A stretch of DNA of 42,378 nucleotides from Candidatus Pullichristensenella excrementigallinarum (lineage in GTDB: Bacteria > Bacillota > Clostridia > Christensenellales > Aristaeellaceae). The position numbers were made by a program, and so were the translations under genes. Every line of letters starts with the position of its first letter. Positions within the stretch are counted from its first letter, which is position 1. Shown here in pieces: positions 1 through 42,378 of this stretch. The stretch spans positions 1-42,378 of the forward strand of contig DVMU01000180.1 in the NCBI GenBank assembly GCA_018714825.1, in the 5' to 3' direction. Under the pieces are notes generated by a model, which saw nothing but the letters and a program-made list of their open reading frames with translations, made no database searches and was not told where the DNA came from.

Positions 1-46
1 TGTATGCCCTTATTTTTCCGGATTCTAACAGAAAGCCTATAAACCG

Positions 47-76
47 TTGACAAAAACCGTGTACTAATGTTAAAAT
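47..76 (+). promoter_or_regulatory. Putative sigma-A promoter (TTGACA - 18 bp - TAAAAT) upstream of AAA+ gene
   Basis: TTGACA at 47-52, TAAAAT at 71-76; about 155-nt leader before the gene at 237. Confidence 0.5.
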
Positions 77-236
77 TATCCAAGGACAGTGTGGGTGTCT
101 TTTTTCTTCTCAATTTGATTTTTTTCGGGGAAATTCTCCCCTTATTTTCCTTTTTTGCGAGGCCACAAGAAGGCGCGATTTTGCGCGTCCTTGCAAAGAA
201 AAGTGAGGATGAGTTTTGTAACAGGGAGGGAAAGCT

Positions 237-2474
237 ATGGTTTTGCCTGGAAAATTATGCATCGGAACTCTGGAAGAAGATAACCCGCAAAAGAGTTATT
301 TCCGGTTTCGACCTTTGATCCTTCTCACGGAAGACGGGTATCGCGCGTTTGAGGCGGTGGAAGAATATCCGGAGGACGGATGTATTCGCATTGTTCCGGA
401 CAAAAACGAATCCAGTCATTTCAAGGCGCGTATGCGGCGCATCGGCAAATACGCGCAGTTGGATTTGCGCGAGCATTCCGGGGAAAACGATAAAATCCGC
501 CCCAACAAAAACTATCGCGTGGATTTGCTGGAAAAAAACGCCAACATCGTCTATTCGGATGTGGTGGTGGATCTGGAGGACGGCGCGCTGATGGAGGTGT
601 TGGATCTTCCCGTCAAGGAGGACGCCTCTCACCTGGCATTGCAGATTCCCATGCCCCAATCCGCCAAGGTGCTGGTGCGCACGGAGCAGGGGATTCTTCC
701 CTGGACCTGGAAAGCCGAGGTCATGGAGGGCGTCGAAAACGGCGTTTCACTGGTTCGATTGGAAGAGGAAGTCGATTTGCAGGACGCGCGCGAGTTTATC
801 GAGCCGCAGGGCGCACACATCCTGTTGGCAGCGCCGGGGAAGACGCTTTTGAAAGTGCGTCCCGTCTATCCGGAAAACGCGCCCATGATTTCTCAGCCAC
901 CTGCCGTCTCTCCTCCTGTGGAAGAAAGCGCGCGAATTTCCCAGCGGGAACAGGCGCTTTTGCAACAGACGGGGCTCAACCCGCGCCGGGGCCGCAGCCT
1001 GCAGGAAATCATCGAGGATAAATGGCGGCACTCGCGCATCGATCAATTGGGGCATCCCATTCCCGCGTCCGCCACGGGCAAGCCGGTAGTCAGTCCGATT
1101 GAGCGCGCCGTGGAATCGGTCAAAAGCGTTTGGGGGCTTCCGGAAGCGCGGCAAGCCATGGTGGAAGAATTCTCCAAGTTGGAAGGCCTGAGCGGGGAAA
1201 TCCGCAAGCAAGTTGATCTGCGGGCGGAACGTGAGGCTGCAGATCGCCTCAACGAGCTGGAGGCACATCGGCTGAAACTGATCAACGAGGTGCGCGATTT
1301 GCAGACCGGCCGGCGAGAGGCGCGTGAAGAATTGCTGCGCGAGATCCGGCGGACAAACGCCCAGGAGATCGGCGAGGGCGAAAGGGAATTGCGCGCGTTG
1401 CGCGAGGAGGCCGACGCGTGCCGCCGTCAAATCGAGCAATATGAGGGCGCCCTGCGCGTGGCCCAGTCCTCGCTGGAGAACCTCTTGGGAGACAATTTTG
1501 CCCAGAAGATCATTGAGCACGCGTTGACGCGGGAGGCTACGGCAATCCTGCGCCGGATGGATGCGACGCCGTCCCTCCCGGAACACGCGCGCACAATTAC
1601 GCCTACGGCCGGGGAACTTTTAAGCGACGTGCGCCGGTTCTTTGCCGCTTCGGGAAGAAAAATTTCCAACGACGACGCAGTCAATCTTTTGACCTGTTTT
1701 ACCCTTTCGCCGGTCACGATTCTCTCCGGGCCGACCGGCTGCGGAAAGACCATGACCGTCCGGCTGCTGAGCGAGGCCTTGGGGCTGACAAAGTGGAACC
1801 GCTTCAGCAGGCTTCGCCCTCTACGCAGACCCGGCGAGGAAAACGCGCAGTTGCGCGCGTTTGCCGAAAGCCCGGGACACGAGGCGCCTTTGATGCTGTT
1901 GCTGGACGATGCGAACCTCCTGCCCGACGATCGTCTGGCCCAGGCCGCGATCGCCACCTTGGAAGATGAAAGCGCCAATCCCTGTATGCGCCTGTGGATG
2001 ACCGTGCAGGATTCCCAGCAGGGATTCCCGCTGCGCGCGCAGCTTTTGGATCGCGCGTTTCTTTTGCGGCTGGAAATGGATCAGTTTGACTGGGAACCGC
2101 TGGGCCAGATGCCGGATTCGCCGGAATTGGCCGTATCCTCTCAGGCGCTGGAAAATATCTTCTGTCCCCGGCCGGAGGCCATCGACGAGGAGGTGCGCCT
2201 GCGTATGAACGCGCTGCGCAAGGATCTCAACCGCCTGGGCGTCTCCGTTTCGCGCCGCACGCTGGACGCCTTGTGGAACTATTGCGCCGCGGCTACGCCG
2301 CTGATGCGCGAACATACTCCCTTGGAGGTGCTCGATTGGGGCGTGGCGCAGAGAGTGCTTCCGGTAGTCCTGTGTTGCGCGCCGCTCAGCGCGCTGATCG
2401 AATTGAAGGATCTCTTAAAAGACATGCCCCGTTGCCGGGAGCTTCTCAAAGAGCCTTTGCCCGTGGAGGTGTGA
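237..2474 (+). CDS. AAA+ ATPase (AAA_5/McrB-like P-loop) with central coiled coil, uncharacterised
   Basis: RBS gggaggg at 224-230; Walker A SGPTGCGKT, Walker B-like APLMLLLDDANLLP; long charged coiled-coil segment (QVDLRAEREAADRLNELEAHR...) before the ATPase. Confidence 0.8.
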   Translation: MVLPGKLCIGTLEEDNPQKSYFRFRPLILLTEDGYRAFEAVEEYPEDGCIRIVPDKNESSHFKARMRRIGKYAQLDLREHSGENDKIRPNKNYRVDLLEKNANIVYSDVVVDLEDGALMEVLDLPVKEDASHLALQIPMPQSAKVLVRTEQGILPWTWKAEVMEGVENGVSLVRLEEEVDLQDAREFIEPQGAHILLAAPGKTLLKVRPVYPENAPMISQPPAVSPPVEESARISQREQALLQQTGLNPRRGRSLQEIIEDKWRHSRIDQLGHPIPASATGKPVVSPIERAVESVKSVWGLPEARQAMVEEFSKLEGLSGEIRKQVDLRAEREAADRLNELEAHRLKLINEVRDLQTGRREAREELLREIRRTNAQEIGEGERELRALREEADACRRQIEQYEGALRVAQSSLENLLGDNFAQKIIEHALTREATAILRRMDATPSLPEHARTITPTAGELLSDVRRFFAASGRKISNDDAVNLLTCFTLSPVTILSGPTGCGKTMTVRLLSEALGLTKWNRFSRLRPLRRPGEENAQLRAFAESPGHEAPLMLLLDDANLLPDDRLAQAAIATLEDESANPCMRLWMTVQDSQQGFPLRAQLLDRAFLLRLEMDQFDWEPLGQMPDSPELAVSSQALENIFCPRPEAIDEEVRLRMNALRKDLNRLGVSVSRRTLDALWNYCAAATPLMREHTPLEVLDWGVAQRVLPVVLCCAPLSALIELKDLLKDMPRCRELLKEPLPVEV

Positions 2475-2490
2475 TGGCGCGCGATTTTCC

Positions 2491-2519
2491 TTGACAAGCC
2501 CAGGCGGTTTGGCTATAAT
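2491..2519 (+). promoter_or_regulatory. Consensus sigma-A promoter for T-box/metG
   Basis: TTGACA 2491-2496, 17-bp spacer, TATAAT 2514-2519. Confidence 0.85.
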
Positions 2520-2525
2520 AGCGCC

Positions 2526-2804
2526 AGAGGCTGTGAAGGAAAGAGTAGCGAACCGGGCAAGTCCTAAGAGAGCCGGGAAAGGTGAAAGCCGGCGGCGAGC
2601 GGGTTTGTGAACATGGCTCCGGAGCTTCGCGCGCGAACAGGTTTGCCCGGGCATGGCGCTCGGCGGGCGGAAAGTAGCGCGCGGCGGAACGCCCCGTTAC
2701 CGGCGAGGCCGATGTTGGTCGGCTGTGAGGCGCATGTGGCGACAGGTGCGCAAACCAGGGTGGTACCGCGCGATGAGCGCCCCTCGGAAAGAGGGGCGCT
2801 TTTT
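2526..2804 (+). ncRNA. T-box riboswitch leader, probable Met (AUG) specifier, with terminator
   Basis: Diagnostic T-box AACCAGGGTGGTACCGCG near 2753-2770; GGTGAAAGCC motif; GTGAAC-ATG-GCTCCGGAGC specifier region; terminator agcgcccctc..gaggggcgctttttt at 2776-2804. Confidence 0.92.
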
Positions 2805-2839
2805 GATTGCAGGAATCTCAGATGACGGGAGGAATTTCC

Positions 2840-4831
2840 ATGGAGGATCGCAAGAAGTTCTATATTACCACGCCCATCTATTACCCGAGCGGAAACATGC
2901 ATATCGGCCACACCTATACCACCGTGGCCGCAGATACCATGACGCGCTTTAAGAAGATGACCGGGTATGACACATACTTTCTCACCGGAACGGATGAGCA
3001 CGGGCAGAAAATCGAAAGGAAGGCGGAACAGGCCGGAAAGACTCCCAAGGAATTTGTCGATGAGATCGTGGCTGCGACCAAGGATCTCTGGAAATTGATG
3101 GAGATCGAATACGACGATTTTATCCGCACCACCGATGCGCGCCATGAAAAGGCCGTGCAGAAGATCTTCCGCAAATTCTACGAGCAGGGCGATATCTACA
3201 AAAGCGCCTATGAGGGTCAGTATTGCGCGGAATGCGAGGCGTTTTGGACGCCCACGCAGCTCAAGGAAGGCAATCTCTGTCCGGATTGCGGCCGCCCGAC
3301 CGAGACCGCGCGCGAGGAAAGCTATTTCTTCCGCATGAGCAAGTATCAGGATTGGCTGATCGAGTATATCGAGACGCATCCGGATTTCATCCAGCCGCCC
3401 TCCCGCGCCAACGAGATGCTCAACAACTTCCTGCGCCCGGGCTTGCAGGATCTGTGCGTGAGCCGCACCTCGTTTAAGTGGGGCGTGCCGGTGGATTTCG
3501 ATCCGGATCATGTGGTGTATGTGTGGATCGACGCGCTTTCGAACTATATCACGGCCCTGGGTTACGGGAGCGAGGACGATTCGCTGCTGCGGAAATTCTG
3601 GCCGGCAGACGTGCACCTGGTCGGCAAGGAGATCGTGCGGTTCCACACCATCTATTGGCCGATCATGCTCCATGCCCTGGGGCTGCCGCTTCCCAAGCAG
3701 GTGTTCGGGCACGGCTGGCTTCTGTTCGGAAACGACAAGATGTCCAAATCCAAGGGCAACGTCGTCTATCCCGGCCCGATCGTGGAGCGCTACGGGGTGG
3801 ACGCGCTCAGGTACTATCTCATGCGCGAGATGCCCTTCGGTTCGGACGGCAACTATACCAACGAGGCCATGCTCACCCGCACCAACGCGGACTTGGCCAA
3901 CGATCTGGGCAATCTCGTCTCCCGCACGGTGGCGATGATCGAAAAGTATTTCGGTGGAGCGGTGCCTGCGCCCCATGCGGAAGAGGAGCCCGACCGGGCG
4001 CTGCGCGAGCGCTATGAGGCGCTGCCCGCGCTGGTGGAAAAGTATATGGACGAATTGCAGTTCTCCCTCGCGCTCTCCGAAATCTGGAAGCTGATCGGCG
4101 ATTGCAACCGCTATATCGATCTGACCCAGCCCTGGATTCTGGGAAAGAGCGAGGAGGGCCGCCCGCGCCTGGAGACGGTTCTGTACTACCTGGCCGAATG
4201 CGTGCGCGCCATCGCGGTGTATATCGCGCCGACCATGCCCAAGACGCCCGCGCGCATTTTTGAGCAGCTGGGCGTGACCGATCCGGAGCTTTTCACCTGG
4301 CAGAGCGTCCAGAAATTTGGAGGGCTCAAGCCCGGAACGGTCGTGCACAAGGGCGCGGCGCTCTTCCCGCGCATCGACATTGCCAAGGAATTGGAAATCC
4401 TCTCCGGCGGCGATTCCGGGAAAAATCCGGACCCGCAGCCCCAAAAACAGCAGAAAAAGCCCGAAGCCAAGGCGGAAGAGACGCCCAAGGAGGAGGGCTT
4501 CGGCCTGATCACGGCGGATGATTTCTTCAAAGTGCAGCTGGTGACGGCCAAGGTCGTTTCCTGCGAGCGCGTGCCCAAGAGCGATAAACTGCTCAAGGAA
4601 ACCCTGGATGTGGGCGGCGAGACGCGCACGGTGCTCAGCGGCATCGCCCAGTGGTACACGCCCGAAGAAATGGTCGGGAAAACCGTTGTGCTGGTCAAAA
4701 ACCTCGCGCCGCGCAAGATGCGCGGGATCGTCAGCGAGGGAATGCTCCTGTGCGCCTCGGACGCGCAGGGCAATCTCAAGCTGGTGACGGTTGATGGCGG
4801 CGAATTCGCCTCCGGATCGGAGATCGGCTAA
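2840..4831 (+). CDS. metG: Methionyl-tRNA synthetase with C-terminal tRNA-binding (OB-fold) domain
   Basis: KFYITTPIYYPSGNMHIGHTYTT, KMSKSKGNVV motifs; C-terminal domain FFKVQLVTAKVVSCERVPKSDKLL; start chosen at MEDRKK with upstream gggagga. Confidence 0.96.
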   Translation: MEDRKKFYITTPIYYPSGNMHIGHTYTTVAADTMTRFKKMTGYDTYFLTGTDEHGQKIERKAEQAGKTPKEFVDEIVAATKDLWKLMEIEYDDFIRTTDARHEKAVQKIFRKFYEQGDIYKSAYEGQYCAECEAFWTPTQLKEGNLCPDCGRPTETAREESYFFRMSKYQDWLIEYIETHPDFIQPPSRANEMLNNFLRPGLQDLCVSRTSFKWGVPVDFDPDHVVYVWIDALSNYITALGYGSEDDSLLRKFWPADVHLVGKEIVRFHTIYWPIMLHALGLPLPKQVFGHGWLLFGNDKMSKSKGNVVYPGPIVERYGVDALRYYLMREMPFGSDGNYTNEAMLTRTNADLANDLGNLVSRTVAMIEKYFGGAVPAPHAEEEPDRALRERYEALPALVEKYMDELQFSLALSEIWKLIGDCNRYIDLTQPWILGKSEEGRPRLETVLYYLAECVRAIAVYIAPTMPKTPARIFEQLGVTDPELFTWQSVQKFGGLKPGTVVHKGAALFPRIDIAKELEILSGGDSGKNPDPQPQKQQKKPEAKAEETPKEEGFGLITADDFFKVQLVTAKVVSCERVPKSDKLLKETLDVGGETRTVLSGIAQWYTPEEMVGKTVVLVKNLAPRKMRGIVSEGMLLCASDAQGNLKLVTVDGGEFASGSEIG

Positions 4832-5610
4832 TGCGCATTTTTGATGCCCACGCGCACCTGGCGGGCGAACGCTTTCGGGAGGATTTCCCGGAAGTGCTCG
4901 CCCGGATGCGGGAAAATCAGGTGGAATTTTGCATGTTGGTTTCCGATCCGGCGGAAGAGGAAAGCGATTTGGAACGCGCCTGCGCGCTTTCGGGCGAACT
5001 GGGCTTTCCCCTGGCCGTGGGCGTGCACCCGCACAACGCCAAGGCGTATTCCCCGGAAATCGAAAGGACGCTCGCGCAATGCGTGCGGCAGGGCGGGGTT
5101 TGCTGCCTGGGAGAAATCGGGCTGGATTACCATTACGATCTCTCCCCGCGCGAAACGCAGCGGCAGGTGCTCCAGCGTCAGCTCGATTTGGCGCTGGAAT
5201 GGAATCTCCCGGTGCAATTTCATATCCGCGAGGCGCATGGCGACGCCATGGAGATCCTCGCCGAGCGCCGACGGGAGGGGCGGCTGCCCAGGGGCGTGAT
5301 GCACTGCTTTTCCGGAAGCTGGGAGACGGCGAAGTTTTATCTGCATCTGGGCCTGTATCTCTCGCTTTCGGGGACCGTGACGTTCAAAAACGCGGCGAAG
5401 CTGCTGGAAGTGGCGAAGAACGTGCCCGCGGATCGGCTGTTTGTCGAAACCGATTGCCCCTATATGTCGCCCGAACCCATGCGCGGGCGGCGCAATGAGC
5501 CCGCGTTTGTGCGCTATACCTTTGAGCGCGTGGCCGCGTTGCGGGAGGAGAATCCCGAGGCGTTCGCGCGAAGATTGCGGGAAAACTTCCGCGAATTGTA
5601 CGGCTATTGA
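4831..5610 (+). CDS. tatD: TatD family metal-dependent hydrolase
   Basis: MRIFDAHAHLAGERF, GEIGLDYHYD, VQFHIREAHGDAM, GVMHCFSGS, LFVETDCPYMSPEP motifs; start overlaps metG stop by 1 nt. Confidence 0.93.
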   Translation: MRIFDAHAHLAGERFREDFPEVLARMRENQVEFCMLVSDPAEEESDLERACALSGELGFPLAVGVHPHNAKAYSPEIERTLAQCVRQGGVCCLGEIGLDYHYDLSPRETQRQVLQRQLDLALEWNLPVQFHIREAHGDAMEILAERRREGRLPRGVMHCFSGSWETAKFYLHLGLYLSLSGTVTFKNAAKLLEVAKNVPADRLFVETDCPYMSPEPMRGRRNEPAFVRYTFERVAALREENPEAFARRLRENFRELYGY

Positions 5611-5670
5611 GGCAAAGCGTCCCGAAATGCAGGCGGCCGGGCTTGAATGCCCGCGTCGCCTTGCCTTTTT
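5611..5670 (+). terminator. Intrinsic terminator-like structure after tatD
   Basis: ggcaaagcg (5611-5619) pairs with cgccttgcc (5657-5665) with one mismatch, inner cgggc..gcccg hairpin, followed by T5. Confidence 0.6.
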
Positions 5671-5716
5671 GATGGTCTTACGCCCCGGAACGGGGCGGCG
5701 GGAAGGCGGAAATTTC

Positions 5717-6445
5717 ATGCGCGTATTGGATTTGGATATGGATTTTTTCCTCACGGACGTGTGCGAATTGGCCGCGGAGGGCGCTCGCCCGTCTCTTAAG
5801 GAGGCACGGCCCTGGGAAGAGGCGGAAGTGCGCCGCTTTTTGGAGGAAAATTGCGGGCTTTGCAGGGAGCGTCCCGTTCCCGGAGCCGTGTTTGTCACGC
5901 ACGACGGCGCGCTTGGCTATTGGGAGGCGCTGCTCAAACGGGGCGCGCTGACGGCGCCTTTTTGGGTGACGCATGTGGATGCGCACAGCGATTTGGGCAT
6001 CGGGCGGCCCGGACCCGCGTTTGTGCTGGAAAGCGTGCTTTCGCGTCCTCCGGCAAGGCGCGTGGATCTGCCCCGCTATATTGCCGATCAGAAGCTGGAT
6101 GAAGCCAATTATCTGCTCTTTGCCCTGGCCTTTTGCTGGGTTTCCCATCTGGAAAACGTGCGCAATCCGCATTCCCGGAGCGATGTTCCGGAACGGATCG
6201 CGGTCTACGGGCCGGGCGGGGAAATCGAGGCGCTGCAATTGCAGTCGAGCGTCTCGCGGCTGATTCCCGCGCTGGATTACCACGAGCCGCGCGTGGGATA
6301 CCGCGCGTATGCGGATTTTCGCGATTTTTCCGCGGACGCGCCCTATGATTTTGCGACCCTCGCCATTTCCCCCCGCTATGCGCCCCGGGAGGCGGATTTT
6401 ATCGCCCGCCTGTTCCGGGAATACATCCGGGAATCCGCGCAATAG
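5717..6445 (+). CDS. UPF0489/arginase-like family protein
   Basis: MRVLDLDMDFFLTDV start, WVTHVDAHSDLG and DLDxD metal-binding-like motifs; RBS-like ggaaggcgg upstream. Confidence 0.65.
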   Translation: MRVLDLDMDFFLTDVCELAAEGARPSLKEARPWEEAEVRRFLEENCGLCRERPVPGAVFVTHDGALGYWEALLKRGALTAPFWVTHVDAHSDLGIGRPGPAFVLESVLSRPPARRVDLPRYIADQKLDEANYLLFALAFCWVSHLENVRNPHSRSDVPERIAVYGPGGEIEALQLQSSVSRLIPALDYHEPRVGYRAYADFRDFSADAPYDFATLAISPRYAPREADFIARLFREYIRESAQ

Positions 6446-6472
6446 GCGGGGCGGGTTGGGGGGGTCGGTTCC

Positions 6473-6556
6473 ATGGAAATCCCCGGATTTTCGGACGGGA
6501 GGAGCTTGTGCTTTGGAAAACTCGAGCGCGACATAAAGCCGCGCTCGTTTTTTTAT
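6473..6556 (+). terminator. Intrinsic terminator embedded in a degenerate copy of the intergenic repeat
   Basis: cgagcgcgacataaagccgcgctcg + T7; upstream bases align to the tail of the 181-bp repeat (see findings). Confidence 0.75.
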
Positions 6557-6622
6557 AGAGCCCCTTGGGACAAGGTTTTTGGCTGTCTAAGAGGAAGGCC
6601 TATTGGTTTCCGAAGGGAAGTC

Positions 6623-9600
6623 TTAATCGATTTCCCAATAGTAGTAATCGACGGGAGAGGCCTCCTTGATTGTGCCGTCGGTATAGATGATCTTGTGGAT
6701 TCCGGCATAGACCGTATCCACCTGGCTTTTATCGGGCATGGTGATGTAATCGGAATAGACGGTCTGACCGGGGGAGACGGTTTTTTCCGTCGTGCCGTAA
6801 TAGACCATGTCTTCTCCATAGATCGGATCGCCCCAGACGTCTACCGCGTACATGTACATTTCAAACGCCTTTATGGTCTTGCGCTTTGCCGTATTGGTGA
6901 CCTTTACGCGCATCCGGATGCGGTCGTTTCCCGGGAATTCCCATTGTCCGTAGCCTTCCAGAACCAGCGCGAATTCCGGTTCCGAATAATAGATGGCCGA
7001 ACCGCTGTTAAGGCATTCCAGCATTTCGAAGGTGGCGACATACTTTTCGGAATCCGAATCATAGATGCCGTTGGCCATTTTGAAAGCGTATACGGCCTGC
7101 GCGGTCTGATTTCCGAAAATTCCGTCGATTTCGCCGTCGTAATAGCCCATAAGATACAGCCGCGTCTGCAGATAGACGACATCGTTTCCCTCATCGCCAT
7201 TGGAAAGCTCCCGCAGGGGCCGGGAGGTGGGCTCGGCCGTGGGAGAAGAGGCGACGGGAAGCGAGGCCGAGGAGGTTCCCGAGCGCAGCAAGGTCACCGG
7301 CTGCTCGAACAGCGTCTCATAGGTATCGTAATCATAAACCCGCATGGTGAAGCTCAGTTCCCGGAAATTCTGCAAATCTCCCTGGCCCGAAAGGGGCTCA
7401 AAGAAGAAGTATTCGGGAATGGAAGCGCCGTCGTCCACATCGTAGATTCCGATTCCGTCCACTTCCACGCCGTCCGCGTATGCGTCCCGGATGGAAATGG
7501 CAATTGTATGGCCGGTTTGGTTTTCCATGGATACGTCGAAGCGGAGCTGTCCGTCGCTGGCGCGGAAGGAGGATTCGGTAAGCATGAGCCAGAGACCGTT
7601 GCGGTCGATGGGCACGATGCCCTCCACGCCGGAATCGATGGAGAATACCGCTTCGCCCGAAGCTTGGGAGGACCCGATGGAGGGAATAAAGACCGAACCC
7701 TGCCGGACAAAGGTGATGGGGATATCGAAAAGCGTTGAGTACGAGTTTGCGTCGATGACCCGCAGCGTGAGGCTTCCGGATTGCGCGTTCTGGTAGAGGC
7801 TGTGGGAGCCTTCCCTCACATCGGGAGAAACGAAGAAGGAATCGGAAAGGGAAGCGCCGTCGGGGATGTCAAAGATCCCGGCGCCGCCGCCGGCCTGACC
7901 GTCAACAAAGGATTCGGTGACCAGGACGGTAATCTCGCGACCGGAGTTGTTGGAAACATTGCCTTCAAAGCGGATCAGGGGATAATCCTCATAGTATCCG
8001 GGTTCGACCTCGAGGAACACGCCGCCCTGATCGATGAGGGTGTACATGCCGGAAGTGGGCTGCGGGGACGAGGAGGATGAAGAAGAAGAGGACGAAGACG
8101 AGGACGACGAGGAAGAAGCGGCGTTTGCGGGAACAAAGGCCGAACCCTGGCGCACAAAGGAGACGGGGACGTCAAAGAGCGTCGCGAAAGTGTTTGCGTC
8201 GATGACCCGGAGCGTGACCGTTCCGGATTGCGCGTTCAGGAAGCTATCCTGATCTTCTTCCTTGTTTTCGGGAGAAATGAAGAAGGAATCGGAAAAGGAA
8301 GCGCCGTCGGCAATCTCAAAGATCCCCGCGCCACCGGCGGCCTGGCCGTCAACAAAGGATTCGGTGACCAAGATGGAAATCTCATGGCCGGAGTTGTTGG
8401 AAACATTGCCTTCAAAGCGGATCAGGGGATAATCCTCATAGCGCCCGGGTTCGACCTCGAGGAACACGCCGCCCTGATCGATGAGGGTGTACATGCCGGA
8501 AGTGGGCTGCGGGGACGAGGAGGATGAAGACGAGGAAGAGGACGAGGAAGAAGCGGCGTTTGCGGGAACAAAGACCGAACCGTCTCTGACAAAATTGAGG
8601 GAGACGGTAAACAGAGTGTCGTAAGAATCGGCGTCGCTGACATCCAGCACGAGGGAAATGGATTGTGCGTTCTGGAAGATATCCTCGCCGCCGCGCCCCT
8701 CTTCGGGACAGACGAAGAAGTAGTCGGATTTGGAAGCGCCGTCGGCGACGTCGAAGATACCCCCGCCGCCGGTGGATTTCCCATCGACAAAGGAATTGGT
8801 GATGAAGATGGAGATTTCCTGGCCGGAGTAGTTGGAGATATTGCCGTCAAAGCGGATCATGGGGAAATCGTCATAATATCCGGGTTCGACCTCGAGGAAC
8901 ACGCCGCCCTGATCGATGAGGGTGTACATGCCGGAAGTGGGCTGCGGGGACGAGGAGGACGAAGACGAGGAGGACGAGGAAGAAGCGGCGTTTGCGGGAA
9001 CAAAGACCGAACCGTCCCTGACAAAATTGAGGGAGACGGTAAACAGAGTGTCGTAAGAATCGGCGTCGCTGACATCCAGCACGAGGGAAATGGACTGAGC
9101 ATCCTGGAAGATGTCCTCGCCGCCCATGCCGTCTTCAGAGCAGACAAAGAAGTATTCGGGAATGGAAGCGCCGTCGGCGACGTCGAAGATGCCTCCGCCG
9201 CCGGTGGATTTCCCATCGACAAAGGAATCCATGACAAAGATGGAAATTTCCTGGCCGGAGTAGTTGGAGATATTGCCGTCAAAGCGGATCATGGGATAAT
9301 CGTCGTAATATCCGGGTTCGACCTCGAGGAACACGCCGCCCTGATCGATGAGGGTATACATGCCGGAAGAGGGCTGCGTGGACGAGGAATTTCCCTGCGC
9401 AAGGGGATTTGCCAGCGAAACGGGGACGCTAAACAGCGTCTGGAAATTTTCGGAATTCCAGACCTCCAGCACAAAGGAAAGGTTTTGCGCGCCGGAGAGA
9501 TCAACGAAGTCGCCGGGGAGAGGTGTAAAGAAGAAATATTCGGGGATGGAGGAATTGTCGGCCACGTCGTAAATACCGATGCCGTCGACTTCCCGTCCAT

Positions 9601-10513
9601 CGGCAAAGACATCGTTTGCGGAAATGGAGATCGTATATCCGCTTTTGTTGACGAGCGAAACGTCAAAACGGAGCATGGGATACTCGGGATCGTAGGATAC
9701 TTCGGTCAATTCAAGATAGACGCCGTTTTGATCGATCAATACCGCGTCGCTTGTAGAAGAGGAGGAGGGCGGCGTTTCCCCGGAAGGCAGAGCGGCGTCC
9801 CCGGGATGGATGCCCTGGCGATAATCCTGCAAAGAGACCGCGTCTGCGCGGTCAACGCCCTGATACAGGCGCTTGACCTCTTCGATGTTTATCGCGAAAT
9901 TGAGATTTTGGATGACGCCTTCTCCGTCGTCATAGGAGGCGGAGGTTACGCCGATGACTTCGCCCTGATCGTTAAACAGCGCGCCGCCGCTGGAGCCGGA
10001 GGAAATGGGAGCGGTAAATTGAATGTATTCCACGCCGTATTCCTCAAACAGCGCGCTGATATTCCCCATGGAAACCGTGTTGAGAAGGCCCTTGGGGCTG
10101 CCGATGGCGACCACCTGCTCGGCCCGCTGCAGGCTTTCGCCGTCTCCCAGGGGAAGGGGCGTGCGATCCGTAGGCTCGGAGAAACCGAGGATGGCAAGAT
10201 CCGCCTCTTCATCCGCGGCATAGACAGTTTCCACGGTGTAGGAATACCCTTCGTCTGAGCGCGCAACGATTGTTTCGGAATCTTCCATCACATGATAATT
10301 GGTCACCAGAATATCGTTTTCAAAGGCGACAAATCCGCTTCCGGTGGCGATGGGGTCGCCGTATTCATCGTAAATTTCCAAAAGCAGGACGGATTTGGCC
10401 GCGTCGTTGATCGCGGTGACGTCGTCGGAAAAGGAGATTGTCTCCGCTAGGGAAGCCCAGGAAACAATGGGCAAAAGCGCGATGATAAGGATTGCGACGA
10501 GTACTTTCTTCAT
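6623..10513 (-). CDS. Secreted HtrA/S1C-like serine protease with six tandem beta-domain repeats, poly-Ser linkers and a C-terminal peptidoglycan-binding domain
   Basis: Signal peptide MKKVLVAILIIALLPIVSWASLAE; triad context TNYHVM / EADLAILG / APISSGSSGGALF; repeats GMYTLIDQGGVFLEVEPG; PG_binding_1-like GDEGNDVVYLQTRLYLMGYYDGEIDGIFGNQTAQAV. Confidence 0.88.
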   Translation of the reverse strand: MKKVLVAILIIALLPIVSWASLAETISFSDDVTAINDAAKSVLLLEIYDEYGDPIATGSGFVAFENDILVTNYHVMEDSETIVARSDEGYSYTVETVYAADEEADLAILGFSEPTDRTPLPLGDGESLQRAEQVVAIGSPKGLLNTVSMGNISALFEEYGVEYIQFTAPISSGSSGGALFNDQGEVIGVTSASYDDGEGVIQNLNFAINIEEVKRLYQGVDRADAVSLQDYRQGIHPGDAALPSGETPPSSSSTSDAVLIDQNGVYLELTEVSYDPEYPMLRFDVSLVNKSGYTISISANDVFADGREVDGIGIYDVADNSSIPEYFFFTPLPGDFVDLSGAQNLSFVLEVWNSENFQTLFSVPVSLANPLAQGNSSSTQPSSGMYTLIDQGGVFLEVEPGYYDDYPMIRFDGNISNYSGQEISIFVMDSFVDGKSTGGGGIFDVADGASIPEYFFVCSEDGMGGEDIFQDAQSISLVLDVSDADSYDTLFTVSLNFVRDGSVFVPANAASSSSSSSSSSSSPQPTSGMYTLIDQGGVFLEVEPGYYDDFPMIRFDGNISNYSGQEISIFITNSFVDGKSTGGGGIFDVADGASKSDYFFVCPEEGRGGEDIFQNAQSISLVLDVSDADSYDTLFTVSLNFVRDGSVFVPANAASSSSSSSSSSSSSPQPTSGMYTLIDQGGVFLEVEPGRYEDYPLIRFEGNVSNNSGHEISILVTESFVDGQAAGGAGIFEIADGASFSDSFFISPENKEEDQDSFLNAQSGTVTLRVIDANTFATLFDVPVSFVRQGSAFVPANAASSSSSSSSSSSSSSSSSPQPTSGMYTLIDQGGVFLEVEPGYYEDYPLIRFEGNVSNNSGREITVLVTESFVDGQAGGGAGIFDIPDGASLSDSFFVSPDVREGSHSLYQNAQSGSLTLRVIDANSYSTLFDIPITFVRQGSVFIPSIGSSQASGEAVFSIDSGVEGIVPIDRNGLWLMLTESSFRASDGQLRFDVSMENQTGHTIAISIRDAYADGVEVDGIGIYDVDDGASIPEYFFFEPLSGQGDLQNFRELSFTMRVYDYDTYETLFEQPVTLLRSGTSSASLPVASSPTAEPTSRPLRELSNGDEGNDVVYLQTRLYLMGYYDGEIDGIFGNQTAQAVYAFKMANGIYDSDSEKYVATFEMLECLNSGSAIYYSEPEFALVLEGYGQWEFPGNDRIRMRVKVTNTAKRKTIKAFEMYMYAVDVWGDPIYGEDMVYYGTTEKTVSPGQTVYSDYITMPDKSQVDTVYAGIHKIIYTDGTIKEASPVDYYYWEID
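7690..9370 (-). repeat. Four intragenic tandem repeats of about 432-447 bp
   Basis: Conserved 'ggttcgacctcgaggaacacgccgccctgatcgatgagggt' recurs at 8001, 8448, 8883 and 9315. Confidence 0.9.
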
Positions 10514-10717
10514 TCAAAATCCTCCCCTGTCGGCATACACCGTTGGAATTTTCATTGATACGCCGTATGGAAACAGTATAGCACAGAATTTCTTTAAAGA
10601 AAACCAAAAATTTCTACATCCTGCATCTTTTGGGCGAAGAAGTGTCGGATATCTACGTCGCCGCTGTTAAACTTTCATACAGGCGTTTATTCGCTGGCTA
10701 AACACGCAAAAAAGTGC

Positions 10718-10723
10718 TATAAT
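10718..10723 (+). promoter_or_regulatory. Putative -10 box of gyrBA promoter
   Basis: TATAAT at 10718-10723; weak -35 TGGCTA 17 bp upstream. Confidence 0.45.
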
Positions 10724-10750
10724 AATATAGTAGGGAATTTGCGCTCCTGA

Positions 10751-12715
<1,965 letters not shown>

Positions 12716-12730
12716 TGGGAGGCGCGAGAC

Positions 12731-15214
<2,484 letters not shown>

Positions 15215-15247
15215 ACAGCGCCGCTCCGATCCGGAAAATTTTGAAGA

Positions 15248-15288
15248 GGGCCTCGCGCGGAAAGAAAGTAATCCGCGCGGGGCCCTTT
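15248..15288 (+). terminator. Strong hairpin after gyrA, probable terminator
   Basis: gggcctcgcgcgga (15248-15261) / tccgcgcggggccc (15272-15285), 14-bp stem with one wobble, short T tail. Confidence 0.6.
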
Positions 15289-15460
15289 GGCTTCGCAAAA
15301 AAGGCGCTTGACAGGCTGCAGGGAGAGGCACAAATAGATACATGCTGAATGCATGTCCTCGGAGGGTTATGGCATGACGTGCAACCAATATATGGGAGCG
15401 ATTTTTCTTCACCTTGCTCCTCTGCAAAATCAAGCGCGACGTACACGCCGCCGCGCCCCT

Positions 15461-15641
15461 GCGTGTCAAAATTTTTTGACACGCTCCATGAAAATCTGCG
15501 GATTTTCATGGAAGGGGAAGAGACCTGCGGAAATCTGAAAATCTCCCGATTTTCCGGGCGATTTCCTGACGGGCGGAATTATTTTTCCTCCGCTTATGCT
15601 CCGGAAAAACCGAGCGCGACGTACACGCCGTCGCGCTCGAT
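15461..15641 (+). repeat. 181-bp structured intergenic repeat, copy 1
   Basis: Near-identical, by eye, to the reverse complement of 17221-17401; consecutive hairpins at 15461-15484, 15486-15511, about 15529-15567 and 15611-15639. Confidence 0.93.
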
Positions 15642-15660
15642 TTGTATGATGGTGTATGAT

Positions 15661-15713
15661 GGCTCCGAACGGAGCTTTTTCGGCAAGCAGAGAGGGGGCC
15701 GAAGCCCCCTTCA
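15661..15713 (+). terminator. Two short hairpins in the convergent gyrA/RpiB-like intergenic region
   Basis: ggctccgaacggagcttttt and agggggccgaagccccct; the first has a T run on +. Confidence 0.5.
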
Positions 15714-15720
15714 AATCAAA

Positions 15721-16302
15721 TTAGTGCAATTCCGGTTCCGGCTTGTCGATCAATACCAGCGGATAGTCGCCCAGGTGCTTGACCTTGAAGCCGTTCTTCT
15801 TGTATTCCTCGTAGTCGAACGCATTGAGCTCATCGACTGCGACCTTGTGGAACTCATAGAAGTTCGGGCAATATTCATAGCCATCGCCGAAGTTGTGATA
15901 CAGATAGGCGTCGGCGATGTCGCAGCCCATGGCCGGAGAGACATAGAACGCGCCCATGGAAAGGACGTTGACATTGTTGCCGGTAATGGCGCGCAGCGCG
16001 GCGGGAACGCTCTCGACCACGCCCGCGTGCACCCTGGGGCACTTGCTGGCGCCGATGTGAATGCCCATGCCGGTGCCGCAGAAGATCAGCGCGCGCTCGA
16101 ATTCGCCTTCGGCGATCATCGCGCCAACGCGCAGGCCCAGGCGATGGAACATCCATTCGGTGTTTTCCACATTGGGATCGGTCACGCCGATGTCGGTAAT
16201 TTCCCAGCCCCACTTGCGCAAGTGCTCGCACACCGCCTCCTTGAGCGGGTATCCGGCAAAGTCTGCAGCCACGAGTATCTGCTTGTCCTTGACCATTTTC
16301 AT
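15721..16302 (-). CDS. RpiB/LacA/LacB family sugar-phosphate isomerase
   Basis: ILVAADFAGYPLKEAVCEHLRKWGWEITDIGV, FCGTGMGIHIGASKCPRVHAGVV, NVNVLSMGAFYV; alternative start at the third codon (MVKDKQ). Confidence 0.85.
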   Translation of the reverse strand: MKMVKDKQILVAADFAGYPLKEAVCEHLRKWGWEITDIGVTDPNVENTEWMFHRLGLRVGAMIAEGEFERALIFCGTGMGIHIGASKCPRVHAGVVESVPAALRAITGNNVNVLSMGAFYVSPAMGCDIADAYLYHNFGDGYEYCPNFYEFHKVAVDELNAFDYEEYKKNGFKVKHLGDYPLVLIDKPEPELH

Positions 16303-16439
16303 AGGCTTTTTCCTCCTTATTCTTCAAAAGAAGCGGTGCAAAGACCGCTTCTTCGGATGCGATGAAATCCCATACGCATACCTACCCGAGCAAGCGAAGA
16401 TCGCTTCCCGGATAAGCGCTATTTGATTTTTCCCAAAGG

Positions 16440-16934
16440 CTAGACCGCCTTTTTCAGCCCGCTCAGGAGCACGCAGCCGCCTTCTCCATTGGGAGTGCGC
16501 ACATAGCCCCAGCGCCCGCTGGTCTGATAGAGGATGACCAATTCATCCTGGCTGAGCGTTCCGGTCTTGGAAGAACTGGTGCTGGGCTTGGAATACATCT
16601 TCAGAGAAGAAGATTGCACATAATAGATGTTGTCCAGCCTTGCCGCGCCGTAATAGCTCAGGTAAGTTTTGTAGATATAACCCGATACGCCGCGCGAGGA
16701 GCAGACCTGAATCCAGCCGCCCACATTGTCCAAATAGAACAGCTTCGTTCCCGCGCGCAGCTTGCCGATGATCTCCCCTTCCGTTCCGGAAGGCAGCGAA
16801 TGCACACGGACATAATCCCCCGTCACCTTGACAAGACTAATGATGCGTGCCTTGGCCGCAAAGGCATTGGCGGGCAACAGAAGGGACAAAATCAGCGCCA
16901 AACAAAGCGCCATGCGCAACATACGCTTGATCAT
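16440..16934 (-). CDS. Secreted protein with two bacterial SH3 (SH3b) domains
   Basis: Signal peptide MIKRMLRMALCLALILSLLLPANAFA; DYVRVHSLPSGTEGEIIGKLRAGTKLFYLDNVGGWIQV and SSLKMYSKPSTSSSKTGTLSQDELVILYQTSGRWGYV. Confidence 0.8.
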   Translation of the reverse strand: MIKRMLRMALCLALILSLLLPANAFAAKARIISLVKVTGDYVRVHSLPSGTEGEIIGKLRAGTKLFYLDNVGGWIQVCSSRGVSGYIYKTYLSYYGAARLDNIYYVQSSSLKMYSKPSTSSSKTGTLSQDELVILYQTSGRWGYVRTPNGEGGCVLLSGLKKAV

Positions 16935-16954
16935 GAAAACACCTCCCCTTCCTT

Positions 16955-16983
16955 ATTCTAACATATTCCATGGCAAAAGTAAA
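16955..16983 (-). promoter_or_regulatory. Putative sigma-A promoter of the SH3 gene (TTTACT - 17 bp - TAGAAT)
   Basis: Reverse strand: -35 at 16978-16983, -10 at 16955-16960. Confidence 0.6.
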
Positions 16984-17021
16984 CTTCTCTAAGCACATCC
17001 GAAAAAAAATCTTAGAGAAGT
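16983..17021. repeat. Perfect 11-bp inverted repeat at the SH3 promoter
   Basis: acttctctaag (16983-16993) and cttagagaagt (17011-17021), 17-nt spacer. Confidence 0.85.
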
Positions 17022-17076
17022 CCAAATTTCAACACAAACAGGAGGGCGCACAGGGCCGCAGACTGCCCAAAGAGTT

Positions 17077-17229
17077 CTGTGGGCAGGCCCTTCCCAATCG
17101 AGCGCATGAAAATTCGCAGATTTTCATGGAGCGCGTCAAAATCCTTTTTCGACACGCAGAGAGGCCATGCTTGCGCATGGCCTCAGACTGTCGAAAAAGC
17201 CTGTGGGCAGGCCCTTCCCAATCGAGCGC
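17077..17229 (-). repeat. Partial/rearranged copy of the structured repeat plus a 29-bp direct repeat
   Basis: ctgtgggcaggcccttcccaatcgagcgc at 17077-17105 and 17201-17229; hairpins catgaaaat..attttcatg (17105-17128) and gaggccatgc ttgc gcatggcctc (17161-17184). Confidence 0.85.
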
Positions 17230-17401
17230 GGCGGCGTGTACGTCGCGCTCGGTTTTTCCGGAGCATAAGCGAAGGAAAAACAATTCCTTCCGTCAGGAAA
17301 TCGCCCGGAAAATCCAGAGATTTTCAGATTTCCGCAGTCCTCTTCCCCTTCCATGAAAATCCGCAGATTTTCATGGAGCGTGTCAAAGAATTTTGACACG
17401 C
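17221..17401 (-). repeat. 181-bp structured intergenic repeat, copy 2 (inverted relative to copy 1)
   Basis: Reverse complement aligns end to end with 15461-15641, same length. Confidence 0.93.
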
Positions 17402-17429
17402 AGAGGCCATGCTCGCGCATGGCCTCTGC
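17400..17429 (-). terminator. 13-bp perfect stem-loop just downstream of the DUF378 gene
   Basis: gcagaggccatgc tcgc gcatggcctctgc. Confidence 0.55.
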
Positions 17430-17444
17430 CAAGGGAAAAGGGTC

Positions 17445-17654
17445 TTATTCGCTCTCGCGGGCGGGATTGCGTTCGCGGAACAGAAGCGAGATGCACCACA
17501 GACCGGCGATGCCGACGATGGTGTAGATCACGCGGCTGACCACTGCGGCCTGCCCGCCGCAGATATAGGCGACCAGGTCGAACTGAAACAATCCCACCAA
17601 CAGCCAGTTGATCGCGCCGAGAATGGTAATGACCAAAGATGTACGATCCAGCAT
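17445..17654 (-). CDS. DUF378 family small membrane protein
   Basis: MLDRTSLVITILGAINWLLVGLFQFDLVAYICGGQAAVVSRVIYTIVGIAGLWCISLLF; longer ORF upstream is probably not translated. Confidence 0.85.
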   Translation of the reverse strand: MLDRTSLVITILGAINWLLVGLFQFDLVAYICGGQAAVVSRVIYTIVGIAGLWCISLLFRERNPARESE

Positions 17655-17745
17655 TTTCTTCCACTCCTTTTCCGCCGTTTCCGGCGTGATGAGAATAGAA
17701 TAGCCGACTTCTGGCGCATTTATACCGGTTTGGCAGGGAATTTTT

Positions 17746-19014
17746 TCATTCGGCGGAAGAGGAGGCGTTGCGAGAGGACTCGGCATGGAGGATTTTAAGC
17801 CGCAGCATATTGAGGGCATTCTGACAGGCGAGGGTGCGAACCCATTCGCGGTCGCCGCGAAATTGGAATGCCTCCGTCCAGACCTGCTGCCCATGGGCTA
17901 CGCCCACATAGACCAATCCGACGGGCTTCTCGGCGCTTCCTCCGTCCGGGCCGGCGATGCCCGTGGTGGAGACCGCCCAATCGGCCTTCGCCGCGCGCAG
18001 GGTTCCCAGGGCCATTTCATGGGCGCATTCCGCGCTCACCGCGCCGAAACGGGAAAGCGTCTCGTTTTGAACGCCCAAAAGGCGATGTTTGGCCTCGTTA
18101 GAATAGGTGACATATGATTCGTTCAGTGCGCGGCTCGCGCCCGGGCAATCGACAAATGCGGCAGCCAACTTTCCGCCCGTCAGGCTTTCGGAGAAGGCGA
18201 CGGTCTCGCCTCGCGCCTCGAGCAATTCCAATACCGTCTGTGCCAGAGGATGTTTTAGGCCCTCGGCATATACCGCCTCGCCCAACCTTTTCCGGATTTC
18301 CTCTTCCAGAGGAGCGATCAGGCGCTGCGGGTCCTCGTCCGTCCGCACGCGCGCGCTGATGCGCGCGACGACCTCGCCCGCGCCGCAATAGAGCGCGAGC
18401 GTCGGATTGTCGGAATGGAACAAATCCTGCAGAAGGGTTTCCACCTTCGATTCCCCCACGCCGAACACCCGCAGAAAGCGCGAGGCGATCTTGGCGCCGC
18501 TGCGCTTTGCCAGATACGGCGCGAGTTGACGCTCGAACATATCCTGCAATTCGCGGGGCGGTCCGGGCAGGACGGCAACGGCCTTTCGGCCGCTTTCTAC
18601 AATGCATCCCGGCGCGGTACCGCACAGGTTGGGCAAGACGATCGCGCCATGGGGGAAGTACGCCTGCTTTATGTTGTTCTGCGTCATCTCGCGGCCGATG
18701 CGCTGCATCCGCGTGCGGATGGCCTCGAGGCTCGGGGCGTGCAATTCCATGGGAAGGCCGAAAAATTCCCCGACCATTTCCTTGGTCAGATCGTCCTCGG
18801 TCGGCCCCAGCCCGCCGGTGGTGATGACCATATCCGCGCGCGAAAGAGCTTCGTTGAGCGCTTCTTTGACCCGGCCGGGATTGTCGCCGACCGTCGTATG
18901 CCGATAGAGGGTCACGCCCAATTCCGAAAGCCTGCGCGAAAGGTACTGCGCGTCGGTATTGGAGATCTGGCCCATCAGCAGTTCCGTTCCAACGGAGAGA
19001 ATTTCCGCGATCAT
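17746..19014 (-). CDS. cinA: CinA family protein (competence/damage-inducible; nicotinamide-nucleotide amidase type)
   Basis: MIAEILSVGTELLMGQISNTDAQYLSRRL, TTGGLGPTEDDLTKE, SFSESLTGGKLAAAFVDCPGAS, VSTTGIAGPDGGSAEKPVGLVYVG. Confidence 0.94.
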   Translation of the reverse strand: MIAEILSVGTELLMGQISNTDAQYLSRRLSELGVTLYRHTTVGDNPGRVKEALNEALSRADMVITTGGLGPTEDDLTKEMVGEFFGLPMELHAPSLEAIRTRMQRIGREMTQNNIKQAYFPHGAIVLPNLCGTAPGCIVESGRKAVAVLPGPPRELQDMFERQLAPYLAKRSGAKIASRFLRVFGVGESKVETLLQDLFHSDNPTLALYCGAGEVVARISARVRTDEDPQRLIAPLEEEIRKRLGEAVYAEGLKHPLAQTVLELLEARGETVAFSESLTGGKLAAAFVDCPGASRALNESYVTYSNEAKHRLLGVQNETLSRFGAVSAECAHEMALGTLRAAKADWAVSTTGIAGPDGGSAEKPVGLVYVGVAHGQQVWTEAFQFRGDREWVRTLACQNALNMLRLKILHAESSRNASSSAE

Positions 19015-19227
19015 CGTCTTGCCTCCATCCATCGCATTGCTTCAGAGTTCCGGGAGAATTATAGCACACGCGCGCGTCTCCCTCAAGCGCAAATCGCCTG
19101 GCGCGGGCGCTCCGGGATATTTTTGACCGGCACGGCCGCAAAGCGGCAAAAAAAATTCCGCGCCGAACGCGCGCGGGCACAGGATTTTTCAGGATATGCG
19201 TTTGGGAGAGGGAGGAGGGAAGAACGC

Positions 19228-19263
19228 GCAAAATCCCCTCTTCCGGGGGAAGGGGGATTTTGC
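19228..19263 (-). terminator. Inverted repeat downstream of the 1233-aa PG-binding protein gene
   Basis: gcaaaatcccc (19228-19238) / ggggattttgc (19253-19263). Confidence 0.5.
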
Positions 19264-19288
19264 CGGTTCGCGCGACCGGCGAAGGAGA

Positions 19289-22200
19289 TCACTGCATCAG
19301 TTGGCGAATGGTTTCCGAATCCACGACGGCGTTTTCATCGTTGGGATCGAGCACCGGCAATTGCGCGATCGTGGGATCGTCCGCATTGCGCTGGTTAAAA
19401 TCCTGCTGGAAGCGCATCACCGCCGTGCGGGTTCCCAAATCAAACACGCCCTGCTGGGGAGCGTCGCTCTCATAGAGATACCCACGGCTTACCAGAATGT
19501 TCTGCAAGGCCAGGATCACATCCGAAGAGGAATTGCGATCGATGGTCGAGATGGTCTCCGGCGGATTGGTGGGATTCTCCACCGGCGGGTCCGTGGGATT
19601 CTCCGCCGGTGGATCGGTCGCTTCGGGAGCGGCCAGGGCAAAGCGCACGGTGGAATACTGCATATCCGCTTCCGTGCCGCCCACGGGAATCGCGCCCACA
19701 TACAGGGTGTAGACCACGCCGGAGGTCAAATTCGAGGCGGGCGCTTCCCAAGAAGTCTTGTCCGTGGTCTGCTGGGGCACCAATTCACTGCCGTTGCTGT
19801 CCACCAATCGAACCACATACGTCTGCACGTCGCCCTGGGCCGACCAGGAAAAGCGCACCGCGTCCGCAAAGTAGAGCACGTCGCCCTCAGAATAGCTCTG
19901 GCCGGAGCCCTGGATGCTCGGCGCGGAAATCTCGCTGACCGGCGGCTGGGTGACGGGCGGCTCGGTTACTTCGGGAAGGTCGCGGGCAAAGCTGAAGTTG
20001 GCCACTTTGACATCCGCCTCCGTGCCGCCCACGGGAATCGCGCCCACATACAGGGTATAGACCACGCCTTCGGAAAGGCTCGAGATGTCCACGTTCATGG
20101 AGGTGTTGGCGGTGGTTGTCTCGTTGATCAGGCCGTTGACGCTGTCCTCAAGCCGGACAATGTAGCCCTGCACCTCGCCTTCGGCCGACCAGGAAAGAGT
20201 CGTCGAGGAAGAGAGGAAGTGGATTCCCTCTTCGGTGCGGGAGACATTGCCCGCCTGGATGGTGGGCTCGGAGATCTCGCTGACCGGCGGCTCGGTTTCC
20301 TCCGGAACGTCCAGGGTAAATTGCACCGAGGAATAGACGATGTCTTCTTCCGTGCCGCCCGCGGGGATCGCGCCCACGCGCAATTCATACACCACGCCCG
20401 GCGTCAGGGAGGAGGCGGGGAAGTCGTAATAGTTTTCGGCCGTATCCACCGGGCCGAGGGAGCCTCCGTTGGAATCGGTCAGTATCAGGCGATAGCCCGC
20501 GACGTCTCCCTCCGTGGCCCAGGAAATCCGGGTCGAACCCTCGACATAGCTCACGCCGTTTTCCACGGATACCAGGCTGCCGACCGTGATTTCCGGCGCG
20601 GAGACCTCGCTGACGGGCGGCTGGGTGACGGGCGGCTCGGTGGCCGCGGCCTTGGTCGAGAAGAACATATAGCTCGAACGGGCATCTGCTTCCGATCCGC
20701 CCGCGGGGATGGCAGTGACTTCGATCTCATAGACCAATCCCGGCGTGAGGATGGAGGCGTCGAAGGAAAGGCTGGTGGAGGTCACGGCCTGATCCTGCAG
20801 AACCTGACCGTTGCTGTCGGTAATCTTTACCCGATAGGTGGCGTTTTCGCCCGCGTCCCAGGAGATGGTGACCTGGCCGCTGACGATGTAGATTTCGTCT
20901 TCCACGCCGTCATAGCTGCTGAAGGAGATGACCGGGTCGGTGATGCCCTGGGAAGGATTCTCGGTCGGGGTCGCGGAAGGCGTTTCCACCGGATCGAGAG
21001 AGTTGACGTAGTTTTCGAGATATTGCAGGGTCTTGGCGTCGCACAGGCCGGTGACCTTCAGCGTGTTCGCGCCCCATTGCTGGTTGACCAGTTCCTGGAA
21101 GCGCGTGACCGCCGCCTGGGTGTTCTGCCCGTACTGGCCGTCCGCGGAGGAGAGCAGGCCCAGATACACCAGCTGCTCCTGCACAAACCGAATCGATTCT
21201 TCGGGGGAATCTGGGCCGACCAGGACATCGTCCTCCCCGGCCTCGCCGGGATCTTCGGTGGGCAGAGCCGTCGGCGTGGCGGTCGGCGTGGCAGTCGGCG
21301 TGGCGGTCGGGGTGGCGGTTGGCGTGGCGGTCGGAGTGGCCGTGGCCTGCTGCATCTTCCAGTTGACGGCGTCCTCGAGATAGCCCAGGGTTCGGGCATC
21401 GCACAGGCCGGTCACTTCCAGGGTGCCCGCGCCCAGCTGGCTGTTGACCCAGTTCTGGAAGTATTTGACCGCGCTGATCGTGGAAGGCCCGTATACGCCG
21501 TCCGCCTGATCCAGAAGCTCAAGATAGACCAACTGTTCCTGCACGAACCGGATGGCGATGGGATCGGAATTCTGATCCACATAGTCGCCCTCGCTGGGCT
21601 CCTGGGTGGGCTCGAGGGTGGGAAGCTCCGTAGGCGCCGAAGTGGCGGTCGCGCTGGGCGAAGCTGAGGGCTTGTTGGCCTCCCACCACTGGGTGACATA
21701 CTCGAGATAGCGAAGCGTCAGTTCATCGACCTTTCCGGTAACTTGGAGCACATTCTTGCCCAAGAGGCGGTTGACATAATCCTGGAATTCCCATACCGCA
21801 CCGCTGGTGGCGGAGCCGTACACGCCGTCCACCTTGTCGAGCATTCCCAGCCGCACCAGGTAATCCTGCACCAGGCGGATCAGGGTCGGGGAGGAATTCT
21901 CGTCGATCACGGGCTGCGCCGTCGCGGTGGGAGTGGGCGTCGCGGTGGGGGTATTGGGCTTGACCGAGAGCGGATACTGATCCAGCCAGTACAGCGTCTT
22001 CGGACCGGCGATGCCATCCACGGTCAATCCCGCCTGATAGGTGCTGTTCATATAGCTCTGGAAATCGCGGATCGCCTGCTTGGTGGCGCTGTCGTAACTT
22101 CCGGTGGCGCCGTTTTTGTTCAGCCAGCCCAGTTCAATCAGCTGCCATTGGAGATTGGCGATCTCCGAAGGCGAGGAATTCGAATTGATCACCTGGTCGG

Positions 22201-22987
22201 TCGGGCGCGGCGTGGGAGCAGGCGTGGGCGTCGGCGTGCGCGAAATATCTTCCAACGCCTCAAATTCATTGTCCACATTGCCCTGATAGATATAGTCCAT
22301 CCACGAAAGCTCCGGATCCTTAATCGGGGCGTAGGACGCGGAGGCATAGGGCGTGGGAGAAGGCGTTTCTTCCGGCATCCAGGAAGCGTTCAGAGAGGGC
22401 GAGGGCGTCTGGCGAATATCGGAGGTGTCAAAGGCATTGGAAAGCAGGCGGATCAGCAAAAATGCCACCGCCAGCACCACCACCGCCGCCGCGCCGATTA
22501 GGATCGCGAGCTGCCGGGTTGTGCGCCGGGTTTCATCGCCGCCATCGGAAATTTCCTGCGCGTGAGAGGCGGACTTGCGCTGCGCGATATAGGCGGTTCC
22601 GTTTTCCTCAAAGAAGAAATGCCGCTTTTTTGGGTCTTCAACTCGCTCGACCGAAGCGCGCAGCTTTTGAATGCCCTGTTCAAAGGCGTCCTCCGCGCCC
22701 GGCACGGGCACGACGGAGCCGTCGTTGAGGCGCTTGGCGCTCTCGCGCGGCAGATATTCGCGAATGCGCAATTTGGCTTCGCGCTTGGTATCATACGCCA
22801 TATAGACGATGCCCGTGGCATCCTGCCCCATCGCCCGGCCTACCAGGAACCGGTTATGATAGAGCATCGTGCCCGGCAAAAGCTGGATCTGCGGCACGGC
22901 GGCGCGGGAATCGCGGCCGCAATGGGGACATACGTCCGCTCCGCCCAGATCCTCAAAGCAATACATGCAAAGGTTCTCGTAAGCCAT
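19289..22987 (-). CDS. Membrane protein: N-terminal zinc ribbon plus truncated kinase N-lobe, TM helix, four PG-binding domains, four Fn3-like repeats and a C-terminal PG-binding-like domain
   Basis: CMYCFEDLGGADVCPHC; LPGTMLYHNRFLVGRAMGQDATGIVYMAYDTKREAKLRIREYLP; TM QLAILIGAAAVVVLAVAFLLIRLL; repeated IRFVQEQLVYLGLL..DGxYGxxT; repeated EPPVTQPPVSEISAP linkers; start MAYENL after ggaggagg. Confidence 0.85.
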   Translation of the reverse strand: MAYENLCMYCFEDLGGADVCPHCGRDSRAAVPQIQLLPGTMLYHNRFLVGRAMGQDATGIVYMAYDTKREAKLRIREYLPRESAKRLNDGSVVPVPGAEDAFEQGIQKLRASVERVEDPKKRHFFFEENGTAYIAQRKSASHAQEISDGGDETRRTTRQLAILIGAAAVVVLAVAFLLIRLLSNAFDTSDIRQTPSPSLNASWMPEETPSPTPYASASYAPIKDPELSWMDYIYQGNVDNEFEALEDISRTPTPTPAPTPRPTDQVINSNSSPSEIANLQWQLIELGWLNKNGATGSYDSATKQAIRDFQSYMNSTYQAGLTVDGIAGPKTLYWLDQYPLSVKPNTPTATPTPTATAQPVIDENSSPTLIRLVQDYLVRLGMLDKVDGVYGSATSGAVWEFQDYVNRLLGKNVLQVTGKVDELTLRYLEYVTQWWEANKPSASPSATATSAPTELPTLEPTQEPSEGDYVDQNSDPIAIRFVQEQLVYLELLDQADGVYGPSTISAVKYFQNWVNSQLGAGTLEVTGLCDARTLGYLEDAVNWKMQQATATPTATPTATPTATPTATPTATPTALPTEDPGEAGEDDVLVGPDSPEESIRFVQEQLVYLGLLSSADGQYGQNTQAAVTRFQELVNQQWGANTLKVTGLCDAKTLQYLENYVNSLDPVETPSATPTENPSQGITDPVISFSSYDGVEDEIYIVSGQVTISWDAGENATYRVKITDSNGQVLQDQAVTSTSLSFDASILTPGLVYEIEVTAIPAGGSEADARSSYMFFSTKAAATEPPVTQPPVSEVSAPEITVGSLVSVENGVSYVEGSTRISWATEGDVAGYRLILTDSNGGSLGPVDTAENYYDFPASSLTPGVVYELRVGAIPAGGTEEDIVYSSVQFTLDVPEETEPPVSEISEPTIQAGNVSRTEEGIHFLSSSTTLSWSAEGEVQGYIVRLEDSVNGLINETTTANTSMNVDISSLSEGVVYTLYVGAIPVGGTEADVKVANFSFARDLPEVTEPPVTQPPVSEISAPSIQGSGQSYSEGDVLYFADAVRFSWSAQGDVQTYVVRLVDSNGSELVPQQTTDKTSWEAPASNLTSGVVYTLYVGAIPVGGTEADMQYSTVRFALAAPEATDPPAENPTDPPVENPTNPPETISTIDRNSSSDVILALQNILVSRGYLYESDAPQQGVFDLGTRTAVMRFQQDFNQRNADDPTIAQLPVLDPNDENAVVDSETIRQLMQ
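19610..20960 (-). repeat. Four tandem Fn3-like repeat units (about 340 bp each)
   Basis: Recurring 'gcgcccacatacagggt(g/a)tagaccacgcc'-type segments near 19691, 20041, 20371, 20705. Confidence 0.75.
21270..21341 (-). repeat. 12-bp tandem repeat x6 coding Thr-Ala-Thr-Pro linker
   Basis: gtcggcgtggcg units at 21270, 21282, 21294, 21306, 21318, 21330. Confidence 0.9.
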
Positions 22988-23041
22988 GGAGTCCTCCTCC
23001 TTCTCGCCTGCGGACAAGGGAAAATCTTGTCCGTTCCCTCT

Positions 23042-24307
23042 CTAGTGCAGAAAATCCAGAACCGCCGCTTCGACGGCCGAATAGACGGTATCGATGCTTC
23101 CGGCCGCGTCGATCACGCGGAAGCGATCGGGTTCCTGTTCGCTCAAACGCCGGTATCCCGCGAGCACGCGATCAAAGTACTGGGCCTTTTCGACCTCCAT
23201 GCGATCCGAGGCGTGCGCGGCCCGTTGCCGACCCAACGCGGTCGCGGCGTCGGTCAACAGAAGCACGGTCAGATCCGGTTTCAATCTTCCGACAGCGGGG
23301 GCGTTTATTTGACGTATCAAATCCTCTCCAAGTTCACGCCCGTAGGCCTGATAGGCAATGGAAGAATCTAAAAATCGATCGCAAAGCACGATTTTCCCCG
23401 CCGCCAGCGCGGGGAGGATGATCGAACGCACATGCTCCGCGCGCGCGGCCGCGAACAAAAGCGCCTCGCATTCGTCGGACATGCCCAGGGAACCGATATC
23501 GAGCACGACCTGCCGGATGCGCTCGGAAATCGGGCATCCGCCGGGCTCGCGGGTGAATACAAGGGAATATCCCATTTCCTCCAGACGCGCCCGCAGGCGG
23601 TTGAGCTGCGTGGTCTTGCCGGAACCGTCGGTTCCCTCGAAGGTGAGGAATCGCCCCCTGGGAAGGGGAACTTCCAGAAATTCCCGCAGCGCTTGCGGCG
23701 TTTCGACAATCTGATCCGCCCCGGCCTGTTCCAGTTCCTCCCGGCTTCCGTATCCGTATGTCACGCCGATGGTGAAAAAGCCGCGCCGCCTGGCGGCCTC
23801 GATATCGAATCTGCGATCGCCCACCATGGCGACCCGGCCGGGATTGCGGCCCTCCAGGGCGCGGGCGATCAGGTGTTCCTTGTCCGAGCGGCGCTCGTCG
23901 TAGCGCGTGCCCACCAATCCGTCGAGCAGCCGATCCAATCCGAAATACCGGGCAACCTTCTGCGCCAGCGGCTCGGGCTTGCCCGTCACGATGATCGAAT
24001 GTCCGCCCGATCGCGCGATGCCCGAAAGCAGATCCGGAATACCGGGATAGACCCGGTTTTCCCGCCAGCCGACTTCGCGGAAGCGCTCGCGGAAGACTTC
24101 TATGGCCCGCGATACGTCCTCTTCGCGCACGCGCGCGATCTTTAAAAGCGATTCGTACAGCGGAGGCCCCACGAATTCCCGCAATCGCTCTTCCGGGGGA
24201 ACGGGATAGCCGAGCGTTCGGAGCGCGTGCGCGACGCTCTTTTCAATGCCTTCGCCGGATTGAGTGAGGGTGCCGTCCAAATCAAAGAGGATTGTATCAA
24301 ACCGCAT
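23042..24307 (-). CDS. tmk: HAD-superfamily phosphatase fused to thymidylate kinase
   Basis: HAD: FDTILFDLDGTLTQSGEG, IIVTGKPEPLAQK, MVGDRRFDIEAARRRG; TMK: RFLTFEGTDGSGKTTQLNRL, FTREPGGCPISERIRQ, LCDRFLDSSIAYQAYGR; continuous frame without an internal Met at the junction. Confidence 0.92.
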   Translation of the reverse strand: MRFDTILFDLDGTLTQSGEGIEKSVAHALRTLGYPVPPEERLREFVGPPLYESLLKIARVREEDVSRAIEVFRERFREVGWRENRVYPGIPDLLSGIARSGGHSIIVTGKPEPLAQKVARYFGLDRLLDGLVGTRYDERRSDKEHLIARALEGRNPGRVAMVGDRRFDIEAARRRGFFTIGVTYGYGSREELEQAGADQIVETPQALREFLEVPLPRGRFLTFEGTDGSGKTTQLNRLRARLEEMGYSLVFTREPGGCPISERIRQVVLDIGSLGMSDECEALLFAAARAEHVRSIILPALAAGKIVLCDRFLDSSIAYQAYGRELGEDLIRQINAPAVGRLKPDLTVLLLTDAATALGRQRAAHASDRMEVEKAQYFDRVLAGYRRLSEQEPDRFRVIDAAGSIDTVYSAVEAAVLDFLH

Positions 24308-25619
24308 GGTCAATTTCTCCTTTTTCCACAATGGAAACCGCGTCGCCTTCCAGGCCGAACAGCGTCGCTCCCATCGCGCGCATCTGTGCCAGGAACGCCA
24401 CGACCTCCCCGGTAAAGCGTTCGCCGGGCAATATCGCGGGCCATCCGGGCGGATAAGCGCCCACCGCGCGGGCCGCAATTTTCCCCGTCGCCCGCTCGAG
24501 GGGCACAGTTCGGGAAGGGGAGAGCGCAGCCTCCCGCAGGGGCATTTCGCGAATCCCGACAGGGGCCGGGGGAAACGCCTTCTGCGTTCCCTCGCCGCCC
24601 TGGAGCGCGCGCAATCCATCCACAAGGTGGGAAAAGTCTTCTTCCCGGTCGAATACCGTCGAAATCGCGACGACACGATGCAAATCCGCCATTTCCAGGG
24701 CCAGTCCCCGATCCCGCAATTGGGCGTAGGCCTCCCAGCCCGTCAGCCCCAGGCCGGAGACGTCCAACGTCAGCCGCGTTGGATCTCCGCCGGCGCGCAT
24801 TCGCAGGCCGGAAATCGAGGCAATATCGCGCCGGAATGCCGCGCACAAGGAAAGCAGGCGCTTGAGCGCCTCTGTGCCGTTGGCATCCATCCAGGCGCGC
24901 GCGTTATCCAGCGAGCGCAAAATCAGAAAGGAGGGGCTGGAACTGAAACTCAGGCGCAGCATTTCCCGAGCGCGGGGGGCGTCCTGCGGGTTTTTCAGAT
25001 GCAGCCAAGCGCCGCCGGTCAGGCAGCCCAGCGTCTTGTGCGCGCTTTCCACCGAGAAATCCGCGCCCAGCCGCACGGCGGAGAGCGGGCGATCCCACCA
25101 ATGGAAATGCGCGCCGTGCGCGGCGTCCACCAGGACCTTCATGCCCCGCGAATGCGCCGCGCGCGCGATCGCGCCCAAATCCGGGCAATTGCCGTAATAA
25201 TCCGGATAGGTCACCAGCACCGCCCGCGCGGCGCTCTTTTCGATCGCCGAAAGGAAATCCGCCGCCGGATGCACCGCTTCCGGCTCCACGCCAGCCAACA
25301 CGCAACCGGAAAAGGCCGAATGGTGCGCGTCGCGAGAGAGAAGCAGCCGATCCCCGGGAAACAGCGCGGAGAGGATCGAGGCATGGATGCCCGAAGTGGC
25401 CCCGCCGCTGAGCAGCATCGACGCGCCCGCGCCCGCAGATTGGGCCAGGAGTTCTTCCGCCCGGCGGATGCCGCTTGTCGGGGCGTAGAGATCGTCCGTG
25501 TTCCACAATTCGGTCATGTCCAATTCCGAGGGAATGGCGCCCAGACGCCCCTTGTGTCCGGGCATGTGAAAGCGCGTAAACCCCTGCGCCCGCGAGAGCA
25601 TGGCATCGATCGGCCGCAT
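24297..25619 (-). CDS. Orn/Lys/Arg decarboxylase family PLP enzyme (aminotransferase fold)
   Basis: FTRFHMPGHKGR, LLSGGATSGIHASILSALFPGDRLLLSRDAHHSAF, VLVDAAHGAHF, SVESAHKTLGCLTGGAWLH. Confidence 0.9.
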   Translation of the reverse strand: MRPIDAMLSRAQGFTRFHMPGHKGRLGAIPSELDMTELWNTDDLYAPTSGIRRAEELLAQSAGAGASMLLSGGATSGIHASILSALFPGDRLLLSRDAHHSAFSGCVLAGVEPEAVHPAADFLSAIEKSAARAVLVTYPDYYGNCPDLGAIARAAHSRGMKVLVDAAHGAHFHWWDRPLSAVRLGADFSVESAHKTLGCLTGGAWLHLKNPQDAPRAREMLRLSFSSSPSFLILRSLDNARAWMDANGTEALKRLLSLCAAFRRDIASISGLRMRAGGDPTRLTLDVSGLGLTGWEAYAQLRDRGLALEMADLHRVVAISTVFDREEDFSHLVDGLRALQGGEGTQKAFPPAPVGIREMPLREAALSPSRTVPLERATGKIAARAVGAYPPGWPAILPGERFTGEVVAFLAQMRAMGATLFGLEGDAVSIVEKGEIDHAV

Positions 25620-25673
25620 GACCCGGCTCCTTTCTCAAGGATGAAAGACGCAAGTTTCATACCGTTTTTCTAC

Positions 25674-25702
25674 ATTATAAAATACAATTGTGACATTCTC
25701 AA
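25674..25702 (-). promoter_or_regulatory. Sigma-A promoter of the decarboxylase-HAD/tmk operon (TTGAGA - 17 bp - TATAAT)
   Basis: Reverse strand: -35 at 25697-25702 (overlaps addB stop), -10 at 25674-25679. Confidence 0.75.
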
Positions 25703-28700
25703 TCATCGATTTTGACAAATCCCTCTATTGCCGCGAGCACTTGGGGAAGCGACATCTTATCGATCTTGCGCAGGCGCTCGGCATGGACCTTGGGATCGTT
25801 CAGGCAAGCGCTCTTCCATCGGCAGAATTCGCAGGCGTCCGAAGAGGGGGTTCGAACCGGGGCGGGGGCGGCTTTCCCCCCGCGAATGTCGCGCACATGC
25901 GCGCCCGCCATGCGCAGAGTATGCCCGATCAGTTTTTCAAAGCCCTGCTGATCGGTACAATTTCCCTGCTTTCCCACAGAACCGTCCTGATTGCGCCGGA
26001 GCCGGAGCACCCGGTCGAATTGCGGAGCCATGGCGCTGAGAAGCCGCGCATCATTCGGGGCCAGGCCGTCCATGCGCAAAGAGCGCATCCGCTCGGCCTC
26101 GATTTTTTGGGGATCGGTTTCCTGGGTGGAGAGAATACCCTCATCCATGCGGAAGTAGAACACGCCCGCGCTCTTGCCGCCCCTGCGCCTGAGCGCGGTG
26201 GCCAGATAGGTCAGCAGTTGCAATTGCAATCCGCAATAGATCTCGCACATCTCCAGGGCGCGCGCCGAACGCTTGTAGTCGATCACGCGCAGGTAGGTAT
26301 CCTCGCCGTCCGTCCACTCGTCCACGCGGTCGATCGTGCCCTCCAGCACGCAGTCGCCCGCCACGAGGAGTTCGCCGCGCCCCTCCTGGAAACGCATTTC
26401 CAATTCCACGGGTCGAAACAGGCTGTCCTGCAGGTGTTCGGCGAGCACCCTGGCCGCCGTGCGCGCCACGCCGCGCAGCCGCCGCTCCTCGGCAAGGGAA
26501 GTCGCCGTTTGACCCAGCGGCCCCTCGCGCAGCGCGCCCAACAGGGCGGAGGAAATTTCATCCATGCGGCTTTGCGCCCGATCGGGGTCGATATGGCCGT
26601 CCTTGTCCAGGGCGTCGGCGAGGAAAGAGCGCACGGCGTCGTGGAAAAACAGGCCCTCGTCGCGCGGGGTGAGCTGGTAGGGATCCACAACCAGCGGCTG
26701 GAGGCCGTATTGCGCGAAATGCTGGAAAGGGCAGCGCGCAAAGCTCTCCAGCCGCGTCACGCTGGCGCGCCGGAGCTTTCCATACAGTTCCCGGGCCGTT
26801 CCGGGACGCAGGCGCTCCGCCTCTTCGGGCAGGCGCAAGGCGGACCGAAGCCGCGCGAGGGCCTCTCCCGCCTGGGGAAGATCCTTCAGCGCGCGCAACG
26901 CCTCGCGCTCAACCTGTCCGGCCTCCAAGAGCCTCCCGGAAAGGCCCTTGATCGCGGCGCTCGAGGATTCCATCAGCATTCGGGAAAGCGAGAGATCTTC
27001 CGCCAGGCCTCCGCGAAAGTGGAGCGCGGGAAAGATCTCGCGGATCTGCTCGACCATTCCGGAGGGCTGCAACGCCTGATCGTCCGCTCCGTTGAGCGGA
27101 AAGGAGATCATGACGTACTCCGTGGCCATGGCAAGCGCGCATTTGATCGAATACATATCCGAACGCGCGGCGTCCGAGACGTCCGGGCCGAGATATTTGC
27201 GCGTCTTTTCACTCAGGCGCAATTTTTGCTGCAAATTCAAAAGCCCGCCCGGCGCGCCCGCGGCCCGATCGCTCGCGCCCAGCACGATAACGGCCCGAGT
27301 TGCCTGCATGGAGATGCGCTCCGCCTCCTGGGCGAATACCGCGTCTCCGGATTGCGGCAGGGGCTTGATCACCGCCGCGTCCAGGGATTCCTGCAACAGC
27401 GCGAGCAGCTCTCCCAGGGGCAATTTGCGCTCTCCCAGGATGGCGTGCATTTGGTCGAGCGTGCCCAATACGCGGTTCCAGACCTGCGCCTGCTCTCCCG
27501 CTTCGCGGCGCAGATCCAGGGCCTTGAATTCTTCCTGCTTTTGGAGGCTGCGCTCATAGGCGCGAATATCGGTCAAAAAGCCGAACAGCGCCGCAAGCTG
27601 CGCGGGGAGATTCTCCGCCTCCCGCAGGGCCGCGCGCAGGTTCGCCACCGGGCGGAAGGCCCGCTCGCGGATGGGTTCCAGCGCTTCGACAACCTCCTGC
27701 AAACCTCGCCGCAGGGGGCGCAAAAACGCTTGCCCGGCCAGTCCGTATTGTACCGCGTAGTTGCGCAGGCGGTCGGCCTCGTCCGGTTCGATATCGAGAA
27801 ATCCCGTGCCGATCAGCGCGAGGGCGTCTTCCGTGCGGAAGTTGTAGACCAACAATGTCAAAGCCCCTAAGAGGGATTCGGTCAGCGCGTGCCGTGAAGC
27901 CGGACGGCTCGAGGAGAGAAACAGCGGGATTTCATATTCCCGGAACGCTTCCTCCAGCGCCTGATGATAGTCCTCCAGGCCAAAGCAGAGAATGCGCATG
28001 TCGTTCCATTTCCAATGCCTCTGCCGGGCCAGCCTGCGGCACAGGGCCGCGGCATAGAGCGCTTCCTGCTGCGGGTTGCGCGCCTGCAAAAGCTGGACGG
28101 CTCGGGGAACGCCTCCCTCCCAGGGGCGGCAAGGGAAGGCAAACAGTTCCTTTGTCAGATATCGAAGTTCCGGATGGCGGAAATCCTCTGCCTCGTCCAC
28201 GGCGACGCGTTCGGCCAGGGCATTGGCCTCCCGGGCGGCGAGCAACAGCCTGCGAACCGAAGCCTCCAGCGGGTGAAACAGATCATAATCGCGCGCGCGA
28301 CGGTCATTGGGCAGGGGGATAAGCGCGCTTACCGGGCAGACTGCGGCCAACGCGCCCATCAGGCGGTTGACGGTGGGCGGCGTCATGTCGAACCCATAGA
28401 AGCAGATCTCGCATTCGGAAAGAAACGTTGCGTCCCGCACGCGCGCCGTGGCCTCGAACAGTTCGGATTCCCCATCCTGATAGCGCCCGGCAAGCGCGTT
28501 CTCATAGGCCTGCAGGATTTCGGCCAGGTCGCCGATTTTGTTGGCAAGGGAGCCGGAAAAGCCCTCGGCGGCTTCGCGCAATTCCTCCGGAGTGACGGCG
28601 GCCTGGCGCAGAATTTCCAGATCCTGCATACACCTTTGCGCAAATCCGCGCCGGTTTTCCGCGCCCCGATAGGCGGTCAGGCGGCCCTTGAGGGAAATCA

Positions 28701-28992
28701 GCGCGCGGCGGATGAGCATCACGCGGCCCCGCGCGTCGATCCGTTCCCCCTCCGGCGCCCCGGCGGCCTCAAAGATGCGCCCGCACAGCCGCTCGGGACT
28801 GAGCACCTGCAGCCGGAAGGAGCCGCGCAGGCCGAGGCCCCCAAGCAATTTGAGCTCGGTTTCCAGCGTCAGCCGCTTGGGAACGACGACCAGAAGGCTC
28901 TTCTCCGTCTCCTCCAGCACCCGCCGCGCCTCCGCGATCAATTGCCCTTCCAGGAGCGGAAGCCTTCCCGTCAACACCCGAAGCATCTTCAT
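25699..28992 (-). CDS. addB: AddB-like ATP-dependent helicase/nuclease subunit B
   Basis: N-term LLVVVPKRLTLETELKLL; PD-(D/E)xK region VLEGTIDRVDEWTDGEDTYLRVIDYKRSARAL; Cys cluster FARCPFQHF ... CEFCRWKSAC. Confidence 0.88.
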   Translation of the reverse strand: MKMLRVLTGRLPLLEGQLIAEARRVLEETEKSLLVVVPKRLTLETELKLLGGLGLRGSFRLQVLSPERLCGRIFEAAGAPEGERIDARGRVMLIRRALISLKGRLTAYRGAENRRGFAQRCMQDLEILRQAAVTPEELREAAEGFSGSLANKIGDLAEILQAYENALAGRYQDGESELFEATARVRDATFLSECEICFYGFDMTPPTVNRLMGALAAVCPVSALIPLPNDRRARDYDLFHPLEASVRRLLLAAREANALAERVAVDEAEDFRHPELRYLTKELFAFPCRPWEGGVPRAVQLLQARNPQQEALYAAALCRRLARQRHWKWNDMRILCFGLEDYHQALEEAFREYEIPLFLSSSRPASRHALTESLLGALTLLVYNFRTEDALALIGTGFLDIEPDEADRLRNYAVQYGLAGQAFLRPLRRGLQEVVEALEPIRERAFRPVANLRAALREAENLPAQLAALFGFLTDIRAYERSLQKQEEFKALDLRREAGEQAQVWNRVLGTLDQMHAILGERKLPLGELLALLQESLDAAVIKPLPQSGDAVFAQEAERISMQATRAVIVLGASDRAAGAPGGLLNLQQKLRLSEKTRKYLGPDVSDAARSDMYSIKCALAMATEYVMISFPLNGADDQALQPSGMVEQIREIFPALHFRGGLAEDLSLSRMLMESSSAAIKGLSGRLLEAGQVEREALRALKDLPQAGEALARLRSALRLPEEAERLRPGTARELYGKLRRASVTRLESFARCPFQHFAQYGLQPLVVDPYQLTPRDEGLFFHDAVRSFLADALDKDGHIDPDRAQSRMDEISSALLGALREGPLGQTATSLAEERRLRGVARTAARVLAEHLQDSLFRPVELEMRFQEGRGELLVAGDCVLEGTIDRVDEWTDGEDTYLRVIDYKRSARALEMCEIYCGLQLQLLTYLATALRRRGGKSAGVFYFRMDEGILSTQETDPQKIEAERMRSLRMDGLAPNDARLLSAMAPQFDRVLRLRRNQDGSVGKQGNCTDQQGFEKLIGHTLRMAGAHVRDIRGGKAAPAPVRTPSSDACEFCRWKSACLNDPKVHAERLRKIDKMSLPQVLAAIEGFVKIDD

Positions 28993-29170
28993 TCCTCCCG
29001 CAAACGGAATTGTATTTCCTCAATCATAGCACAGTTTTCGTCCCTTGGGAAGCCTGGGCAGGGGAGAACGGGCAAAACCTGCGCGGATTTCCCTGCGATC
29101 GAATGGACAAGCGCGTTCATAAGCGCGAAGATGCCGTCATAAATAATTTCTGCAAATTGGGTTTGGAGGG

Positions 29171-31465
29171 ATGAACATGCTCAAGGCAATCGGCGCGCGA
29201 ACGGATCTTTCCACGAGCGGACAAAAATGGGGGCGGGCGCTTCTTTCAGGAGGCCTGATGGCAATTCTCTCCCATTCGGGCATGATGCTGGATTTAAAGC
29301 CGTTTGCGCTTGCGTTTTTTGCCGCCGGGCTGATGGCCGGGGAAAACGCGGCCGCGCTGCTCTTGGGACTGTTTGCGGGGAGTTTTTGCCGGGATCTTTC
29401 GCAGATCGACCTGCTTTTGCCGATTGGCTGCGCGATGACGCTGTTATTGTTGCTATTGACGGATCGCTTCCGCGTAGCGGGGAGGGTTTCGGCAGAGGCG
29501 CTCGTCTCGGCGCTGTCGGGCGTGGGGGTGCTGTTGCCGGGTCTGTACCGCTCGGGCGGACAAGTATTCGAGGCCGCGCTGGCGCTGTTGTCGGCGATCA
29601 TCGCGGCGGCGAGCGCCCCGGCATTTCTGGCGGCCTTACGGCTTACGCCTGCCAGAAAGCATCTGATGCAGGAGGAACGCCTGGCCGTGGCGCTGCTTTC
29701 GGTGGCGGCGTTGATCGGGCTCAATGCGCTTTGGCCTGCCGGGGCCGTGGGATTGGCGGGCCTGATGACGCTGACGATGGCCGCCAACGCGGGTTCCGGA
29801 GCCCTGGCGGGCGCAGCGGCAGGACTTGCGCTGATGATTGGGGGAGCGCCTCCGATTCGGGCAGTTTCGCTTGCGGCGGCGGGCGCGGCGGCAGGCGTTT
29901 TGGCCGCGCGCGGAAAAAATTGGTCCGCCCCAGGGTTTGTTCTCTGCGGCGGGCTGGCGGGGTTGTATGATTTTTCGCATTCGCCGGGGCCGGTTCCCTT
30001 TGCGGTTGCCGCCGTCGCGTATCTGATCATTCCGGAGCGCGCGGTCGTGCGGCTGCGCGGGTGGATGCGGGCGGCCCGGGATCATCCCTGCGATCCGGAC
30101 GCGCTGGCGCGCCGCCTGCGTGCGGAAACCGAACACAAACTGCGCGCGCTTTCCGAGGCCTTCGGCGAGCTTTCGGAAGGATATAAGTTGCCCATCGACA
30201 TGCCCGACGAACAGGCGCTCATTTCCGAGATGCGCGCCCGCCTTTGCGAGGGCTGCGGAAGCTATGGGGATTGCTGGGCCGGAGAGGAGAACCGCGCGGT
30301 GCGCCTTTTGTGCCAATTGATTTCCGAGGCCATCGATCCCGACCCGGGCGGAATGCTCTCCACGGGGGAAATTCCTCCGGATATCAAGCGCGTTTGTCGC
30401 CGCGGGGAATCCATTCCCCAGAGGCTTCGGCCCATGTTGCAGGAATTCGCGCTCGTCCGGCGCACGGAGCTCAAGCGCGCCGGGGCAAACCAACTGGTTT
30501 CCGCGCAATTTTTGCAGGCGCAGGCGCTTTTGCAGGGGATGGCGGATCGGCAGATGCGTCCTTTGCGCGTGCGCGACGAAGCGGCCCGGCGGGCCATGGC
30601 CGCGCTGGATCGGGCGGGCGTTCCCGTGCGGGACGCCATGGCGCTGCGCGGCGAACAGCCGGAAATTGTGATGACGCTTTCAGAGGGGAGGTGGACCCGG
30701 GAACAGGCGGAATTGGCGGAAGAAAGCCTTTCGGAGGAATTGGGAGGGCGATACATCGCCGAACCTGCGCAGGAGGATTTTCCCGCGGAAAAGCGCTTTA
30801 TCCGGCTGCCGAAATACGCGGCGAATTGGGGCGTGAGCTGCCTTTCGCTCGAACCGGGCGTTCCCAGCGGGGACAGCCATCTGATCCGAACCCTGCCCGG
30901 AGGGCGGCTTTTGATCGCGCTTTCGGACGGCATGGGAACCGGCGAGGCCGCGCGGCGCGAAAGCGCGCAGACGGTGCGGCTTCTGTGGCAATTCCTGCTG
31001 GCGGAAGTGGATCGCGATTTGGCGCTGAATACGGTCAACGAATTGATGCTGGGCAAATCCGGCGAGGACATGTTCGCCACCGTGGATCTGTGCCTGATCG
31101 ATTTGAATACGGGACGTGCGGAATTTTCCAAATTGGCGGCCAGCCGGTCGCTGATCCTGCGCAACGGCGAGGTTCGGGCGGTGGATGGCGGGCGCCTGCC
31201 GCTGGGAATTCTCGAAAAGGTGCGGCCCTCGGTGGAGGAGGTGGAACTCAATCCCGGGGATCTCCTGCTGATGGGAACCGACGGCATCATGGACGTAGAG
31301 GAAGGGGTGGTGGAGAGCGCGATCAAAAACAACACCACGCTGTCCCCGGCGGAATTGGCCGAGTGCGTGGTGCGGGAAGTGGATAAAAAGACCGATCAGA
31401 GCCGCATGGACGACCGAACTGTTGTATGCGTGAGGATTTCCAAGCGGCGAGCGCGCGGTCCCTGA
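29171..31465 (+). CDS. spoIIE: Stage II sporulation protein E (PP2C-type phosphatase)
   Basis: Multi-TM N-terminus; C-terminal SGDSHLIRTLPGGRLLIALSDGMGTGEAARRES, FATVDLCLIDLNTGRAEFSKLAASRSLI, GDLLLMGTDGIMD. Confidence 0.9.
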   Translation: MNMLKAIGARTDLSTSGQKWGRALLSGGLMAILSHSGMMLDLKPFALAFFAAGLMAGENAAALLLGLFAGSFCRDLSQIDLLLPIGCAMTLLLLLLTDRFRVAGRVSAEALVSALSGVGVLLPGLYRSGGQVFEAALALLSAIIAAASAPAFLAALRLTPARKHLMQEERLAVALLSVAALIGLNALWPAGAVGLAGLMTLTMAANAGSGALAGAAAGLALMIGGAPPIRAVSLAAAGAAAGVLAARGKNWSAPGFVLCGGLAGLYDFSHSPGPVPFAVAAVAYLIIPERAVVRLRGWMRAARDHPCDPDALARRLRAETEHKLRALSEAFGELSEGYKLPIDMPDEQALISEMRARLCEGCGSYGDCWAGEENRAVRLLCQLISEAIDPDPGGMLSTGEIPPDIKRVCRRGESIPQRLRPMLQEFALVRRTELKRAGANQLVSAQFLQAQALLQGMADRQMRPLRVRDEAARRAMAALDRAGVPVRDAMALRGEQPEIVMTLSEGRWTREQAELAEESLSEELGGRYIAEPAQEDFPAEKRFIRLPKYAANWGVSCLSLEPGVPSGDSHLIRTLPGGRLLIALSDGMGTGEAARRESAQTVRLLWQFLLAEVDRDLALNTVNELMLGKSGEDMFATVDLCLIDLNTGRAEFSKLAASRSLILRNGEVRAVDGGRLPLGILEKVRPSVEEVELNPGDLLLMGTDGIMDVEEGVVESAIKNNTTLSPAELAECVVREVDKKTDQSRMDDRTVVCVRISKRRARGP

Positions 31466-31516
31466 GAAGACGGCTTTGGAAAACCGGGGAACGATCCCGG
31501 AACAGACCAATGCGAC

Positions 31517-32362
31517 CTACCGGGAGCCTCGCGCCCCCAGCAATTCCGGCAGCGCGGTTTCCAGCTGCACGCCGTAATTGACCTCGACCGGACAATCCAT
31601 CGAAAGGGCGATGGCCCTGCGGGTAAAGCGGGTCGCCCTGCCCACGGCGTCCTCCAGAGAAGAACCATGGGTCAGTTCACCGGCCAGCACGCTGGAGAAC
31701 AGATCGCCCGTGCCGGGATAGTGCGCCGGGAGACGCTCAAACGGGCAGAGGCCCACCTGCGAATCCTCCCTGGAAAGAAACACGTTTGCGGGGCCCGATT
31801 CCAGCGGGAAGCTGGTGATTACCGCCGAACGCGCGCCCATACGGATCAGCTTTTTGAGCATTTCCGCCGCCTCCGAGAGGGTACGGGGGCGAAGCGAATA
31901 GTCTTCTCCGGTCAAAAGCGCGTATTCGGTCATATTTGGGGTCACCACATCGGCCAACGCGAACAGCGAACGCTGCATCGCGGGCATTTCAGGGGACATG
32001 CCCGCGTACAGCGCACCATCATCCCCCATCACGGGATCGACAATCGCAACAGCGTCCTTCTGCCATTGCAACAACTCCCGAACTACGGATATCTGCTCGG
32101 GCCCGGCAAGGTATCCCGCGTACACCGCGTCAAAGCGCAGATTCATTTTTTGCCAGTGAAGGAGGCAGTCACGCATGAAATCCGTCAAATCTCTCGCGGC
32201 AATCCCGGAGAAGGCCGTGTGCGCGCTGAGCACCGCGGTCGGCAGAGGAATCACCTGCGCGCCCATGGCGCTGAGGACCGGGATGACCACGGTCAGGGCG
32301 CAGCGCCCCACGCTGCTCAGATCGTGCACGGCGGCGACGGTCTTGGCCGGATTCATTGCCAT
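31517..32362 (-). CDS. Pyridoxal/pyridoxamine kinase family (PdxK/PdxY-like)
   Basis: VAAVHDLSSVGRCALTVVIPVLSAMGAQV, AVLSAHTAFSG, IVDPVMGDDG, HYPGTGDLFSSVLAGEL. Confidence 0.87.
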   Translation of the reverse strand: MAMNPAKTVAAVHDLSSVGRCALTVVIPVLSAMGAQVIPLPTAVLSAHTAFSGIAARDLTDFMRDCLLHWQKMNLRFDAVYAGYLAGPEQISVVRELLQWQKDAVAIVDPVMGDDGALYAGMSPEMPAMQRSLFALADVVTPNMTEYALLTGEDYSLRPRTLSEAAEMLKKLIRMGARSAVITSFPLESGPANVFLSREDSQVGLCPFERLPAHYPGTGDLFSSVLAGELTHGSSLEDAVGRATRFTRRAIALSMDCPVEVNYGVQLETALPELLGARGSR

Positions 32363-33618
32363 TCCATCTCCAATCTTGCAAGTCGCGCGTTGCCCCAGAG
32401 GTTCTCCTGCCAGGTAAACCCGTCGGTGAGCGCGGGATTGTCGGAAATGATAAAGTGCCCGACATCCTCGAGGCTGTCGTAATAAAAGCTCCTGCCCTTG
32501 GGATCGCCATCCACCAGGGCGAGGCCGATGGAGTATTCGCCGGGCGCGATGAAATCCAGAGGAAAGCGCACGCGGATCGTCGGCTGATCGCCGGGACGCA
32601 CCTCGAACGCGTCCGTCTGCGTCATGGCCACGGGCGACATGGCGTGGTTTTTCAAAATCAGCCGCAGCCGCAGCCGCGATTCGGGAATATCTACCCGGAA
32701 GGTCAGCGCGAATTCCATCGTGCCGCCCATCTGGTATTCCATGGTTTCCGAACCGATCACGCGCATGGAGAGCATTCGGATATTCGCGCCGCGCAGCTTG
32801 CCGCGGGGCAATTCGTCCAGATTGCGCTCGACGGTGCGCACGCCGCTTCCCGCGTACAGATCCATGGCGCGGGAAACCGTCCCATCATAGAGCAAATGGC
32901 CGTTTTCCAGATAGATCGCGCGCGTGCACAGGTGCGAAATGGTGCGCATGTTGTGGCTGACGTACAAAACCGTGCGCCCGCCCCGGGCCACGTCCGCCAT
33001 CTTTCCCAGGCATTTTTGCTGGAAGGACACGTCGCCCACGGCCAGGACTTCGTCGCAAATGAGGATGTCCGGGTCCAGATGCGCTGCGACCGCGAAGGCC
33101 AGTTTCACATACATGCCCGAGGAATAGCGCTTGACCGGCGTATCGATAAACTGCTCGATTTCGGAAAATTCGATGATATCCTTGATCTTGGAGGCGGTTT
33201 CCTGGCGGGACATGCCCAGGATCGCGCCGTTGAGGAAGATGTTTTCCCGCCCGGTCAATTCCTGATGAAAGCCCGTGCCCACTTCCAACAGGCTCGCCAC
33301 CCGGCCGCGAATGCGGATTTCGCCGGAAGTGGGCGCGGTGATGCGGGAGATGAGCTTGAGAAGGGTGGATTTCCCTGCGCCGTTTCTGCCGATCACGCCC
33401 AGCGCGTCGCCGCGATCGGCCACGGTGGAAACCTCTTCCAGCGCCATGAAGGTCGTCGGCTCCAGAGGGCGGTTGGAATTGATCTTGCGGTTGGGGTCCG
33501 GCTTGCCGCGCCGGCGCGCCATCCAGCTTTGCAGATCCCTGCGCAGAGTTCCGCCGCCGATGGCGCCCAACCGATATTGCTTGGAGACGTTGTCGATCTC
33601 CAGAGTGCGCTCCGACAT
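32353..33618 (-). CDS. wzt: Polysaccharide ABC exporter ATP-binding protein, Wzt type with C-terminal cargo-binding-like domain
   Basis: VIGRNGAGKSTLLKLISRITAPTSGEIRIRG, KRYSSGMYVKLAFAVAAHLDPDILICDEVLAVGD; beta-rich C-terminal region MEFALTFRVDIPESRLRLRLILKN. Confidence 0.92.
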   Translation of the reverse strand: MSERTLEIDNVSKQYRLGAIGGGTLRRDLQSWMARRRGKPDPNRKINSNRPLEPTTFMALEEVSTVADRGDALGVIGRNGAGKSTLLKLISRITAPTSGEIRIRGRVASLLEVGTGFHQELTGRENIFLNGAILGMSRQETASKIKDIIEFSEIEQFIDTPVKRYSSGMYVKLAFAVAAHLDPDILICDEVLAVGDVSFQQKCLGKMADVARGGRTVLYVSHNMRTISHLCTRAIYLENGHLLYDGTVSRAMDLYAGSGVRTVERNLDELPRGKLRGANIRMLSMRVIGSETMEYQMGGTMEFALTFRVDIPESRLRLRLILKNHAMSPVAMTQTDAFEVRPGDQPTIRVRFPLDFIAPGEYSIGLALVDGDPKGRSFYYDSLEDVGHFIISDNPALTDGFTWQENLWGNARLARLEMEWQ

Positions 33619-33629
33619 GCGAACCTCCT

Positions 33630-34496
33630 TTACACTGTGTCCATAAACGTCTTTTCAATCCGGGAGAAGAGAAGAAGCCCCAACACAAACACCGCCAGCG
33701 TCGTTCCGATCGAAATGGGCATGTAGTGCAGGCTGAAGCTCTCCACGCCCAGATAGGCGCTTCGGAAAAATTCGATGATGGGGGTCATGGGATTGAGCAT
33801 GTAAAGCCCGATCAGATGGGGATATTTCTCCATGACCAGGGATGCGGAATAGGTTACGGGCGTGCCGTACATCCACAGATGCACGCCGAAACCCACCAAC
33901 ATGTTTAGATCGCGATACTTGGTGGTCAGGGAAGAAATGATGATCCCGATGCCCAGAGAGAGCACCGCCGTCTGCAAAAGCAGCAGGGGCGTGAAGGCGA
34001 TCATCGCGAAATTCGGATGTACCGGAGAGTTTGGCTTGAGAGCATAAATCAGAAGGAACACCAGGAAGAACAAAAACTGCACCAGAAAATTCAATAGCTG
34101 CGTCAGGGCAATGGAAATCGGCACGCACAGCCGGGGAAAGTACACCTTGCTGAAAAGGCTGCGGTTGGTGATAAAGGTTTTGCTCGATTGCGTGAGGCAA
34201 CTGGAGAAAAACGACCAACAGATATTGCCCGCCATGTAGAACAGAAAAGAAGGCATACCGTCTGTCGGCAAGCCGGCAATGCCGCCGAAGACCACGGTGA
34301 ACACCAATGTGGTCAAAAGCGGCTGGATGATCACCCAGGCCGGGCCGAGGACGGTTTGCTTGTAATTGACGGTGAAATTCCTCTTGAACAGGAGCAGCGT
34401 CAAATCCCGGTAGCGAATCAGTTCCCGGAAATTCAAATCCAGCCATTTCTTCTTCGGCCGGATGATGATGTCCCACTGCTCGTTGGGGTTTGTCAT
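33630..34496 (-). CDS. wzm: Polysaccharide ABC exporter permease (Wzm/TagG type)
   Basis: LFKRNFTVNYKQTVLGPAWVIIQPLLTTLVFTVVFG; start MTNPNEQW after ggaggagg; an upstream ATG would lie above the promoter. Confidence 0.92.
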   Translation of the reverse strand: MTNPNEQWDIIIRPKKKWLDLNFRELIRYRDLTLLLFKRNFTVNYKQTVLGPAWVIIQPLLTTLVFTVVFGGIAGLPTDGMPSFLFYMAGNICWSFFSSCLTQSSKTFITNRSLFSKVYFPRLCVPISIALTQLLNFLVQFLFFLVFLLIYALKPNSPVHPNFAMIAFTPLLLLQTAVLSLGIGIIISSLTTKYRDLNMLVGFGVHLWMYGTPVTYSASLVMEKYPHLIGLYMLNPMTPIIEFFRSAYLGVESFSLHYMPISIGTTLAVFVLGLLLFSRIEKTFMDTV

Positions 34497-34531
34497 GGAA
34501 AAAAGATCCTCCTCCCTTGTAATGCCATTCC

Positions 34532-34560
34532 ATTCTAGCATGTGCCCCGGGGCATTGCAA
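34532..34560 (-). promoter_or_regulatory. Sigma-A promoter of wzm-wzt-pdxK-like operon (TTGCAA - 17 bp - TAGAAT)
   Basis: Reverse strand: -35 at 34555-34560, -10 at 34532-34537. Confidence 0.7.
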
Positions 34561-34650
34561 GCCCGGCATTGCGGCAAAACTGTTGGGATACGCGAAAATC
34601 TTGGGATACCTTTTCACAAAACCCTGATAGATCCGGGCGAATTGGACGGC

Positions 34651-34656
34651 TATAAT
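34651..34656 (+). promoter_or_regulatory. -10 box of the ACT-MBL gene promoter
   Basis: TATAAT at 34651-34656 overlapping the ORF-track ATG at 34655. Confidence 0.6.
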
Positions 34657-34681
34657 GATCCCGGACAGGGGGGAAAAAGCC

Positions 34682-36121
34682 GTGAAAAAGACCTATGTGA
34701 CTCGTATGCCCGATCAGTCCGGGGCCTTTTTGGAGGCCAGCCGGATCGCCGCGTCGCTCGGGGCGAACATCACCCGCGTCAGTTACAACAAGGCCGTGGA
34801 TGTGCACACGCTCTTTCTGGAGGTTTCGGGGAACGCGCAGCAGCATCTGGCGTTGGGCGCCGCGCTGGAGAAGATCGGCTATCTTCCCCAGAAGGAGGAG
34901 CGCTCGCGGGTGCTCTTGGTCTGCTTCCGGCTGCGGGACGTGCCCGGCGCGGTCACGCCGATTCTCGAATTGATCCGATCCTATCGCTTCAACATCTCCT
35001 ATATCAGTTCCCACGAGGATGATTCGCTCTATCAGGATTTCAAGATGGGCCTGTTGGTGGAAGATCCAGAAAATGTCCGCGAATTTTTGCGCAGCGCGTC
35101 CGAATTGTGCGAGGTGCGCGTCGTGGATTACGACGGATTCAGCAAGGTGCTGGACAATACGGTCTTCTACCTCAACTTTTCCAATCGCCTCTCGGAACTT
35201 TTGCAGCTTAATTCCGAACAAAAACAGGCGCTCACGCTGGATTCCAATCGCATCATGCAGATGCTGGAGGATCGCGGGGAGACGCCCTATAAGACCTTTG
35301 AGACCATCGGCCGGTTCGCCGCCATGCTGTGCCGGTATAAAGGGGCCGAGTTCCGCCCGCGCGTTACCCAAAGGGAAATGGAAGGCGGCGCGAAGCTTAC
35401 GGTGATCGAGCCGCCGTGCGGCAGCAACACGACCGTTCTGGAAAGCGGGGAGGCGCTGTTGTTTGTGGACAGCGGCTTTGCCTGCTATCGGGAGGAGATG
35501 CTCTGTGTTCTGGATCGACTGCTTCCGAATTGGAAGACGCGGCCCAGGGCGCTGCTTTTGACGCATCCGGACATCGATCATTGCGGCCTGGTATCGCTGT
35601 TTGACCGGGTGTATTTGGCGGAGGAGGCCCGGGAGAACTTTCTCCTGGAAATCGGGGGCAAGCCCAATTTCCGCGAACAGAAGCCGGAGCACGCGCCCTA
35701 TTGCCGCCTGAGCAAGCTCTTCTCCGGCTATCGCCCGCCCCGGGAAAAGGCGCTGATCCCCGTGGACGCGCCGGACGCTATGCCCCTGGAGCGCGCGGGA
35801 AGGCTGGAATTCGGCGGAATGGAGCTGGCGATCTATCGCGGGAACGGCGGCCATTCGCGGGGCGAATTGGTCGCGGTCTGCGAAAAGATGCGGCTTGTCT
35901 TCAGCGGGGACATCGCGGTCAACGTTCATGGATTTACGCCTGAACAGGCTGCGTTTAACCAATTGGCGCCCTATCTCATGACCGGCGTGGACACTCTGCC
36001 TTCCAGGGCGCGCGAGGAGCGGGAGGCGCTCTTTGCACGCTTTCCGAAAGAAAAGTATCTCTATTGCCCGGGCCACGGCGCGCTCCTGGGAGGAATTCAA
36101 GGATCGGAAAAAGGGGATTAG
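34682..36121 (+). CDS. ACT-ACT-metallo-beta-lactamase fold fusion protein
   Basis: GTG start after ggggggaa; ACT-like KKTYVTRMPDQSGAFLEASRIAASLGANITRVSY and LLVCFRLRDVPGAVTPILELIRSYRFNISYISS; MBL-like LLLTHPDIDHCG, NGGHSRGE, FSGDIAV, YCPGHGALLGG. Confidence 0.8.
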   Translation: MKKTYVTRMPDQSGAFLEASRIAASLGANITRVSYNKAVDVHTLFLEVSGNAQQHLALGAALEKIGYLPQKEERSRVLLVCFRLRDVPGAVTPILELIRSYRFNISYISSHEDDSLYQDFKMGLLVEDPENVREFLRSASELCEVRVVDYDGFSKVLDNTVFYLNFSNRLSELLQLNSEQKQALTLDSNRIMQMLEDRGETPYKTFETIGRFAAMLCRYKGAEFRPRVTQREMEGGAKLTVIEPPCGSNTTVLESGEALLFVDSGFACYREEMLCVLDRLLPNWKTRPRALLLTHPDIDHCGLVSLFDRVYLAEEARENFLLEIGGKPNFREQKPEHAPYCRLSKLFSGYRPPREKALIPVDAPDAMPLERAGRLEFGGMELAIYRGNGGHSRGELVAVCEKMRLVFSGDIAVNVHGFTPEQAAFNQLAPYLMTGVDTLPSRAREEREALFARFPKEKYLYCPGHGALLGGIQGSEKGD

Positions 36122-36143
36122 TCCCGATTCCGCGCGCTTTTTC

Positions 36144-36172
36144 TTGCCTATTGGGTTGCGGGATGGTATAAT
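36144..36172 (+). promoter_or_regulatory. Sigma-A promoter of the surface-polymer operon (TTGCCT - 17 bp - TATAAT)
   Basis: -35 at 36144-36149, -10 at 36167-36172. Confidence 0.65.
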
Positions 36173-36204
36173 ATTTGCGATTACAGAGGAGGAGGAAGGG
36201 CGAA

Positions 36205-37398
36205 ATGTCCTCCAAGTTGGTTCGAAAGCTTCGCGGCAATATACGGCTTCGGGAAGGGGTTATGCCGCTTGTCTCCCTGTACCGGCATTCCCTGATGCGC
36301 ACGGCGCGCCTGTTCTGCGGCATTGACCCGAACAAGGCGGTTTTCAGCGCGTTTAACGGGCGCGGCTATTGCGACAATTCGCGCTATATTTCCGAACAAT
36401 TGCACCGGCGCGATCCACAGATGCAGATTGTCTGGCTGCTGCGCGATCCCGCGGGGATGCGGGGCAAGATCCCGGAATATGTGCGCGCGGTTCCCTCGCT
36501 TTCCTGGAAGGCCTATTGGGAAATGGCGACCGCGCGCTTCAATATCGACAATTTCACCAAGCGCCCGCATCTGGATTTTAAGAAGGGCAAGCAATTCTAT
36601 ATCCAGACCTGGCACGGGGATCGCGCCTTCAAGAAAGTGGGATACGATGCGCATCCCTATATTCCCTTTATCCTCGAACAGGAGGCGGATCTGGCGGTCG
36701 TCGGTTCGGAGTACGGCGAGCGGCAGTTCCGTTCCGCGTTTCATTACCGGGGAGAGATCCTCAAGGAAGGATACCCGCGCAACGATCTCCTGGTGCGCAA
36801 CGATCCCGAACAGGCGCTTTCGGTGCGCGCGGGCATCGGCGTGGACGGGGAAACGGGGCTTTTGCTCTACGCGCCCACCTATCGCGACAACCAGCGCGGC
36901 GGGCGGCAGAAGCCGGGGATCGATCTTTCCCGCGCGCTCGACGCCCTGGAAAAGAAGACCGGCCGGCCCTGGAAGTGCCTTTTGCGCGCGCATTACCTTT
37001 CCGGAGGCTTGAACCTCCGGGCGCAGGAGGAGCGCATCCTGGATATGACCGGATATGGGGAAATGGCGGAGCTTTTGCTGATCGCGGACGTGCTGATTAC
37101 GGATTATTCCTCCTGCGCGGGGGATTACGCGCTTTTGCGCAGGCCGATTCTCCTGTTTCAGGAGGATTTGGAGGATTATCAATCCCAGAATCGGCAGCTG
37201 TATTTCGCCATGGAGGATTCTCCCTATTGGGTGGCGCGCGATCAGGCGGAGCTAGAGAAGTTGATCGACGATTTGGATTGGGGAAAGGCCGCGCAAAATT
37301 GCGATCAGATTCTGGAATTTTACGGCACGCATGAGACGGGCCGCGCCTCGGACGCGGTTTGCGATTACATTCTCTCGAAGAGGGAGGAACTCAGATGA
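36205..37398 (+). CDS. CDP-glycerol:poly(glycerophosphate) glycerophosphotransferase family (TagB/TagF-like)
   Basis: KKGKQFYIQTWHGDRAFKKVGYD, GYPRNDLL, LLYAPTYRDN, LLLIADVLITDYSSCAGDYALLRRPILLFQEDLEDY. Confidence 0.9.
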   Translation: MSSKLVRKLRGNIRLREGVMPLVSLYRHSLMRTARLFCGIDPNKAVFSAFNGRGYCDNSRYISEQLHRRDPQMQIVWLLRDPAGMRGKIPEYVRAVPSLSWKAYWEMATARFNIDNFTKRPHLDFKKGKQFYIQTWHGDRAFKKVGYDAHPYIPFILEQEADLAVVGSEYGERQFRSAFHYRGEILKEGYPRNDLLVRNDPEQALSVRAGIGVDGETGLLLYAPTYRDNQRGGRQKPGIDLSRALDALEKKTGRPWKCLLRAHYLSGGLNLRAQEERILDMTGYGEMAELLLIADVLITDYSSCAGDYALLRRPILLFQEDLEDYQSQNRQLYFAMEDSPYWVARDQAELEKLIDDLDWGKAAQNCDQILEFYGTHETGRASDAVCDYILSKREELR

Positions 37399-38147
37399 AT
37401 ATTTTGGCGGTAATTCCGGCCCGGTATGCCTCCTCGCGCTTTCCGGGCAAGCCCCTGGCGGATCTTGCGGGCCGCCCGATGCTGTGGTGGGTCTACCGGC
37501 AAGTGGAAAAAGCGCGGGGGATCAGCGGGGTCGTGGTGGCGACGGATGACGATCGCATCGCGCAGATGTGCCGAAGCTACGGCATGGATGTCGAAATGAC
37601 CCGCTCCGATCACGGGACGTCCACCGAGCGCGTCCATGAGGTGGCCTCGCGCCGGGAGGCGGACGTGTATGTGGTGATCAACGGCGACGAACCGCTCATC
37701 GAGCCGCGCCTGATCGAGGCGATTCTTCCCAAGACGCGGCCCGAGGGCTTCTTCTGCGCCAATTTGATGACGGAGATCCATCGGCCCAGCGAGGCGGTGG
37801 ATTTTACCAACATCAAGGTGGTCACCGATTTTCAGGGCCGGGCGCTGTTTATGTCGCGCAGCCCGATTCCCTATCCCAAGAGCTCGATCGAGTATTCGTA
37901 TTTCAAGCATGTGGGCGTCTTGGCCTATAGCCGGGAGGCGCTGGACTTCTTTGCGCGCACGCCCCGGGGATACAACGAGCGCATCGAGGATGTCAACGAA
38001 CTGCGCTTTATCGAACACGGGATGCCGCTGCAAATGATCGCGGTCGAGGCCGAAACCCTCTCGGTGGATACGCCCAAGGATCTGGAGGCGGTCCGGCAGG
38101 AGGTGCTCCGCCGCGCGGGCAGGGGAGAATTGGAGCTTCCCCAATGA
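37395..38147 (+). CDS. KdsB-like CMP-ulosonate cytidylyltransferase
   Basis: MNILAVIPARYASSRFPGKPLADLAGRPMLWWVYRQVEKA, VVATDDDRI, SDHGTSTERV, INGDEPLIEP, MSRSPIPYP, FKHVGVLAY, SVDTPKDLEAV; start overlaps upstream stop (ATGA). Confidence 0.88.
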   Translation: MNILAVIPARYASSRFPGKPLADLAGRPMLWWVYRQVEKARGISGVVVATDDDRIAQMCRSYGMDVEMTRSDHGTSTERVHEVASRREADVYVVINGDEPLIEPRLIEAILPKTRPEGFFCANLMTEIHRPSEAVDFTNIKVVTDFQGRALFMSRSPIPYPKSSIEYSYFKHVGVLAYSREALDFFARTPRGYNERIEDVNELRFIEHGMPLQMIAVEAETLSVDTPKDLEAVRQEVLRRAGRGELELPQ

Positions 38148-38977
38148 TGTACAGGATCAAGAAATTTTCCTATGAGCATCGTAATCTCTGCGCGCTGCCC
38201 CGCATGGCGGCGCGCGCCGCAGGCATGGCCGGAATGCGGCGGGAACACGCGGAGGAATACCGCCGGCTCCGCCGCTTTCGCGACGCGCACAGGGGCGAGC
38301 GTTGCTTTATCATCGCCACCGCGCCGAGCCTGACCCTGGAGGATGTGGAAGCGGTCCGGGACGAGGTGACCTTCAGCGTCAATTCGTGTTTCAAGCTCTT
38401 TGACCGAACCGATTGGCGGCCGACGTATTACGGCGTGACGGACAAAAACGTCTTTCACGGCCTGAAGGCGGATTTCGATCGCTCGCAGCTTTCTACGATC
38501 TTTTTTGCGGACGGCGTGGATCTTTCGCCGGACGAAAACGCATTCTGTTTTCCGCTGGACGAGTTCCCCGTGGATTACGAGGGCACGATCTATCCGCGCC
38601 TGTTGCCGGGGCTGTTCCCGCCCGCGCGGTTTTCTTCGGATATCGAGCGGCGGGTCGGCGCGGGGGGAACGGTGGTCTTTTCCATGCTGCAAATCGCGGC
38701 CTACATGGGCTTTTCGGAAATCGCGCTGTTGGGCGTGGATTGCGATTTTACCGGCCCCAAGCGCCAGGCCGAGGGAACTGGATACCGGCAGGCGGGCGGG
38801 GGAGCGAAGAGCTACATGCGCCAGTCGGCCGAGCGCATCGGGGAGAGGATGCTCGAATCCTTCGCCGTGGCCAGAAAATACGCGGATGAGCACGGCTTTA
38901 CCATCTATAACGCGACGCGCGGCGGCAAATTGGAGGCGTTCGAGCGCCGCACCATCGAACAGATACGGAAAGGATAA
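38144..38977 (+). CDS. MptE/DUF115-like putative transferase
   Basis: GERCFIIATAPSLTLEDVEAV, FSVNSCFKLFDRTDWRPTYYGVTD, SEIALLGVDCDFTGP. Confidence 0.65.
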   Translation: MMYRIKKFSYEHRNLCALPRMAARAAGMAGMRREHAEEYRRLRRFRDAHRGERCFIIATAPSLTLEDVEAVRDEVTFSVNSCFKLFDRTDWRPTYYGVTDKNVFHGLKADFDRSQLSTIFFADGVDLSPDENAFCFPLDEFPVDYEGTIYPRLLPGLFPPARFSSDIERRVGAGGTVVFSMLQIAAYMGFSEIALLGVDCDFTGPKRQAEGTGYRQAGGGAKSYMRQSAERIGERMLESFAVARKYADEHGFTIYNATRGGKLEAFERRTIEQIRKG

Positions 38978-38980
38978 ACC

Positions 38981-40591
38981 ATGGCACAATTGCGCATATT
39001 GGATTGCACGCTGCGCGACGGCGGCTATGTCAACGATTTTAATTTCGGCGCCCGCGAATTGACGGAGATCGTGGGAATGCTCTCGCAATCGGGCGTAGAG
39101 ATCATCGAATGCGGGTTTCTGCAGGATCACGCCGACAATCCGGATCAGTCCCTGTTCGCCTCGGCGGAGGATGTGCGGCGCGTGCTTTCGAAAAGAAACG
39201 CGCGCAGCATGTATGTGGCCATGCTGCAATTGGGACGGTTTCATGTGGAAAATCTGGAGCCTTGGGACGGGACGTCCATCGACGGCGTCCGCCTGACCTT
39301 TCACGAACACGAAATCGAAGAGGCGTTTTCCGTGGGCGAGGAAATTCAGCGGCGGGGGTACAAGCTGTTTATGCAGCCGGTGGGGACCAACACCTATCCG
39401 GACGACGTGCTTTTGCAAATCGTTCGCCGCGTAAACCGGATGCGCCCGTATGCGTTCTATCTGGTCGATACGCTCGGCTCCATGTACAAAAACGATCTGA
39501 TGCGGATGCTTCTGGCCGTGGATCACAATCTCGCCGAGGGAATCCTCCTGGGCTTTCATTCGCACAACAATTTGCAGCTCTCCTTTTCCAACGCGCAGCA
39601 GCTCGCGGAATTGACGACCAAGCGCGAAATCCTTCTGGATTCTTCGGTCTTCGGCATGGGCCGGGGCGCGGGCAATCTGTGCACGGAACTGATCTGCCAA
39701 TATATCAACGAAAATATCGAAAATCGCTATTCCATGCTTCCGATTCTCGAAATCATGGATGAATATGTCAATCCCATCTTTCGCAGGACGCCCTGGGGCT
39801 ATTCCGCGGCGCACTACCTTTCCTCCATCAACGGATGCCATCCCAATTACGCGACCTATTTTCTCGATAAGCAGACCATTTCCGTGCGGGATATTCACGC
39901 CATCATCCGTTCGATGGAACCGGAACGGCGCGTGCTGTTTGATCGGGAATACGCGGAGGAAAGCTACATCCGCCATCTGCAAAGCGCCGTGGATGATCAC
40001 GCGGCCCTGCAGCGGCTGCGCGAAGTAGTCGGAGGCAGGAGCGTTCTGCTTCTGGCTCCCGGAAAATCGCTCAATACGCATCGGGATAAGATCCGCGCCT
40101 TCCTGGAAGGCGAGCGGCCCGCCGCGATTTCGATCAATTTCCTCCCGCGGGAGATCCCGGTGGACGGCGCGTTTATCAGCAACCTCCGCCGTTTCCGCGC
40201 GCTGGGCGAGGAAAGCCGCTGCCTGGAGGGAAAAACCCTCTTTGTGACTTCCAATATTTCCCCGGAGGGAATTCGCGCGCAGGTGCTCAATTACTCCAGC
40301 TATCTCAACGACGATCCCGAGATTTCCGACAACGCGGGATTGATGTTGATCAACGCGCTGGTCAAATGCGGGGTGGGCGAGGTCATTTTGGCGGGATTCG
40401 ACGGCTATCTTCCCGATCCCCGCGCGAACTATTTTACCGAGCGCATCGTTTCCACCGCCGAGGACGTGCGCCTCAAGCGCATCAACCGCGCCATTGCCGA
40501 GCGCGTGGCGCAACTGCGCAAGACCATCGCGGTGCGGTTTCTGACGCCTTCGATCTATCAGGGGGATTTTGATGCCGACGATCTTGTTTGA
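38981..40591 (+). CDS. HMGL-like (4-hydroxy-2-oxovalerate-aldolase type) aldolase fused to a C-terminal DUF115/MptE-like domain
   Basis: ILDCTLRDGGYVNDFNFG, GFHSHNNLQLSFSNAQQL, GMGRGAGNLCTELI; C-term SVLLLAPGKSLNTHRDKI ... GVGEVILAGFDGYLPDP. Confidence 0.85.
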   Translation: MAQLRILDCTLRDGGYVNDFNFGARELTEIVGMLSQSGVEIIECGFLQDHADNPDQSLFASAEDVRRVLSKRNARSMYVAMLQLGRFHVENLEPWDGTSIDGVRLTFHEHEIEEAFSVGEEIQRRGYKLFMQPVGTNTYPDDVLLQIVRRVNRMRPYAFYLVDTLGSMYKNDLMRMLLAVDHNLAEGILLGFHSHNNLQLSFSNAQQLAELTTKREILLDSSVFGMGRGAGNLCTELICQYINENIENRYSMLPILEIMDEYVNPIFRRTPWGYSAAHYLSSINGCHPNYATYFLDKQTISVRDIHAIIRSMEPERRVLFDREYAEESYIRHLQSAVDDHAALQRLREVVGGRSVLLLAPGKSLNTHRDKIRAFLEGERPAAISINFLPREIPVDGAFISNLRRFRALGEESRCLEGKTLFVTSNISPEGIRAQVLNYSSYLNDDPEISDNAGLMLINALVKCGVGEVILAGFDGYLPDPRANYFTERIVSTAEDVRLKRINRAIAERVAQLRKTIAVRFLTPSIYQGDFDADDLV

Positions 40592-41213
40592 TATTGACGG
40601 AACCCTTCTGGATACGGCTCCGGGCGTAATGGAGGCCGCGCGCTTCGCCATAGGCGAGATGGGCTTTGCCGCGCTTCCCGATGAGGTGCTCCGGCGCTTT
40701 GTCGGCCCGCCGCCGGTAGAATCCTATCAGAAATTTTGCGGGGCCACCGAAGAACAGGCGCACAGGGCCGCGGCATTGCATCGGCAATACGGGCGCGAAA
40801 AGGGATTATACGCATCCCGCCCCTATCCGGGCATGGCGCGGCTGTTGGAGGAATTGGAAAAAAGCGGCGCGCGATTGGGCGTGGCTACGCTCAAGGCCCA
40901 GGACGTGGCCGAGAGCATCCTGGAATATCACGGATTCAAGGCAAGGTTCGGGGCGATCGTGGGCGTGGATGCGACGGAGACGCGCACCAAGCGCCGGACG
41001 ATCGAATTGGCGCTGGAGCAATTGGGCTCCCGCGCGAGCGAGGCCGTTTTGATCGGGGACAGTGAGTACGACCGGGAAGGGGCTTCCCGAGCGGGCGTTG
41101 CGTTTCTGGGCGTGGACTGGGGGTACGGCTTTGCGCCCCACGCGCCGGGTACGGTTTCCACGGTCGCGGAATTGTCTGCGGCGCTGACAAAATGGATGGA
41201 GGAACTCCGATGA
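40572..41213 (+). CDS. HAD-superfamily phosphatase (phosphoglycolate-phosphatase-like)
   Basis: TILFDIDGTLLDTAPGVMEAA, LGVATLKAQDVAESIL, VLIGDSEYDREGASRAG. Confidence 0.88.
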   Translation: MPTILFDIDGTLLDTAPGVMEAARFAIGEMGFAALPDEVLRRFVGPPPVESYQKFCGATEEQAHRAAALHRQYGREKGLYASRPYPGMARLLEELEKSGARLGVATLKAQDVAESILEYHGFKARFGAIVGVDATETRTKRRTIELALEQLGSRASEAVLIGDSEYDREGASRAGVAFLGVDWGYGFAPHAPGTVSTVAELSAALTKWMEELR

Positions 41214-42355
41214 AATTTGTCGTACTGGGCGGCACTTCCGGGCTGGGATTGTGCCTGAGCATGATTTTGTTGGAACGGGGACATTCGGTGACGATCCTCG
41301 GCCGCACGGACCCCCGGATCGACGGCGCGGAATTTGTGCGCTTCAATTTGCTTTCGGATGACGTGCGCCAAGTCGCGCGCCTGGCGGAGGAGGCGGACGG
41401 ACTGATCCTCACCGCGGGCGCGGGCCGCGCGGCGGCTTTCGAGGATTTGCAGGATTGGGAAGTGCAAAACGCCTTCCGCCTCAACGCGGAGGGCGCGGCC
41501 AAAGTCCTGCACGCGGTCTATGGCCGGATTCGGGGCGAGCGCGATTTCTATTGCGCGGCGCTCAGCTCCGTCGCGGGATTGTTGGCTTCCCCGCTGATGG
41601 CCGTATACGGCGCGGCAAAGGCCGCTTCGGAAAAGCTCGTGGAATCGATCAACGCCGAATTGCGGGAAGCCGGAAAGAACAATCGCGTGCTCAACGTCTG
41701 CCCCGGCTTTTTCTCCGGAACGCGCTTTGACGGCGGAGAAAATCAATTGGAAAAGGTGCGCCCCATGGCCGAAGAACTGCTGGAGCGCATGTTTCGGCGG
41801 GAGACGTTCTGGATACCGCGATATGAGGAAGTCTACCGGGGCGTGCTCGAGCGCTATCATGCCGATCCCGAAGCTTTTGCCTTGGATAGCTGCCGCTACA
41901 AGCGCGAGGGAGGGCGGCTTTCCAAGGGAAATCACGGCCGCGTGGGATTTTTGAGCGGCACGTTTGATCTGTTCCATATCGGCCATCTCAATCTGCTGCG
42001 CCGCGCCAAGCAGTATTGCGATTATCTGGTGGTCGGCGTGCATCCGGAAACCTCCAAGCACAAGAACAAGCCCGTATTCATCCCGCTGGAAGAGCGCATG
42101 GAGATCGTGGGCGCATGTCGCTATGTGGACAAGGTGGTCGTCACGCTGGACGAGGACGACGACATGCACAAGCAGATTCCCTACGACCTGCTCTTTGTCG
42201 GCAGCGATTACAAGGGAACCGAGCGATTCCGCCGCTATGAGGAAAATCTGACGCCCCTGGGCGTGCGGATCATCTATTTCCCCTATACCCAGGGGACTTC
42301 CTCCACTCAGCTTCGGGAGGCTATCGAAAGAAACGTGGGAAAAAAGGAATCGTGA
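41210..42355 (+). CDS. Bifunctional SDR oxidoreductase - TagD-type cytidylyltransferase
   Basis: SDR: VVLGGTSGLGLCLS, AVYGAAKAASEKLVES (YxxxK); NTase: GFLSGTFDLFHIGHLNLLRRAKQYCDYLVVGV (HxGH), YTQGTSSTQLREAI; ATGA overlap with HAD stop. Confidence 0.88.
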   Translation: MKFVVLGGTSGLGLCLSMILLERGHSVTILGRTDPRIDGAEFVRFNLLSDDVRQVARLAEEADGLILTAGAGRAAAFEDLQDWEVQNAFRLNAEGAAKVLHAVYGRIRGERDFYCAALSSVAGLLASPLMAVYGAAKAASEKLVESINAELREAGKNNRVLNVCPGFFSGTRFDGGENQLEKVRPMAEELLERMFRRETFWIPRYEEVYRGVLERYHADPEAFALDSCRYKREGGRLSKGNHGRVGFLSGTFDLFHIGHLNLLRRAKQYCDYLVVGVHPETSKHKNKPVFIPLEERMEIVGACRYVDKVVVTLDEDDDMHKQIPYDLLFVGSDYKGTERFRRYEENLTPLGVRIIYFPYTQGTSSTQLREAIERNVGKKES

Positions 42356-42378
42356 CGCGCGTACGCCCTCGGAATTTT

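Follow-up and report, generated by a model that had tools for sequence, protein, structure and literature searches.

An order-wide, apparently undescribed MITE family, probably moved by IS1182-type transposases, that targets terminators and duplicates the whole hairpin

IS1272 and TnSha1, members of the IS1182 family with terminal repeats of about 16 bp, target stem-loops, often intrinsic terminators, and recognise them by structure rather than by sequence (PMC5678879, PMC4923244). The targets of IS1272 are variable in size, from 21 to 85 bp, and on insertion it deletes the target hairpin and takes its place without any duplication; duplication of the whole hairpin figures in the IS1272 model as 'pathway b', a branch that is merely hypothetical (PMC5678879). 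TnSha1 has been reported at one terminator in both orientations (PMC5678879, PMC4923244). The BOX, RUP and SPRITE repeats of pneumococci are short, highly folded and partly modular, are proposed to be mobilised by insertion sequences, and some of them are enriched close to the 3' ends of genes (PMC3049150).

Here we describe repeats in a 42,378-nucleotide stretch of DNA (the window) from Candidatus Pullichristensenella excrementigallinarum. We believe that they belong to an order-wide and apparently undescribed MITE family linked with transposition of the IS1182 type, in which terminators are the targets and the whole hairpin is duplicated; no description of this family was found in the open-access literature. 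The features of the window on which the account draws are these:

15401-15456, plus strand: 3' fragment of another copy (P3 remnant and P4), fused head-to-tail with element 1
15459-15690, plus strand: element 1, full length, 232 bp, 3' of gyrA in the convergent gap toward rpiB; its parts, in order, are P0, P1, P2 (nested, with a CGGGC bulge), P3, P4, a subterminal stem and a diverged right end
15459-15474, plus strand: left terminal repeat of element 1, CTGCGTGTCAAAATTT
15691-15713, no strand assigned: GC-rich hairpin GGGGGCCGAAGCCCCC, abutting element 1 at its right end, toward rpiB
17059-17159, minus strand: element 3, internally deleted, with P0 and P1 joined to the right end ...GGGCAGTCTG
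17162-17183, minus strand: target-site duplication downstream of element 2, hairpin AGGCCATGCGCAAGCATGGCCT, 21 of 22 positions identical
17184-17403, minus strand: element 2, full length, 220 bp, sense behind the DUF378 gene
17184-17200, minus strand: right terminal repeat of element 2, GCTTTTTCGACAGTCTG (reverse complement CAGACTGTCGAAAAAGC)
17404-17425, minus strand: target-site duplication upstream of element 2, hairpin AGGCCATGCGCGAGCATGGCCT

The initial annotation of this DNA had recognised a pair of inverted, near-identical repeats, and these are real: the arms at 15455-15642 and 17220-17407, 188 nt long and separated by 1577 nt, are 94% complementary. The 181-bp unit that it proposed is indeed repeated but was called too short, the termini giving elements of 232 bp and 220 bp. 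The string of hairpins is as it described, the inverted-repeat region folding as RNA with z = -6.7 (0 of 200 shuffles equally good), and the neighbouring genes are those it named, RpiB (PF02502), SH3_3 (PF08239), gyrA and DUF378. It also took a changed loop in the second hairpin of copy 2 as a hint of selection on structure; on its own strand that loop reads TGCG, as in copy 1, CGCA being the reverse complement, so the argument falls with the strand-reading error. Both window copies are sense-oriented behind their own upstream gene, and they are mutually inverted because each lies sense behind a gene of the opposite strand; flipping of the enclosed segment by recombination, which the initial annotation had raised as a possibility, is unneeded as an explanation.

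The hairpin framing element 2 reads, over its two copies, AGGCCATGCGC(G/A)AGCATGGCCT, and element 3 lies directly behind the second of them (17162-17183). Element 1 shows no recognisable duplication; a second copy of the hairpin GGGGGCCGAAGCCCCC was not detected. The junction between element 1 and the fragment at 15401-15456 recurs elsewhere in the host genome (L052, L053, L054 and L055; junction GCCGCCGCGCCCCTGCGTG), each time a truncated copy joined to a full one, which looks like the spread of a dimeric element. Just past the gyrA terminator, at about 15300-15322, the window carries GGCGCTTGACAGGCTG, which resembles an IS1182 right end and is possibly the scar of an earlier insertion. Farther out are two large repetitive reading frames on the minus strand, one of 1296 aa (6623-10513) with tandem repeats of about 432-447 bp at 7404-9577 that are 75-90% identical, the other (19289-23017) with 330-348-bp repeats at 19608-21472 and a 12-bp tandem array at 21244-21343.

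As the initial annotation had expected, there are further copies. In the host genome, whose 2.18 Mb are spread over 225 contigs at about 92% completeness, there are at least 41 matches that are 118 nt or longer, and fragments besides, about 45 overall, and this is a minimum because some 12 contig ends fall inside or right beside a copy. Comparison of flanks among copies places the true ends at CTGCGTGTCAAAA... and ...CTTTTTCGACAGTCTG and gives a full element of about 216-232 bp, far too short for a transposase gene and hence non-autonomous. The label MITE-like thus proves apt for an element that is repeated, short (below the ~600 bp of the class), bounded by terminal repeats and accompanied by duplications, but the true ends, the flanking hairpin duplications and the IS1182 terminal repeats had been missed.

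Within the family, a covariance model of P1-P4 finds matches in 96 of 300 genomes, and in 29 of the 50 genera sampled; it also finds them in 35 of 396 genomes from other families of the order and, elsewhere in the class, only weakly and in few genomes; viral contigs gave no match to the core pattern. The named relatives with matches are ruminant-gut Clostridia MAGs, among them RGIG6213, with several dozen matches, many at contig ends. Three of the weak matches from other orders of the class (L231, L232 and L233) have a P4-like hairpin, GACGTACATGCCGYC, in common and little else, and a wider superfamily of elements bearing this hairpin may exist. Within the host genome, L063 (C86:6336) and L090 (C155:4043) are derivatives shortened by internal deletion, with both ends still in place; the two hairpins flanking L063 are similar, not identical, and would suggest that deletion derivatives may still be mobile.

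The earlier observation that the repeats trail the 3' ends of genes extends to the family. At sites where both flanking genes point the same way, to which the orientation test was limited, 35 elements are sense and 8 antisense (p = 4e-5). Gene context was taken from codon-scored calling, length-based ORF calling having been dropped for the wrong neighbours it gave in GC-rich DNA.

The interior of the element consists of four hairpins (P1-P4). Across 37 copies, 98% of stem cells are paired and 40 of 43 pairs show double changes, in an alignment that was fitted to the covariance model; pairing falls to 41-60% in slid controls, and a MAFFT alignment of G000 (the host) and G002 alone gives double changes in 17 of 43 pairs. 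The idea that structure is preserved is thus borne out across relatives. Functional RNA stems tolerate G-U far better than A-C. Among 3975 stem cells in 95 copies from across genera we counted 43 G-U (1.1%) against 62 A-C, and within the genome 18 G-U against about 17 A-C, two non-pair positions being left out; a small tRNA control gave 11 G-U and 0 A-C in 148 cells, ARAGORN itself favouring pairs. With G-U no commoner than A-C, it looks as if the stems are kept up as palindromes in DNA and not as RNA, and their upkeep looks like the work either of selection on folded DNA in transposition or of template-switch correction.

Consider the latter, in which one arm of a quasipalindrome is copied onto the other during replication and pairing is kept without selection. 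Such correction would account for stems that are almost purely Watson-Crick, with few wobbles, and that vary, within the genome, five times less than the unpaired parts (2.3% versus 11.6%), and the inverted loops TTTCT and AGAAA seen in the duplicated hairpins of one locus also favour it. Correction alone, however, would preserve neither the asymmetric CGGGC bulge of the nested P2, which is kept across genera, nor the sequence of the P4 loop. Because loops and bulge are conserved, some selection is indicated, and we regard upkeep without selection as possible but doubtful.

Less probable still is that the string of hairpins is a functional RNA, a 3' UTR element or sRNA that was spread by transposition and whose stems are under RNA-level selection. 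The sense orientation behind genes, the strong compensatory change, the stability of the predicted fold, and the conservation of the CGGGC bulge and of loops such as GACGTACAYGCCGYC all speak for such an RNA; the G-U pairs, which do not exceed A-C across genera or within the genome, speak against it, as does Rfam 15, in which the window finds no match at gathering score and nothing relevant up to E = 1. The initial annotation, which recognised no named family, is upheld at either threshold. Overall, the stems appear to be kept as Watson-Crick DNA palindromes, and an RNA function we judge unlikely.

On either side of many elements stands a copy of the same terminator hairpin, which is specific to the locus, and the duplication ends at the hairpin feet. 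Duplications were called from flank-versus-flank alignments at the 99% level of cross-locus controls; in the host genome 16 of 29 copies lie above it, with hairpins of 20-39 bp that abut the element. From the multi-genus set of 95 copies, 86 had both flanks, and 46 of these carry duplications of 15-45 bp (median 29 bp). Set against 60 shuffles each, 42 of the 46 duplicated hairpins fold better than 59 or more of them, and the overhang between hairpin foot and duplication end has a median of 0 nt. The DNA 3' of the right-hand hairpin is T-rich (4.7 T per 10 nt, versus 2.7 after the left-hand copy), in line with an intrinsic terminator. About half of the copies, being older, tandem or rearranged, have no recognisable duplication. 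At L041 (about 7700-8060 of host contig C123), the locus with the TTTCT and AGAAA loops, the arms of the duplicated hairpins are identical, and the loop difference suggests loop inversion or template switching within the palindrome.

The hairpin targets vary in sequence from locus to locus, and the landing site seems to be set by the shape of the target rather than by a fixed length. Standard DDE transposition duplicates a target of near-fixed length; here the duplication is the target hairpin, whatever its size at a given locus, and structure-guided target choice becomes directly testable on dozens of natural insertions and empty sites.

These empty sites bear on how the hairpin pairs arose. 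In G087, one gene end reads hairpin, element, hairpin, TTTTTT; the orthologous gene ends of three congeners (G220, G214 and G018) have a single terminator hairpin with its T tract and are without the element, and the same holds for the gyrA ends of four genus mates (G001, G002, G005 and G006), each with a single terminator and the element absent. Because the empty orthologous sites carry a single hairpin, the pair was most likely produced by insertion. That elements instead slipped between pre-existing double terminators, with no duplication on insertion, could be imagined from the many copies that lie between convergent genes, but it is very improbable, since paired hairpins are identical within a locus and unlike those of other loci, pairs also frame copies between codirectional genes, and the orthologous empty sites hold one hairpin. 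Least credible of all is that a RAYT (Y1) transposase moves the repeats as palindromes of the REP/BIME type, the other half of the initial annotation's suggestion: the repeats are extragenic, palindromic and high in copy number, but a search for Y1_Tnp (PF01797) in the roughly 92%-complete host genome was negative, and the present elements have terminal inverted repeats and duplicate whole hairpins, whereas IS200/REP transposition leaves no target duplication.

IS1182-family transposases (NF033551, above cut-off) occur in G000, G098, G028, G036, G214 and others; the host genome itself has three IS1182 pieces, all ending at contig breaks, with no intact copy assembled. The ends of these IS read CAGNCTGTCAAAAAAGG or CAGACCGTTGACAAAG, and a duplicated whole hairpin frames the IS, too, in G098 and G028. 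The imperfect terminal repeats of the MITE (CAG-CTGTC-AAAAAG) match IS1182-family ends in the same genomes, the right end being identical to those of G000 and G214 at 14-16 of 17 positions; among 200,000 random 17-mers, 3 reach 14 matches to IS ends. The MITE core was absent from the IS1182 elements examined, and the left and right terminal repeats showed no significant genus-by-genus co-evolution (1159 of 5040 permutations). SINE-like retrotransposition was considered and dropped, both ends being defined by terminal repeats common to IS1182 elements. Two IS1182 copies, L124 (G036) and L146 (G214), are flanked by hairpins that differ from each other, which may reflect recombination between copies or insertion between a pair of terminators. 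Judged by the common terminal repeats, mobilisation by IS1182-type transposases is the most likely course, and that the repeats are non-autonomous MITEs moved in trans by DDE transposases of this family we hold with considerable confidence.

From what is observed, namely the copies, their ends, the duplications, the empty sites and the terminal repeats common with IS1182, a general pathway can be proposed. The palindrome of an intrinsic terminator would be recognised as a hairpin or cruciform, and the transposase would join both 3' ends of the element to the hairpin at its two 5' feet. The whole hairpin would then be copied as the gap is repaired, so that one hairpin lies upstream of the element and the other, followed by the T tract, downstream. 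The gene would still have its terminator after insertion and merely a longer 3' UTR, which probably permits copies to accumulate. The internal hairpins would most likely be kept for the help that the element's DNA, by being folded or bound, gives to transposition. A stronger version, in which the reaction relies on folded DNA at both of its ends, with the transposase cutting the 5' feet of extruded terminator cruciforms, hairpin size dictating duplication length and the element's Watson-Crick hairpin chain needed as folded DNA, we put forward only tentatively, as somewhat more probable to be wrong than right. If true, this two-ended system would join the hypothesised duplication branch of IS1272 to an order-wide 'structured-DNA' MITE core.

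The core is a repeat that seems not to have been catalogued before. Compensatory change has preserved it throughout an order of gut bacteria, and it is one of the few cases in which DNA-level conservation of hairpins might be told from RNA-level conservation. Its copies break assemblies and lengthen the 3' UTRs of many genes.

Several known systems share parts of this behaviour. Group IIC introns also insert in the sense orientation at intrinsic terminators; they are ribozyme retroelements without target duplication, and the window has no Rfam intron match to a group II ribozyme core. REP/BIME elements are likewise extragenic palindromes in many copies, but with RAYT they rely on another transposase class, and they lack ends defined by terminal repeats as well as target duplication. 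BOX, RUP and SPRITE are similar in being short, highly folded repeats proposed as IS-mobilised; RUP has been tied to IS630-Spn1 and BOX to ISSpn2, duplication of a whole terminator is unreported for those repeats, and they are found in a few streptococci (PMC3049150), whereas the present family spans an order. As with IS1272, the hairpin target is recognised by structure, targets here differing in sequence and duplications ending at the hairpin feet. Unlike IS1272 and TnSha1, the present elements duplicate the whole hairpin instead of deleting it, and insert mostly in the sense orientation; they fit the duplication branch, pathway b, of the IS1272 model (PMC5678879).
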